Assembly (NCBI GenBank): GCA_025363435.1 | Contig: JANYDY010000102.1 | Coordinates: forward strand, 1-43,487 | Direction: 5' to 3' | Origin: Betaproteobacteria bacterium | GTDB lineage: Bacteria; Pseudomonadota; Gammaproteobacteria; Burkholderiales; SG8-41 | Length of the DNA: 43,487 nucleotides | Shown: positions 1 through 43,487 of the stretch, piece after piece | Numbering within the stretch: the stretch's first letter is position 1 | Layout of the letters: every line of letters starts with the position of its first letter | Made by a program: the position numbers and the translations under genes | Notes under the pieces: generated by a model | Database searches by the model: none | Seen by the model: the letters and a program-made list of their open reading frames with translations, nothing else | Told to the model about the DNA's origin: nothing

Positions 1-986
1 GCCTTCACCTCTTCGGCAATCGCGTGGATATGCTCGGGCGTGGTGCCGCAGCAGCCGCCGGCGATATCGATAAAACCAGCCTCGGCAAATTCCTTCAGCA
101 ACGACGAAGTGATCGGCGGCGTTTCATCGAAGCCGGTATCGCTCATCGGGTTCGGCAGCCCCGCGTTCGGATAAATGCAGAGGTAGGCGTCGCAGAACTT
201 CGACAGTTCGGCGACATAGGGCCGCATGAGCGCCGCGCCAAGCGCGCAGTTCAGGCCGATCGTGATCGGCTTGGCGTGGCGCACCGAATTCCAGAACGCC
301 TCGACCGTCTGGCCCGACAAAATGCGGCCCGACGCATCGGTCACCGTGCCGGAAATCATCAGCGGGTAATGCTTGCCAGACTCCTCGAAAAACTGGTCGA
401 TTGCGAACAGCGCGGCCTTCGCGTTCAGGGTATCGAATATGGTTTCGACCAAGAACAGATCGACGCCGCCCTCGTCGAGCGCGCGTGCCTGCTCGAGGTA
501 GGCAGCGACAAGCTCATCGAAAGTAATGTTGCGCGCGCCGCCGTCGTTGACGTCGGGCGAAATCGACGCCGTCTTCGGCGTCGGACCGAACGCGCCGGCG
601 ACGAAGCGCGGCGATTCCGGCGTCGAATATTTTTCGCAGGCCGCACGCGCGAGCTTCGCCGCCACGACGTTCATCTCGAACGACAGCTCTTCCATGCCGT
701 AATCGGCCTGCGAGACCTTTTGCGCGCCAAACGTATTGGTCTCGATGATATCGGAACCGGCGGCGAGATACTGCTCGTGGATTTCCTGGATCACCTGCGG
801 CTGCGTCAATACCAGCAACTCGTTGTTGCCCTTGACGTCATGACCGTGCGCAGTGAAACGCTCACCGCGATACTCGGCCTCGCCGAGTTTGTAGCGCTGG
901 ATCATGGTGCCCATTGCGCCATCGAGTATCGCGATGCGCCGTTTGAGCAAATCTGTCAGTGCAGCCGTTGTGTCCATGTCATCCAT
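1..986 (-). CDS. metH: Methionine synthase MetH, N-terminal homocysteine-binding domain (partial, C-terminus beyond left edge)
   Basis: Cobalamin-dependent methionine synthase transfers a methyl group from methyltetrahydrofolate to homocysteine in the cytoplasm. Translating the minus strand from ATG at 986 gives an open frame to the window edge, about 328 residues, which covers the homocysteine S-methyltransferase barrel. The opening DGAMGTMIQ, the GLNCALG motif with Cys247 and [10 protein letters not shown] with Cys312/Cys313 match the three zinc-binding cysteines of the family, at almost the E. coli numbering. The folate, cobalamin and reactivation domains would lie outside the window, so I cannot tell a full MetH from a short form split into two genes. 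A second in-frame ATG lies at 977. No Shine-Dalgarno precedes either start, because a terminator T-tract abuts 986. Confidence 0.95.
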
Positions 987-1023
987 AAAAACAAAAAACC
1001 CGATCTGCGGGCGCCGATCGGGT
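987..1023 (-). terminator. Intrinsic terminator in the metH leader, abutting the start codon
   Basis: On the minus strand ACCCGATC (1023-1016) pairs perfectly with GATCGGGT (1005-998) around a 10-base loop, followed by TTTTTTGTTTTT reaching the metH ATG at 986. The only gene further upstream on this strand is the VIT gene, more than 600 bases away with a convergent gene between, so the hairpin belongs to the metH leader and is best read as an attenuator. Confidence 0.8.
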
Positions 1024-1026
1024 CAC

Positions 1027-1110
1027 GCCGCTTAGCCGTATTTGTTTTTCACCGGTTTGGTTGTTGCGGAAGTCCCGGCGGCGCTCGCAAGCAATGCAGA
1101 AATCAGCGCT
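1027..1110 (-). promoter_or_regulatory. Candidate SAM-II-type riboswitch aptamer with inserted hairpin, metH leader
   Basis: Read 5' to 3' on the minus strand: P1 strand GCGCT (1109-1105), GATTT (1104-1100), GCTTGCG (1092-1086), P1 partner AGCGC (1085-1081), a 35-40-base insert holding CCGG (1078-1075) and CCGG (1055-1052) that can pair, and then AAATACGGCTAA (1043-1032). These elements, in this order, are the conserved features I recall for the SAM-II pseudoknot (GAUUU, GCUUGC, UAAA, GCUAA), and they match the metX leader in this window. The insert is longer than in the minimal SAM-II core. A competing helix GCGCCGC (1084-1078) with GCGGCGT (1031-1025) would exclude P1. The gene context, methionine synthesis, fits SAM sensing. 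The assignment is from motif memory, not a covariance search. Confidence 0.7.
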
Positions 1111-1118
1111 AAATTAGA

Positions 1119-1147
1119 AGGTTACGCGCAGAACACAGGGTTGTCAA
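1119..1147 (-). promoter_or_regulatory. metH sigma-70 promoter
   Basis: On the minus strand TTGACA (1147-1142), a 17-base spacer and TAACCT (1124-1119) predict a start near 1112, two bases before the aptamer begins. The metX promoter has the same -35, spacer length and almost the same -10. Confidence 0.6.
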
Positions 1148-1218
1148 TCAAGCGCGCCAGCGCAGTTGCACCGGTGCCGCCGTTATACTGGCACGCCAGC
1201 CATGCACGCGGAACAAAT

Positions 1219-1605
1219 ATGGAACACCTGAAGCCGAAACAGGCCTACGAATTTATGCAAGCGAACCCCGGCGCCGTCCTCATCGACTGCCGCAGCGAAG
1301 TGGAATTTCTGTTTATCGGCCATGCAGCAGGCGCCATCCATGTCGCGTGGAGCGAGGCGCCCGACTGGGAAATCAATCAGCATTTTGTTGCACAGGTCAA
1401 AGCGGAAGCCGGTGCCGCGCAAGCCGTTCTGGTGATGTGCCGCAGCGGCACGCGCTCGGTAGAAGCCGCGCAGGCGCTTGAAAAAGGCGGCTTCAAAAAA
1501 ATCTACAACGTGCTCGAGGGTTTCGAGGGCGATCGCGATGAGCACTTTCATCGCGGCAACAGCGGCGGCTGGCGATATCACGGCTTGCCGTGGGAACAAA
1601 CCTGA
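1219..1605 (+). CDS. Rhodanese-like sulfurtransferase, single domain
   Basis: 128-residue single-domain rhodanese. The open frame runs further upstream, but the family match begins at ATG 1219 (MEHLKPKQAYEFM), and the upstream part overlaps the metH leader on the other strand. The fold signature is LIDCRSEVEFLFIGHAAGAIHV, and the active-site loop is CRSGTRS with the thiol-carrying Cys at about residue 76, so catalysis is intact. Such proteins move sulfane sulfur from thiosulfate or persulfides to acceptors such as cyanide or thiols; the physiological acceptor is not deducible here. The gene is divergent from metH and convergent with the VIT gene, whose stop lies 30 bases away. I see no cysteine or sulfur operon around it. 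Confidence 0.9.
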   Translation: MEHLKPKQAYEFMQANPGAVLIDCRSEVEFLFIGHAAGAIHVAWSEAPDWEINQHFVAQVKAEAGAAQAVLVMCRSGTRSVEAAQALEKGGFKKIYNVLEGFEGDRDEHFHRGNSGGWRYHGLPWEQT

Positions 1606-1606
1606 G

Positions 1607-1646
1607 AGCGTGATTGAGGAACCAGGATTCAGCGCTAAATCACGCT
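1607..1646. repeat. 9-bp inverted repeat enclosing degenerate heptamers between convergent genes
   Basis: AGCGTGATT (1607-1615) is the exact reverse complement of AATCACGCT (1638-1646). The 22 bases between hold GAGGAACCAGGATTCAG, a degenerate form of the GAGGATT heptamer found near 12.9 and 39.7 kb. The right arm lies in the last codons of the VIT gene. It could act as a bidirectional 3'-end hairpin, but no T-run follows on either strand. Confidence 0.55.
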
Positions 1647-2666
1647 TACTCCCAGCATTTTCCCGACCATAAACGTCACGCCGCCGGCGGCGGCACCGAT
1701 CGCCAGCATGCGCAGCCCGCTGAGGATTGCATTGCGGCCGGTAAACAATGAAAGCGTTGCGCCGACCGCAAACAGGGCAACCCCGGTCAGCGCAATGGCG
1801 ATGCTGAGCGCCGTAGCGCCGGCGCCGAGCACGAACGGCAACAAGGGCACCACACCGCCGGCAGCAAACGACAGAAAGGAAAAAATCGCCGCGCCCCACG
1901 GCGAACCGAGGTCTTCCGGATTGAGGCCCAGTTCCTCGCGCGCCAGCGCATCGAGCGCGCGCTCAGGATCCGTAATCACCGTCTGCGCCATGCGCTGCGC
2001 TTCTTCGGCAGAAATGCCGCGCGCCTCGTAAATCAGCGCCAGCTCGTGGGCCTCCTCCTCCGGATAGGCGGCGAGTTCGTCACGCTCGAGCCCGATCTGG
2101 TATTCGAACATTTCGCGCTGCGAGCGCACCGACACGTATTCGCCGGCCGCCATTGAAAATGCGCCGGCGACCAGTCCTGCGGTTCCCGTCAGCAAAATAG
2201 TTGCCGTATCGGCGCTGGCGCCGGCCACACCCATGATCAGACTGGCATTCGAAATCAAACCGTCGTTGATGCCGAACACGGCAGCGCGCAGATTGCCGCC
2301 GCCTGACATGCCGCTGTGATGGCCGACATCATCGAGTTGATGCGGAATGACCTGACCGCTGCTGTTCGATGCGTAAATTGACATGCCGCGGACTTTCATC
2401 GCGGCGAGCACGGTGCGCAGCTTGCGCGGCCCGTGGCTGCGCACCAGGCCGGCGACGACGCGCGCGCGCACGTCGGGCGTAAACGCCGGCAGCGTGCCGC
2501 CGGCAGCACGCGCCTTGTCGGCCCAGATCGCAGCCTGCCCTTCGGCTTCGCCGGCGAGTTGCAGAAAAAGTTTTTCGCGCGACGTACCGGCCTCGGCCTG
2601 CGCGACCACGCGATAAAGATAGGCCGCGCGCATCTCTTCGAACCAACTGGTAATTTCATGGCTCAT
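1635..2666 (-). CDS. VIT/CCC1-family metal transporter with N-terminal ferritin-like segment
   Basis: 343-residue membrane protein starting at ATG 2666, chosen over an upstream in-frame start because GGAG lies five bases before it. Residues 1-90 form a soluble helical segment resembling the rubrerythrin-like domain fused to bacterial VIT proteins. The rest matches the VIT1/CCC1 core (AVFGINDGLISNASLIMG, then AAGEYVSVRSQREMFE), with a cytoplasmic acidic metal-binding stretch and three further hydrophobic helices near the C-terminus. The family moves Fe2+ or Mn2+ across membranes, usually out of the cytosol. In the N-terminal segment the usual ExxH of the di-iron site reads EGQA, so I infer that iron binding there may be weakened. 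It overlaps the MFS gene stop by four bases (ATGA), so the two are translationally coupled. Confidence 0.85.
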   Translation of the reverse strand: MSHEITSWFEEMRAAYLYRVVAQAEAGTSREKLFLQLAGEAEGQAAIWADKARAAGGTLPAFTPDVRARVVAGLVRSHGPRKLRTVLAAMKVRGMSIYASNSSGQVIPHQLDDVGHHSGMSGGGNLRAAVFGINDGLISNASLIMGVAGASADTATILLTGTAGLVAGAFSMAAGEYVSVRSQREMFEYQIGLERDELAAYPEEEAHELALIYEARGISAEEAQRMAQTVITDPERALDALAREELGLNPEDLGSPWGAAIFSFLSFAAGGVVPLLPFVLGAGATALSIAIALTGVALFAVGATLSLFTGRNAILSGLRMLAIGAAAGGVTFMVGKMLGVSVI

Positions 2667-3880
2667 GATTGCTCCGGTAATTTTGGCATGCGCAAAAAAC
2701 GTATTGTGCAGACAGCGCCGCAAATCAACAATGCCGTTGCGGTAAAAGCAACTTCAAGCGCTGAATCGGCAACGCAAGGCACGATCGCCACCGCGGCAAT
2801 CGCCGTAAACATGCTGTGCTGAAATGCCTGCAGTGAAGCCGCCATGCCGCGATTATGCGGGAACAGATCGAGCGCCAGCAGCGTCAGCGTCGGCATCGCG
2901 ATGGCCATGCCCATCGCGTAGAGCATCACACAGAGCACAGTCCACGGCAGGGCCGGTGTGGCGACCGCGTGATAGGCGACGTTACAAGCGACCGCGACAA
3001 ACATCACGGCGTAGCCGAGGCGCAGCGTTTGCGACTGCGCAAAGCGGCCGGCCATGCGGCCGGATATGAAGGCGCCGATAACGATACCGCTGATGCCCGG
3101 AATAAACAGCCAGGCAAACTGCGTTTCATTCAGACCCAGCCATTGGTAGATCACCACCGGGGCCGCCGCGATGTAGAGAAAAAACGCCGTGAAGTTAAAG
3201 GCGATCGCCGACGACAAAAGACCGAAGCGCAGATTGCCGAGCAGCTTGCAGTAGTTCGCCAAGAGAGAGAGCGCCACGAAGGGCTGGCGCTCATCACGCG
3301 GCAGCGTTTCCGGCAAAGCCCGGCAACAGGCCGCCAGCAGAATGGCCGAATAGGCGACGAGAAATAAAAATACCGAACGCCAGCCGAATGCGGCCTGCAA
3401 CCAGCCGCCGACAATCGGCGCGATCGCCGGCGCCAGTCCGAAGATCATGGTGACCGTCGACATCATGCGCTGCGCGTCGTCACCGGCGAAACTGTCACGG
3501 ATCATGGCGCGACCGACGATCAGACCGGCGCCGCCCGCCATGCCCTGCAGTGCGCGAAACCACAACAACTGATGAAACGCCGCCGCCAGCGCACAACCGG
3601 CGCTGGCAACCACGAACAGCGCGAGATTGGCGAGTATCACCGGACGCCGCCCGAACGAATCGGCGAGCGCGCCGTGAAACAGCGCCATGATTGCAAATGT
3701 CGCCAGAAACGCACTGATGGTGAATTGCAACTCAAGCGTGGACGCACCGAAGGTGTGGCCGATTTCCGGAAACGACGGCATGTAGGTGTCGATGGAAAAC
3801 GGCCCCAGCATGGCGAGTGCGGCCAGCAGAATGGCGAATACCGGCACGCTGACCGTTTGAACTGACTTTGATGGCAGCAT
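2663..3880 (-). CDS. Bcr/CflA-family drug-resistance MFS transporter
   Basis: 405-residue, 12-helix major facilitator of the Bcr/CflA type. The N-terminus (LGPFSIDTYMPSFPEIG) is the hallmark of this subgroup, where an acidic residue in the first helix serves proton coupling. Motif A appears as GALADSFGRRPVIL between helices 2 and 3, and GLAPAIAPIVGGWL in helix 5 matches the antiporter motif C region. Known relatives export bicyclomycin, chloramphenicol, sulfonamides or cysteine; the substrate here cannot be read from sequence. It is the first gene of a two-gene unit with the VIT transporter, four-base overlap. No local regulator gene is present. Confidence 0.9.
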   Translation of the reverse strand: MLPSKSVQTVSVPVFAILLAALAMLGPFSIDTYMPSFPEIGHTFGASTLELQFTISAFLATFAIMALFHGALADSFGRRPVILANLALFVVASAGCALAAAFHQLLWFRALQGMAGGAGLIVGRAMIRDSFAGDDAQRMMSTVTMIFGLAPAIAPIVGGWLQAAFGWRSVFLFLVAYSAILLAACCRALPETLPRDERQPFVALSLLANYCKLLGNLRFGLLSSAIAFNFTAFFLYIAAAPVVIYQWLGLNETQFAWLFIPGISGIVIGAFISGRMAGRFAQSQTLRLGYAVMFVAVACNVAYHAVATPALPWTVLCVMLYAMGMAIAMPTLTLLALDLFPHNRGMAASLQAFQHSMFTAIAAVAIVPCVADSALEVAFTATALLICGAVCTIRFLRMPKLPEQS

Positions 3881-4040
3881 ACGGGCGGATTATGTCATCT
3901 GTTTCCGTTCAACAGAACGGGTTTACGCCGACAATCACGCTGCACGCAGCGTTGAAGCGCCGCCATTGGAGCGGCGACTTGGCGCCGCCCAATTATTTGC
4001 GCTATCGTCATCAACATTGTCTTCAGCCAGCGGGCGCCAG

Positions 4041-4751
4041 ATGCTGCTCTGCCAAATTCTCCGTAGTCAACTTATACAGTTGCTGCCCAAGGGTGGTGAA
4101 GTTGCCGAGATCGGCGTCGCCGACGGCGATTTCTCCAGCGATATTCTGGCCGCCGCCGCACCGCGGCGACTGCATCTGATCGATCCATGGGAGCATCAGG
4201 ATCGCGATGATTACGCCAACGATGTCAACAACGTTGCGGAAGAAAAACAGGAATCGCGCTTCAACGCGGTGTTAGCGCGCTTTCACGGCGAAATTGAAAA
4301 CGGCCTGGTGCAGGTGCATCGCGATTACTCGGAAGACGCGGCAATATTTTTCTCCGCCGGCCAGCTCGACTGGGTCTACATCGACGGCATGCACACGCAG
4401 GAAGCGGCTTATCAGGATCTGACCGCCTACGGTAAAAAATTGAAGCACGACGGGTTTATCCTCGGGCACGATTACACCAATCACGTGCAGGCCCGCTCGT
4501 GGAATTTCGGCGTGGTCGATGCCGTCAACCGCTTCGTCATTGAATCCGGCTACGAATTCATCGCGCTGACGATGGAGGCGTTTCCCACTTATGTGCTGGC
4601 GAGGGAAGGCGCGGCGGCGCAGGCACTGCGCAGCGCACTTTTTCTGAACGTGCCTTATCTGGTTGAAATCCGCGATTTCCCGCGCAATAAGGAATTCGAT
4701 CACAAAACCGTTTCGGTCAACGGCAATCTGCTGGTTTATCCGTCGTTCTGA
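4041..4751 (+). CDS. Class I SAM-dependent methyltransferase (Methyltransf_24-like), function unknown
   Basis: About 236 residues from ATG 4041. The frame stays open to a TTG at 3966, but no good ribosome site marks either start, so the first 25 codons are uncertain. Motif I is VAEIGVADGDFSSDIL, the acidic end of strand 2 is HLIDPWE, and LDWVYIDGMHTQEAAYQDL is the motif IV region typical of the methyltransferase family that includes cephalosporin hydroxylase- and glycan-associated members. That motif often marks enzymes acting on sugars or small hydroxylated substrates, but no glycan or secondary-metabolite genes are nearby. It stands alone, divergent from the MFS gene and convergent with comM. 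Confidence 0.8.
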   Translation: MLLCQILRSQLIQLLPKGGEVAEIGVADGDFSSDILAAAAPRRLHLIDPWEHQDRDDYANDVNNVAEEKQESRFNAVLARFHGEIENGLVQVHRDYSEDAAIFFSAGQLDWVYIDGMHTQEAAYQDLTAYGKKLKHDGFILGHDYTNHVQARSWNFGVVDAVNRFVIESGYEFIALTMEAFPTYVLAREGAAAQALRSALFLNVPYLVEIRDFPRNKEFDHKTVSVNGNLLVYPSF

Positions 4752-4763
4752 GCAGCGCGTTTT

Positions 4764-6266
4764 TCAAACACGGTTGTGCTGAAGGCGCCGGTACTGAATC
4801 GCTTCGGCGATGTGTGCATTTGCAATGCGCGATGCGCCGGCAAGATCGGCAATCGTCCGTGCGAGTTTAAGGCAGCGGTGATAACCGCGCGCAGACAACC
4901 CGAGTTGTTCGATCGCCCGCTTGAGCAGAGCGGCACCCGCTTCGTTGATTACGCAATAGCGATCGATTTCGCGAGTGCCCAGTTGCGCATTCGGTTTGGC
5001 CTGCCGCGCGAGCTGAATCTCATACGCTGCGCTGACGCGCGCGCGCACCGTCTCGCTTGATTCGCCGCCTGCATCGCGCGCCAGTTCCTGCGGGGAAACG
5101 GCCGGCACTTCAATTTGCACGTCGATGCGGTCAAGCAGCGGTCCGGAAATGCGGCCGCGATACCGTGCTATCTGATCGGGCGTGCAGCGGCAGCGCCCGC
5201 TGTAGTGGCCGAGGTACCCGCAGGGACATGGATTCATCGCGCCGACGAGTTGAAAGCGCGCCGGGAACTCGGCCTGGCGCGCCGCGCGCGATACGCAGAT
5301 GCGGCCCGATTCAAGCGGCTCGCGCAACACTTCGAGCACACGACGTTCGAACTCGGGGAGTTCGTCGAGAAACAATACGCCGTGCATCGCCATCGAAATT
5401 TCACCGGGCCGCGGTATGCTGCCGCCACCAACCAGCGCAACGCCCGAGGCGGTGTGATGCGGCGCGCGGAACGGACGCCGCCGCCAGTTGGCTACATCGA
5501 AGCCGGCGCTGCCCAGCGACTGCACCGCCGCCGATGCGAGCGCTTCCGCCTCCGGCATCGGCGGCAAGATGCCGGGCAGTCGCGTTGCCAGCATGGTTTT
5601 GCCCGAGCCCGGCGGCCCGACCATCAGCAGACTGTGCGCGCCGGCGGCGGCAACCTCCAGCGCGCGCTTGGCCTGCGCTTGTCCTTTGACATCCAGCCAT
5701 TCGGGGTAGGCGTGTGCTGTGGCCGCCGGCGTGGCATTGAATTCTGCCAACGGCACGCGCCCGGCGAGATGCGCGCAAACATCGAGCAGCGTGCCCGCCG
5801 CGTACACGCGCGCGCCCTCGGGCAGGCTTGCTTCGGCCGCATTGGCCCGCGGCACGACGAAGGCGCGGCGGTCGCGGATCGCACCGCAGATCAACGCGAG
5901 CATGCCGTGCACCGGCCGCAACTCGCCGGTCAGCGCCAGTTCGCCGGCGAATTCGTATTGATCGAGATTTTTCGCCGGCAACTGGCCGGAGGCGACGAGT
6001 ATGCCAAGTGCGATCGGCAGGTCGTAACGCCCGCTTTCCTTCGGCAGATCGGCCGGTGCAAGATTGACGGTAATGCGCCGCATCGGAAATTCGAAGTTCG
6101 AGGTCTGCAGCGCAGCGCGCACACGATCCTTCGCCTCTTTGACCTCGGCCTCGGGCAAACCAACGATGGTGAACGCCGGCAGGCCGTTGGCGAGATGCGC
6201 TTCAACGGTGACCAGCGGCGCCTGCATGCCGGCCAGTGCGCGGCTGTAGAGTACGGCGAGTGACAT
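4764..6266 (-). CDS. comM: YifB/ComM family Mg-chelatase-like AAA+ helicase
   Basis: 500-residue protein of normal family length. The N-terminal lon-protease-like domain (about residues 20-170, with GLPEAEVKEAKDRVRAAL) is followed by an AAA+ module with Walker A GPPGSGKT at 217-224 and Walker B GVLFLDELPEF near 296-306. A Mg-chelatase C-terminal lid follows, with the family motif NPCPCGYLGH and cysteines that may bind metal. In Vibrio and Acinetobacter, ComM is a hexameric helicase that extends branch migration during natural transformation; most proteobacteria carry it whether or not they are competent. It lies downstream of ubiK, as in many betaproteobacteria, across a 144-base gap with only short GC-rich hairpins. 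Confidence 0.93.
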   Translation of the reverse strand: MSLAVLYSRALAGMQAPLVTVEAHLANGLPAFTIVGLPEAEVKEAKDRVRAALQTSNFEFPMRRITVNLAPADLPKESGRYDLPIALGILVASGQLPAKNLDQYEFAGELALTGELRPVHGMLALICGAIRDRRAFVVPRANAAEASLPEGARVYAAGTLLDVCAHLAGRVPLAEFNATPAATAHAYPEWLDVKGQAQAKRALEVAAAGAHSLLMVGPPGSGKTMLATRLPGILPPMPEAEALASAAVQSLGSAGFDVANWRRRPFRAPHHTASGVALVGGGSIPRPGEISMAMHGVLFLDELPEFERRVLEVLREPLESGRICVSRAARQAEFPARFQLVGAMNPCPCGYLGHYSGRCRCTPDQIARYRGRISGPLLDRIDVQIEVPAVSPQELARDAGGESSETVRARVSAAYEIQLARQAKPNAQLGTREIDRYCVINEAGAALLKRAIEQLGLSARGYHRCLKLARTIADLAGASRIANAHIAEAIQYRRLQHNRV

Positions 6267-6410
6267 GATTGTGCGTACGCGGGTGCCCGCGATGCGAATG
6301 AAGATGTCACTTTCAACGGGCGGCGGCGTGCAACGCCGACAAACGTCCTGCCTAGGCCTTAGGTGTTAATGCGCGCAGCACCCAAGGCGCATTTCAGTTA
6401 CTGCGCCTGC

Positions 6411-6653
6411 CTAATGCGGCTTGGCCGTTTTTTCAAGTTCGGCGAGACGTGCTTCAAGTGCTGTCAGCTTCTCGCGCGTGCGCGCCAGCACCGCCGACTG
6501 CACGTCGAATTCTTCACGCGTCACCAGATCAAGACGGGCGAATAACGATGACAGCGTTACGCGCATATTGCGTTCGATATCCGCCGCCGGCGTGCGCGCC
6601 ATCAATTCCTTGATGCGCGCGCTGATTTCATCGACCAGTTTCTCGTTGACCAC
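6411..6653 (-). CDS. ubiK: UbiK/BMFP family ubiquinone-biosynthesis accessory factor
   Basis: 80-residue protein beginning at GTG 6653, selected because GGGAG sits nine bases upstream and family similarity starts there; the longer open frame upstream encodes unrelated residues. The core LDLVTREEFDVQSAVLARTR is diagnostic, and the C-terminal third (REKLTALEARLAELEK) is the trimeric coiled coil. In E. coli and Salmonella UbiK helps the soluble ubiquinone-synthesis complex under aerobic conditions and binds lipid. The C-terminus is slightly shorter than in E. coli. A 6-bp hairpin (6386-6391 with 6402-6407) follows the stop but has no T-run, so readthrough into comM is possible. Confidence 0.9.
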   Translation of the reverse strand: MVNEKLVDEISARIKELMARTPAADIERNMRVTLSSLFARLDLVTREEFDVQSAVLARTREKLTALEARLAELEKTAKPH

Positions 6654-6767
6654 TTGGTAATACTCCCTGCCGGTTAACCGCGCCAAATCTACCATGCGGC
6701 ACCGGCAAAGACCCCAATTGCGACGCAACATTCAGGCAGCCCTTTTATGGTGCGGAACCGCTCAAAA

Positions 6768-6784
6768 CGCATCATCACGGTGCA
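6768..6784 (+). promoter_or_regulatory. Candidate NtrC-binding site upstream of torF-glnK-amtB
   Basis: CGCATC-N5-GGTGCA resembles the NtrC palindrome TGCACC-N5-GGTGCA, with a perfect right half and four of six matches in the left. It lies about 90 bases before the start predicted from the sigma-54 promoter, a normal enhancer distance. Confidence 0.45.
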
Positions 6785-6848
6785 TCGAGTCTCTGCTGAG
6801 GCAATACAGCAAAACCCCTTAGCCCTTTAAGTTCAATGATTTATGTTC

Positions 6849-6864
6849 TGGCACAGTCCGTGCT
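6849..6864 (+). promoter_or_regulatory. Sigma-54 (RpoN) -24/-12 promoter of the torF-glnK-amtB unit
   Basis: TGGCAC-N5-GTGCT matches the RpoN consensus TGGCAC-N5-TTGCW at all but one position, with the invariant GG and GC exactly ten bases apart. It predicts a start near 6875, about 40 bases before the porin gene. Sigma-54 control is the rule for glnK-amtB in proteobacteria. Confidence 0.8.
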
Positions 6865-6914
6865 AAATGATGATTGGTAACGTTACCGATATGCCAACAC
6901 TTGAAAGGATGATT

Positions 6915-7853
6915 ATGTTTAAGAAGACGTTTATGGCCATGGCAATTGCTGCAGCTTTTGCCACTGCTGGCGGCGCACTTGCCGCTGATGCGGCACCGGC
7001 CGAAGAGAAAAAAGCTGAAGAAGCGAAGGGTCCGCACACGCTGACCGGCAACTTCGGGGTTTTCAGCCAATACATATTCCGTGGATTGACCCAAACCAAT
7101 CGCAAACCGGCCGCACAGGGTGGTTTCGACTATGCGCATGAGTCGGGCTTCTACGCCGGCACATGGATGTCGAACATCAGCTGGTTGAAGGAAAACGCAT
7201 CTGCGGTTCCGCCCGGCTCGATTCAAGGTACCTATGGCGGCGGCGGCAGTCTTGAGGCCGATTTCTACGGTGGCTACAAATGGAACCTGCCGAATGATTT
7301 TGTGCTCGACCTCGGCACTCTGTACTACTGGTACCCGGGCGACATCAACCCGGCCGTACAAGCGCTCACGCCGGCTGTGAGCCTTCCGAAGGGCGACACC
7401 TGGGAAATCTACGTTGCGCCGACTTGGAAGTGGCTATCTGCCAAGTACTCCTACAGCGTGAAGAGCGACACCTTCGGCGTCAAGGACAGCAAAGGCACGT
7501 CTTATCTCGACATCAGCGCCAACTATCCGATTCCGGATACGCCTGTGACGCTGATCGCGCACTGGGGCTGGCAGAAATACAAAGGCACTGATCTGCGCAA
7601 TCCGACGGCCGGTGGCGCGCGCGTCAGCAACGACTTCCTAAACACCTATAAGGATCTTAAGCTGGGTGCGAGCTATGCGTTGCCGAAAGATTTCACCATC
7701 GGCGCGTATTACAGCAAAGCCTACGGCTACAACAAAGCCGCATACGGCGGCGTAGGCGACGTGATCACCGGATTGGCCGGCCTGACCAACGGCCCGTATC
7801 CGAAAGATATCGCCAGCGGCACCGGCACGATCTACATCCAGAAAACTTTCTAA
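6915..7853 (+). CDS. TorF-family (Gcw_chp) outer-membrane beta-barrel, putative porin
   Basis: 312 residues from ATG 6915, preceded by AAAGGA. The signal peptide MFKKTFMAMAIAAAFATAGG ends near ALAAD, followed by a short Ala/Glu/Lys linker. The mature part begins GNFGVFSQYIFRGLTQTN, the signature of the Gcw_chp/TorF group, then alternating aromatic beta strands, and it ends in a C-terminal Phe as outer-membrane barrels do. It is the first gene of the nitrogen-regulated unit, directly behind the sigma-54 promoter and 63 bases before glnK. Family members in this position are thought to let ammonium or other small nitrogen solutes cross the outer membrane; that role is inferred from position, not shown by sequence. 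Confidence 0.88.
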   Translation: MFKKTFMAMAIAAAFATAGGALAADAAPAEEKKAEEAKGPHTLTGNFGVFSQYIFRGLTQTNRKPAAQGGFDYAHESGFYAGTWMSNISWLKENASAVPPGSIQGTYGGGGSLEADFYGGYKWNLPNDFVLDLGTLYYWYPGDINPAVQALTPAVSLPKGDTWEIYVAPTWKWLSAKYSYSVKSDTFGVKDSKGTSYLDISANYPIPDTPVTLIAHWGWQKYKGTDLRNPTAGGARVSNDFLNTYKDLKLGASYALPKDFTIGAYYSKAYGYNKAAYGGVGDVITGLAGLTNGPYPKDIASGTGTIYIQKTF

Positions 7854-8255
<402 letters not shown>

Positions 8256-8265
8256 GGGGAATGCC

Positions 8266-9750
8266 ATGAAGCGATTATTTACTCTGCTTGCTCTCGTCGG
8301 TGCGCTCGGTTTTTGCGCAGCACCGGTGATGGCGCAGGACAAAGCCGCCGAAGCCGCGAAGGCTGAAGCACCGGCTGCAGCAGCACCTGCCGCTGCCGCA
8401 ACTGCAACGCCGACACCCGCGCCGACGCCGAACAAGGGCGACACCGCGTGGATGCTGACGTCGACTGCACTGGTTCTGCTGATGAGCGTGCCCGCACTTG
8501 CATTGTTCTACGGCGGCCTCGTGCGCAGCAAAAACATGCTGTCTGTGTTGATGCAGGTGTTCGTGACCTTCTCGCTGATCACCGTGTTGTGGTGCATTTA
8601 CGGCTACAGCCTGGCGTTTACAGAAGGCAATTCGCTGATCGGCGGTCTCGACCGGCTGTTCCTCAAAGGCACCTTCGATGCCGGTAAGGGCGAGTTCGCG
8701 ATGGGCGCGACCTTCAGCAAAGCGACGCCGATGTACGAACTCGTGTTCGTGGCATTCCAGGCGACATTCGCCGCCATCACCTGCTGCCTGATTCTGGGTT
8801 CGGTGGTTGAGCGCATGAAGTTCTCAGCCGTGCTGATATTCATGGTGATCTGGTTCACCTTCAGCTACCTGCCGGTTGCGCACATGGTCTGGTTCTGGAT
8901 GGGCCCGGATGCTTACACCGATCCGAAGCTGGTGGATGAACTCAACAGCAAGGCCGGTTTGCTCTGGCAGTGGGGCGCTCTCGATTTCGCGGGCGGCACC
9001 GTGGTGCATATCAACGCCGGTGTTGCCGGTCTGGTTGGCGCCTATGTCCTCGGCAAACGCGTCGGCTACGGCAAAGAAGCGATGTCGCCGCACAACCTGA
9101 CCATGACCATGATCGGTGCAGCAATGCTGTGGTTCGGCTGGTTCGGTTTCAACGCGGGTTCCGCGCTCGAAGCCAACGGTTCGGCCGCACTCGCCTTCAT
9201 GAACACCTTCCTCGCCACCGCATGCGCTGTGTTGACCTGGATATTCGGTGAGTGGATTTTCAAAGGCAAGCCGTCGATGCTGGGTGCTGCTTCCGGCGCC
9301 GTTGCCGGCCTGGTGGCAATCACACCGGCAGCCGGTAACGTCGGTATCCCCGGCGCATTCGTGATCGGCTCCCTGGCCGGCCTCGTCTGCCTGTGGGGTG
9401 TCACCGGTCTGAAGAAAATGCTCGGTGCCGATGATGCGCTTGACGTATTCGGTGTGCACGCAGTCGGCGGCATCATGGGTGCGCTGCTGACCGGTGTGTT
9501 CAACAGCCAGGATCTCGGCGGACCGGGACTGGTGACCGATTGGGTCACTGCCAAAGTCGGCTCGAACCCGATCATGGATCAGTTGCTGATCCAGGCCAAA
9601 GCGGTCGGCGTGACGGTCATCTGGACTGCGGTGGTTGCCTTCATCGCCTTCAAGATTGCCGACATCATCGTCGGGCTGCGCGTCTCCGAAGAAGCGGAAC
9701 GCGAAGGTCTGGATGTCAACGAACACGGCGAAGCTGCCTATCACCTGTAA
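8266..9750 (+). CDS. amtB: Ammonium transporter AmtB with extended N-terminal linker
   Basis: 494 residues from ATG 8266, with AAGGGGA six bases upstream. A cleavable signal peptide (MKRLFTLLALVGALGFCAAP, cleavage near VMAQ) is followed by an Ala/Pro/Thr-rich stretch of about 38 residues and then the 11-helix Amt core, beginning GDTAWMLTSTALVLLMSVPA. The twin-histidine pore pair appears in GGTVVHINAG and FGVHAVGGIMG. ALFYGGLVRSKN and DFAGG are also conserved. Amt trimers conduct ammonium into the cytoplasm and are closed by GlnK, encoded just upstream. The N-terminal low-complexity linker is longer than in E. coli AmtB and would face the periplasm. A strong terminator ends the unit 26 bases after the stop. 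Confidence 0.96.
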   Translation: MKRLFTLLALVGALGFCAAPVMAQDKAAEAAKAEAPAAAAPAAAATATPTPAPTPNKGDTAWMLTSTALVLLMSVPALALFYGGLVRSKNMLSVLMQVFVTFSLITVLWCIYGYSLAFTEGNSLIGGLDRLFLKGTFDAGKGEFAMGATFSKATPMYELVFVAFQATFAAITCCLILGSVVERMKFSAVLIFMVIWFTFSYLPVAHMVWFWMGPDAYTDPKLVDELNSKAGLLWQWGALDFAGGTVVHINAGVAGLVGAYVLGKRVGYGKEAMSPHNLTMTMIGAAMLWFGWFGFNAGSALEANGSAALAFMNTFLATACAVLTWIFGEWIFKGKPSMLGAASGAVAGLVAITPAAGNVGIPGAFVIGSLAGLVCLWGVTGLKKMLGADDALDVFGVHAVGGIMGALLTGVFNSQDLGGPGLVTDWVTAKVGSNPIMDQLLIQAKAVGVTVIWTAVVAFIAFKIADIIVGLRVSEEAEREGLDVNEHGEAAYHL

Positions 9751-9776
9751 CAAAGTCGGGACCTCCTCCCCCGACA

Positions 9777-9804
9777 ATGGGCGCCTCCGGGCGCCCATTT
9801 TTTT
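9777..9804 (+). terminator. Rho-independent terminator after amtB
   Basis: ATGGGCGCC (9777-9785) and GGCGCCCAT (9790-9798) form a perfect 9-bp stem with a TCCG loop, and a run of seven T follows (9798-9804, the first being the last stem base). Confidence 0.93.
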
Positions 9805-9853
9805 CGCCCTCTTTTCCGCCCCTGCGCACACCAGCGGGGGCCGCGAACGGGTT

Positions 9854-9862
9854 TGCTACAAT
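9854..9862 (+). promoter_or_regulatory. Extended -10 promoter of gshA-gshB
   Basis: TGCTACAAT is a textbook extended -10 (TGn plus TACAAT). No good -35 is seen. It would start transcription near 9869, only a few bases before the likely start codon. Confidence 0.5.
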
Positions 9863-9876
9863 ACTCGCCCGTTTTG

Positions 9877-11199
9877 ATGGCAGCCCCGATGACCGTCCCG
9901 CGTCTCACTACCGCACTCTCCGGCCCGCCGCTCGACCTCGAACGCAAGATACTGGCTGCGATGCCGGCCATCGAACACTGGCTGCGCGGTCAGTGGCAGG
10001 AACGCGAAACGCCGTTTTACGCGTCGGTCGATCTGCGCAACAGCGGCTTCAAACTGGCGCCGGTCGATACCAATCTGTATCCCGGCGGCTTCAACAATCT
10101 GAATCCGGATTTCCATCCGCTGTGCGTGCAGGCGGCGATGGTCGCGGTGGAAAAAATCTGCCCCGATGCACGCGGCGTTTTGCTGATTCCCGAAAACCAC
10201 ACGCGCAACACTTTTTATCTGCAAAACGTCGCCGCGCTGCAAACCATACTGCGCCACGCCGGCATGAACGTGCGCATCGGCAGCCTGCTGCCGGAAATTA
10301 CCGCGCCGACGGAAATCGCGCTGCCTGACGGTTCCGCGCTGACGCTCGAGCCGCTCAAACGCGACGGCAACCGCCTGTCGGTCGATGGCTTTGATCCGTG
10401 CGTAGTTCTGCTCAACAACGATCTTTCCGGCGGTGTGCCGGATATTCTGCAGAACCTTGAACAGACGTTGCTGCCGCCGTTGCACGCCGGCTGGTTCATT
10501 CGGCGCAAATCCAATCACTTCGCCGCCTACCGCCAGGTCGCCGCCGAATTCGCCAAAGTGATCGACATCGATCCGTGGCTGATCGATCCGTATTTCGAAA
10601 AATGCGGCAAGATCAATTTCCACGAACGCAAGGGCGAGGAATGCCTCGAAGGTTATGTCTCGGAAATTCTCGACGACATCCGCGCCAAGTACCGCGAGTA
10701 CGGCATCACCCACGAACCCTTCGTCATCGTCAAAGCCGACGCCGGCACCTACGGCATGGGCATCATGACGGTGAAAGACCCGGCGGAAGTGCGCGGCCTC
10801 AATCGCAAGCAGCGCAACAAAATGTCGGTGGTTAAGGAAGGCCTCGAAGTGCATGAAGTGCTGGTGCAGGAAGGTGTGCACACTTTCGAATCGGTGAACG
10901 GTGCGGCGGCAGAACCGGTTGTTTACATGATCGATCATTTCGTCGTCGGCGGCTTTTACCGCGTGCACAACGAACGCGGTCAGGACCAGAATCTGAACGC
11001 GCCAGGCATGAAATTCTCGCCGCTGGCATTTGCCGAGCCCTGCTCGGCGCCCAATCCCGATGATCCGGGCTGCCCGCCCAACCGCTTTTACGCCTATGGC
11101 GTGCTGGCGCGCCTCGCTCTCGCCGCAGCGGCGCTGGAACTCGAACAGACTGCCGAACAGCCGCTCGACGCACCGCGCGCCGCCGCCGGCAGCGCCTGA
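9877..11199 (+). CDS. gshA: Glutamate-cysteine ligase, proteobacterial type
   Basis: First step of glutathione synthesis: ATP-dependent joining of L-glutamate and L-cysteine. About 440 residues from ATG 9877; ATG 9889 is also possible and no clear ribosome site decides between them. The sequence belongs to the short proteobacterial GshA group found in betaproteobacteria and acidithiobacilli (FYASVDLRNSGFKLAPVDTN near residue 45, PFVIVKADAGTYGMGIMTV near 285, ATP-grasp-like), unrelated in sequence to E. coli GshA. The C-terminus ends in an Ala-rich tail. It lies 18 bases before gshB, so the two steps are made from one transcript driven by the extended -10 element. Confidence 0.92.
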   Translation: MAAPMTVPRLTTALSGPPLDLERKILAAMPAIEHWLRGQWQERETPFYASVDLRNSGFKLAPVDTNLYPGGFNNLNPDFHPLCVQAAMVAVEKICPDARGVLLIPENHTRNTFYLQNVAALQTILRHAGMNVRIGSLLPEITAPTEIALPDGSALTLEPLKRDGNRLSVDGFDPCVVLLNNDLSGGVPDILQNLEQTLLPPLHAGWFIRRKSNHFAAYRQVAAEFAKVIDIDPWLIDPYFEKCGKINFHERKGEECLEGYVSEILDDIRAKYREYGITHEPFVIVKADAGTYGMGIMTVKDPAEVRGLNRKQRNKMSVVKEGLEVHEVLVQEGVHTFESVNGAAAEPVVYMIDHFVVGGFYRVHNERGQDQNLNAPGMKFSPLAFAEPCSAPNPDDPGCPPNRFYAYGVLARLALAAAALELEQTAEQPLDAPRAAAGSA

Positions 11200-11217
11200 T
11201 ACACCACGGTCACGCAC

Positions 11218-12165
11218 ATGCGTTTTGCTTTTCTCATCGATCCGCCCGAGTCCTTCAAAATCTACAAGGACTCGACCTACGCAATGATGCGCGAGGCCGC
11301 CAAACGCGGCCACGAGCTACATATATTTCAGCAGGAACACCTGGCCTGGCGCGATGGCAAAGTCAGCGCGGCGACGCAACGCCTGCATCTGACCGGCGAC
11401 AACAACGCCTGGTTCCGGCTCGATGCCGCGCAGAACACTGCGCTCAAAGACTTCGACGCCGTGCTGATGCGCAAGGATCCGCCGTTCGACATGGAATACG
11501 TCTACAGCACCTATCTGCTCGAACTCGCGCAGAATCAGGGCGCGCGCGTATTCAACGATCCGCGCGCGATCCGCGACTGCAATGAAAAAATGACCATCGC
11601 GCGTTATGCGCAATTTACGGCGCCGACCATGGTCGCGCGCGATCCTGCACTGATCCACGGATTTCTCGCCGAACACGGCGAAATCATTCTGAAGCCGCTC
11701 GACGGCATGGGCGGCGCTTCGGTGTTTCGCGTAAACAATGGCGACCACAATCTCAATGTCATCATCGAAACGCTGACTGATTTCGGCCGGCGCACCATCA
11801 TGGCGCAGCGTTATATTCCGGCGATCGCCGATGGCGACAAACGCATACTGCTGATCGGCGGCAAAGTCGTGCCTTACGCGCTGGCACGCATCCCGAAAGC
11901 CGGCGAAACCCGCGGCAACCTCGCCGCCGGCGGCACCGGTGTGGCGCGTGAGTTGACGCCGCGCGACCGCGAGATCGCCGAAACGCTGGCGCCGCAGTTG
12001 CACGCGCAGGGCCTGCTGCTGGTCGGCCTTGATGTCATCGGCGACTACCTGACGGAAGTCAACGTCACCAGCCCGACCTGCTTTCAGGAAATCACCGAAC
12101 AGAGCGGATTTAACGTCGCCGGCATGATGATAGACGCGCTCGAACACACTGCCGGGCGCCGCTGA
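11218..12165 (+). CDS. gshB: Glutathione synthetase
   Basis: 315 residues, full length for GshB. It adds glycine to gamma-glutamylcysteine at the cost of ATP. The N-terminal domain begins MRFAFLIDPPESFKIYKDST, typical of the family. MRKDPPFDMEYVYSTYLLE, the ATP-grasp segment ILKPLDGMGGASVFR and the metal-binding EVNVTSPTCFQEI are all present. Start ATG 11218 directly follows the gshA stop region. The pair gshA-gshB followed by a PTS EIIA gene is a conserved arrangement in Burkholderiales-type genomes. Confidence 0.96.
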   Translation: MRFAFLIDPPESFKIYKDSTYAMMREAAKRGHELHIFQQEHLAWRDGKVSAATQRLHLTGDNNAWFRLDAAQNTALKDFDAVLMRKDPPFDMEYVYSTYLLELAQNQGARVFNDPRAIRDCNEKMTIARYAQFTAPTMVARDPALIHGFLAEHGEIILKPLDGMGGASVFRVNNGDHNLNVIIETLTDFGRRTIMAQRYIPAIADGDKRILLIGGKVVPYALARIPKAGETRGNLAAGGTGVARELTPRDREIAETLAPQLHAQGLLLVGLDVIGDYLTEVNVTSPTCFQEITEQSGFNVAGMMIDALEHTAGRR

Positions 12166-12223
12166 AGCGCTGCGTTCACGGTAGAATATCGGCTCGCCAT
12201 TTCGAATACAGGCAGCGAACGGC

Positions 12224-12640
12224 ATGATCGGCATACTTATCATCACGCACGGCAATCTCGGCGAAAGCCTGATTCAGTGCGCCAGTCACGTGCTGAACAA
12301 AGTGCCGCCGCAGACTGCGCAGCTCGGCGTTTCATCGCGCGACGACCCGGCGCTGCTGCTACCCAAAGCAATCAGTCTGGTCAAAGAGCTCGACAGCGGC
12401 AGCGGCGTGCTGGTGCTGTCCGATATCTTCGGCGGCTCGCCGTCGAATATGGCATCAAAAGTAGTCGTGCCGGGCAAAGTTGAAGCCGTCTGCGGCGTCA
12501 ATCTGCCGATGCTGATCCGTGTTCTCACCTATCGCGATCGCGACCTTCAAACCATCGTCACCAAAGCAATCAGCGGCGGCTGCGAAGGCGTCATGCGCGT
12601 TCCTGTGTTCAAAATGCACAATGCAGCAACAGGCAGCTGA
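12224..12640 (+). CDS. PTS mannose-family EIIA component
   Basis: 138 residues matching the EIIA domain of the mannose/fructose-sorbose family. His9 in IIITHGNLGES-like context (ITHGNLG) is the phosphorylated residue, and LVLSDIFGGSPSNMAS matches the second conserved loop. No EIIB or EIIC membrane genes follow, only HPr and EI, so this looks like the regulatory phosphorelay common in betaproteobacteria, not a sugar uptake system. The stop overlaps the ptsH start by 20 bases. A TAGAAT box at 12182-12187 is a possible -10 for a promoter separate from gshAB. Confidence 0.92.
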   Translation: MIGILIITHGNLGESLIQCASHVLNKVPPQTAQLGVSSRDDPALLLPKAISLVKELDSGSGVLVLSDIFGGSPSNMASKVVVPGKVEAVCGVNLPMLIRVLTYRDRDLQTIVTKAISGGCEGVMRVPVFKMHNAATGS

Positions 12641-12890
12641 AATCATCAACAAGCTGGGCCTGCACGCGCGCGCGTCGGCCAAGCTGACCCAGCTCGCCGG
12701 TCAGTACCAGAGCAACATCTGGCTGACCCGCAACGGCAAGCGCGTCAACGCCAAGAGCATCATGGGCGTGATGATGCTCGCCGCCGCCAAGGGTTCCACG
12801 GTCACTATCGAAACCGACGGTGCCGACGAAGAGGCTGCGATAAAAGCCATCGCCGCGCTGATCGCGAATTATTTCGAAGAGGGGGAGTGA
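12621..12890 (+). CDS. ptsH: Phosphocarrier protein HPr
   Basis: 89 residues from ATG 12621, starting inside the EIIA gene; the alternative upstream frame has no HPr similarity. His15 in NKLGLHARAS accepts phosphate from EI and passes it to EIIA. Ser46 in NAKSIMGVMML is the HPr-kinase site and is conserved, which fits betaproteobacteria that carry HprK elsewhere. The 20-base overlap with the preceding gene indicates translational coupling. The downstream gap to ptsI contains an inverted heptamer repeat instead of a terminator. Confidence 0.96.
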   Translation: MQQQAAEIINKLGLHARASAKLTQLAGQYQSNIWLTRNGKRVNAKSIMGVMMLAAAKGSTVTIETDGADEEAAIKAIAALIANYFEEGE

Positions 12891-12899
12891 AACAGGAAT

Positions 12900-12978
12900 G
12901 AGGACTCAGGATTGAGGATTCAGGGATTTTGGTTTGTTGCCTGTTTGCTCAATCCTCAATCCTCGATCCTCGATCCTG
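12900..12978. repeat. Inverted array of 7-bp repeats between ptsH and ptsI
   Basis: The left arm is GAGGACT-CAGGATT-GAGGATT-CAGGGAT (12900-12927). The right arm is CTCAATC twice and CTCGATC twice (12948-12975). The arms are largely complementary and would fold into a long imperfect hairpin with a loop of about 20 bases. CAGGATTGAGGATTC (12907-12921) recurs exactly at 39663-39677. Confidence 0.85.
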
Positions 12979-12981
12979 CAA

Positions 12982-14706
12982 ATGAGCTTCACCATGCACG
13001 GCATACCAGTGTCCGGCGGCATTGCCATCGGACACGCCCACCTGGTGTCGCATGCCAGGCTTGAGGTCGCCCATTACGACGTGCCGCTTGATCAGGTTGC
13101 CGGTGAACTGGCGCGCTTCGATGCCGCATTAAAAACAGTGCGCGGCGAACTCGCCGAGTTACGCACACAGATTCCGGCCGACGCGCCGCAGGAATTCGAC
13201 GCTTTTCTCAACCTTCATTTGATGATTTTGAGCGACGCGACTTTGTCGTCGATGCCGCGTGAAATCATCGAAGCCGAGAAATGCAACGCCGAGTGGGCGC
13301 TCAAGGTGCAGATGGACGCGCTGCTCGAACAGTTCGACCAGATCGAAGACGGTTACCTGCAGGAACGCAAGGCCGACGTCATTCAGGTCGTCGAGCGGCT
13401 GATGAAAGTTTTGCTCGGCCGCCCCGGCTATGCGCCGCCGTCCAACGTGGACGAACGCAATCTGATCCTCGTCGCCCACGATCTCTCGCCGGCAGATGTG
13501 ATCCAGTTCAAGCAGCACCAGTTCGCGAGTTTCATCACCGATGTCGGCGGCAGCACCTCACACACGGCGATTGTGGCGCGCAGCCTCGCCATCCCGTCGA
13601 TCGTGGCCTTGCATCAGGCGCGCCAGCTGATCCGCGAAAACGAATTGCTGATCGTCGACGGCAGTATCGGCATGATCATTGTCGATCCGGATCCGCAGGC
13701 GCTCGCCGAATACCGGCTGCGCCAGAATCAGTGGGAACTCGAACGGCAGAAATTAAAACGCCTGCGCGGCACGCGCGCCGCCACGCTCGACAACGTCGAA
13801 GTCGAACTGCACGCCAATATCGAACTGCCCGGCGACGTCGAGCGCGTGCTCGAAAGCGGCGGCACCGGCATCGGGCTCTTCCGCACCGAGTTTCTGTTTC
13901 TCAATCGCGACAATCTGCCCGATGAGGACGAACAGTTCGAGGCTTATCGCAATGTGGTGCGCGCAATGGACGGCCTGCCGGTAACGATCCGAACCTATGA
14001 TCTGGGCGCCGACAAGCAGATCAACGATGCAGTGACGACCTCGCAGAATCCGGCGCTCGGGTTGCGCGCAATCCGGCTGTCGCTGTCGGAGCCGCCGATG
14101 TTCCTGGCGCAATTGCGCGCGCTGCTGCGGGCCTCGCATTACGGCAAGCTGCGCATCCTGATCCCGATGCTGATGAGTGCCGCTGAAATCACCCAGACGC
14201 TGGCCTTCATCGCACAGGCGCGGCAGGAACTCGAAGCCAAATACATTCCTTACAACCGTGAAGTCAAAGTCGGCGGCATGATCGAAATCCCGGCTGCCGC
14301 GCTGGCGATACAAACGTTCACCAAGCGCTTCGATTTTCTCTCGATCGGCACCAACGATCTGATCCAGTACACGCTGGCGATCGACCGCAGCGATGACAGT
14401 GTCTCGCATCTCTACGATCCGCTGCATCCGGCGGTCATCAACCTGATCGCCGGGGTCATCAAGGCCTGCAACAAGTCGAAGACGCCGGTGGCGCTGTGCG
14501 GCGAGATGGCCGGCGACGTGCATCTGACGCGCCTCTTGCTCGGCCTCGGCCTGCGCCAGTTCTCGATGCATCCGGCGAGCCTCTTGGAAGTCAAACAGCA
14601 GGTACTGAAATCGAACTTGCGCGACATCACCGCGCTCGCCAACCGCATGCTGCATGCGACCGACGCCGACAAAATGCACGCCATGCTGCGCAAGTTGAAT
14701 TCTTGA
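12982..14706 (+). CDS. ptsI: PTS enzyme I (phosphoenolpyruvate-protein phosphotransferase)
   Basis: 574 residues from ATG 12982 (ATG 12994 also possible); sequence further upstream is the heptamer repeat. It takes phosphate from phosphoenolpyruvate and hands it to HPr. The N-terminal HPr-binding domain comes first, then the phosphohistidine domain with His194 in GGSTSHTAIVARSLAIPSIV, and then the PEP barrel with GIGLFRTEFLFLNR, LSIGTNDLIQYTLA and the active-site Cys in ALCGEMAGD. All catalytic positions are present. It completes the soluble EIIA-HPr-EI set; no permease is nearby. Confidence 0.97.
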   Translation: MSFTMHGIPVSGGIAIGHAHLVSHARLEVAHYDVPLDQVAGELARFDAALKTVRGELAELRTQIPADAPQEFDAFLNLHLMILSDATLSSMPREIIEAEKCNAEWALKVQMDALLEQFDQIEDGYLQERKADVIQVVERLMKVLLGRPGYAPPSNVDERNLILVAHDLSPADVIQFKQHQFASFITDVGGSTSHTAIVARSLAIPSIVALHQARQLIRENELLIVDGSIGMIIVDPDPQALAEYRLRQNQWELERQKLKRLRGTRAATLDNVEVELHANIELPGDVERVLESGGTGIGLFRTEFLFLNRDNLPDEDEQFEAYRNVVRAMDGLPVTIRTYDLGADKQINDAVTTSQNPALGLRAIRLSLSEPPMFLAQLRALLRASHYGKLRILIPMLMSAAEITQTLAFIAQARQELEAKYIPYNREVKVGGMIEIPAAALAIQTFTKRFDFLSIGTNDLIQYTLAIDRSDDSVSHLYDPLHPAVINLIAGVIKACNKSKTPVALCGEMAGDVHLTRLLLGLGLRQFSMHPASLLEVKQQVLKSNLRDITALANRMLHATDADKMHAMLRKLNS

Positions 14707-14713
14707 GCGCGGC

Positions 14714-15142
14714 ATGCTGCGCGAGATACTCGCGGTACGTCAGGACAAACCCGGCCTCAGGCGGCGCTGGTTTCAGGATGAATTTTTCGATCTCTACACC
14801 TGGCAAAAACGCGACGGCGCGCTGGTAAATTTTCAGCTTTGCTACGACGTGCGCGGTCGCGAGCGCGCGCTCAGCTGGTCGCACGCGCAAGGTTTCTCGC
14901 ACAACAAAATCGACAGCGGCGACGAATATGCCGGACAGCCAATGACGCCGCTGTTGAAAGGTGACGCCCGCTTCCCGCACCGTTTTGTGCGCACGCGGTT
15001 TATCCGCCACGCCACATCGCTCGATGCGACAACCAGCACTTTTATCCTCGATAAAATGCGCGAGTTCGGCCGTCACTCTGCACGCGGTGAAATCGTGCTG
15101 CCGCGACGCGTGCGAACGCCGGCGCCAGACACCCCTATTTGA
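14714..15142 (+). CDS. Conserved-looking protein of unknown function
   Basis: 142 residues, start seven bases after the ptsI stop, so probably cotranscribed with the PTS genes. I do not recognise a family. It is soluble, with no signal peptide or membrane helix, rich in Arg, His and aromatic residues ([16 protein letters not shown] near residue 21, then [20 protein letters not shown] and [11 protein letters not shown]), and a basic C-terminus. The aromatic and acidic spacing and normal codon use argue for a real gene. Its TGA stop overlaps the -35 box of the metX promoter, so PTS transcripts may read into the metX leader. Confidence 0.65.
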
Positions 15143-15167
15143 CAAGCAAGGCCTGCGCGGGTAACGT
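15139..15167 (+). promoter_or_regulatory. metX sigma-70 promoter
   Basis: TTGACA (15139-15144), 17-base spacer, TAACGT (15162-15167), predicting a start near 15174, a few bases before the aptamer. It closely parallels the metH promoter. Confidence 0.65.
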
Positions 15168-15180
15168 AACCCTCGTTGTT

Positions 15181-15234
15181 GTGCGCCGATTTGATTCAGC
15201 TTGCGGGCGCCTAATAAATCCGGCTAAAGAGAGG
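15181..15234 (+). promoter_or_regulatory. SAM-II-type riboswitch aptamer, metX leader
   Basis: P1 GCGCC (15183-15187) pairs with GGCGC (15206-15210). Between them are GATTT (15188-15192) and GCTTGCG (15199-15205). After P1 come TAATAAAT (15212-15219) and GGCTAAA (15222-15228). AGCT (15198-15201) can pair with GGCT (15222-15225) as a pseudoknot. Element order, spacing and the whole about 50-base size match the compact SAM-II aptamer, known mostly from alphaproteobacterial metA/metX/metC leaders. Here it sits before metX. Not verified by a covariance model. Confidence 0.85.
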
Positions 15235-15249
15235 CGAGGTAAAACTAAG

Positions 15250-15285
15250 CCCGGTTTAGCGCAAGCAAACCGGGTTTTTTTATTT
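15250..15285 (+). terminator. Intrinsic terminator of the metX riboswitch, abutting the start codon
   Basis: CCCGGTTT (15250-15257) pairs perfectly with AAACCGGG (15267-15274). The loop can close further as GC-GCAA-GC, and seven T follow (15275-15281), ending four bases before the metX ATG. TTTAGC at 15255-15260 is complementary to GCTAAA of the aptamer (15223-15228), giving a plausible antiterminator. Confidence 0.87.
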
Positions 15286-16434
15286 ATGGATCACGCAGAA
15301 AACAAACATTCGGTCGGCGCGGTAACCCCGCAGAAAGCGCGCTTCGATGCACCGCTTTCATTAAGCAGCGGCGCAACGCTCGCCGGCTACGAACTCGCCT
15401 ACGAAACCTACGGCACGCTCAATGCGAACCGCTCGAACGCGGTGCTGGTCTGCCACGCGCTGAACGCCTCGCACCATGTCGCCGGTTTTTACGCCAACGA
15501 CCCCGCCAACCTCGGCTGGTGGGACAACATGATCGGTCCGGGAAAACCGCTCGACACCAACCGTTTTTTTGTTATCGGCGTCAACAATCTCGGCGGCTGC
15601 TTCGGCTCGACCGGGCCTTTGTCACCGAACCCGGCGACCGGCAAACCGTGGGGCGCTGATTTTCCGGTGGTCACGGTTGAAGACTGGGTCAACACGCAGG
15701 CCCTGCTCGCCGATCAACTCGGCGTCAAGCGTTTCGCCGCGGTGATGGGCGGCAGCCTCGGCGCGATGCAGGCGATGTCGTGGACCATCCAGTATCCGGA
15801 ACGCGTCGGCCACGCGCTGGTGATCGCCGGGGCGCCCAATCTGTCGGCGCAGAATATCGCCTTCAACGAAGTCGCGCGCCAGGCCATCATCACCGATCCG
15901 GATTTTCACGGCGGCCATTACTACGAGCACAACACGCGGCCGACGCGCGGCCTGCGGGTAGCGCGCATGGTCGGCCACATTACCTATCTGTCGGACGACG
16001 AGATGGCGAACAAGTTCGGGCGGCTGCTCAGGAACGGCAAGCTCAATTATTCCTTCGACGTCGAGTTCGAAATCGAGTCGTACCTGCGCCATCAGGGCAA
16101 CAAGTTTTCCGACTATTTCGACGCCAACACCTATCTGCGCATCACCAAAGTGCTCGATTACTTCGACCCCGCGGCGGCGCACGGCGGCAACCTGAGCCTG
16201 GCGCTGGAGCCGGCGACCGCGGCCTTTCTGGTCGTCTCCTTCACCACCGACTGGCGCTTCTCGCCCGAGCGTTCGCGCGAAATCGTCAAAGCCCTGCTCG
16301 ACAACAGAAGTGCCGTCAGCTACGCCGAAATCGATGCGCCGCACGGCCACGACGCCTTTCTGCTCGACGATGCGCGTTACCACCGTCTCGTCGGCGCTTA
16401 CTTCGAGCGCATCGCGCAGGAGCTCGCGTCATGA
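15286..16434 (+). CDS. metX: Homoserine O-acyltransferase MetX
   Basis: 382 residues from ATG 15286; upstream in-frame sequence is riboswitch and terminator. An alpha/beta-hydrolase enzyme that activates homoserine with acetyl- or succinyl-CoA at the entry of methionine synthesis. Conserved features are [17 protein letters not shown], the nucleophile elbow [14 protein letters not shown] with the catalytic Ser, the Asp in FTTDWRFSP and the His in [11 protein letters not shown]. The acyl donor cannot be decided from these motifs alone; pairing with metW is often seen with the succinyl type. It overlaps metW by four bases. Expression should fall when SAM is abundant, if the leader works as read here. 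Confidence 0.96.
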
Positions 16435-17048
16435 CCGGCAGCGGCGTGCAACGTTCCGATTTTGCGGCGATCGCCAACTGGATCAAACCCGACGCGCGCG
16501 TGCTCGACCTCGGCTGCGCCGACGGTTCGCTGCTGCGTTACCTGGCCGAACAACGCGGCAGCATCGGTTACGGCGTCGAAATCGATGATGACCGCGTGCT
16601 GGCGTGCATAAAGAACAACGTCAACGTGATTCAGGGTGATATCGAACGCCGGCTTGGCGAATTCGCCGACGCCTCATTCGATTACGTAGTGCTGTCGCAA
16701 ACGCTGCAGGCGGTGCGCAGCAGCGAGCGCGTGGTGCGCGAAATGCTGCGCGTCGGCCGCGAAGGGATCGTCACCTTTCCGAATTTCGGTTACTGGCGCA
16801 ACCGCCTGCACGTACTGGGTGGCCATATGCCGGTGTCGGACAACATTCCCTTCGAATGGTACGACACGCCGAACATCCACCTCTGCACGACCACCGACTT
16901 CGAGGATTTCTGCAGCGCCTACGGCGTACACATACTCGAACGCATCGTCATGGACAACGACGGCGGCACCGTGCGCGTGCTGCCGAATTTGCTCGGCAGC
17001 CTGGCCATCTACCGCTTCGAGCGCGCGCCGTCGCTCATGGAAACCTGA
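16431..17048 (+). CDS. metW: MetW, methionine-biosynthesis partner protein (methyltransferase fold)
   Basis: 205 residues, ATG overlapping the metX stop as ATGA. It has a class I methyltransferase fold with motif [16 protein letters not shown], acidic [11 protein letters not shown] and [11 protein letters not shown], and the MetW signature [13 protein letters not shown]-like ([16 protein letters not shown]), followed by [18 protein letters not shown]. MetW is needed together with MetX for homoserine acylation in several proteobacteria and forms a complex with it; its own methyltransferase activity is unproven. It is the last gene of the riboswitch-controlled transcript. The 66 bases after the stop hold no recognisable terminator. 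Confidence 0.95.
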
Positions 17049-17114
17049 TCGCCTGTTCCGGTTTGATGCCGGCGGTGCGTTCCGTCGCGGACAATGCGAC
17101 GCCTTGGAACACCA

Positions 17115-17465
17115 TCATTCAGTGCTGATTTTTACCGAACGTGCAATATCGGTGAAGCGCTTGAGCTCGGTGTCGATGAAGCGGCGGAATTCCGCCGGCG
17201 AATTGCCGACCGGCTCATAACCGCCGGCCAATATATATTCGCGGATTTTTGGCAGTTGCAATGCGCGCACGATTTCGCGGTGCACGACGGCGACGCTGGC
17301 GGCAGGCGTGCGCGCCACCGCATCGGGATTGCCACCGGCCGGAAATGGCACGATCAGGCGTATCGGCCGCGCCGGGTACTCCGATACAGCCGGTGCAGCA
17401 ACCGCAAGGCCTGCGCAAAACACCGGCGCTCCAAAACCAACAAGTGCTGCCGTTGCCGGATTCAT
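17115..17465 (-). pseudogene. Bug/TctC-type tricarboxylate-binding protein with a large internal deletion
   Basis: 116-residue frame from ATG 17465. Residues 1-56 are the normal Bug N-terminus: signal peptide, then YPARPIRLIVPFPAGGNPDAVAR. At ARTPAAS it jumps to the C-terminal region VVHREIVRALQLPKIREYIL and on to the end (AEFRRFIDTELKRFTDIA). Compared with the complete Bug protein at 19.8-20.8 kb, about 200 central residues, comprising most of both binding lobes, are missing. The frame is intact, so a stable mini-protein could still be exported, but it could not bind ligand in the known way. It starts five bases after the dehydrogenase stop, as the downstream gene of that unit. Confidence 0.8.
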
Positions 17466-17469
17466 GTTT

Positions 17470-18450
17470 TTACCGGCGTGGCGCCGGCACTTGCGGGTTG
17501 GCAGCGTCGAGCGGACTGCCGCGTTCAAAAGCCAGCACGCGCGCGAACTGGTCTGCGTAATACCGCTCAAGCTGGTCGCGCTCGACGTAACCGAGATGCG
17601 GCGTACACACCACATTATCCATATTGAGCAGCGGTTGATTCAGATCAGTCACCGGCTCCGCATCGAACACATCAACGGCGGCGAGACCGGGCCGCCCGGC
17701 CTTGAGCGCGGCCACCAGCGCACCGGCTTCAATCAACTCGGCGCGGCTGGTGTTGACGATCAGCGCGCCGGGCTTCATGCGCGCGAGGTCTTCCGCCTTG
17801 ACCATGCCGCGCGTTTCGGCATTCAGCCGCACGTGCAGGCACAAGACATCGGACTCCTCGAACAAAGCCTGGCGACCGGGCGCTGCCGCGTATCCGTCGG
17901 CGCGCGCCGACGCCAGCCCGCTTTCACGCGACCAGATCAGCACGCGCATGCCGAAGGCGCGGCCGAAACCGGCAACCTGCTGGCCGATGCGGCCATAGCC
18001 CCAGACGCCCAGCGTGCGCCCGCGCAGTCCGGCGCCCAGACCGCATTGCCATGTACCGCGCTTCAAACTCGCCATTTGCTGCGGAATCTGTCGCAGCGAA
18101 GAAATGATCAGGCCCCAGGTCAGTTCCGCAGTCGCTGAAGACGGCCGCGGCTTGCCCCCGCATAACAACACTCCATGCGCAGTGCAGGCCGCCAGATCAA
18201 CATGCGGATAGGGGCCATTCAACGTCAGCATTTTCAGTTTCGGCAAACGCGCGATCAGGTCGGCGCGTATAGGCGTGCGTTCACGCAGCAATACAATCGC
18301 ATCGGCGTCCTGCAGGCGTTCGGCGAGCGCAGCGGTGTCTTTTGTGTGATCGCGCCAGATGGTGACTTTGTGCGCCGCCAGTTGCGCGTAACAATCCAGC
18401 GTGCGCACAGTGTCGAATTCATCGTCGAGTATTGCGATATTCAAGGGCAC
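17470..18450 (-). CDS. D-isomer-specific 2-hydroxyacid dehydrogenase family protein
   Basis: 326 residues with the split catalytic domain and inserted Rossmann domain of the D-2-hydroxyacid dehydrogenases. The nucleotide motif GVWGYGRIGQQVAGFGRAFG lies near residue 148, and the next acidic-position stretch reads LIWSRE, an Arg-containing context that might favour NADP. The catalytic trio is visible: Arg in NTSRAELIEAG, Glu in DVFDAEPV and His in CTPHLGYV. Relatives include phosphoglycerate and glyoxylate/hydroxypyruvate reductases; I cannot choose a substrate. A Bug-protein remnant follows directly, suggesting that the original unit handled an imported organic acid. Confidence 0.88.
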   Translation of the reverse strand: MPLNIAILDDEFDTVRTLDCYAQLAAHKVTIWRDHTKDTAALAERLQDADAIVLLRERTPIRADLIARLPKLKMLTLNGPYPHVDLAACTAHGVLLCGGKPRPSSATAELTWGLIISSLRQIPQQMASLKRGTWQCGLGAGLRGRTLGVWGYGRIGQQVAGFGRAFGMRVLIWSRESGLASARADGYAAAPGRQALFEESDVLCLHVRLNAETRGMVKAEDLARMKPGALIVNTSRAELIEAGALVAALKAGRPGLAAVDVFDAEPVTDLNQPLLNMDNVVCTPHLGYVERDQLERYYADQFARVLAFERGSPLDAANPQVPAPRR

Positions 18451-18642
18451 GGCCTTTCAAAATCCCGCAACAGCGGGAACCGGATAATCGCAGAATTGGC
18501 GACCGGCGGCGAGTCATGCGCCGGCGGCCGGTTTGCACTCACGCGCGGCGTGGCGTAATGTAGTCGCGGCAAACAGCGCGCATGGCAGGCGCCGGGGCAG
18601 CAAGCCGGCAACACCGATAGCAGTTCCAATCCGGAGCACGTC

Positions 18643-19170
18643 ATGATTGAAAAAATTGTCATCGCCATCGTCGTTGTGATCGTCGCCATCCTCGGCTACG
18701 CCGTGTCGCTGCCCGATACCTTCCGGGTTGAGCGCAGCATCAGCATCAAGGCGTCGCCCGAAAAAATATTTTCGCGTATTAACGATTTCCACCGCTGGGC
18801 CGAATGGTCCCCGTGGGAAAATCTCGATCCGCATTTGAAACGCACCTATCGCGGACTGGTGCCCGGCGCGGGCTCAAGTTATCTGTGGGAAGGCAACGAC
18901 AAGGTCGGCGCCGGCAGCATGGAAATACTGGTTTCTGAAGCACCGCACAAAATCGGCATCAAACTCGATTTCATCCGCCCGTTCGAGGGCCACAACACCA
19001 CCGAATTTACCCTCGCCGCGAAAGGCGAATACACCGAGGTAACGTGGGCGATGTTCGGCCCCAGCCCGTACACCTCGAAACTCATGGGCGTTTTTTTCAG
19101 CATGGATCGCATCGTCGGCAAGGACTTTGAAACGGGATTGGCCAATCTGAAAACAGCGACTGAAAAATAG
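18643..19170 (+). CDS. Membrane-anchored SRPBCC/polyketide-cyclase-like protein
   Basis: 175 residues. Residues 1-24 form one hydrophobic helix (IVIAIVVVIVAILGYAVSL) serving as an uncleaved anchor or signal. The remainder is a START/SRPBCC fold opening VERSISIKASPEKIFSRIND and WAEWSPWENLDPHLKRTY, the common pattern of the polyketide cyclase 2 group. Such proteins bind hydrophobic ligands in a helix-grip cavity; the ligand is unknown. It stands alone between leftward genes. Its last codons form the left half of a hairpin that also ends the opposing GST operon. The 192 bases before it hold a short CCCGC/GCGGG hairpin near 18464 and nothing else I can name. Confidence 0.85.
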   Translation: MIEKIVIAIVVVIVAILGYAVSLPDTFRVERSISIKASPEKIFSRINDFHRWAEWSPWENLDPHLKRTYRGLVPGAGSSYLWEGNDKVGAGSMEILVSEAPHKIGIKLDFIRPFEGHNTTEFTLAAKGEYTEVTWAMFGPSPYTSKLMGVFFSMDRIVGKDFETGLANLKTATEK

Positions 19171-19176
19171 TCGCTG
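19150..19176 (-). terminator. Terminator between convergent SRPBCC and GST operon
   Basis: CAGCGACT (19154-19161) and AGTCGCTG (19169-19176) form a perfect 8-bp stem with a 7-base loop. On the minus strand four T follow (19153-19150). It spans the SRPBCC stop codon, so it may work in both directions, though the plus side has only a weak T-run. Confidence 0.65.
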
Positions 19177-19181
19177 CAGTT

Positions 19182-19781
19182 TCAGACTTTCCAGCGTTCG
19201 GGCCAGTTCGGCAAAGCCTTGCAGCGCTTGAGCCATGCGGCAATGCCCGGATAAGCGTCCAGCCCGATACCGCCCTGCGGCGCCGTTTCGGCATAGGGAA
19301 AGCACGCGATATCGGCAAGCGTCGGATGACCGAGTGCGAGCCATTCGTTTTGCGCGAGCCGTTGTTCCAGCACGTCGAGTGCAACCCGGCCGTTGGCCTG
19401 CATCTGCTCAAGCGTGCCGGCGCTGTAGATGCCGCGCATAAGACCGCGCCGCGCGTACTGCAACCCGAACTGCATTTCGTTGCCGGCGAGCGCCGTCCAA
19501 TTCATCACTTCGGCCATCGGCGCAGGCGTCGACGGCAGCCACTGCTCGCCGCCGAATTTACGCGCGATGTAAACGAGGCAGGCCGCCGAATCCCACAACA
19601 CGGTGTCGCCGTCGACAATCGCCGGCACCTGGCCGCGCGGATTGATCTTCAGGTAATCCGCATGCTTGTGCGCGTGCGCGCGGAAGTCGACCATCACCTC
19701 TTCATAGTCAACGCCGAGCAGCGCCAGCAACACACGCAACTTGTACGAATTGCCCGACTGCTTCCAGACATAAACCTTCAC
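19182..19781 (-). CDS. Glutathione S-transferase family protein
   Basis: 199 residues from GTG 19781, chosen because the thioredoxin-fold domain (KVYVWKQSGNSYKLRVLLALLG) starts there; the longer frame runs into the Bug gene. The glutathione-binding region is visible as INPRGQVPAIVDGDTVLWDSAACLVYIA, with the cis-Pro after Val and the SNAIL-like DSAA. An all-helical C-terminal domain follows (WLALGHPTLADIACFPY). The catalytic residue is probably the Ser in QSGNSYK. It is the last gene of a five-gene operon, seven bases after the Bug stop, which suggests a glutathione-dependent isomerisation or detoxification step in that pathway, but the substrate is unknown. Confidence 0.88.
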   Translation of the reverse strand: MKVYVWKQSGNSYKLRVLLALLGVDYEEVMVDFRAHAHKHADYLKINPRGQVPAIVDGDTVLWDSAACLVYIARKFGGEQWLPSTPAPMAEVMNWTALAGNEMQFGLQYARRGLMRGIYSAGTLEQMQANGRVALDVLEQRLAQNEWLALGHPTLADIACFPYAETAPQGGIGLDAYPGIAAWLKRCKALPNWPERWKV

Positions 19782-19788
19782 CGTGTGC

Positions 19789-20775
19789 TTATTCCGGCTG
19801 GATCTTGGCGATGCGCGCAGCCTCGGCGTAACGCACGAGTTCGGCGTCGACGTATTTGGCAAGCTCCTCCGGCGTGCTGGCGAGCACCTCCCAGCCGCCG
19901 CTGACGAAAAAGTCGCGCACCTTCGGCACCTGCATGGCTTTTTTCACCTCGGACTGCAGACGCATGACGATCTCGCGCGGCGTTTTCGCCGGTGCAAACC
20001 ACGCGTTCCACGTAAAGTGCACGACGAACCCTGGCAGCCCCGACTCCGACACCGTCGGCAATTCCGGCATGCCGTCCCAGCGCTTCGAACCGGTAAACGC
20101 AATCGCGCGCAAGCGTCCGGCCTTGACCTGTTGCACACCGGCCGGCGGCTGCAAAATGATCAGACTGATTTCGCCGCCAAGCAGTGCGTTCAACGCCGGC
20201 GCCACACCCTTGTACGGCACATGCAGCATATTGAGCCCGGCGCGTGCGTTAAAGAGCTCGGTTGCCAGATGCAGCGTATTACCCACTCCCGGCGAACCAT
20301 AGCTGAGCGGTTTGTTTTGCGTCTTTGCATAGGCGATCAATTCTTTCACATTCGTCGCCTGCACCGACGGGTGCGCCAGCATCAGGTAGCCGAAACCCTG
20401 CGCGATGTTGGTAATCGGCGTGAAATCGCGATGCAGATCGTAGGCGAGTTTTTTGTAGACGATGGTATTCAAGGCAAACGACGGCGTTGCGTGCACCAGC
20501 GTATAGCCGTCGGGCGCGCCCTTAGCGCCCAGCTCATAGGCAATCACGCCGTTGGCGCCGGTGCGATTGTCGACCACGATGCTGCCGCCCAACTGCGACT
20601 CGACCTGCGTCGCAACCATGCGCCCCAGCGCATCCGGCGTGCCGCCGGCCGGGAACGGCATAAGCAAACGGATCGGGCGGTCTGGATAAGTCGATTTACT
20701 CTTCGGCGCAGATTGCGCCAACGCACCGCTCACAGCAAACATCGCGATCGCAAAGAGTAAAAAATTTCTTCGCAT
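19789..20775 (-). CDS. Bug/TctC-family tripartite tricarboxylate-type solute-binding protein
   Basis: 328 residues from ATG 20775, supported by GGAG nine bases upstream; an earlier TTG is less likely. The signal peptide MRRNFLLFAIAMFAVSGALAQ leads into YPDRPIRLLMPFPAGGTPDALGRM, the Bug hallmark, then GANGVIAYELGAKGAPDGYT and MLHVPYKGVAPALNALLGGEI. It binds a carboxylated solute in the periplasm. No TctA/TctB membrane genes are present, as is common for the expanded Bug families of Burkholderiales, so it may work with a distant transporter or as a sensor. Its place in an operon with aconitase-like subunits hints at a tri- or dicarboxylate ligand. Confidence 0.93.
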   Translation of the reverse strand: MRRNFLLFAIAMFAVSGALAQSAPKSKSTYPDRPIRLLMPFPAGGTPDALGRMVATQVESQLGGSIVVDNRTGANGVIAYELGAKGAPDGYTLVHATPSFALNTIVYKKLAYDLHRDFTPITNIAQGFGYLMLAHPSVQATNVKELIAYAKTQNKPLSYGSPGVGNTLHLATELFNARAGLNMLHVPYKGVAPALNALLGGEISLIILQPPAGVQQVKAGRLRAIAFTGSKRWDGMPELPTVSESGLPGFVVHFTWNAWFAPAKTPREIVMRLQSEVKKAMQVPKVRDFFVSGGWEVLASTPEELAKYVDAELVRYAEAARIAKIQPE

Positions 20776-20799
20776 CAAAATTTTCTCCGGCAATAAAAC

Positions 20800-21360
20800 T
20801 CAGCGATTCCTGGTCAGCGGCGGCGTGACACCTGCCGGCAGCGCCATTTCGTGCGCGATCACCGTCATCGCCACCATCGTGTAATAACCGAGCAATGCGG
20901 TCAGTTCAACTACACCCGGCGCGCCGAACAGATCGAGTGCGCGCTGGTAGGTTTTGTCGCTGACGATTTTTTTCTCGGTGAGTTCGGTGCAATAGTCGTA
21001 GACCGCTTCGTCTTTGGCGTCCGCAAAGACCGGGCGCTGGTTTTTCGCCATTGCATCAACCACCTCTTGCGGCAGACCGTTTTTGGTAGCAATGCCCATG
21101 TGCGCGTTGAACACGTAGTCGCAATCCATGCCGCGCGCAGCAAGCAGTATGGTGAATTCGCTCAAGCGCAACGGAAACGTGCTCTTCAGGCGCAGTATCT
21201 CGCCGAGCGGATGCCACACCTCGGTGATTTCAGGACAATGCAGCGAGACACGATAAGGGCCGGGAATACGGCCACCGCGTTTACCGAGAATGGCGTCGAC
21301 GACACGCCTTTGCACCGGCGTGAAATCGCTGGTTTCAGTGAATGTTGGAATACGAGGCAC
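20800..21360 (-). CDS. Carboxymuconolactone decarboxylase (AhpD-like) family protein
   Basis: 186 residues, all-helical CMD fold. The conserved region is LSEFTILLAARGMDCDYVFNAHMGIA with Cys80 and His87. The second Cys of the AhpD CxxC is Val83, so a peroxidase-type disulfide cycle is unlikely and the protein sits with the decarboxylase-like or uncharacterised branch. The start MPRIPTFTETSDFTPVQRRVV is typical of stand-alone CMD proteins in catabolic operons. It lies 23 bases after the small dehydratase subunit and 24 before the Bug gene, third of five. The substrate is not known; a lactone or acid produced from the dehydratase product is a reasonable guess. Confidence 0.85.
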   Translation of the reverse strand: MPRIPTFTETSDFTPVQRRVVDAILGKRGGRIPGPYRVSLHCPEITEVWHPLGEILRLKSTFPLRLSEFTILLAARGMDCDYVFNAHMGIATKNGLPQEVVDAMAKNQRPVFADAKDEAVYDYCTELTEKKIVSDKTYQRALDLFGAPGVVELTALLGYYTMVAMTVIAHEMALPAGVTPPLTRNR

Positions 21361-21383
21361 GATGGTTCCTTTTTTTGATTGCT

Positions 21384-21887
21384 TCAGACGGATGCTTCGC
21401 GTGCCAGGCGCGCGCGCAGATAATTTTTTTCGCCGCCGAGTTCGATCATTTCACGCAGAAATTCCGGCAGAGAATTCGTTTTGATGGTTTTACCGCTGGT
21501 CAGATTGCGCAGCTGCCAGTTCGCGGTATCGAGTTCGAGTTTATCGCCGGCATTGGAAAATTCAATAATGCCCGGACAGCTGATCGCCCACAGTCCGGCG
21601 CTCGCCGCGTTGGTAATAAACAATTTTCCCAGCGACTCCGCAATTACTGCGCCGATGCCGAGCCCGATCACCGCCACATGGGCGGCAGTCGAAGAGCCGC
21701 AGCCGAAATTTTTACCGGCGACGATAAAGTCACCGGGCTGCGCCTTCGCGGCAAAACCAGCGTCAAGTTCTTCAAGGCAGTGCGCCCCCTGCTCTTTGGC
21801 CGGCAGATGCGAATAAGCCTTGCCGCGGATCAGGTCGGTGCTTATGTCTTCCTGCGTGAATTTCCAGGCATTGCCGCTGAGTTTCAT
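21384..21887 (-). CDS. Isopropylmalate/homoaconitate dehydratase-like small subunit
   Basis: 167 residues from ATG 21887, aconitase-X swivel domain of LeuD type. The motif GKNFGCGSSTAAHVAVIGLGIG carries the conserved substrate-binding GSS, and FTQEDISTDLIRGKAY is the family opening. Its size fits the short archaeal-like LeuD/HacB class, shorter than the about 200-residue E. coli LeuD, and it pairs with a 420-residue large subunit of the matching class ten bases upstream. Because no leuA or leuB is near and the neighbours are a solute-binding protein, a CMD protein and a GST, I favour a catabolic hydratase over leucine synthesis. Confidence 0.85.
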   Translation of the reverse strand: MKLSGNAWKFTQEDISTDLIRGKAYSHLPAKEQGAHCLEELDAGFAAKAQPGDFIVAGKNFGCGSSTAAHVAVIGLGIGAVIAESLGKLFITNAASAGLWAISCPGIIEFSNAGDKLELDTANWQLRNLTSGKTIKTNSLPEFLREMIELGGEKNYLRARLAREASV

Positions 21888-21897
21888 AGGCGCCCCG

Positions 21898-23160
21898 TTA
21901 AAAATATTCGCGCGGGCTGGCGATGCAGCCGGCGATCGCCGACGCCACCACCGTCGCCGGCGAAGCCAGATAAATCTCGGCACCCTTGCCCATGCGACCC
22001 TTGTTGTTACGCGTGCTGCTCGAAATCGCCACTTCACCCGGTGCCAATATGCCGCCGTGGATGCCGGGACAGGCGCCGCAATTGGCATTGGTAACGATCG
22101 CATTGGCCTCGTGCAGCGTGTCGATGTAGCCGGCTTTGGTCGCCGCCATCAGCACTTCGCGCGAACCCGGCGTAATGATCAGCCGCACATCGGGATGCAC
22201 TTTGCGGCCCTTGATCACCGCTGCGGCGGTGGCGATATCTTCGAGGCGTCCGCTCGCGCATGAGCCGAGGTAGGCCTGATCGATGCGGCGACCCGCCACC
22301 ACGCTGACCGGTTTGACGTCGTCGCAGTTATGCGGCACCGCCACCTGCGGCTCGATCGCACCGACATCGATTACGTGTGTACTGTCATAGTTGAAATCGG
22401 CATCGGTCTCAAAAACGGTAAACGGTTTCTTGCACCGCGGCTTTAACCATTCAAGTGTCCGCGCATCGGGCTGAATGTACGACGACACCGCGCCCATTTC
22501 AGTGCCCATGTTGCATAGCGTGAAGCGCATATCCATGCTGGCCTCACTCACGTACGAGCCGGCGAATTCGAGCCCCATGCCGAGCGCGCCCTGCTGGCCG
22601 AGAACGCCGTTGACATGCAATGCAACGTCGCGGCCGAACACGCCGGGCCGCAGGCGGCCTTCGAGTTTGATCAGCACGACCTTCGGCACTTCGATCCAGT
22701 AACGGCCCAGTGCGTAGAGCATCATGCGGCCGCCGCCGAGCGAGGTACCGAAAGCGCCGATCGCGCCCACCGTCGGCGCATGCGAATCCTGATTGATGAC
22801 GATGTCGCCGGGGCCGGCGATGCCGCGTTCGACCAGCACCAGATGCGAAATGCCGGCGCCACCGTCAATCACCTCGACGCCATGCGCGCGGTAAAAATCG
22901 CGCCACAGCTTGTGTCCCTCGGCCGCCGACGCCGAAGGCGCGGGCGAACCGTGATCGGAGAATGCAATGATCTTGTGTTTGATCGGCAGATTCTTCACAC
23001 CGAGATCGGTCAGATTGGCGACGAGGTGGCGCGCCTCGGTCGCATTGAACGAGACGATCACACTGAAGATATCCGGTTCTATTTCGAGAAATTCACCGGC
23101 CACCGCGTTGCTGCGCGCCGGCTGCGCCCGCGCGGCGACGATTTTCTGCAATGCATGCAT
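21898..23160 (-). CDS. Isopropylmalate/homoaconitate dehydratase-like large subunit (aconitase family)
   Basis: 420 residues from ATG 23160 (MHALQKIVAARA); upstream in-frame sequence is Arg-rich and unlike the family. The three 4Fe-4S ligands are present: Cys301 in LGSCASGR and Cys361/Cys364 in NCGACPG. The family's DSHT site reads NQDSHAPTVGAIGAFG and the catalytic-region IGSCTNGR reads LGSCASGR, variations that place it away from standard LeuC and towards uncharacterised members such as dimethylmalate- or methylcitrate-type dehydratases. It would move water across a hydroxy-acid carbon pair. It is the first gene of the five-gene operon, with a divergent MFS gene 182 bases away. Confidence 0.85.
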   Translation of the reverse strand: MHALQKIVAARAQPARSNAVAGEFLEIEPDIFSVIVSFNATEARHLVANLTDLGVKNLPIKHKIIAFSDHGSPAPSASAAEGHKLWRDFYRAHGVEVIDGGAGISHLVLVERGIAGPGDIVINQDSHAPTVGAIGAFGTSLGGGRMMLYALGRYWIEVPKVVLIKLEGRLRPGVFGRDVALHVNGVLGQQGALGMGLEFAGSYVSEASMDMRFTLCNMGTEMGAVSSYIQPDARTLEWLKPRCKKPFTVFETDADFNYDSTHVIDVGAIEPQVAVPHNCDDVKPVSVVAGRRIDQAYLGSCASGRLEDIATAAAVIKGRKVHPDVRLIITPGSREVLMAATKAGYIDTLHEANAIVTNANCGACPGIHGGILAPGEVAISSSTRNNKGRMGKGAEIYLASPATVVASAIAGCIASPREYF

Positions 23161-23287
23161 ACCGCCCACGGCGATGCCCCCTGCCGGCGACGACCTGCGT
23201 TGCCGCCTGCTTTCGATGATCGGAATTCCGGTCGCGCGTTGTCGCCTGCTTTTCATTGCGCGCGGTCGCTCGAACCGCCGCCGGATT

Positions 23288-23296
23288 TGCTAGTAT
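23288..23296 (+). promoter_or_regulatory. Extended -10 promoter of the MFS-AsmA-EipA-cupin unit
   Basis: TGCTAGTAT is an extended -10 (TGn plus TAGTAT) predicting a start near 23303, forty bases before the GTG start. No clear -35. Same style as the gshA promoter. Confidence 0.4.
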
Positions 23297-23342
23297 CCTA
23301 CCCCGATATGATTGTTTACGCATCCCGCCGGCCGGCAACACT

Positions 23343-24848
23343 GTGAGCAATCCTCCCGCCGCAACGAATTCGCTGCTGCGCTCCAAATTGTTCTGGGTTG
23401 CGCTGTTGTATTTCTCCGAGGGTTTTCCGCTCGGCATTTTCTACGACATCTTTCCGGTCTGGTTTCGCCAGCAGGGTGTTGAGCTGCGCAACATCGGCCT
23501 GATCAGCCTGCTGGGCCTCGCGTGGACCTTCAAATTTCTGTGGGCGCCGGCGATCGATCACTACCGCCGGCACCGCATCTGGATGGCCGCGGTCGACGTG
23601 CTGATGGGCGTCGTCATGCTGACTTTCGCAATCGCCGAAGGCCTGCCCTTGTGGGTCTGGCTCGGCATCGCGATCTTTACCGTGTTGTCGGCCACCAACG
23701 ATATCGCCATCGACGGCTACACCATAGAGCTGCTCAACCGCGACGAAATGGGCCTCGCCAACGGCGTGCGCATCGGGTTTTATCGCGTCGGCATGCTGGC
23801 TGCCGGCGTGATTCTCATTTTGTCCGACGTGCTCGGCTGGGGCGGCGCCTTCGCCTGCGCCGGACTCGCCTTCGTCGCCTGTGCCGCAGGCTGTCTCGCG
23901 GCGCCGCGCGAGAACAGCGTCGCACAAATCGCCGGCGTCTCGCTGCGCGGCGAGCTCGCTGCTATTTCGCGCGCGCCGCAAACGCTTGCGCTGGTGTTGC
24001 TGTTTGTAATCGCCTGCGTCTGGCTGGCCAACCGCGTCACGCACTGGTCGAGCGGCAACGACCGTTTCTGGATCTACGCCTGGGGCATCACGATTGCACT
24101 GTTTCTCGCGCTTATACTGGCCAACGCGGCGCGGCGCGCACCGGCCGCGACCGCGCAGGACGACGCCATGCACGGGCCGATGTTCGGCGCGCTGATGGAT
24201 CTGCTCAAACGGCCCGGCATCGTTCCGGTGCTTGTTTTTATTCTGATTTTCAAACTCGCCGACGCGTCGATGGGTTTCATGGTTAAACCGTTCTGGGTCG
24301 ACAGCGGTTTCACCGCGACCGAGATCGGGCTGGTCTCGGTCAACATCGGCCTCGGCCTGTCGATCGTCGGCGGCGTGGCCGGCGGCTGGTACACCGACCG
24401 CAAAGGCATTTACCGCGCGCTCTGGGTGCTCGGTTTATTTCAAGCAGCATCCAATCTCGGCTACGCGCTCGCCGCTGCGGTCATTCCGCCGGCCGCAGTC
24501 GGCACCTCGCTCGCGTTCGAACACCGCGCGCTGCTCTACTCGGCCAGCGCCATCGAGTCATTCACCGGCGGTCTGGGCACCGCGGCGTTTCTGGCGTTTC
24601 TGATGGCGATCGTCGATAAACAACGCGCCGCCACCGAATACGCGCTGCTGTCCTCGGTATTTGCTTTGTCGCGCAGTTTTGCCGGCTGGGCCAGCGGTTT
24701 CGGCGCCGAAGCAATGGGCTATTCCGGGTATTTTTTCCTGACCTTTTTTCTCGCATTTCCGGCATACTTTTTACTGCCGTGGGTAAAAACCATGCTCGCA
24801 CGCAGCGACACCGCACACACAGACCCAACACTGGGGAGTAAACCATGA
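23343..24848 (+). CDS. AmpG-like MFS transporter
   Basis: 501 residues from GTG 23343, the first start downstream of the likely promoter; the ORF continues upstream but the protein-like sequence begins SNPPAATNSLLRSKLFWVAL. Twelve or more hydrophobic helices. LLYFSEGFPLGIFYDIFPVW in helix 1 and ATNDIAIDGYTIELLNRDEMG match the AmpG/acetyl-CoA-transporter branch, where AmpG imports anhydromuropeptides for cell-wall recycling. The sequence is divergent enough that the substrate is open. It overlaps the next gene by four bases (ATGA), and the partners are two envelope proteins, which fits a role in envelope or peptidoglycan turnover. Confidence 0.85.
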   Translation: MSNPPAATNSLLRSKLFWVALLYFSEGFPLGIFYDIFPVWFRQQGVELRNIGLISLLGLAWTFKFLWAPAIDHYRRHRIWMAAVDVLMGVVMLTFAIAEGLPLWVWLGIAIFTVLSATNDIAIDGYTIELLNRDEMGLANGVRIGFYRVGMLAAGVILILSDVLGWGGAFACAGLAFVACAAGCLAAPRENSVAQIAGVSLRGELAAISRAPQTLALVLLFVIACVWLANRVTHWSSGNDRFWIYAWGITIALFLALILANAARRAPAATAQDDAMHGPMFGALMDLLKRPGIVPVLVFILIFKLADASMGFMVKPFWVDSGFTATEIGLVSVNIGLGLSIVGGVAGGWYTDRKGIYRALWVLGLFQAASNLGYALAAAVIPPAAVGTSLAFEHRALLYSASAIESFTGGLGTAAFLAFLMAIVDKQRAATEYALLSSVFALSRSFAGWASGFGAEAMGYSGYFFLTFFLAFPAYFLLPWVKTMLARSDTAHTDPTLGSKP

Positions 24849-25600
24849 AGAAAATTCTGCTTGCTATCGTCGTTGCCGGCCTGCTCGCCGTTGGCGGCGG
24901 CGCGTGGTGGCTCTACAGCAAACGCGATTCGCTGATTGCCGACGCCATCCGCACCTATGGCCCCGAAATCCTTGGCGTGTCGGTGAAACTCGGCAGCATC
25001 AAAACCGATTTCGCCAATCAAAGCGCGGCATTGCACGGCCTCGTCATCGGCAACCCTCCGGGCTTCCAGTCTTCGCGCGCGCTCTCGCTCGGCGAGGTCA
25101 GTCTGAAACTCGATCTCGGTTCGCTGACCAAAGACGTGATCCTGATCAGGGAAATTTCGGTGATCAAACCCGACATCACCTACGAACATAAATCGGGCGG
25201 CAGCAATCTCGATGTGATCCAGCGCAACGCCGAGAAAAACGTCGCCGAAAAGTCTGCCGCTCTCGGCATCAGCAAGGACGACAAGAAAGATGCTAAAGAC
25301 AAGGGTCCCGGCAAAAAATTCATCATCGAACACGTCTATATCAAAGACGCCAAGGCCAACGTCACGGCCGAATTGCTCAAGGGCAAAACGCTATCGGTGC
25401 CGGTCGCCGACCTGCATCTCACCGACATCGGCAAAAAAACCAACGGCGCTACCGCCGGCGAAGCCGTCAAACAAATCGTCAGCGCGGTGACTGCCAGCGT
25501 AACCAAAGCGGCAGCTTCGGCCATCAGCATCGATGTCGACGGCCTGAAGAAAAAAGGTACCGAGGCGGTGAGTGGCGCGCTCAAAGGCTTGTTCAAATAA
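24845..25600 (+). CDS. AsmA-like membrane-anchored periplasmic protein
   Basis: 251 residues. Residues 1-24 form the anchor (KKILLAIVVAGLLAVGGGAWWL). The rest is periplasmic: LGVSVKLGSIKTDFANQSAALHGLVIGNPPGFQS resembles the N-terminal repeat of AsmA-like proteins, which are linked to lipid transfer across the envelope, but the protein is much shorter than AsmA itself. A charged Lys/Asp-rich hinge (about residues 135-155) and a C-terminal amphipathic helix region (VKQIVSAVTASVTKAAASA) follow. Start ATG overlaps the MFS stop. The next gene is 12 bases away. Exact function unknown. Confidence 0.7.
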   Translation: MKKILLAIVVAGLLAVGGGAWWLYSKRDSLIADAIRTYGPEILGVSVKLGSIKTDFANQSAALHGLVIGNPPGFQSSRALSLGEVSLKLDLGSLTKDVILIREISVIKPDITYEHKSGGSNLDVIQRNAEKNVAEKSAALGISKDDKKDAKDKGPGKKFIIEHVYIKDAKANVTAELLKGKTLSVPVADLHLTDIGKKTNGATAGEAVKQIVSAVTASVTKAAASAISIDVDGLKKKGTEAVSGALKGLFK

Positions 25601-25611
25601 GGAGGTATGAA

Positions 25612-26211
25612 ATGTCATCTGCTCCCGCCCGCATCACGACAAGCGGCCTGTGGCGTACTGTCGCGCTGCTTGCAATGCTGATTGCCGCACCGGCCTTCGC
25701 TGCCGATGCGCCGAAATCCGCCGACAACGATACTTACGATCAGGACTCGGTTCTCAAGGATGCCGTTGCCTGGTTTGGCAAGGGCAGCGAAGGCCTCGCC
25801 AAGGTGGTTGAAAAAGCCTTCAAGGAACACGGTCGGCCCAACGGTTACATCAAGGGCGAAGAAGCCGGCGGCGCGATTACCGTCGGCCTGCGCTACGGCC
25901 ACGGCACACTGCAATTGAAATCGGGGGCCAAGCGTAGTGTGCACTGGCAGGGCCCGTCGATCGGTTTCGATCTCGGCGCCAATGCGTCGAAAGTGTTCGT
26001 GCTGGTGTATCGCCTGCCGAATACGGAAGCCCTTTTCCAGCGCTTCCCCGCCGTCGACGGCAGCTTCTACTATGTCGGCGGCGCCGGCATCAATTACCAG
26101 CGGCGCGACAACATCACGCTGGCACCGATCCGGCTCGGCGTCGGACTGCGCGCCGGCGCCAGCATCGGTTACGTGCATTACACCAAGGAAAAAACCCTCA
26201 ATCCGTTCTGA
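25612..26211 (+). CDS. EipA/DUF1134 family envelope protein
   Basis: 199 residues; the start is marked by a strong AAGGAGG six bases upstream. Signal peptide near residues 10-31 (TVALLAMLIAAPAFAADA), then the DUF1134 core: YDQDSVLKDAVAWFGKGSEG, RPNGYIKGEEAGGAITVGLRYG and FYYVGGAGINYQRRDNITLAPIRLGVG. The family is best known from EipA of Brucella, a periplasmic protein needed for envelope integrity and stress survival, where it folds as a small beta-barrel. Its operon partners here, an AmpG-like transporter and an AsmA-like protein, point the same way. Confidence 0.85.
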   Translation: MSSAPARITTSGLWRTVALLAMLIAAPAFAADAPKSADNDTYDQDSVLKDAVAWFGKGSEGLAKVVEKAFKEHGRPNGYIKGEEAGGAITVGLRYGHGTLQLKSGAKRSVHWQGPSIGFDLGANASKVFVLVYRLPNTEALFQRFPAVDGSFYYVGGAGINYQRRDNITLAPIRLGVGLRAGASIGYVHYTKEKTLNPF

Positions 26212-26615
26212 TGGCGGCGCCTGCGGGAAAACTCATGAGCAAAGCAAACTGGGTCTTTCAATTGAGCGGCGACGCGCGCGGCATCATGCGCACGCTCGCA
26301 CCCGGCATCGAGGCGAATATTTTCCCCGGTGAAAACGTCATGCTGTCGGTAGTACGCATCGAGCCGCATGCCAGCGGCACCGTACACAGCCATCCTGAAG
26401 AACAATGGGGCGTGCTGCTCGAAGGCAAGTGCACACGCATCCAGGGCGGCGAAGCGATCGATTGCATCGCCGGCGATTTCTGGCAGACGCCCGGCGGCGT
26501 CATGCACGGCATCACCACCGGCGACACGCCGGCACTGGTGCTGGATATTTTCAGCCCGCCGCGCGCCGAGTACAAACAGACGGGCAAGGGCTTCGGGTCG
26601 GCTGCTACGAAATAA
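26211..26615 (+). CDS. Cupin-domain protein
   Basis: 134 residues from ATG 26211, which overlaps the EipA stop by one base (TGATG); ATG 26235 is an alternative. Single cupin barrel with metal ligands visible: HSHPEEQWGVLLEG supplies two His and a Glu, and GGVMHGI supplies the last His. The conserved first motif starts VVRIEPHASG. Cupins of this size range from isomerases and dioxygenases to sugar binders; no substrate can be inferred. Coupled translation makes it the fourth gene of the envelope unit. The opposing gene ends four bases later, with no clear terminator between. Confidence 0.8.
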   Translation: MAAPAGKLMSKANWVFQLSGDARGIMRTLAPGIEANIFPGENVMLSVVRIEPHASGTVHSHPEEQWGVLLEGKCTRIQGGEAIDCIAGDFWQTPGGVMHGITTGDTPALVLDIFSPPRAEYKQTGKGFGSAATK

Positions 26616-26618
26616 TTT

Positions 26619-27737
26619 TTATAGAACCGCGCCGCGTGCGGTGATCGGCCACAACGCCTCAACGCGGCCGTTGCGCACGCATACATACCAATCGTAGAGA
26701 TTGACCGTCGGGTCGCAATGGCCCGGAATCAGCTTCAACTTGTCGCCGACGTTAAAACGCGTGCTGCCGTTCAATTGCAGCACACCGTGTTCATCCGACG
26801 CCTTCATGTATTCGACATCACTGTAATCGGCGACACGCGGCATGCCTGAATCGACGCTGGAGGCTTTGAGCCCGGCATCGACAATCGCGCGGCCTGCGGT
26901 CGTAGCGCTCATCACCGTCGTCCACACAAACAGGCTGTGCTCAAACTGCGGAATGCCGGACTCGGTCCATTCGTTGCGCGCGTAGTCGGCATCCATGAAT
27001 ATGTACGACCCGGCCTGCAACTCCTTATAGACGCTGCTCGCCGCCTCGAACATATAACTGCCGGTGCCGGCGCCGGTGACGAAATCGCAGGCCACACCCG
27101 CTTCACGCAGTAGTTGCTGCGTCAGTTGCACGTCTGCAACCGCGCGCGCGATCGCTTCGCGGCGGTCGCTCACTTTGCGCACATGCTGGGCGGCGCCCTG
27201 ATACGCCTGCAAACCGGCGAAGCGCAGATTGCCGCAGGCCGCAATTGCTGTTCCCAGCGTCGCGGCGGGAATGCCGGGCGCAACGCCGCAACGGTGTGCC
27301 CCGACATCGACTTCAACCAGCACATCCAGCGTGATGCCGGCGGCGCGTGCCGCTTGATCGAGATCATGCACATTGCCGGCATCGTCGGCGCACACTTTGA
27401 CCGTTGCACGTTTAGCCAGCGCAGCGAGGCTTTTCAATTTCGCCGCACCGACGACCTCGTTGGCAATCAGTACATCGCCGATGCCGCCATCAACCATCGC
27501 TTCGGCTTCGCTGACTTTCTGGCAGCACACGCCGACCGCACCGAGCGCCAGCTGGCGCTGCGCGATCTCGGGACATTTGTGGCTTTTCGCGTGCGGCCGC
27601 AATTTGATACTGCGACCGGCGAGCGAATCGGGCAGGCGCTTGAGATTGCGCTCGAACGCGTCCATTTCGAGTATCAGGCACGGTGTATCGACTTCGGCCA
27701 GCGGCATGCCGATCGCAGCGGCGGGACGGAAACTCAT
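26619..27737 (-). CDS. D-threonine aldolase / D-serine dehydratase-like PLP enzyme (DSD1 family)
   Basis: 372 residues from ATG 27737, overlapping the xthA stop by four bases (ATGA). The N-terminal alanine-racemase barrel has the PLP lysine in LRPHAKSHK (Lys51). The C-terminal D-ser-dehydrat-like domain carries the divalent-metal pair in GHCDPTVNLYD (His and Asp). Members cleave D-threonine to glycine and acetaldehyde, or deaminate D-serine, and require Mn2+ or Zn2+. The motifs do not separate these activities. Coupling to an exonuclease gene looks like chance operon assembly rather than shared function. Confidence 0.88.
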   Translation of the reverse strand: MSFRPAAAIGMPLAEVDTPCLILEMDAFERNLKRLPDSLAGRSIKLRPHAKSHKCPEIAQRQLALGAVGVCCQKVSEAEAMVDGGIGDVLIANEVVGAAKLKSLAALAKRATVKVCADDAGNVHDLDQAARAAGITLDVLVEVDVGAHRCGVAPGIPAATLGTAIAACGNLRFAGLQAYQGAAQHVRKVSDRREAIARAVADVQLTQQLLREAGVACDFVTGAGTGSYMFEAASSVYKELQAGSYIFMDADYARNEWTESGIPQFEHSLFVWTTVMSATTAGRAIVDAGLKASSVDSGMPRVADYSDVEYMKASDEHGVLQLNGSTRFNVGDKLKLIPGHCDPTVNLYDWYVCVRNGRVEALWPITARGAVL

Positions 27738-28519
27738 TTCGCCGGCGCCTTGTATTCGTAATCGATAATCAGCGGCGCATGATCGGAAAAGCGTTTTTCG
27801 GTGTAGATTTTTACTTTGCGCACCGTCGCCGCAACACCCGGCGTGGCGATCTGGTAATCGATACGCCAGCCGACGTTCTTCGCGTAGGCCTCCCCGCGGT
27901 TCGACCACCAGGTGTACTGCTCGGCGCGCTGATCGATACGGCGGAACACGTCAACCCAGCCGACCTCGTCGAAAAGCTTCGTCAACCAGTCGCGCTCTTC
28001 CGGCAGAAAGCCCGAGTTTTTACGGTTGCCGCGCCAGTTCTTGAGATCAATTTCTTTGTGCGCGATATTCCAGTCGCCGCAGACAATGATTTCGCGCCCC
28101 TCTTTTTTGAGCGCCTGCAGATGCGGATAAAACACATCGAGAAAGCGGAACTTCGATTGCTGGCGGTGCTCGCCGCTCGAACCCGACGGCAAATAGATCG
28201 AAATCACCGACAGCGGGCCGAAATCCGCGCGCACATAACGCCCTTCGTCATCGAATTCGCGCACACCGAAGCCGATTTTCGCCCGATCCGGTTCGCGCAG
28301 CGAATAAATGCCGACGCCGCTATAGCCTTTTTTCCCGGCATAGTGAAAATGCCCGTGGTATCCGGCCGGGGCGAGCATTTGCGCGCTCATGTCGGCGGCC
28401 TGCGCTTTCAACTCCTGCACGCAGATAACGTCGGCCTTCTGCCGCGCCAGCCAGCCGAAAAAACCTTTTGCGGTGGCCGACCGAATGCCGTTGAGATTGG
28501 CTGTGATTACGCGTAACAT
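27734..28519 (-). CDS. xthA: Exodeoxyribonuclease III
   Basis: 261 residues from ATG 28519 (MLRVITANLNGIRSA). AP endonuclease and 3'-5' exonuclease of base-excision repair. All family signatures are present: ICVQELKAQ with the metal-binding Glu, GDWNIAHKEIDLKNWRGN, NVGWRIDYQIAT, and the C-terminal SDHAPLIIDY with the Asp-His pair. It is divergent from pyrE across 119 bases, a pairing common in betaproteobacteria. The intergenic segment is AT-richer than the rest and must hold both promoters, though I could not fix clean -35/-10 pairs. Confidence 0.95.
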   Translation of the reverse strand: MLRVITANLNGIRSATAKGFFGWLARQKADVICVQELKAQAADMSAQMLAPAGYHGHFHYAGKKGYSGVGIYSLREPDRAKIGFGVREFDDEGRYVRADFGPLSVISIYLPSGSSGEHRQQSKFRFLDVFYPHLQALKKEGREIIVCGDWNIAHKEIDLKNWRGNRKNSGFLPEERDWLTKLFDEVGWVDVFRRIDQRAEQYTWWSNRGEAYAKNVGWRIDYQIATPGVAATVRKVKIYTEKRFSDHAPLIIDYEYKAPAK

Positions 28520-28638
28520 ACTGTTTCGTTGTGTTCTTCCGGCATTAACTTGGTGCCGCAAATGGATTGTTTGTGATTCTTTGCGATTTTTTGATATCCA
28601 ACCGCATAACCGGCTGAAACATCCGTTCAATTTAAAAT

Positions 28639-29292
28639 ATGTCCGCAAGCTTCCGGCACGACTTTATCCGCTTTGTCATCGCGCAAAAGGTTCTTGCGTT
28701 CGGCGAATTCAAGACCAAGGCCGGACGGCTTTCACCGTATTTTTTTAACGCCGGACTGTTTCACGACGGACTCGCGCTGAAACAGCTGGCACAATTCTAC
28801 GCGAAAGCGATTCTCGACAGCGGCATTCAGTTCAACATGTTGTTCGGCCCCGCCTACAAGGGCATTCCGCTGGCGGCGGCGGTGGCGATTGCGTTTGCGG
28901 ATGCCGGGCGCAATGTGAACTACAGCTTCAATCGCAAGGAAGAAAAAGATCATGGCGAAGGCGGCAGCGTGATCGGGGCGAACCTCGCCGGACGTGTGCT
29001 GATTATCGACGACGTCATCTCGGCCGGCACGTCGGTGCGCGAATCGGTTGCGATCATACAGTCGGCCGGGGCAACCCCCTGCGGCGTTGCCATCGCGCTC
29101 GATCGCATGGAGCGCGGCGCCGGCGAGCTGTCAGCGGTACAGGAAGTCGAACGTTTATATGCTATGCCGGTGGTCAGCATCGCGAATCTGGACGACCTCG
29201 CCGGGTTTCTGCGGGTGGACCAGGCATTGTCGAGGCATCTCGAACCGGTCAACCGGTATCGCGAAAAATACGGAGTTGCCGCAAGTGCGTAA
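28639..29292 (+). CDS. pyrE: Orotate phosphoribosyltransferase
   Basis: 217 residues, full length. Makes orotidine monophosphate from orotate and PRPP in pyrimidine synthesis. The PRPP-binding motif is [31 protein letters not shown] and [15 protein letters not shown] bind orotate and phosphate, and the flexible catalytic loop is [15 protein letters not shown] 28639 has no strong ribosome site, but family similarity begins there. The stop overlaps the next gene's GTG by eight bases, so the secreted coiled-coil protein downstream is probably co-translated. Confidence 0.96.
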
Positions 29293-29992
29293 ATTCAATT
29301 CATGGTTGGTCAGTTTGTTCGCCATCGCGTTTGCATTAACGGGCGGCATCGCCTCGGCACAGCAAAAACCCGGCGGCATCGTCTGCTGGAAGGACAAGTC
29401 CGGCAAAACGGTCGGTTGCGGCGACAAGGTGCCGGTCGAATATCAGGACAGCGCAACGCGGGAACTCAACAAACGCGGCATGACCGTCAAACAAACCGAC
29501 GCCGCGCTGACGCCGGAACAAATCCAGGCGCAGGCGGCAACAGTCGAGCAGAAAAAAGTCGACGCGCAAAAGAAAATAGAGGAAAAACGCCGCGACCGCG
29601 CCCTGCTTGATTCCTTCACCAACGAAAAAGAAATCGATCTCAAGCGCACGCGCGATATTCAACAGATCGAGGTCAACATCGCTGCGCAGCAGACCAATCT
29701 GAAAAATTCGACCGACCGGCAGCACCAAGTAAAAGTGAAAATCGACCAGATCACACGCGAAAAAAGACCCGTGCCGGTTGCCTATCAGGAGGATTTCGAC
29801 CGTCTGGAAACGGAAAAATTGAAAATCCAGGCGCAGATCCTGCAAAAACGCAGGGAAATCGTCGAGCGTAACGGCGATTACGATACGATGAAGGCGCGTT
29901 TCATGGAATTAAAAGGCGTTACACCGGCGGCCGCGACACCGGCCGCCACCGCCGCAACACCGGCTGCCGCGGCAGGGACGCCGCGAAAGTAA
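29285..29992 (+). CDS. Secreted coiled-coil protein, DUF4124-like, paralogue 1
   Basis: 235 residues from GTG 29285, inside the pyrE end, with GGAG 9-12 bases upstream. The signal peptide ([21 protein letters not shown]) is followed by a small two-cysteine module, [19 protein letters not shown], resembling the DUF4124 domain of proteobacterial envelope proteins. A long charged coiled coil follows (about residues 85-205: [39 protein letters not shown]), then an Ala/Thr/Pro tail. No known function. The neighbour at 30.06 kb is a clear tandem copy, with [20 protein letters not shown] nearly invariant. Confidence 0.75.
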
Positions 29993-30055
29993 AACACGCT
30001 TTCAGCGCACCCGCACGGTCAACCCGCTTTCGAAACACCTTTGGAGCAGACATTC

Positions 30056-30730
30056 ATGCGAAATTTTCACTCGACCGTTTTTATTGCCGCAGCCTGCGCA
30101 TTCGCGCTGACTGCCGGACCGTTGCAGGCGCAGCAAAAAGGCCTGGTGTGCTGGAAAGACAAGGCCGGTAAAACCGTCGGCTGCGGCGACAAGGTGCCGC
30201 CCGAATATCAGGACAATGCCAACAGCACACTGAACAACCGCGGCGTCACGGTCAATCAAAGCGAAGCGTCGATGACGCCGGAACAAAGAGCAGCGCAAAA
30301 AGCCGATTCGGAAAAGAAAAAATCCGAAGAGCAGAAGCGCGAAGAGGAAAAGCGCAAAGACCGCGCACTGCTCGACTCATTTACCAATGAAAAAGAAATC
30401 GATCTCAAGCGCGCGCGCGACATACAGCAGATTGAGGTCAACATCTCGGCGCAGCAATCCAATATCAAGAGCATGACGGATCGTCAGAGCGAGGCGAAAG
30501 CAAAAATCGACGAAGCGAAGAAAGAAAACAAGCCGGTGCCGCCAACCGTACAGCAGGAATACGACAAAAAGACCGCAGATATTGCCAAGGCACAGGAACA
30601 CATTACGCAGAAGCGCCGCGAAATCGCCGACAAGAATCAGGAATACGACGCGATGAAAAAGCGTTTTGTCGAACTGAAGGGCGGCAGCACCGCGCCGACG
30701 GCAACAGCGCCGGCACCGGCGAAGAAATAA
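30056..30730 (+). CDS. Secreted coiled-coil protein, DUF4124-like, paralogue 2
   Basis: 224 residues from ATG 30056, with GGAG ten bases upstream. Same plan as the preceding gene: signal peptide ending ALTAGPLQAQ, module [20 protein letters not shown] with both Cys kept, coiled coil ([19 protein letters not shown]), and an Ala/Pro/Thr tail. Outside the Cys module and the central block the two have diverged, with extra Lys/Glu in this copy, so the duplication is not recent. The two cysteines could form a disulfide in the periplasm. The function is unknown; the coiled coil suggests oligomerisation or a spacer in the envelope. Confidence 0.75.
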   Translation: MRNFHSTVFIAAACAFALTAGPLQAQQKGLVCWKDKAGKTVGCGDKVPPEYQDNANSTLNNRGVTVNQSEASMTPEQRAAQKADSEKKKSEEQKREEEKRKDRALLDSFTNEKEIDLKRARDIQQIEVNISAQQSNIKSMTDRQSEAKAKIDEAKKENKPVPPTVQQEYDKKTADIAKAQEHITQKRREIADKNQEYDAMKKRFVELKGGSTAPTATAPAPAKK

Positions 30731-30748
30731 CTAGCCGGCGAGTTTTTT
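30716..30748 (+). terminator. Possible terminator after paralogue 2, inside the gatB 3' end
   Basis: CCGGC (30716-30720) can pair with GCCGG (30734-30738), followed by CGAG and six T (30743-30748). The stem is short and the loop 13 bases, so this is weak. Confidence 0.4.
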
Positions 30749-32209
30749 CTTCAGCAGATCGTTGACCTGGGCAGGGTTCGCCTTGCCCTTGGTCGCTTTC
30801 ATGACCTGCCCGACCAGCGAATTGAAGGCTTTTTCCTTGCCGCTCTTGTAGTCGGCAACCTGTTGCGCGTTGGCAGCGAGAACAGTGTCCACGATTTTTT
30901 CGATTTCGCCGCTGTCTGAAATCTGCGTTAAGCCGTTGGCTGCAATAATTTGATCGACGGCTTCGGGCCCACGACAAAGACCACTCGCCTTGTCTTCATT
31001 CCAAAATACATCGAAAAGCTCTTTCGCAATTTTCTCAGAAATAGTTCCATCTACGATTCGCTTCAGAAGCTGGCCTAATGTTGCACTCAAAATCCAGAAT
31101 TCGGCCTTAGAAGAATCGTCATCGTTTCGCTTCCGAGCCACTTGTCCGATAACCCAGTTTGCGGAGAGCTTCGGATTCGCATAATTTCGATTCACATCCA
31201 AAGGGCCTTTTGTCAGCAAGCCCTCAAAACAATTTGAGATATCTAAATCAGAAATAAGAATCGACGCGTCATAAGCCGACAAACCAAACTCGTCCATATA
31301 ACGTTTCTTCCGCTCGCGCGGTAACTCGTACATATTGACTCGAACCTGCTCAATCCAAGCCGGTGTAATAGCCAATGGGAGTAAATCCGGATCCGGGAAA
31401 TAGCGATAGTCCATCGCATCTTCCTTTGAACGCATCGAACGCGTTTCATCCTTGTCCGGATCGTACAAACGTGTTTCCTGTACGACTTTGCCACCGTCTT
31501 CAATCAACTCAATCTGGCGACGCACTTCGTACTGAATCGCTTTTTCCATGAAGTTGAACGAGTTGAGATTCTTAATCTCGCAACGCGTGCCGAGCGGTTC
31601 GCCCGGCCGCCGCACCGAGACGTTGGCGTCACAGCGGAACGAACCCTCCTGCATGTTGCCGTCGCAGATGCCGATCCATTGCACCAGCGCATGCAGCGCC
31701 TTTGCGTACGCGACCGCTTCTTCGGCGCTTGCCATGTCGGGTTCGGTGACGATTTCCAGCAGCGGCGTACCGGCGCGATTCAGATCGATACCGCTCATGC
31801 CCTGGAAATCCTCATGCAGCGATTTACCGGCGTCTTCCTCGAGATGCGCGCGTGTCAGCCGCACGGTCTTCTCTTTATCGCCGACCATCACGCTCAGCGA
31901 GCCGCCTTGCACCACAGGCAGTTCGTACTGGCTGATCTGATAACCCTTCGGCAGATCAGGATAGAAATAATTCTTGCGCGCGAATATCGAGCGCGGCGCA
32001 ATTTTGGCCCCTACCGCAAGCCCAAAGCGGATCGCGCGCTCGACCGCGCCCTTGTTCAAGACCGGCAGCACGCCGGGCAGCGCAATATCGACCGCACTGG
32101 CCTGCGAATTCGGGCTGGCACCGAATGCTGTCGATGAGCCGGAAAAAATCTTCGAGCGCGTCGACAACTGCGCGTGCGTTTCAAGCCCGATCACCACTTC
32201 CCATTTCAT
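30731..32209 (-). CDS. gatB: Aspartyl/glutamyl-tRNA amidotransferase subunit B
   Basis: 492 residues, full length. GatB activates Glu-tRNA(Gln) or Asp-tRNA(Asn) with ATP and receives ammonia from GatA. The N-terminal signature [52 protein letters not shown] and [13 protein letters not shown] are all conserved, and the C-terminal YqeY-like tail ends [17 protein letters not shown]. It lies four bases after gatA in a gatC-gatA-gatB operon. Codons about 217-417 (bases 30960-31560) are distinctly AT-richer than the ends, with A/T-ending codons, although the protein remains a normal GatB throughout. Confidence 0.97.
30960..31560. other. Low-GC segment inside gatB
   Basis: I counted 21 of 60 G+C for 31201-31260 and 28 of 60 for 31081-31140, against 36 of 60 for 31621-31680 just outside. 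The change in codon use is abrupt at both ends while the reading frame continues. A recombined allele segment from a lower-GC relative is the simplest reading. Limits are approximate. Confidence 0.65.
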
Positions 32210-32213
32210 GGCG

Positions 32214-33668
32214 TCAGCTCCCCTGCGGCATGCGTTGATGCCAGTCGGTCGCGAGCTGGTACTGGTGCGCGACGTTGAGCATTTTCGCTTCGCCGAAATA
32301 GTTGCCGATCAACTGCAGGCCGACCGGCAGCTTGGCGCTATCAAAGCCGCACGGCAGCGACATGCCGGGCAGCCCTGCCAGATTGACCGCGATGGTGTAG
32401 ATATCGGACAGATACATCTGCACCGGGTCGCCGGATTTTTCGCCGATTTTGAACGCAGTGCCCGGGCTGGTCGGGCCGAGAATGACGTCGCATTGCTTGA
32501 ACGCCTCGGTGAAATCCTGCGCGATCAGGCGCCGCAGCTTCTGCGCCTTGATGTAATAAGCGTCGTAATAGCCGTGCGACAGCACATAGGTGCCGATCAG
32601 GATGCGGCGTTTCACTTCGGCGCCAAAACCCTGGGCGCGTGATTTGTTGTACATGTCGATGAGGTCGCTGTATTCGGGCGCGCGATGGCCGTAGCGTACG
32701 CCGTCGAAGCGCGACAGATTGCTCGACGCTTCAGCCGGCGCCAGCACGTAATACACCGGCACCGACAGCTTCATGTTCGGCAGCGACACCTCAACCATTT
32801 CGCAACCGAGTTTTTTGTACTGCGCGATTGCTTCGTCAATTGCTTTGGCAACGTCCGGCGCCATGCCTTCGGCAAAAAATTCGCGCGGCAGACCGACACG
32901 CAGCCCGGCCAGCGGTTTGACCAGATCGCGCGTGTAGTCTTCGCCTTCGCGTTGCAAACTGGTGGAGTCGCGCGCGTCGAAGCCGGCCATGGCGTTCAAC
33001 ATCAAGGCAAGGTCTTCAGCGGTTTTTGCAAACGGCCCGGCCTGATCGAGACTAGAGGCAAAGGCGATCATGCCGTAGCGCGAGACCACGCCGTAGGTCG
33101 GCTTCAACCCGCAGATGCCGGTGAGTGCGGCGGGCTGGCGAATCGAGCCGCCGGTGTCGGTGCCGGTCGCCACCGGCGTCAGGCGCGCCGCAACGGCTGC
33201 CGCCGAGCCGCCCGAACTGCCGCCCGGCACGGTTTCCGTATTCCAGGGGTTGCGCACCGGCCCGAAGAACGAGGTTTCGTTTGACGAGCCCATCGCAAAC
33301 TCGTCCATATTGGTCTTGCCGGCAATCACGCTGCCTGCCGCATTGAATTGCTCGATCACATGCGCATCGTACGGGGCGATGAAATTGGCCAGCATTTTCG
33401 AGCCGCAGGTGGTCTTCCAGCCGTTAGCGCAAAAGATGTCTTTATGTGCGACCGGCACGCCGGTCAGGGGCCCGGCCTTGCCGGCCGCAATCAGGCGGTC
33501 AGCGGCGGCGGCGGCGGCCAGTGTTTTTTCTTCATCGACACTGATAAAGGCGTTGAGCGCCTTGCCCAGCGTATTGATTCGCTTCAGAAAAAACTCTGCA
33601 ACTTCAACGCTGGAAACGCGCTTTGCAGCGAGTTCCGCGGTCAATTGCCTGATGGTGTAATTCAGCAT
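32214..33668 (-). CDS. gatA: Aspartyl/glutamyl-tRNA amidotransferase subunit A
   Basis: 484 residues. Amidase-signature enzyme that releases ammonia from glutamine for transamidation on the tRNA. The Ser-cisSer-Lys triad is visible: Lys76 in VAHKDIF, the cis-Ser near 151 in [14 protein letters not shown] and nucleophile Ser174 in [11 protein letters not shown]. The C-terminal part ([30 protein letters not shown]) is also standard. With gatC 45 bases upstream and gatB directly downstream, this implies that the organism makes Gln-tRNA and/or Asn-tRNA indirectly. Base use is normal here, unlike the middle of gatB. Confidence 0.97.
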
Positions 33669-33712
33669 GTCGTGACATTGCCCGGCGCAGCTACTGCCCT
33701 GCGCGCGATGGC

Positions 33713-34000
33713 CTACTCAATGACTTTGGGCACCAGATAGAGATCAGCCTCGACCTGCGGCGCGATCGCCTGAAACGCAGTGTGCTGATCGACCTCGGTG
33801 ACAGCATCTTCACGCAGTCGCAGCATCAGGTCCTGCGCATGCGACATCGGCTCGACACCATCGGTATCAACCGCCTGCATTTCACCGATCAATGCGAAGA
33901 TGCCGGAGAGCTGGCCGAGCACCTGTGCGGCCTCTTTCGCGTCGACTTCAATGCGGGCGAGGTGCGCGATGCGTTTGACGTCGTCAAGGGTCAGTGACAT
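33713..34000 (-). CDS. gatC: Aspartyl/glutamyl-tRNA amidotransferase subunit C
   Basis: 95 residues, full length. The small subunit that wraps around GatA and stabilises the complex. The opening [17 protein letters not shown] and the [21 protein letters not shown] motif are diagnostic. First gene of gatCAB, divergent from mreB across 87 bases, an arrangement typical of betaproteobacteria. The shared intergenic segment is AT-rich (TTGCTT at 34011, TATTAT at 34038) but the spacing of these boxes, 21 bases, is too long to call a promoter with confidence. Confidence 0.95.
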
Positions 34001-34018
34001 GAGCGGTTTATTGCTTAA

Positions 34019-35131
<1,113 letters not shown>

Positions 35132-35136
35132 GTCCG

Positions 35137-35162
35137 GCGCGCCCATTACGAAGCGGGCGCGC
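35137..35162 (+). other. GC-rich hairpin between mreB and mreC
   Basis: GCGCGCCC (35137-35144) and GGGCGCGC (35155-35162) form a perfect 8-bp stem with a 10-base loop, starting six bases after the mreB stop. No T-run follows, so it is more likely an RNA-stability or partial-termination element than a full terminator. Confidence 0.6.
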
Positions 35163-35198
35163 AACGACGGACGGATACAAATCATCGGTGTGCCTTAC

Positions 35199-35222
35199 TC
35201 TGCGTTTCTGTCTGCGTTTCTG
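35199..35222 (+). repeat. Perfect 12-bp tandem duplication before mreC
   Basis: TCTGCGTTTCTG occurs twice in direct tandem (35199-35210, 35211-35222), ending 12 bases before the mreC start. Probably a slippage-prone leader sequence. Confidence 0.85.
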
Positions 35223-35234
35223 ACCCCGCGCTGA

Positions 35235-36131
35235 ATGGAATACACCCCGCCGCCGCTATTCAACCGCGGCCCGACGCCCCTCGTAAGATTGTTTTTGTGT
35301 TCGCTGCTGTCGGCGGGATTGCTGGTCGCCGACGCGCGCTATCAATATCTCGACGCGGTCCGCCAGGTCGTCGCCGTTGCCGTCTACCCGGTGCAGAGAC
35401 TGGCCGGCACGCCAAGCGTAATCTTCGATCGCATCGGTGATTTTTTTGTTACCCAGGCGCGCCTGCGCAACGACAACACGCGGCTCGCCGAACAAAATCT
35501 GCAAAACGCAGCAAAGCTGCGCCAGTTCGATTCGCTCTCTGCAGAGAATGTGCATCTGCGCGAATTGCTCGCCGCGCGCCAGCGTTTTTCCGCCGGCACA
35601 ACGATGGCCGAAGTGCTCTATGCAGGACGCGATCCGTTTACGCGGCGCATCATCATCGACAAGGGTCTGCAGGCGGATATCAAGGCGGGGCAGCCGGTGA
35701 TCGACGAAATCGGCGTCGTCGGCCAGATCACGCGCGTTTATCCGTGGCTGTCGGAAGTCACGCTGATCACCGACAAGGATCAGGTGGTGCCAGTGCAAAA
35801 CCTGCGCAACGGTTTGCGCGCGGTGCTCGCCGGCACCGGCAACGACGGCGAACTCGAACTCAAATTTATTCCGCTGAATGCTGATTTCCAGACCGGCGAC
35901 CAACTCGTCACCTCGGGCATAGACGCCGTCTACCCGCCGGGCCTGCCGGTGGCGCAGGTGTCGAATGTCGAACGCAATGCCGCTTATCTGTTCGCGCGCA
36001 TCACCTGCAAACCGCTCGCCGGCGTGGCGAGCCACGCGCAGGTACTCGTCGTGAACTGGGAAAACAAGGCGCCGGAACGACCGCCGCAGCCTGAAAAATC
36101 TGCGGGCGGAAAACGCCGGCGGGGCAGCTGA
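35235..36131 (+). CDS. mreC: Rod shape-determining protein MreC
   Basis: 298 residues. Bitopic inner-membrane protein that links MreB to the periplasmic synthases and activates PBP2. One transmembrane helix (about residues 17-34, VRLFLCSLLSAGLLVADAR), a coiled coil (about 78-115, RLRNDNTRLAEQNLQNAAKL), then the two beta-barrel domains with VLYAGRDPFTRRIIIDKG, GVVGQITRVYPWLSEVTLITD and GDQLVTSGIDAVYPPGLPVA. The C-terminus is a basic, Pro-rich tail. It shares a base with mreD (TGATG). Confidence 0.96.
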   Translation: MEYTPPPLFNRGPTPLVRLFLCSLLSAGLLVADARYQYLDAVRQVVAVAVYPVQRLAGTPSVIFDRIGDFFVTQARLRNDNTRLAEQNLQNAAKLRQFDSLSAENVHLRELLAARQRFSAGTTMAEVLYAGRDPFTRRIIIDKGLQADIKAGQPVIDEIGVVGQITRVYPWLSEVTLITDKDQVVPVQNLRNGLRAVLAGTGNDGELELKFIPLNADFQTGDQLVTSGIDAVYPPGLPVAQVSNVERNAAYLFARITCKPLAGVASHAQVLVVNWENKAPERPPQPEKSAGGKRRRGS

Positions 36132-36652
36132 TGCAAGCGCACGAATCCAGACCGCAAACAATATTGCTGCCGGTGCGGCCGGCGTTTATCGCCTTTACGC
36201 TGGTCGCCGCGGTGCTGATGAATCTGCTGCCGTGGTCGAGCTGGCTGCTGTTGATCAAACCGGACTTCGTCGCGCTGGTGACGCTGCACTGGTGCATACA
36301 ACAACCGCGCCGGGTCGGCTTTTCCGTCGCCGTGCTGTTCGGGCTTGCCATGGATGTCGCCGATGGCAGCCTGTTCGGCCAGCATGCGCTGGCCTATTCG
36401 ATGCTCGCGTTTGCCGGCATCGTGCTGCACCGCCGTGTGCTCAGCTTCACCATGAAAGACCAGATCCTGCACGTCATTCCGCTGCTGCTTGCCAACGACA
36501 TCATCGTCCTCATTATCCGCAAGATTGCCGGCGGCGACTTCCCGGGCATCACTTATTTTTTCGGCAGCTTTATCGCCGGCGCGTTGTGGCTGCCGCTGTG
36601 TTATCTGCTGAAACTGCCGCAAATCCCGAAACCCGATCCCGACCATGTCTGA
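36131..36652 (+). CDS. mreD: Rod shape-determining protein MreD
   Basis: 173 residues, about five hydrophobic helices. Integral membrane partner of MreC in the elongasome. LLIKPDFVALVTLHWCIQQP and GFSVAVLFGLAMDVADGSLFGQHALAYS are the conserved signatures. The start overlaps the mreC stop and the stop overlaps the mrdA start by eight bases, so the whole run is translationally coupled. Confidence 0.95.
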   Translation: MQAHESRPQTILLPVRPAFIAFTLVAAVLMNLLPWSSWLLLIKPDFVALVTLHWCIQQPRRVGFSVAVLFGLAMDVADGSLFGQHALAYSMLAFAGIVLHRRVLSFTMKDQILHVIPLLLANDIIVLIIRKIAGGDFPGITYFFGSFIAGALWLPLCYLLKLPQIPKPDPDHV

Positions 36653-38564
36653 GTTGTACATCAACCCGGGCATCGAACTCAGAAATTCGCAGCGCGAGAT
36701 TCACCACTTCCGGCTGCGCCTTGCCATCGCTTCGGGCTTCGTCATATTCATGTTCTTTGTACTGTTCCTGCGTTTTTTCTACCTGCAGGTGATACAGCAC
36801 GAGCACTACAGCACGCTGGCGGAAGCCAACCGCATATCGATCGCGCCCATCGTGCCCAACCGCGGCATCATCGTCGATCGCAACGGCGTGGTGCTGGCGC
36901 ACAACTACTCCGCCTACACGCTGGAAGTCACGCCAAGCAAGATCGAGGACATCGACGCCATGATCGACGCGCTGGCGGTGGTGGTTGAAATAACCCCGCG
37001 CGACCGCCGCCGTTTCAAAAAACTGCTCGAAGAAAGCAAGAGCTTCGAAAGCCTGCCGATACGCAACCGGCTCTCGGACGAGGAAATCGCGCGCTTCGCC
37101 GCCAACCGCTACCGCTTTCCCGGCGTCGATATCAACGCGCGCCTGTTCCGCCAGTATCCGCAGGGTGAGCTGTTTTCGCATGTGGTCGGCCACATCGGCC
37201 GCATCAACGAACGAGAACTCGAACAACTCGAAGCCGATGGCAACGACACCAACTACCGCGGCACCGAGTACATCGGCAAGGTCGGCCTCGAACAGAGCTA
37301 CGAAAAACATCTGCACGGCACCACCGGCGTCGAAGAAGTTGAAGTCGATGCCGGCGGCCGCGCCGTGCGCACGCTGTCGCGCAAGCCGCCGGTGTCGGGC
37401 AACAATATCGTGCTTAATCTCGACGCCGGCCTGCAGGAAACCGTCTACCGCGCCTTCGGCGATTTCCGCGGCGCGCTGGTCGCCATCGACCCGGCGAACG
37501 GCGGCGTGCTCGCCTTTGTCTCGAAACCGGGTTTCGATCCGAATTTGTTTGTCGACGGCATCGATCCGCAAAACTGGAAAGAGCTGAACGAGTCGATCGA
37601 CCGCCCGATGGTCAATCGCGCGCTGGCCGGCACCTATCCGCCGGGCTCCACCTTCAAGCCTTTTATGGCGCTCGCCGCATTAACCTACGGCAAACGCCGG
37701 CCCGAGCAGACGATCAGCGATCCGGGCTATTACAATTTCGGCAATCACACCTTCCGCGACGACAAAGTCGGCGGCCACGGCGCGGTCGACATGTTCAAAT
37801 CGATCGTGGTCTCCTGCGACACCTATTACTACATGCTAGCCAATGATCTGGGCATCGATAACATTGCGAATTTCATGCGCTTGTTCGGTTTCGGCAGCCG
37901 CTCCGGCATCGATCTCACCGGCGAGTCACAGGGCATCCTGCCCTCGCAGGAATGGAAAAGAAAGCGCTACCGCACACCAGAAACGCAGAAATGGTACGCC
38001 GGCGAAACCATCAGCGTCGGCATCGGCCAGGGTTATAACTCTTACACGCCGCTGCAACTCGCGCAGGCGATCGCCACGCTGGCCAACAACGGCGTCATGT
38101 ACCGGCCGCATATCGTCAATTACATTGAAGACATCGTCACGCGTAACCGCAGCATGGTGGAACCGCAACCGCTGCGCACGCTCGATATCAAACCGGAATA
38201 CCTCAAGGTCGTGAAAGATGCGCTGATCGGCGTCAACAAGGAAGGCACCGGCGCGCGCGCCTTCGCCGGCACGACTTACACCAGCGCCGGCAAGACCGGC
38301 ACCGCGCAGGTGATCGCGATCAAGCAGGGCGAGAAATACATTGCCAGCCGCGTTGCCGAACGCCATCGCGACCACGCGCTGTTTATCGCCTACGCGCCGG
38401 CCGACGAACCGAAGATCGCCGTCGCGGTACTGGTCGAAAACGCCGGCTTCGGCGCAGCCGCAGCGGCGCCGATTGCGCGCAAGGTTTTTGATTATTACCT
38501 GCTTGGCAAAAAAGCCACGCCGGTCAAGGTGGAAGAACTCGATGCCAATGCCACGCGTGATTAG
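36645..38564 (+). CDS. mrdA: Penicillin-binding protein 2 (elongation transpeptidase)
   Basis: 639 residues. Class B PBP that cross-links peptidoglycan in the side wall. One membrane helix (about residues 25-48, LAIASGFVIFMFFVLFLRFF), the pedestal domain with NRGIIVDRNG, and then the transpeptidase domain: Ser335-xx-Lys338 in PPGSTFKPFMAL, Ser390-Cys-Asp392 in VVSCDTYYYM and Lys550-Thr-Gly552 in AGKTGTAQ. All catalytic elements are intact. Length fits PBP2 rather than the division-specific FtsI. It overlaps rodA by 23 bases, matching their function as a synthase pair. Confidence 0.97.
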   Translation: MSELYINPGIELRNSQREIHHFRLRLAIASGFVIFMFFVLFLRFFYLQVIQHEHYSTLAEANRISIAPIVPNRGIIVDRNGVVLAHNYSAYTLEVTPSKIEDIDAMIDALAVVVEITPRDRRRFKKLLEESKSFESLPIRNRLSDEEIARFAANRYRFPGVDINARLFRQYPQGELFSHVVGHIGRINERELEQLEADGNDTNYRGTEYIGKVGLEQSYEKHLHGTTGVEEVEVDAGGRAVRTLSRKPPVSGNNIVLNLDAGLQETVYRAFGDFRGALVAIDPANGGVLAFVSKPGFDPNLFVDGIDPQNWKELNESIDRPMVNRALAGTYPPGSTFKPFMALAALTYGKRRPEQTISDPGYYNFGNHTFRDDKVGGHGAVDMFKSIVVSCDTYYYMLANDLGIDNIANFMRLFGFGSRSGIDLTGESQGILPSQEWKRKRYRTPETQKWYAGETISVGIGQGYNSYTPLQLAQAIATLANNGVMYRPHIVNYIEDIVTRNRSMVEPQPLRTLDIKPEYLKVVKDALIGVNKEGTGARAFAGTTYTSAGKTGTAQVIAIKQGEKYIASRVAERHRDHALFIAYAPADEPKIAVAVLVENAGFGAAAAAPIARKVFDYYLLGKKATPVKVEELDANATRD

Positions 38565-39651
38565 GCGCCTCACCCAGACGTTGACGGCGCACGTCGATAC
38601 GCAGCTGCTGCTGGCCATACTGCTGTTGATGGGGGTGAGTCTGCTGGCCATTTTCAGCGGCTCGAATCAGAGCGTTCCGCGCGTTTCCAGCCAGCTCGTC
38701 AACATGCTGGTGGCGCTGGGGGTGATGTACACCTTCGCCTATGTGCCGCCGAATTTTCTGTTGCGCATCGCGCTGCCGCTTTACGTGTTCGGCGTGCTGC
38801 TGCTGGTCTGCGTCGCCCTGTTCGGCGACATCGTCAACGGCGCGCGGCGCTGGCTGCACGTCGGCGTCACGCGCATCCAGCCCTCCGAAATCATGAAAAT
38901 CGCGGTGCCGCTGATGCTGGCCTGGTACTTCGATCGTTACGAAGCCACCCTCAAATTGAAAAATTACCTGATCGCGACCGCTTTGCTGGCGCTGCCGGTG
39001 TGGCTCATCGTGCGCCAGCCGGACCTTGGTACCGCGGTACTGATCCTGGCCGCCGGCGCTTACGTGCTGTTCCTGGCCGGCTTGAGCTGGCGTGTCATCG
39101 CCGGCCTCGCCGTCGCAGGCGCAGCGAGCCTGCCCTTTCTGTGGTCGGCGATGCACGACTACCAGCGCCAGCGCATCCTCACGCTGATCGATCCGACGCA
39201 GGACCCGCTGGGCGCCGGCTACCACACCATACAATCGACCATCGCCGTCGGCTCCGGCGGTTTTTTCGGCAAAGGCTGGCTGCAGGGTACGCAAACCCAC
39301 CTTGACTTCATTCCCGAGCGCACCACCGATTTTATTTTTGCGGTGTTCGCCGAGGAATGGGGCCTGCTCGGCAATATGGTTCTGCTGTTTTTATTCCTGC
39401 TGGTAATTGCGCGCGGCATGGTGATCACCGCCAATGCGCCGACGCTGTTCACGCGCCTCTTCGGCGGCGCACTGACGCTGACTTTTTTCACTTACGCCTT
39501 CGTCAACATGGGCATGGTCAGCGGCATACTGCCGGTGGTCGGCGTGCCGTTGCCACTGGTGAGTTACGGCGGCACTTCGCTGGTGACGATTTGTCTCGGC
39601 ATGGGCATACTGATGAGCATACAAACGCACAAGAAACTGGTGCAGAGTTAG
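38542..39651 (+). CDS. rodA: RodA, SEDS-family peptidoglycan glycosyltransferase
   Basis: 369 residues from ATG 38542 (ATG 38548 is equally in frame); GGAAG lies six bases upstream of the first. Ten hydrophobic helices. It polymerises lipid II together with PBP2 in the elongasome. Conserved features are GARRWLHVGVTRIQPSEIMKIAVPL, the loop Asp in RQPDLGTAVLIL that is essential in SEDS enzymes, and the C-terminal LPLVSYGGTSLVTICLGMGI. It is followed at once by heptamer repeats and then rlpA. Confidence 0.97.
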   Translation: MPMPRVIRRLTQTLTAHVDTQLLLAILLLMGVSLLAIFSGSNQSVPRVSSQLVNMLVALGVMYTFAYVPPNFLLRIALPLYVFGVLLLVCVALFGDIVNGARRWLHVGVTRIQPSEIMKIAVPLMLAWYFDRYEATLKLKNYLIATALLALPVWLIVRQPDLGTAVLILAAGAYVLFLAGLSWRVIAGLAVAGAASLPFLWSAMHDYQRQRILTLIDPTQDPLGAGYHTIQSTIAVGSGGFFGKGWLQGTQTHLDFIPERTTDFIFAVFAEEWGLLGNMVLLFLFLLVIARGMVITANAPTLFTRLFGGALTLTFFTYAFVNMGMVSGILPVVGVPLPLVSYGGTSLVTICLGMGILMSIQTHKKLVQS

Positions 39652-39662
39652 GAATTGAAAAA

Positions 39663-39693
39663 CAGGATTGAGGATTCCGGATTGAGGATTGAG
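39663..39693 (+). repeat. 7-bp tandem repeat array at the rodA-rlpA junction
   Basis: CAGGATT-GAGGATT-CCGGATT-GAGGATT-GAG. The first 15 bases are identical to the repeat after ptsH (12907-12921). It starts 12 bases after the rodA stop and overlaps the possible 5' end of rlpA. Confidence 0.85.
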
Positions 39694-39702
39694 TTTTCAA
39701 AA

Positions 39703-40701
39703 GTGTTGCGATTGTTCTGTATTGCCGCCGCCATGCTGGGACTCGCGGGTTGCGGCACCTTCGGCGCGCGCGAATCCGCCCCGGTCGCACGTGCGCCCGA
39801 GGCGACGCCGTCAGGCACTGCCAAACCGGCACCGGCGCCGCGGTCCGGCAGCGGCGGTTATTATTTGAACGACGGCCCCGGCGACAACCCGCCGGCGAAT
39901 ATCGATCAAATCCCCGACGCGGTGCCCAAGCTCGAACCGCTGCGCGCTGCCACCATGCGGCCGTACACCGTGATGGGCCAGAACTACACGCCGATGACGC
40001 GCCTCGTGCCGTACAAGGAACGCGGCATCGCCAGCTGGTACGGGCGCCGTTATCACAACCAGAAAACATCGTCGGGCGAAATCTACGATATGTACGGCAT
40101 GAGCGCGGCGCACACGGTACTGCCGATCCCGAGTTTTGCCCGCGTCACCAATCTCGCCAACAATAAATCGGTGGTGGTGCGCATCAATGACCGCGGCCCC
40201 TTTCATTCCGATCGCCTGATCGATCTGTCGTACACCGCGGCCTACAAGCTCGGCGTATTGGGCGGCGGTCGCGCCATGGTCGAAGTCGAAACCATCATTC
40301 CCGATGCCGGCAGTCCGGCGACGAACAACATGGCGACTGCACCGGTAGCCGCGGAAAAGCCACCCTCGCCACCGCCTGCAGCCGTCGAAAATACCGTGAC
40401 TGTTCCGCCGGCGAAAACCGAACCGCTCATCACCACGCCGGTGGTCGCCGTCACCGCCGAGCCTGAAGCCAAAGGAATGTTCCTGCAACTGGGTGCATTC
40501 GGCTCGCAGGACAACGCCGACAATTATCTGGCGCGTTTGCGTATGCAGGTTGACTGGCTGGCGTCATCACTGCACGTCTATTCGAAAGACGGTCTGTTCC
40601 GCGTGCACGCCGGCCCGTATGCAAATCAGGCTGAAGCGCGCGCAGCGGCCGACAAACTCAATCAGTCGCTCGGCATCAAGGCCGTCGTCACGGCGCGCTA
40701 G
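39703..40701 (+). CDS. rlpA: RlpA-family septal-ring/lytic transglycosylase lipoprotein with SPOR domain
   Basis: About 332 residues from GTG 39703, preferred because it gives a clean lipoprotein signal (LRLFCIAAAMLGLAGC, lipobox LAGC) while the longer frame from TTG 39655 would translate the heptamer repeat. Domains: Cys-anchored linker rich in Pro/Ala, double-psi beta-barrel (ERGIASWYGRRYHNQKTSSG ... VVVRINDRGPFHSDRLIDLS) and C-terminal SPOR domain (GMFLQLGAFGSQDNADNYL) that binds denuded glycan. In Pseudomonas RlpA cleaves such glycan. The family is commonly encoded after rodA, as here. Confidence 0.93.
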   Translation: MLRLFCIAAAMLGLAGCGTFGARESAPVARAPEATPSGTAKPAPAPRSGSGGYYLNDGPGDNPPANIDQIPDAVPKLEPLRAATMRPYTVMGQNYTPMTRLVPYKERGIASWYGRRYHNQKTSSGEIYDMYGMSAAHTVLPIPSFARVTNLANNKSVVVRINDRGPFHSDRLIDLSYTAAYKLGVLGGGRAMVEVETIIPDAGSPATNNMATAPVAAEKPPSPPPAAVENTVTVPPAKTEPLITTPVVAVTAEPEAKGMFLQLGAFGSQDNADNYLARLRMQVDWLASSLHVYSKDGLFRVHAGPYANQAEARAAADKLNQSLGIKAVVTAR

Positions 40702-40706
40702 CGCGT

Positions 40707-41186
40707 TTAATGCCCTTTGTGCGCGGCGGCGGCCGACATGTCGCGCACCTCGGCTTTGACTTCGACGCTGGCGCGCGTCTTATCGGCGCGCTCGATGGTC
40801 AACGTCAGCGGCACGCTATCACCGGCTTTGAGCGGCCGCTTCAGATCAACCAGCATGACGTGATAACCGCCGGGGGCGAGCTTGACAGTCTGGCCGGCGG
40901 CGAGTGCGATGCCGGCAACCGGCGCCATTTTCATCACGCCGCCCTCCATGGACATGTTGTGCAGTTCGACGCGTACCGCGACAGGGCTGGCGGCAGCCAC
41001 CAGCCGCGCCGGCGCATTGCTGCGGATATCCAGGTAAACGCCGCCGACTTTTTGCGCGGCGACGGTGGCGCGTGCCCAGGCATTGCTGACTTCCACGCCC
41101 GACTGCGCGTATGCGGGTGCGATTGCAATAGCGAGCATCGCCAGCAGAACGCGGGGGATTTCATTGATCGATTGCTGGATTTTCAT
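40707..41186 (-). CDS. PCu(A)C-type periplasmic copper chaperone
   Basis: 159 residues with signal peptide (VLLAMLAIAIAPAYAQ). The copper motif H(M)X10MX21HXM is perfect: His76, Met87, His109 and Met111, the last two in GGYHVML. Such proteins carry Cu(I) to the CuA site of cytochrome oxidase, often together with a Sco or TlpA-type reductase. The His-rich end (AAAAHKGH) may add a site. Last gene of the leftward operon with a thioredoxin-like gene 28 bases upstream, which fits a copper-delivery or copper-acquisition unit. It is convergent with rlpA, five bases apart. Confidence 0.93.
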   Translation of the reverse strand: MKIQQSINEIPRVLLAMLAIAIAPAYAQSGVEVSNAWARATVAAQKVGGVYLDIRSNAPARLVAAASPVAVRVELHNMSMEGGVMKMAPVAGIALAAGQTVKLAPGGYHVMLVDLKRPLKAGDSVPLTLTIERADKTRASVEVKAEVRDMSAAAAHKGH

Positions 41187-41214
41187 TTATCTCTCTGGAA
41201 TCCGTTTCGCGCAA

Positions 41215-41709
41215 TCAGTTGCGCCGCGAATGAGTCTTGAACCATTGTTCCGCCATGCGCCTGTCGATGAGCCCGCTGCGCACTTCGGCCACATGTGCGG
41301 CGTCGAAAAAATAACTGCGCGGCAATTCACCGCGCCAGCTCTTGTCGACCGAATAACGCAGGCGTTCGGCAAATTCATCGGCAAACAACCAGTGCTGCAC
41401 CGGCCCTGGATTGTAGCGCATGAGAAACGCCCTTACCGCCGCCTGATCGGCCGGCCCCTCGGCCGCCACCAGCACGATGGGTATTTGCGGATAACGCAAT
41501 TTCAGCGCACGCCACAGCGCCATTTCCTTGCGGCAGGGTTCGCAGGTCGTTGACCAGAAAGCCAGCACGAAGGGTTTGCCCGCGTATTTGGCGCGAATCG
41601 CTTCCATACTGCCGGCGTCGAACGGCCGGATGGTGATGTGATCGGCAAGCGCGCCGGCAGTCGCAAGCAGCAGCAAAATACCGATCAGGTTGCGGCAAAA
41701 CAATTTCAT
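41215..41709 (-). CDS. TlpA/ResA-like exported thioredoxin-fold protein
   Basis: 164 residues. Signal peptide (LIGILLLLATAGALA), then a thioredoxin fold with active-site Cys56-Glu-Pro-Cys59 in FWSTTCEPCRKEM and the cis-Pro region GELPRSYFFD. Proteins of this type reduce periplasmic disulfides, for example on copper-site or cytochrome precursors. It overlaps the propeller gene stop by four bases (ATGA) and is followed by PCu(A)C, so I infer that it keeps the copper-binding cysteines of its neighbours reduced. Confidence 0.88.
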   Translation of the reverse strand: MKLFCRNLIGILLLLATAGALADHITIRPFDAGSMEAIRAKYAGKPFVLAFWSTTCEPCRKEMALWRALKLRYPQIPIVLVAAEGPADQAAVRAFLMRYNPGPVQHWLFADEFAERLRYSVDKSWRGELPRSYFFDAAHVAEVRSGLIDRRMAEQWFKTHSRRN

Positions 41710-42926
41710 TGCAGTGCTACTGTCAGCAGGGGTTCGCGGCGCGTGTTCCAGAACACTTGAAACGCGCCGCCGCGCAGCAGCACGCGCGGATGATCCGAGG
41801 CCTCGGCCGTTGTCGCCAGTTCGCGTTCGCGCCAGCTATCGCCGCCGTCATCCGAAATCATTGCGCGCAGACGCGAGCGCTCGCCATCGAATTCCTTCCA
41901 CGCCACCGCAACGCGGTTGCCGCTAACGGCGAGATCGGCGTGCTCGGCGGTTTCGCCGCCGACGCGCCGCTGCGCATCGACCGCGCCGTCGCGCAATCGT
42001 CCGTAAAATATACCGCTATGTTTCGGCGCCTGTGTAAACCACACCGCATGCAGACGGCCTGCAGCATCCATATCGAGCGAAGGGCCGTGATGCGGGCAGA
42101 CATCGACGCGCCAGTCGTCAAAGGTCACACGCCGCGCGACGCCCGGTTTGCCGTCAGGCGTCAAACGTGCAAGCGCGTGATCGCGTATGTTCGGCGTAAA
42201 AACATGCCGCCACATCGCCAACACACTGCCGTCGTCCTGCGTGCGCAGGGCGATACGGCAGCACTCGCAGCTGTGCTCGGCCAATTTGTAATCGCCGCGA
42301 AAACTCGCCCCCTTGTCATCCGACACGGCGTAGTAAACAGCCGCGCCCTGATACGCCGGCCCTTTGGCCTTCGCTGCAGCAACGCCGTCGCGCTTGTCGA
42401 TCCACGCCACGAACAACTGCCCTTTGTCATTGACCGCGATGGCATCGAAGCGATGGGTAATTTCCTGACGGTCAGAGTGCACCGTAACGGGCGTGCTAAA
42501 GCTGCGGCCGCCGTCGAGCGATCGTGCAAAACGGATTTCACCGGTGAACGGTTTGCCGAGCGGACGCGTCCACGTCACGTAAAGCTCGCCGCCGGCTCCC
42601 ACCGCAATCTTCGGCCGTGAATCGGCGCCCATATCGGTCGGTTCAATCACCGCGTTGACGCGCACCGGCCCGGCCCAGCTGCGGCCCGCATCGTCGGAAC
42701 GGCTAACAGCAATGTAACCGCCATCCTTGTGCGCCGCCCACAACACGCCCTGCGCGTCGAACGCGGCGGTGGCGCCGAGATCGGGGCGCACCGCGCCGTC
42801 TTTCGCGGGCATGCCGTGACCGGCGTGTTGCGCGCATACCAAAGGCGCGTATGCGGCAACCGCAGCCGACGCAACGCCCAGCACGAAACCGCGCCGCCGC
42901 GGATTTTTTACCACTTGATTTACCAC
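41706..42926 (-). CDS. Tat-exported sialidase-fold (BNR beta-propeller) protein with Cys/His motifs
   Basis: 406 residues from GTG 42926; GTG 42914, just after the receptor stop, is an alternative. A twin-arginine signal (NPRRRGFVLGVASAAVAA) is followed by a His/Met patch (QHAGHGM). Asp-box repeats of a sialidase-like propeller recur: SRSDDAGRSWAGP, ARSLDGGRSFSTP, SDDKGASFRGDY and SDDGGDSWRERE. The catalytic Arg triad and Tyr of true sialidases are not evident. Instead there are HSCECCRIAL and VDVCPHHGPSLDMD, which look like metal-binding groups. Tat export suggests folding with a cofactor in the cytoplasm. In this operon a copper role is a reasonable hypothesis, not established. Confidence 0.8.
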   Translation of the reverse strand: MVNQVVKNPRRRGFVLGVASAAVAAYAPLVCAQHAGHGMPAKDGAVRPDLGATAAFDAQGVLWAAHKDGGYIAVSRSDDAGRSWAGPVRVNAVIEPTDMGADSRPKIAVGAGGELYVTWTRPLGKPFTGEIRFARSLDGGRSFSTPVTVHSDRQEITHRFDAIAVNDKGQLFVAWIDKRDGVAAAKAKGPAYQGAAVYYAVSDDKGASFRGDYKLAEHSCECCRIALRTQDDGSVLAMWRHVFTPNIRDHALARLTPDGKPGVARRVTFDDWRVDVCPHHGPSLDMDAAGRLHAVWFTQAPKHSGIFYGRLRDGAVDAQRRVGGETAEHADLAVSGNRVAVAWKEFDGERSRLRAMISDDGGDSWRERELATTAEASDHPRVLLRGGAFQVFWNTRREPLLTVALQ

Positions 42927-43487
42927 TTAAGTTCGGCCCCCGCAAAGAAGGTGCGCGGCAAACCCGGCGAGAACACCGCGGTGTTTGAGGTCACCGAAGC
43001 GCTGTCGGCAAAGCGCCGGTTCTGCAGATTGTCGATTTTTGCGAACAACGCCGTTTGTTTCGCCACCGCCCAGCTCGCGCGCAGGTTAAAGAGATCGTGC
43101 CCCGAGTACTGCGGCTTGGTATGGCCGGCATCGACCCAGTAGCGGCCGATCTGCACCCATTCGAATTGCGCACTCACGGCAGGCGCCGGCGTCCAGGTGA
43201 AGCGTGTATTGCCGAGCAGCCGCGGCGCCGACTCCATTTCGTAACCATTCAGATTGGCCGTCGTCGAGGTGTTCCATTCTTCGTACTTGTGTCGCGCGTA
43301 TGAGTAGGCAATATCGAGCCGCAAACGATTCATCAGCGGCGCGCCGATGCCGGCCTCGACGCCACGGTGCGAGGTGCGCCCGGCATTGACGTTGGTGCGG
43401 ACATTGGTGGTGGTATTGGTAAAGCTCACGATGTCGTCGCGCTTGATCAGGTTGTAGGCGACCAGATTGTACGACGCGCCGGCCACC
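42920..43487 (-). CDS. TonB-dependent outer-membrane receptor, C-terminal part (N-terminus beyond right edge)
   Basis: The last 188 or so residues of a TonB-dependent receptor barrel: SYNLVAYNLIKRDDIVSFTN, NAGRTSHRGVEAGIGA, LDIAYSYARHKYEEW, and the C-terminal LRASWAVAKQTALFAKIDNL with SPGLPRTFFAGAELKW ending in Trp. These are standard receptor strands. The plug and TonB box lie outside the window. The ligand is not readable from this part; position before a propeller protein, TlpA-like protein and PCu(A)C suggests a copper or copper-chelate receptor. Its stop overlaps the next gene's first GTG. Confidence 0.92.
   Translation of the reverse strand, partial: VAGASYNLVAYNLIKRDDIVSFTNTTTNVRTNVNAGRTSHRGVEAGIGAPLMNRLRLDIAYSYARHKYEEWNTSTTANLNGYEMESAPRLLGNTRFTWTPAPAVSAQFEWVQIGRYWVDAGHTKPQYSGHDLFNLRASWAVAKQTALFAKIDNLQNRRFADSASVTSNTAVFSPGLPRTFFAGAELKW

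Follow-up and report, generated by a model that had tools for sequence, protein, structure and literature searches.

A SAM-II-type riboswitch candidate with an inserted hairpin precedes metH in a betaproteobacterium

The window, the whole stretch of 43,487 nucleotides analysed here (contig JANYDY010000102.1 of a Betaproteobacteria bacterium), begins within metH, the gene for methionine synthase, whose N-terminal part lies on the minus strand (3-986) and which continues past the window edge. The 328 N-terminal residues matched TIGR02082 (450.7 bits) and NF007024 (515.9 bits), confirming the gene named in the initial annotation. The parts listed there for the leader, TTGACA-17-TAACCT, P1, GAUUU, GCUUGC, an insert, AAAUACGGCUAA and a terminator, were all present on the minus strand between approximately 1147 and 987. 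The -35 hexamer TTGACA (1142-1147) and the -10 hexamer TAACCT (1119-1124), with a spacer of 17 nt, are retained in most relatives from the same genus. TAACCT is a weak -10 element (3/6 matches to the consensus), and a simple promoter scan reported no promoter at the metH leader.

A SAM-II-type aptamer with an inserted hairpin, P3, occupies 1023-1113 (minus strand) and scored 95.4 bits with R1, a covariance model made from seven metH leaders (alignment A1) that include this sequence. P1 is formed by GCGCU (1105-1109) and AGCGC (1081-1085) and encloses the L1 loop with the conserved GAUUU (1100-1104). GCUUGC (1087-1092) is the 5' strand of the P2 pseudoknot and part of the expected SAM pocket. 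The insert (1080-1044) begins directly after P1 and contains P3 (1050-1080); it is followed by AAAUACGGCUAA (1032-1043), which comprises AAAUACG of L3 and GGCUAA, the 3' strand of P2. The intrinsic terminator (997-1024) has arms at 1024-1016 and 1005-997 and a loop, GGCGCCCGCA, at 1015-1006. Its U-rich tract (987-996) adjoins the metH start codon (AUG, 986-984), so a read-through mRNA begins translation directly after the hairpin. No Shine-Dalgarno sequence is visible before metH at 987-1005 of the minus strand.

The same genome carries two sister leaders. One lies in the window, on the plus strand 5' of metX (homoserine O-succinyltransferase, 15286-16434, NF047916), and consists of a promoter-like TTGACA-17-TAACGT (15139-15167), a canonical SAM-II aptamer that lacks P3 (15179-15236) and a terminator adjoining an AUG (15248-15276), the loop of which contains CGCAAGC, the perfect complement of GCUUGCG in the aptamer. 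This aptamer scored 28.3 bits with RF00521 at 15173-15249 (gathering score 36), 31.8 bits with R1 and 53.6 bits with R2, a later covariance model that allows P3. A third SAM-II-type leader, which bears P3, was found with the later model 5' of metZ on another contig (C107, locus L120 1920-2001, minus strand). P3 is thus present on metZ and metH and absent on metX, and each step of the route from homoserine to methionine (MetX, MetZ and MetH) has a leader of this type. The Rfam family RF02424 (Burkholderia sRNA Bp2_287) matched the antisense strand of SAM-II leaders every time, at 15155-15280 (minus strand) in the window and at seven loci elsewhere, and may be a wrong-strand record of a metX SAM-II leader.

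Family models did not recognise the metH leader. Rfam, run over the window with gathering cut-offs and over the metH leader at E ≤ 10, gave no relevant match to that leader: RF00521 (SAM-II, gathering score 36 bits) and RF01826 (SAM-V) had no match to it at E ≤ 10, nor did RF01057 (SAH riboswitch) or RF01726 (SAM-II long loops) match it, the best RF01726 score in the whole genome being 15.7 bits at another site. The initial annotation had proposed the SAM-II and SAM-V searches and had counted an empty result against its own reading. Both were empty, which the insert explains. A sequence profile of 29 canonical SAM-II leaders gave the intact metH leader 6.7 bits; after in silico removal of 34 nt of the insert the same profile aligned over its full length with 19.9 bits (E 3.6e-5), far above everything else in the window except metX. 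Similarly, none of 20 further P3 loci matched RF00521 or RF01726 at E ≤ 1. Judged from its sequence, the metH leader belongs to the SAM-II class as a structural variant that is predicted to bind SAM; it stands apart from RF00521 as built, to which it is not assigned because it falls below the score of that model.

Evidence that P3 is a real helix came from related leaders. In alignment A2, which has 51 rows (50 leaders with the insert and the canonical metX leader of the window), all six outer P3 pairs showed compensatory double changes. These totalled 53 cells, compared to 15.4 ± 3.0 for shuffled alignments (0/500) and 9-21 for slid versions of the pairing, and in a fold-free test of 61 inserts the two ends paired at -9.8 kcal/mol, compared to -5.1 ± 0.3 kcal/mol when ends were swapped among leaders (0/10000), with the qualification that the P3 leaders are related by descent and neither the double changes nor the pairings count as independent events. 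The mean fold z-score of the 61 inserts was -2.4. The stems diverge widely and still pair, as in CGCCGAU/AUCGGCG, GGAGGC/GGCCUCC and GAAAGAAG/CUUUC. In the leaders that were read out, the insert starts directly after P1, folds as a hairpin and stops just 5' of the A-rich AAAU. From P1 to the A-rich section of L3 the insert takes up 17 to 84 nt. P3 differs among leaders in both sequence and length but remains a hairpin, and its loop shows no conservation. In the window, CGCCGG (1080-1075) can pair with CCGGUG (1055-1050), which together with the covariation upholds the CCGG/CCGG fold suggested at the outset. In eight metH leaders of Oxalobacteraceae and Polynucleobacter a second insert was seen within L1, GAUUUGA...GUCAAA, a potential small hairpin.

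The rest of the fold varies less. P1 has 5 bp, and 99.2% of its alignment cells are paired; a single double change was found, in a pair that covaries between U-A and C-G. The covariation to be checked in P1 and the insert was extensive in the insert and slight in P1, which varies too little to yield more. The P2 core is invariant in sequence and so its pairing is not demonstrated by covariation, and the variable part of P2 in P3 leaders gave -1.74 for native and -1.55 for swapped partners (973/10000), which is not significant. Folded as a single sequence, the metH leader was unremarkable (z -1.0). The core itself is kept almost without exception, with GAUUU in 59, UUGC in 60 and GCUAA in 59 of the 60 P3 leaders, and the core nucleotides are the same as those of the canonical SAM-II before metX in the source genome. 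Since P3 covaries strongly across relatives and the core is so widely kept, the structure of the metH leader is not a product of chance. The enlarged SAM-II fold put forward in the initial annotation is supported by the profile match of the insert-less leader, by the recovery of the SAM-II leaders before metX and metZ with models made from metH leaders, and by the covariation of P3.

R1 matched 219 of 399 Burkholderiales genomes (E ≤ 0.01), and at least 44 of the matches listed, in 34 genomes and 10 families, bear P3 (span 70-139 nt, compared to approximately 60 nt for the canonical form). The insert, the unusual part of the leader in the initial annotation, is absent from canonical SAM-II and is not peculiar to metH of the window: the P3 hairpin recurs in many families. 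Nearly all of the 51 aligned leaders (49) precede metH, metX or metZ; the genes downstream are metH in 19 cases (seven of them input to R1), metX in 18, metZ in 12 and a DUF885 gene in two. The two DUF885 leaders, in family f23 (L132 1370-1508 and L133 1345-1445, both minus strand), combine a P3-bearing SAM-II with a terminator; the DUF885 gene is not an obvious methionine gene. Among named species, Noviherbaspirillum autotrophicum, N. humi and Oxalicibacterium faecigallinarum carry the P3 form on metH, as do metagenome-assembled genomes of Polynucleobacter and Herminiimonas; in four Undibacterium species the SAM-II on metH lacks P3. Beyond Burkholderiales, hairpin-bearing forms lie 5' of metN and metZ. 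In other gammaproteobacterial orders, five loci have a SAM-II with a hairpin insert 5' of the gene for an ABC-transporter ATPase, confirmed as MetN at one of them (L241).

Within the family, 72 of 74 genomes yielded a metH, and the same leader layout was found 5' of it in five genomes of the genus and one of another genus. Three further metH leaders of the genus depart from this layout. In one (L013 1362-1456, plus strand), GCCAA replaces the conserved GCUAA, a change expected to touch the SAM pocket; this leader may be decayed or altered in specificity. The other two (L010 and L012) keep the promoter, GATTTCTGCC and the terminator, with unrelated sequence where the aptamer was. Genera g9 and g3 have an SAH riboswitch 5' of metH in place of the SAM-II type (RF01057; six leaders above the gathering score). 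Sister genera therefore place metH under opposite kinds of sensor. An SAH riboswitch for metH of the window was considered and rejected, as it occurs in other genera only.

A terminator with a U-tract follows the aptamer in the metH leader and in most related leaders. The initial annotation saw no clear antiterminator; a candidate exists. UGCGAGCGCC (1080-1089), which joins the end of the P2 strand to the P1 3' strand, is complementary to the terminator loop GGCGCCCGCA at 9 of 10 positions, with one A-C mismatch. With its neighbours this duplex reaches -20.5 kcal/mol, compared to -15.0 kcal/mol for shuffled sequence (p 0.027), -16.8 kcal/mol for the terminator and -8.3 kcal/mol for P1. In the metZ leader of the source genome, AUCAGCUUGCG is complementary to CGCAAGCUGAU, and a stretch of 11 nt in the terminator loop and 3' arm perfectly matches the aptamer strand as its complement. 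Across leaders, complementarity to the L1/P2/P1-3' strand lies in the terminator loop and often extends into the beginning of the 3' arm. For 73 distinct leaders the duplex had -18.5 kcal/mol natively and -15.2 kcal/mol with shuffled terminators, and swapped partners did better in 4 of 5000 trials; the complementarity is significant over the whole set but modest in single leaders, of which only 26% exceed 95% of their shuffles. The complementarity between GCGCCGC (1084-1078) and GCGGCGU (1031-1025), noted initially as a competitor of P1, was also found. The complementarity of terminator loop and aptamer strand supports, without proving, an OFF switch that would act by attenuation.

We therefore read the metH leader as a SAM-II-type OFF riboswitch that would control the gene by transcription attenuation, with a probability of roughly 0.84; the parts, the covariation of P3, the homology to SAM-II and the gene context are observed, and SAM as the ligand, the direction of control, termination, antitermination and the role of P3 are the predicted elements of this reading. 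The RNA made from the promoter (1147-1119) would start at or just 5' of P1. At high SAM, the P1/P2 pseudoknot would bind the ligand through GAUUU, GCUUGC and GGCUAA, and the bound aptamer would retain the strand 1092-1080, allowing the terminator to form and halt transcription just before the metH AUG. At low SAM the strand would be freed, UGCGAGCGCC would pair with GGCGCCCGCA, the terminator would be disfavoured and metH would be transcribed. SAM orders L1 and P2 of SAM-II, and P1 is stable without ligand (PMC10907184). Because the antiterminator strand of metH includes the P1 3' strand and P1 forms without ligand, P1 would need to give way, and this is the weakest point of the model. P3 is a hairpin where L3 begins, beside the base of P1; its probable role is to stack beneath P1 and to stabilise or tune the aptamer from outside the pocket.

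If the switch acted mainly on translation, the hairpin adjoining the AUG or the pseudoknot would block the ribosome, and termination would be secondary. The contact of the U-tract with the metH AUG and the lack of a visible Shine-Dalgarno sequence would suit such a mode, and the Sargasso metX SAM-II is translational (PMC9373788). We nevertheless consider it unlikely, as the terminator and U-tract are of the typical kind here and in most related leaders, the aptamer has no evident ribosome-binding site, and SAM-II of alpha- and beta-Proteobacteria are mostly linked to terminators, for which no mechanism has been established (PMC2258182). Still less likely is a SAM-II fold that has been kept for another ligand, such as SAH, methionine or homocysteine, or whose P3 is bound by a protein. 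Relatives do use SAH riboswitches on metH, and a hairpin that persists while its sequence and length change might serve a protein. The core nucleotides, identical to those of the P3-less SAM-II on metX of the source genome, and the placement of the switch on genes of one pathway argue against a different ligand, and the unconserved P3 loop argues against a binding protein.

Attenuation through a leader peptide, or a simple terminator, with only a chance likeness to SAM-II, is the least probable of these explanations and hardly credible. A 20-codon frame, TTG...GGC TAA, spans the insert of the metH leader, but it has no run of Met or Cys codons, and the covariation of P3 and the conservation of the core speak against chance. 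The leader peptide was rejected on the insert lengths of related metH leaders (37, 39, 38, 40, 40, 28 and 26), which break the frame.

The metH leader and its relatives bear on the class as a whole. SAM-II, though well studied, is far commoner than the Rfam cut-off implies: in 369 gammaproteobacterial genomes (GTDB class), RF00521 exceeded its cut-off in 30 and matched 118 at E ≤ 0.001, while R2, the matches of which outside Burkholderiales were inspected in part, found 180 at E ≤ 0.001. The class is extended to metH and metN, and SAM-II attenuators gain a concrete antiterminator model. Natural pairs in one genome (canonical on metX, P3 on metZ and metH) make it possible to test how ligand switching changes when an H-type pseudoknot contains a hairpin. 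More tentatively, and at slightly less than even odds, the P3-bearing SAM-II might be a distinct, widespread subclass that family models overlook, with a hairpin that tunes SAM affinity or co-transcriptional switching, and SAM-II in its two forms, not an element of another kind, might be the main control of the beta-proteobacterial genes that lead from homoserine to methionine.

SAM-V (RF01826) shares the binding core of SAM-II. The preQ1-II riboswitch is an H-type pseudoknot with a hairpin within the loop that leads into the 3' pseudoknot strand, an architectural parallel only to the P3-bearing SAM-II, as sequence and ligand are unrelated. A description of a hairpin insert in SAM-II was not found in the open papers that were searched, and an earlier description is possible. 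Extended SAM-II forms had been suspected to be on record, and one is: SAM-II long loops (RF01726; Weinberg 2010, PMC2864571) is likewise an acknowledged enlarged form of SAM-II, whose loops are longer, but it comes from Bacteroidetes and marine sequence and has a 60-position model that does not match the metH leader. A further candidate for the same class is the metXZ RNA element, described as new and with an unknown effector, 5' of metXW and metZ in beta-proteobacteria (Leyn 2014, PMC4239095). The available text of that study gives it a pseudoknot, a region 5 that alternatively pairs with regions 1 and 2, and a terminator, and reports SAM_alpha solely in Rhizobiales and Rhodobacterales. The element resembles the P3-bearing and canonical SAM-II leaders in its genes (metXW and metZ), its host bacteria, its pseudoknot and terminator, and pairings that fit the SAM-II layout: P1 corresponds to regions 1 and 4, and AAAUCCGGC can pair with GCCGAUUU as region 5 does with regions 1 and 2. 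It differs in that this text does not recognise it as SAM-II and mentions neither metH nor an extra hairpin. Because the SAM-II leaders fit the published description, the metXZ element of beta-proteobacteria is probably SAM-II, as far as a description in words allows, which would give it a candidate identity. With SAM-II itself (SAM_alpha, RF00521; Corbino 2005, PMC1273637) the metH leader shares P1, GAUUU in L1, the GCUUGC/GGCUAA core, the A-rich L3, a promoter just 5', a terminator 3' and an association with methionine genes, and it differs in the P3 insert between P1 and the A-rich L3. SAM-II is thus a known class, already seen in beta-proteobacteria, and the leaders with the recurrent P3 hairpin form a structural variant of it.

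Follow-up and report, generated by a model that had tools for sequence, protein, structure and literature searches.

In the 43,487-nucleotide stretch of DNA from a betaproteobacterium that was analysed here (hereafter the window), the methionine gene metX is preceded by a short leader, which raises the question of how the binding of S-adenosylmethionine (SAM) by an RNA might be converted into a decision about transcription of the genes behind it. On the plus strand, a SAM-II aptamer comes first, then an intrinsic terminator, and directly downstream metX and metW (Table 1), a methionine-gene context as expected of the SAM-II class. The initial annotation had proposed that six bases of the aptamer, GCTAAA, serve both in sensing SAM and in switching the terminator. 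On the evidence set out below, we consider it likely that the leader is a SAM-II riboswitch, which turns metXW off by intrinsic termination.

Table 1. Features of the metX leader and the genes that follow it (positions within the window).
Feature	Position	Strand	Basis or score
-35-like hexamer TTGACA, 6/6	15139..15144	+	read from sequence
-10-like hexamer TAACGT, 3/6; spacer of 17 bases	15162..15167	+	putative
SAM-II (RF00521 SAM_alpha) covariance-model match	15173..15249	+	28.3 bits
P1 5' strand, GCGCC	15183..15187	+	
L1 and 5' strand of the P2 pseudoknot; conserved GATTTG 15188-15193 and TTGC 15201-15204	15188..15205	+	
P1 3' strand, GGCGC	15206..15210	+	
P2 pseudoknot 3' strand (GCUAAAGAGA); GCUAAA 15223-15228, proposed 5' arm of the antiterminator	15223..15232	+	
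Predicted antiterminator, inner part	15231..15252	+	G15231:C15252; GGC 15233-15235:GCC 15249-15251; GGU 15238-15240:ACU 15244-15246
UUUAGC, antiterminator 3' arm, within terminator left arm and loop	15255..15260	+	
Intrinsic terminator: stem 15250-15257/15267-15274, U-tract 15275-15281	15250..15281	+	
metX, ATG 15286, 382 aa, regulated gene	15286..16434	+	NF047916 MetX_succinyl 671 bits; PRK00175 MetX 571 bits
metW; 4-base overlap with the metX stop	16431..17048	+	TIGR02081 254 bits

The promoter-like pair TTGACA-17-TAACGT would place the start of transcription a few bases 5' of P1, and the same layout is found in six other members of the genus (L069, L070, L175, L178, L181, and L189). The 142-aa open reading frame that adjoins the leader upstream (14714-15142) has no NCBIfam match. 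For MetX itself, the best NCBIfam model describes a homoserine O-succinyltransferase, not an O-acetyltransferase.

The identity of the aptamer is supported by its place and orientation before metXW and, more broadly, by its relatives. A SAM-II-like aptamer had been annotated at 15181-15234 from the letters alone, and the covariance search (cmscan) gives a match to RF00521 there that is full length (model positions 1-79; E 7.9e-5) but falls short of the Rfam gathering score of 36; at the gathering threshold, the Rfam scan of the window returned zero matches. Across the whole genome (2.97 Mb), the leader is the sole credible SAM-II match (E 2.5e-4; the runner-up has an E of 1.55). RF00521 matches with E <= 0.1 occur in 71 of the 74 genomes of the window's family, 43 of which carry a copy above the gathering cut-off, and in 217 of 399 genomes sampled from the order. 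P1 is kept through sequence change: 250 of 258 distinct aptamers pair at five or six of the six positions, with variants such as CGCGCC/GGCGCG and CGTGTT/GACACG. For the P2 pseudoknot, both conserved strands (UUGC and GCUAAA) are present in the window leader, the pair -9:+4 covaries among the aptamers (z = 6.0), and the pair -8:+3 is paired in 93% of them; a global test of cognate P2 energies was not significant (z = -1.0). Matches to Trp_leader, trpB, anti-hemB, CRISPR-DR66, and TCV_H4 in the same stretch are weak, lie below their cut-offs, and were rejected; the terminator hairpin apparently accounts for most of them.

Behind the aptamer, the terminator stem CCCGGTTT/AAACCGGG consists of eight perfect pairs followed by T7, and inside its loop a further GC/GC helix closes a GCAA loop, leaving one bulged A. 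This is the perfect terminator of the initial annotation; a pattern scan of the plus strand did not list it, as the scanner allows loops of at most 8 bases and this loop has 9. Between GCTAAA (15223-15228) and TTTAGC (15255-15260) all six bases are complementary, as had been claimed to the base. Of 1012 terminator-like hairpins collected from 20 contig stretches of this genome and the window, about 353 kb in all, two carry TTTAGC in their left arm and loop, the window's included. Within the window sequence itself, the duplex between the aptamer 3' strand and the left arm of the terminator does not surpass shuffled sequences in energy (p = 0.45). The case for the six-base complement therefore rests on the relatives.

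Folding of growing transcripts indicates when the two complementary segments could meet. GCUAAA:UUUAGC with its inner pairs is the minimum-energy fold of transcripts that end between 15260 (-24.0 kcal/mol) and about 15270 (-25.6 kcal/mol), and it is compatible with an intact P1. With the transcript end at 15272 the terminator draws level; two bases further on, at 15274, its lead is 5.5 kcal/mol, and in the transcript ending at 15281 it stands at -35.6 against -28.1 kcal/mol, i.e., about 7.5 kcal/mol in its favour. GCUAAA:UUUAGC is predicted to be mutually exclusive with both the pseudoknot and the terminator. When the P2 strands were blocked, as a proxy for a SAM-bound pseudoknot that the folding program cannot represent, the antiterminator was excluded and the terminator formed. 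Since the finished terminator is far more stable, a switch at this position must be under kinetic control; at equilibrium the terminator would always form, so that the leader may be a kinetic switch or may carry a constitutive terminator.

The sequence of events that we propose is as follows. Without SAM, P1 would form and the 3' strand of the pseudoknot would be left free. Once the RNA extends past 15258-15271, GCUAAA could pair with UUUAGC, reinforced by the inner GGC:GCC pairs, and the left arm of the terminator would stay occupied until the polymerase has passed the U-tract. When SAM is present, GCUAAA would be kept in the pseudoknot, the left arm would remain free, and the terminator would form and stop transcription before metX. 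The choice would be kinetic and made within about 12 bases of polymerase travel, perhaps aided by pausing. We infer that this leader binds SAM, that it is switched off with SAM, and that the choice is a kinetic one.

Which strand does the switching was examined across relatives, from which 294 SAM-II leaders were extracted, 217 of them with a terminator. After removal of near-duplicates, 98-103 non-redundant leaders entered the coupling tests; these remain related to one another, and the coupling statistics therefore overstate independence. Six-of-six pairing to GCUAAA (G-U allowed) is found in 21 of 98 terminators compared to 2.7 expected from dinucleotide shuffles, an 8-fold excess, and under stricter removal of duplicates in 7 of 43 compared to 1.4. 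It is frequent in other orders of the class (11 of 16 terminators), and the family sample has no clear excess (1 of 17, 0.3 expected). A leader's own terminator left arm and loop pair better with its 3' pseudoknot strand than do swapped ones (z = -4.9, 0/2000 permutations, n = 103), also when permutation is confined to taxonomic groups (z = -4.55, 1/2000, n = 98). As a control, the terminator right arm shows no coupling to the 3' strand (z = -0.7 and +0.7). In transcripts that end before the right arm, predicted contacts between the 3' strand and the left arm amount to 5.67 nt compared to 3.16 in shuffles (p = 5e-11), and those of GCUAAA to 2.41 compared to 1.12 nt (p = 1.6e-7); over all leaders, the terminator contacts made by the remainder of the aptamer in such partial transcripts do not exceed those in shuffles (3.82 compared to 4.37). 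The 5' pseudoknot strand is coupled more weakly (z = -2.2 for the left arm, -2.7 for the right arm). The coupling thus indicates that, where a SAM-II leader acts through a terminator, the antiterminator is in general formed by the 3' pseudoknot strand. These sequence comparisons support the 3' pseudoknot strand, GCUAAA included, as the putative switching strand of such leaders.

The exact six-base register is another matter. Conservation of the GCTAAA/TTTAGC complementarity had been named as one of the points on which the proposal could fail; it recurs across the class and drifts within the window's own genus. Of the roughly 15 metX leaders in the genus, five have TTTAGC (the window, L068, L183, L187, and L189), and other members have TATAGC, TAAAGC, ACTAGC or CTGAC instead. 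The predicted pairing of GCUAAA with the left arm also differs among genus members: the window and L189 show it strongly, L068 and L183 in part, and L187 and L188 not at all. Exact complementarity is thus enriched rather than universal, being frequent in distant orders. Near-constant across the genus are CCCGG and the loop sequence CGCAAGC; the loop sequence is a complement of the 5' pseudoknot strand. In a separate observation, one genus member (L186, genome G801) carries a second SAM-II copy, whose terminator has CCGCTTTGGC in its left arm and for which a strong antiterminator is predicted.

This drift bears on the best-surviving rival explanation, according to which the leader is a SAM-II element with a terminator, and the antiterminator uses another register or another strand, to which GCUAAA/UUUAGC would be a minor contributor. 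The candidates are AAAUCCGGCU (15216-15225) with AGCCCGGUUU (15248-15257), or the 5' strand GCUUGCG (15199-15205) with the loop CGCAAGC (15260-15266); we regard this explanation as unlikely. The first would be in line with the predicted nascent folds of L068 and L183, in which the AAAUCCGGCU stretch pairs with AGCCCGGUUU instead of GCUAAA with UUUAGC. For the second speak the retention of CGCAAGC, but not of UUUAGC, in nearly all genus members and the coupling, though weaker, of the 5' pseudoknot strand to the terminator. However, with the window transcript ending at 15266 the alternatives reach -17.1 and -20.9 kcal/mol, compared to -25.6 kcal/mol for GCUAAA:UUUAGC, contacts of the remaining aptamer with the terminator are not enriched over all leaders, and GCAAGC is also found in other terminator-like hairpins of the genome. 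On folding energy, GCUUGCG:CGCAAGC was ruled out as the main antiterminator of the window, and it is retained as a rival. From the initial proposal, the SAM-II identity, the termination platform, and the switching role of a 3' strand that contains GCUAAA are supported, the last of these by the nascent folds and by the coupling in relatives; the exact register is not kept in every leader.

More doubtful is the possibility that termination is constitutive or serves only to fix a low basal expression, with SAM having little influence on it and the aptamer acting mainly via RNA stability or translation. The equilibrium stability of the terminator, far above that of the antiterminator, would suit such an arrangement, and for the Sinorhizobium meliloti metA leader a terminator downstream of SAM-II was not predicted to respond to SAM (PMC9373788). 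Against this stand the left-arm coupling of the 3' strand among the relatives and the terminators that lie directly behind the aptamer throughout the family and the order. Finally, it is very improbable that GCUAAA/UUUAGC is a chance 6-mer in an element that is not a functional SAM-II riboswitch: a score below the gathering threshold and a single-sequence duplex energy at chance level would fit this, but SAM-II matches in 71/74 family genomes, covariation in P1 and P2, and the rarity of TTTAGC in other terminator-like hairpins of the genome do not, and the conservation of the element largely refutes it.

The metX ATG follows the U-tract by 4 bases (15275-15286) and lacks a Shine-Dalgarno sequence. 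In the family, an ATG lies within 12 bases of the U-tract in 68 of 101 terminator leaders, and a canonical Shine-Dalgarno sequence precedes that ATG in none of the 68; some of these ATGs, e.g., before metZ, are probably not true starts. In the family, the 3' arm of the terminator itself (CCGGG or CGGGG) supplies the only G-rich stretch within reach of the metX start. We tentatively suggest, as an idea that is unlikely to hold, that one hairpin serves two steps, with the strand exchange deciding termination and also ribosome access on read-through RNA.

Other leaders combine the aptamer with different platforms. TTTAGC lies within 90 bases in 34 of 77 leaders in which no terminator was detected; these are of the Burkholderia and Paraburkholderia type and close relatives of one another. 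In 24 of the 34, three further pairs adjoin TTTAGC and a GGCGG Shine-Dalgarno-like sequence lies downstream, which provides a lead: in these leaders, freed UUUAGCCGCC could mask the ribosome-binding site. In leaders L087-L147 (Burkholderia, Paraburkholderia, and others), the aptamer has an extra stem, and a ribosome-site-like GGCGG lies behind a 9-bp complement, GCGGCTAAA:TTTAGCCGC; here a strand exchange of the same kind may possibly act on translation. Apparent tandem SAM-II copies were seen in L019, L028, L046, L250, L257, L267, L299, and L310, the first copy with a terminator and the second, often a variant, near the start codon, comparable to published bi-mechanism tandems.

Among known systems, the SAM-II class (RF00521) shares with the window leader the aptamer core of P1 and P2 pseudoknot, a methionine gene downstream, a promoter just 5' of P1, and a terminator behind P2; the leader differs in scoring below the Rfam cut-off. 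The initial annotation had treated a terminator-type SAM-II switch as exceptional. In alpha- and beta-Proteobacteria the reverse is reported: terminators are the commonest SAM-II platform there (Barrick and Breaker, 2007, PMC2258182) and many SAM-II representatives carry them (Corbino, 2005, PMC1273637; see also PMC9373788). The metX SAM-II element from the Sargasso Sea, known from a crystal structure, is of the same aptamer class, but occludes a ribosome-binding site within the aptamer (PMC10907184), whereas in the window the aptamer and the start codon are separated by a terminator. The S. meliloti metZ SAM-II leader likewise has a predicted SAM-dependent terminator, and a short RNA whose length matches the terminated leader accumulates in rich medium (Scheuer, 2022, PMC9373788). 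It differs in being alphaproteobacterial and in controlling metZ, and the available part of that report holds no mutational dissection of the strand exchange that we could find.

Two further elements presumably belong here. In Leyn (2014, PMC4239095), a terminator-antiterminator element named "metXZ" is predicted upstream of beta-proteobacterial metX or metZ; it is called new and not equated with SAM-II, SAM_alpha being reported only in Rhizobiales and Rhodobacterales. The metXZ element shares with the window the genes (metXW or metZ), the bacterial group, a pseudoknot formed by two pairs of conserved regions, and the terminator that follows. Measured against the textual description of its six conserved regions, the window agrees on position, host group, pseudoknot, and terminator, and we infer from this description that metXZ is probably the SAM-II leader. 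There, the GC-rich regions 3 and 4 were guessed to be the antiterminator, whereas our test points to the 3' pseudoknot strand. The second element is the Burkholderia sRNA Bp2_Cand287 (RF02424, Bp2_287), reported upstream of the methionine genes metX and metZ (PMC3521395). Its model matches the minus strand at 15155-15280, covering leader and terminator end to end, with 32.6 bits at a gathering score of 70. This was the best low-threshold Rfam match, but was rejected as the identity of the element because it lies on the opposite strand; in 20 relatives scanned with cmscan, SAM-II and SAH riboswitches came up and no RF02424 above its cut-off. Bp2_287 looks like the SAM-II leader deposited in reverse orientation. 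Together, these comparisons suggest that the beta-proteobacterial SAM-II leader, the metXZ element, and the Bp2_287 sRNA are three names for one thing.

In the open-licence literature, as far as its text was available, we found no assignment of the antiterminator strand for terminator-type SAM-II riboswitches. The present comparison provides a testable one, in which the bases of the SAM pseudoknot's 3' strand would double as an arm of the antiterminator, in a register that shifts from lineage to lineage. Systems of this kind are already known; the strand assignment and its test are the addition.
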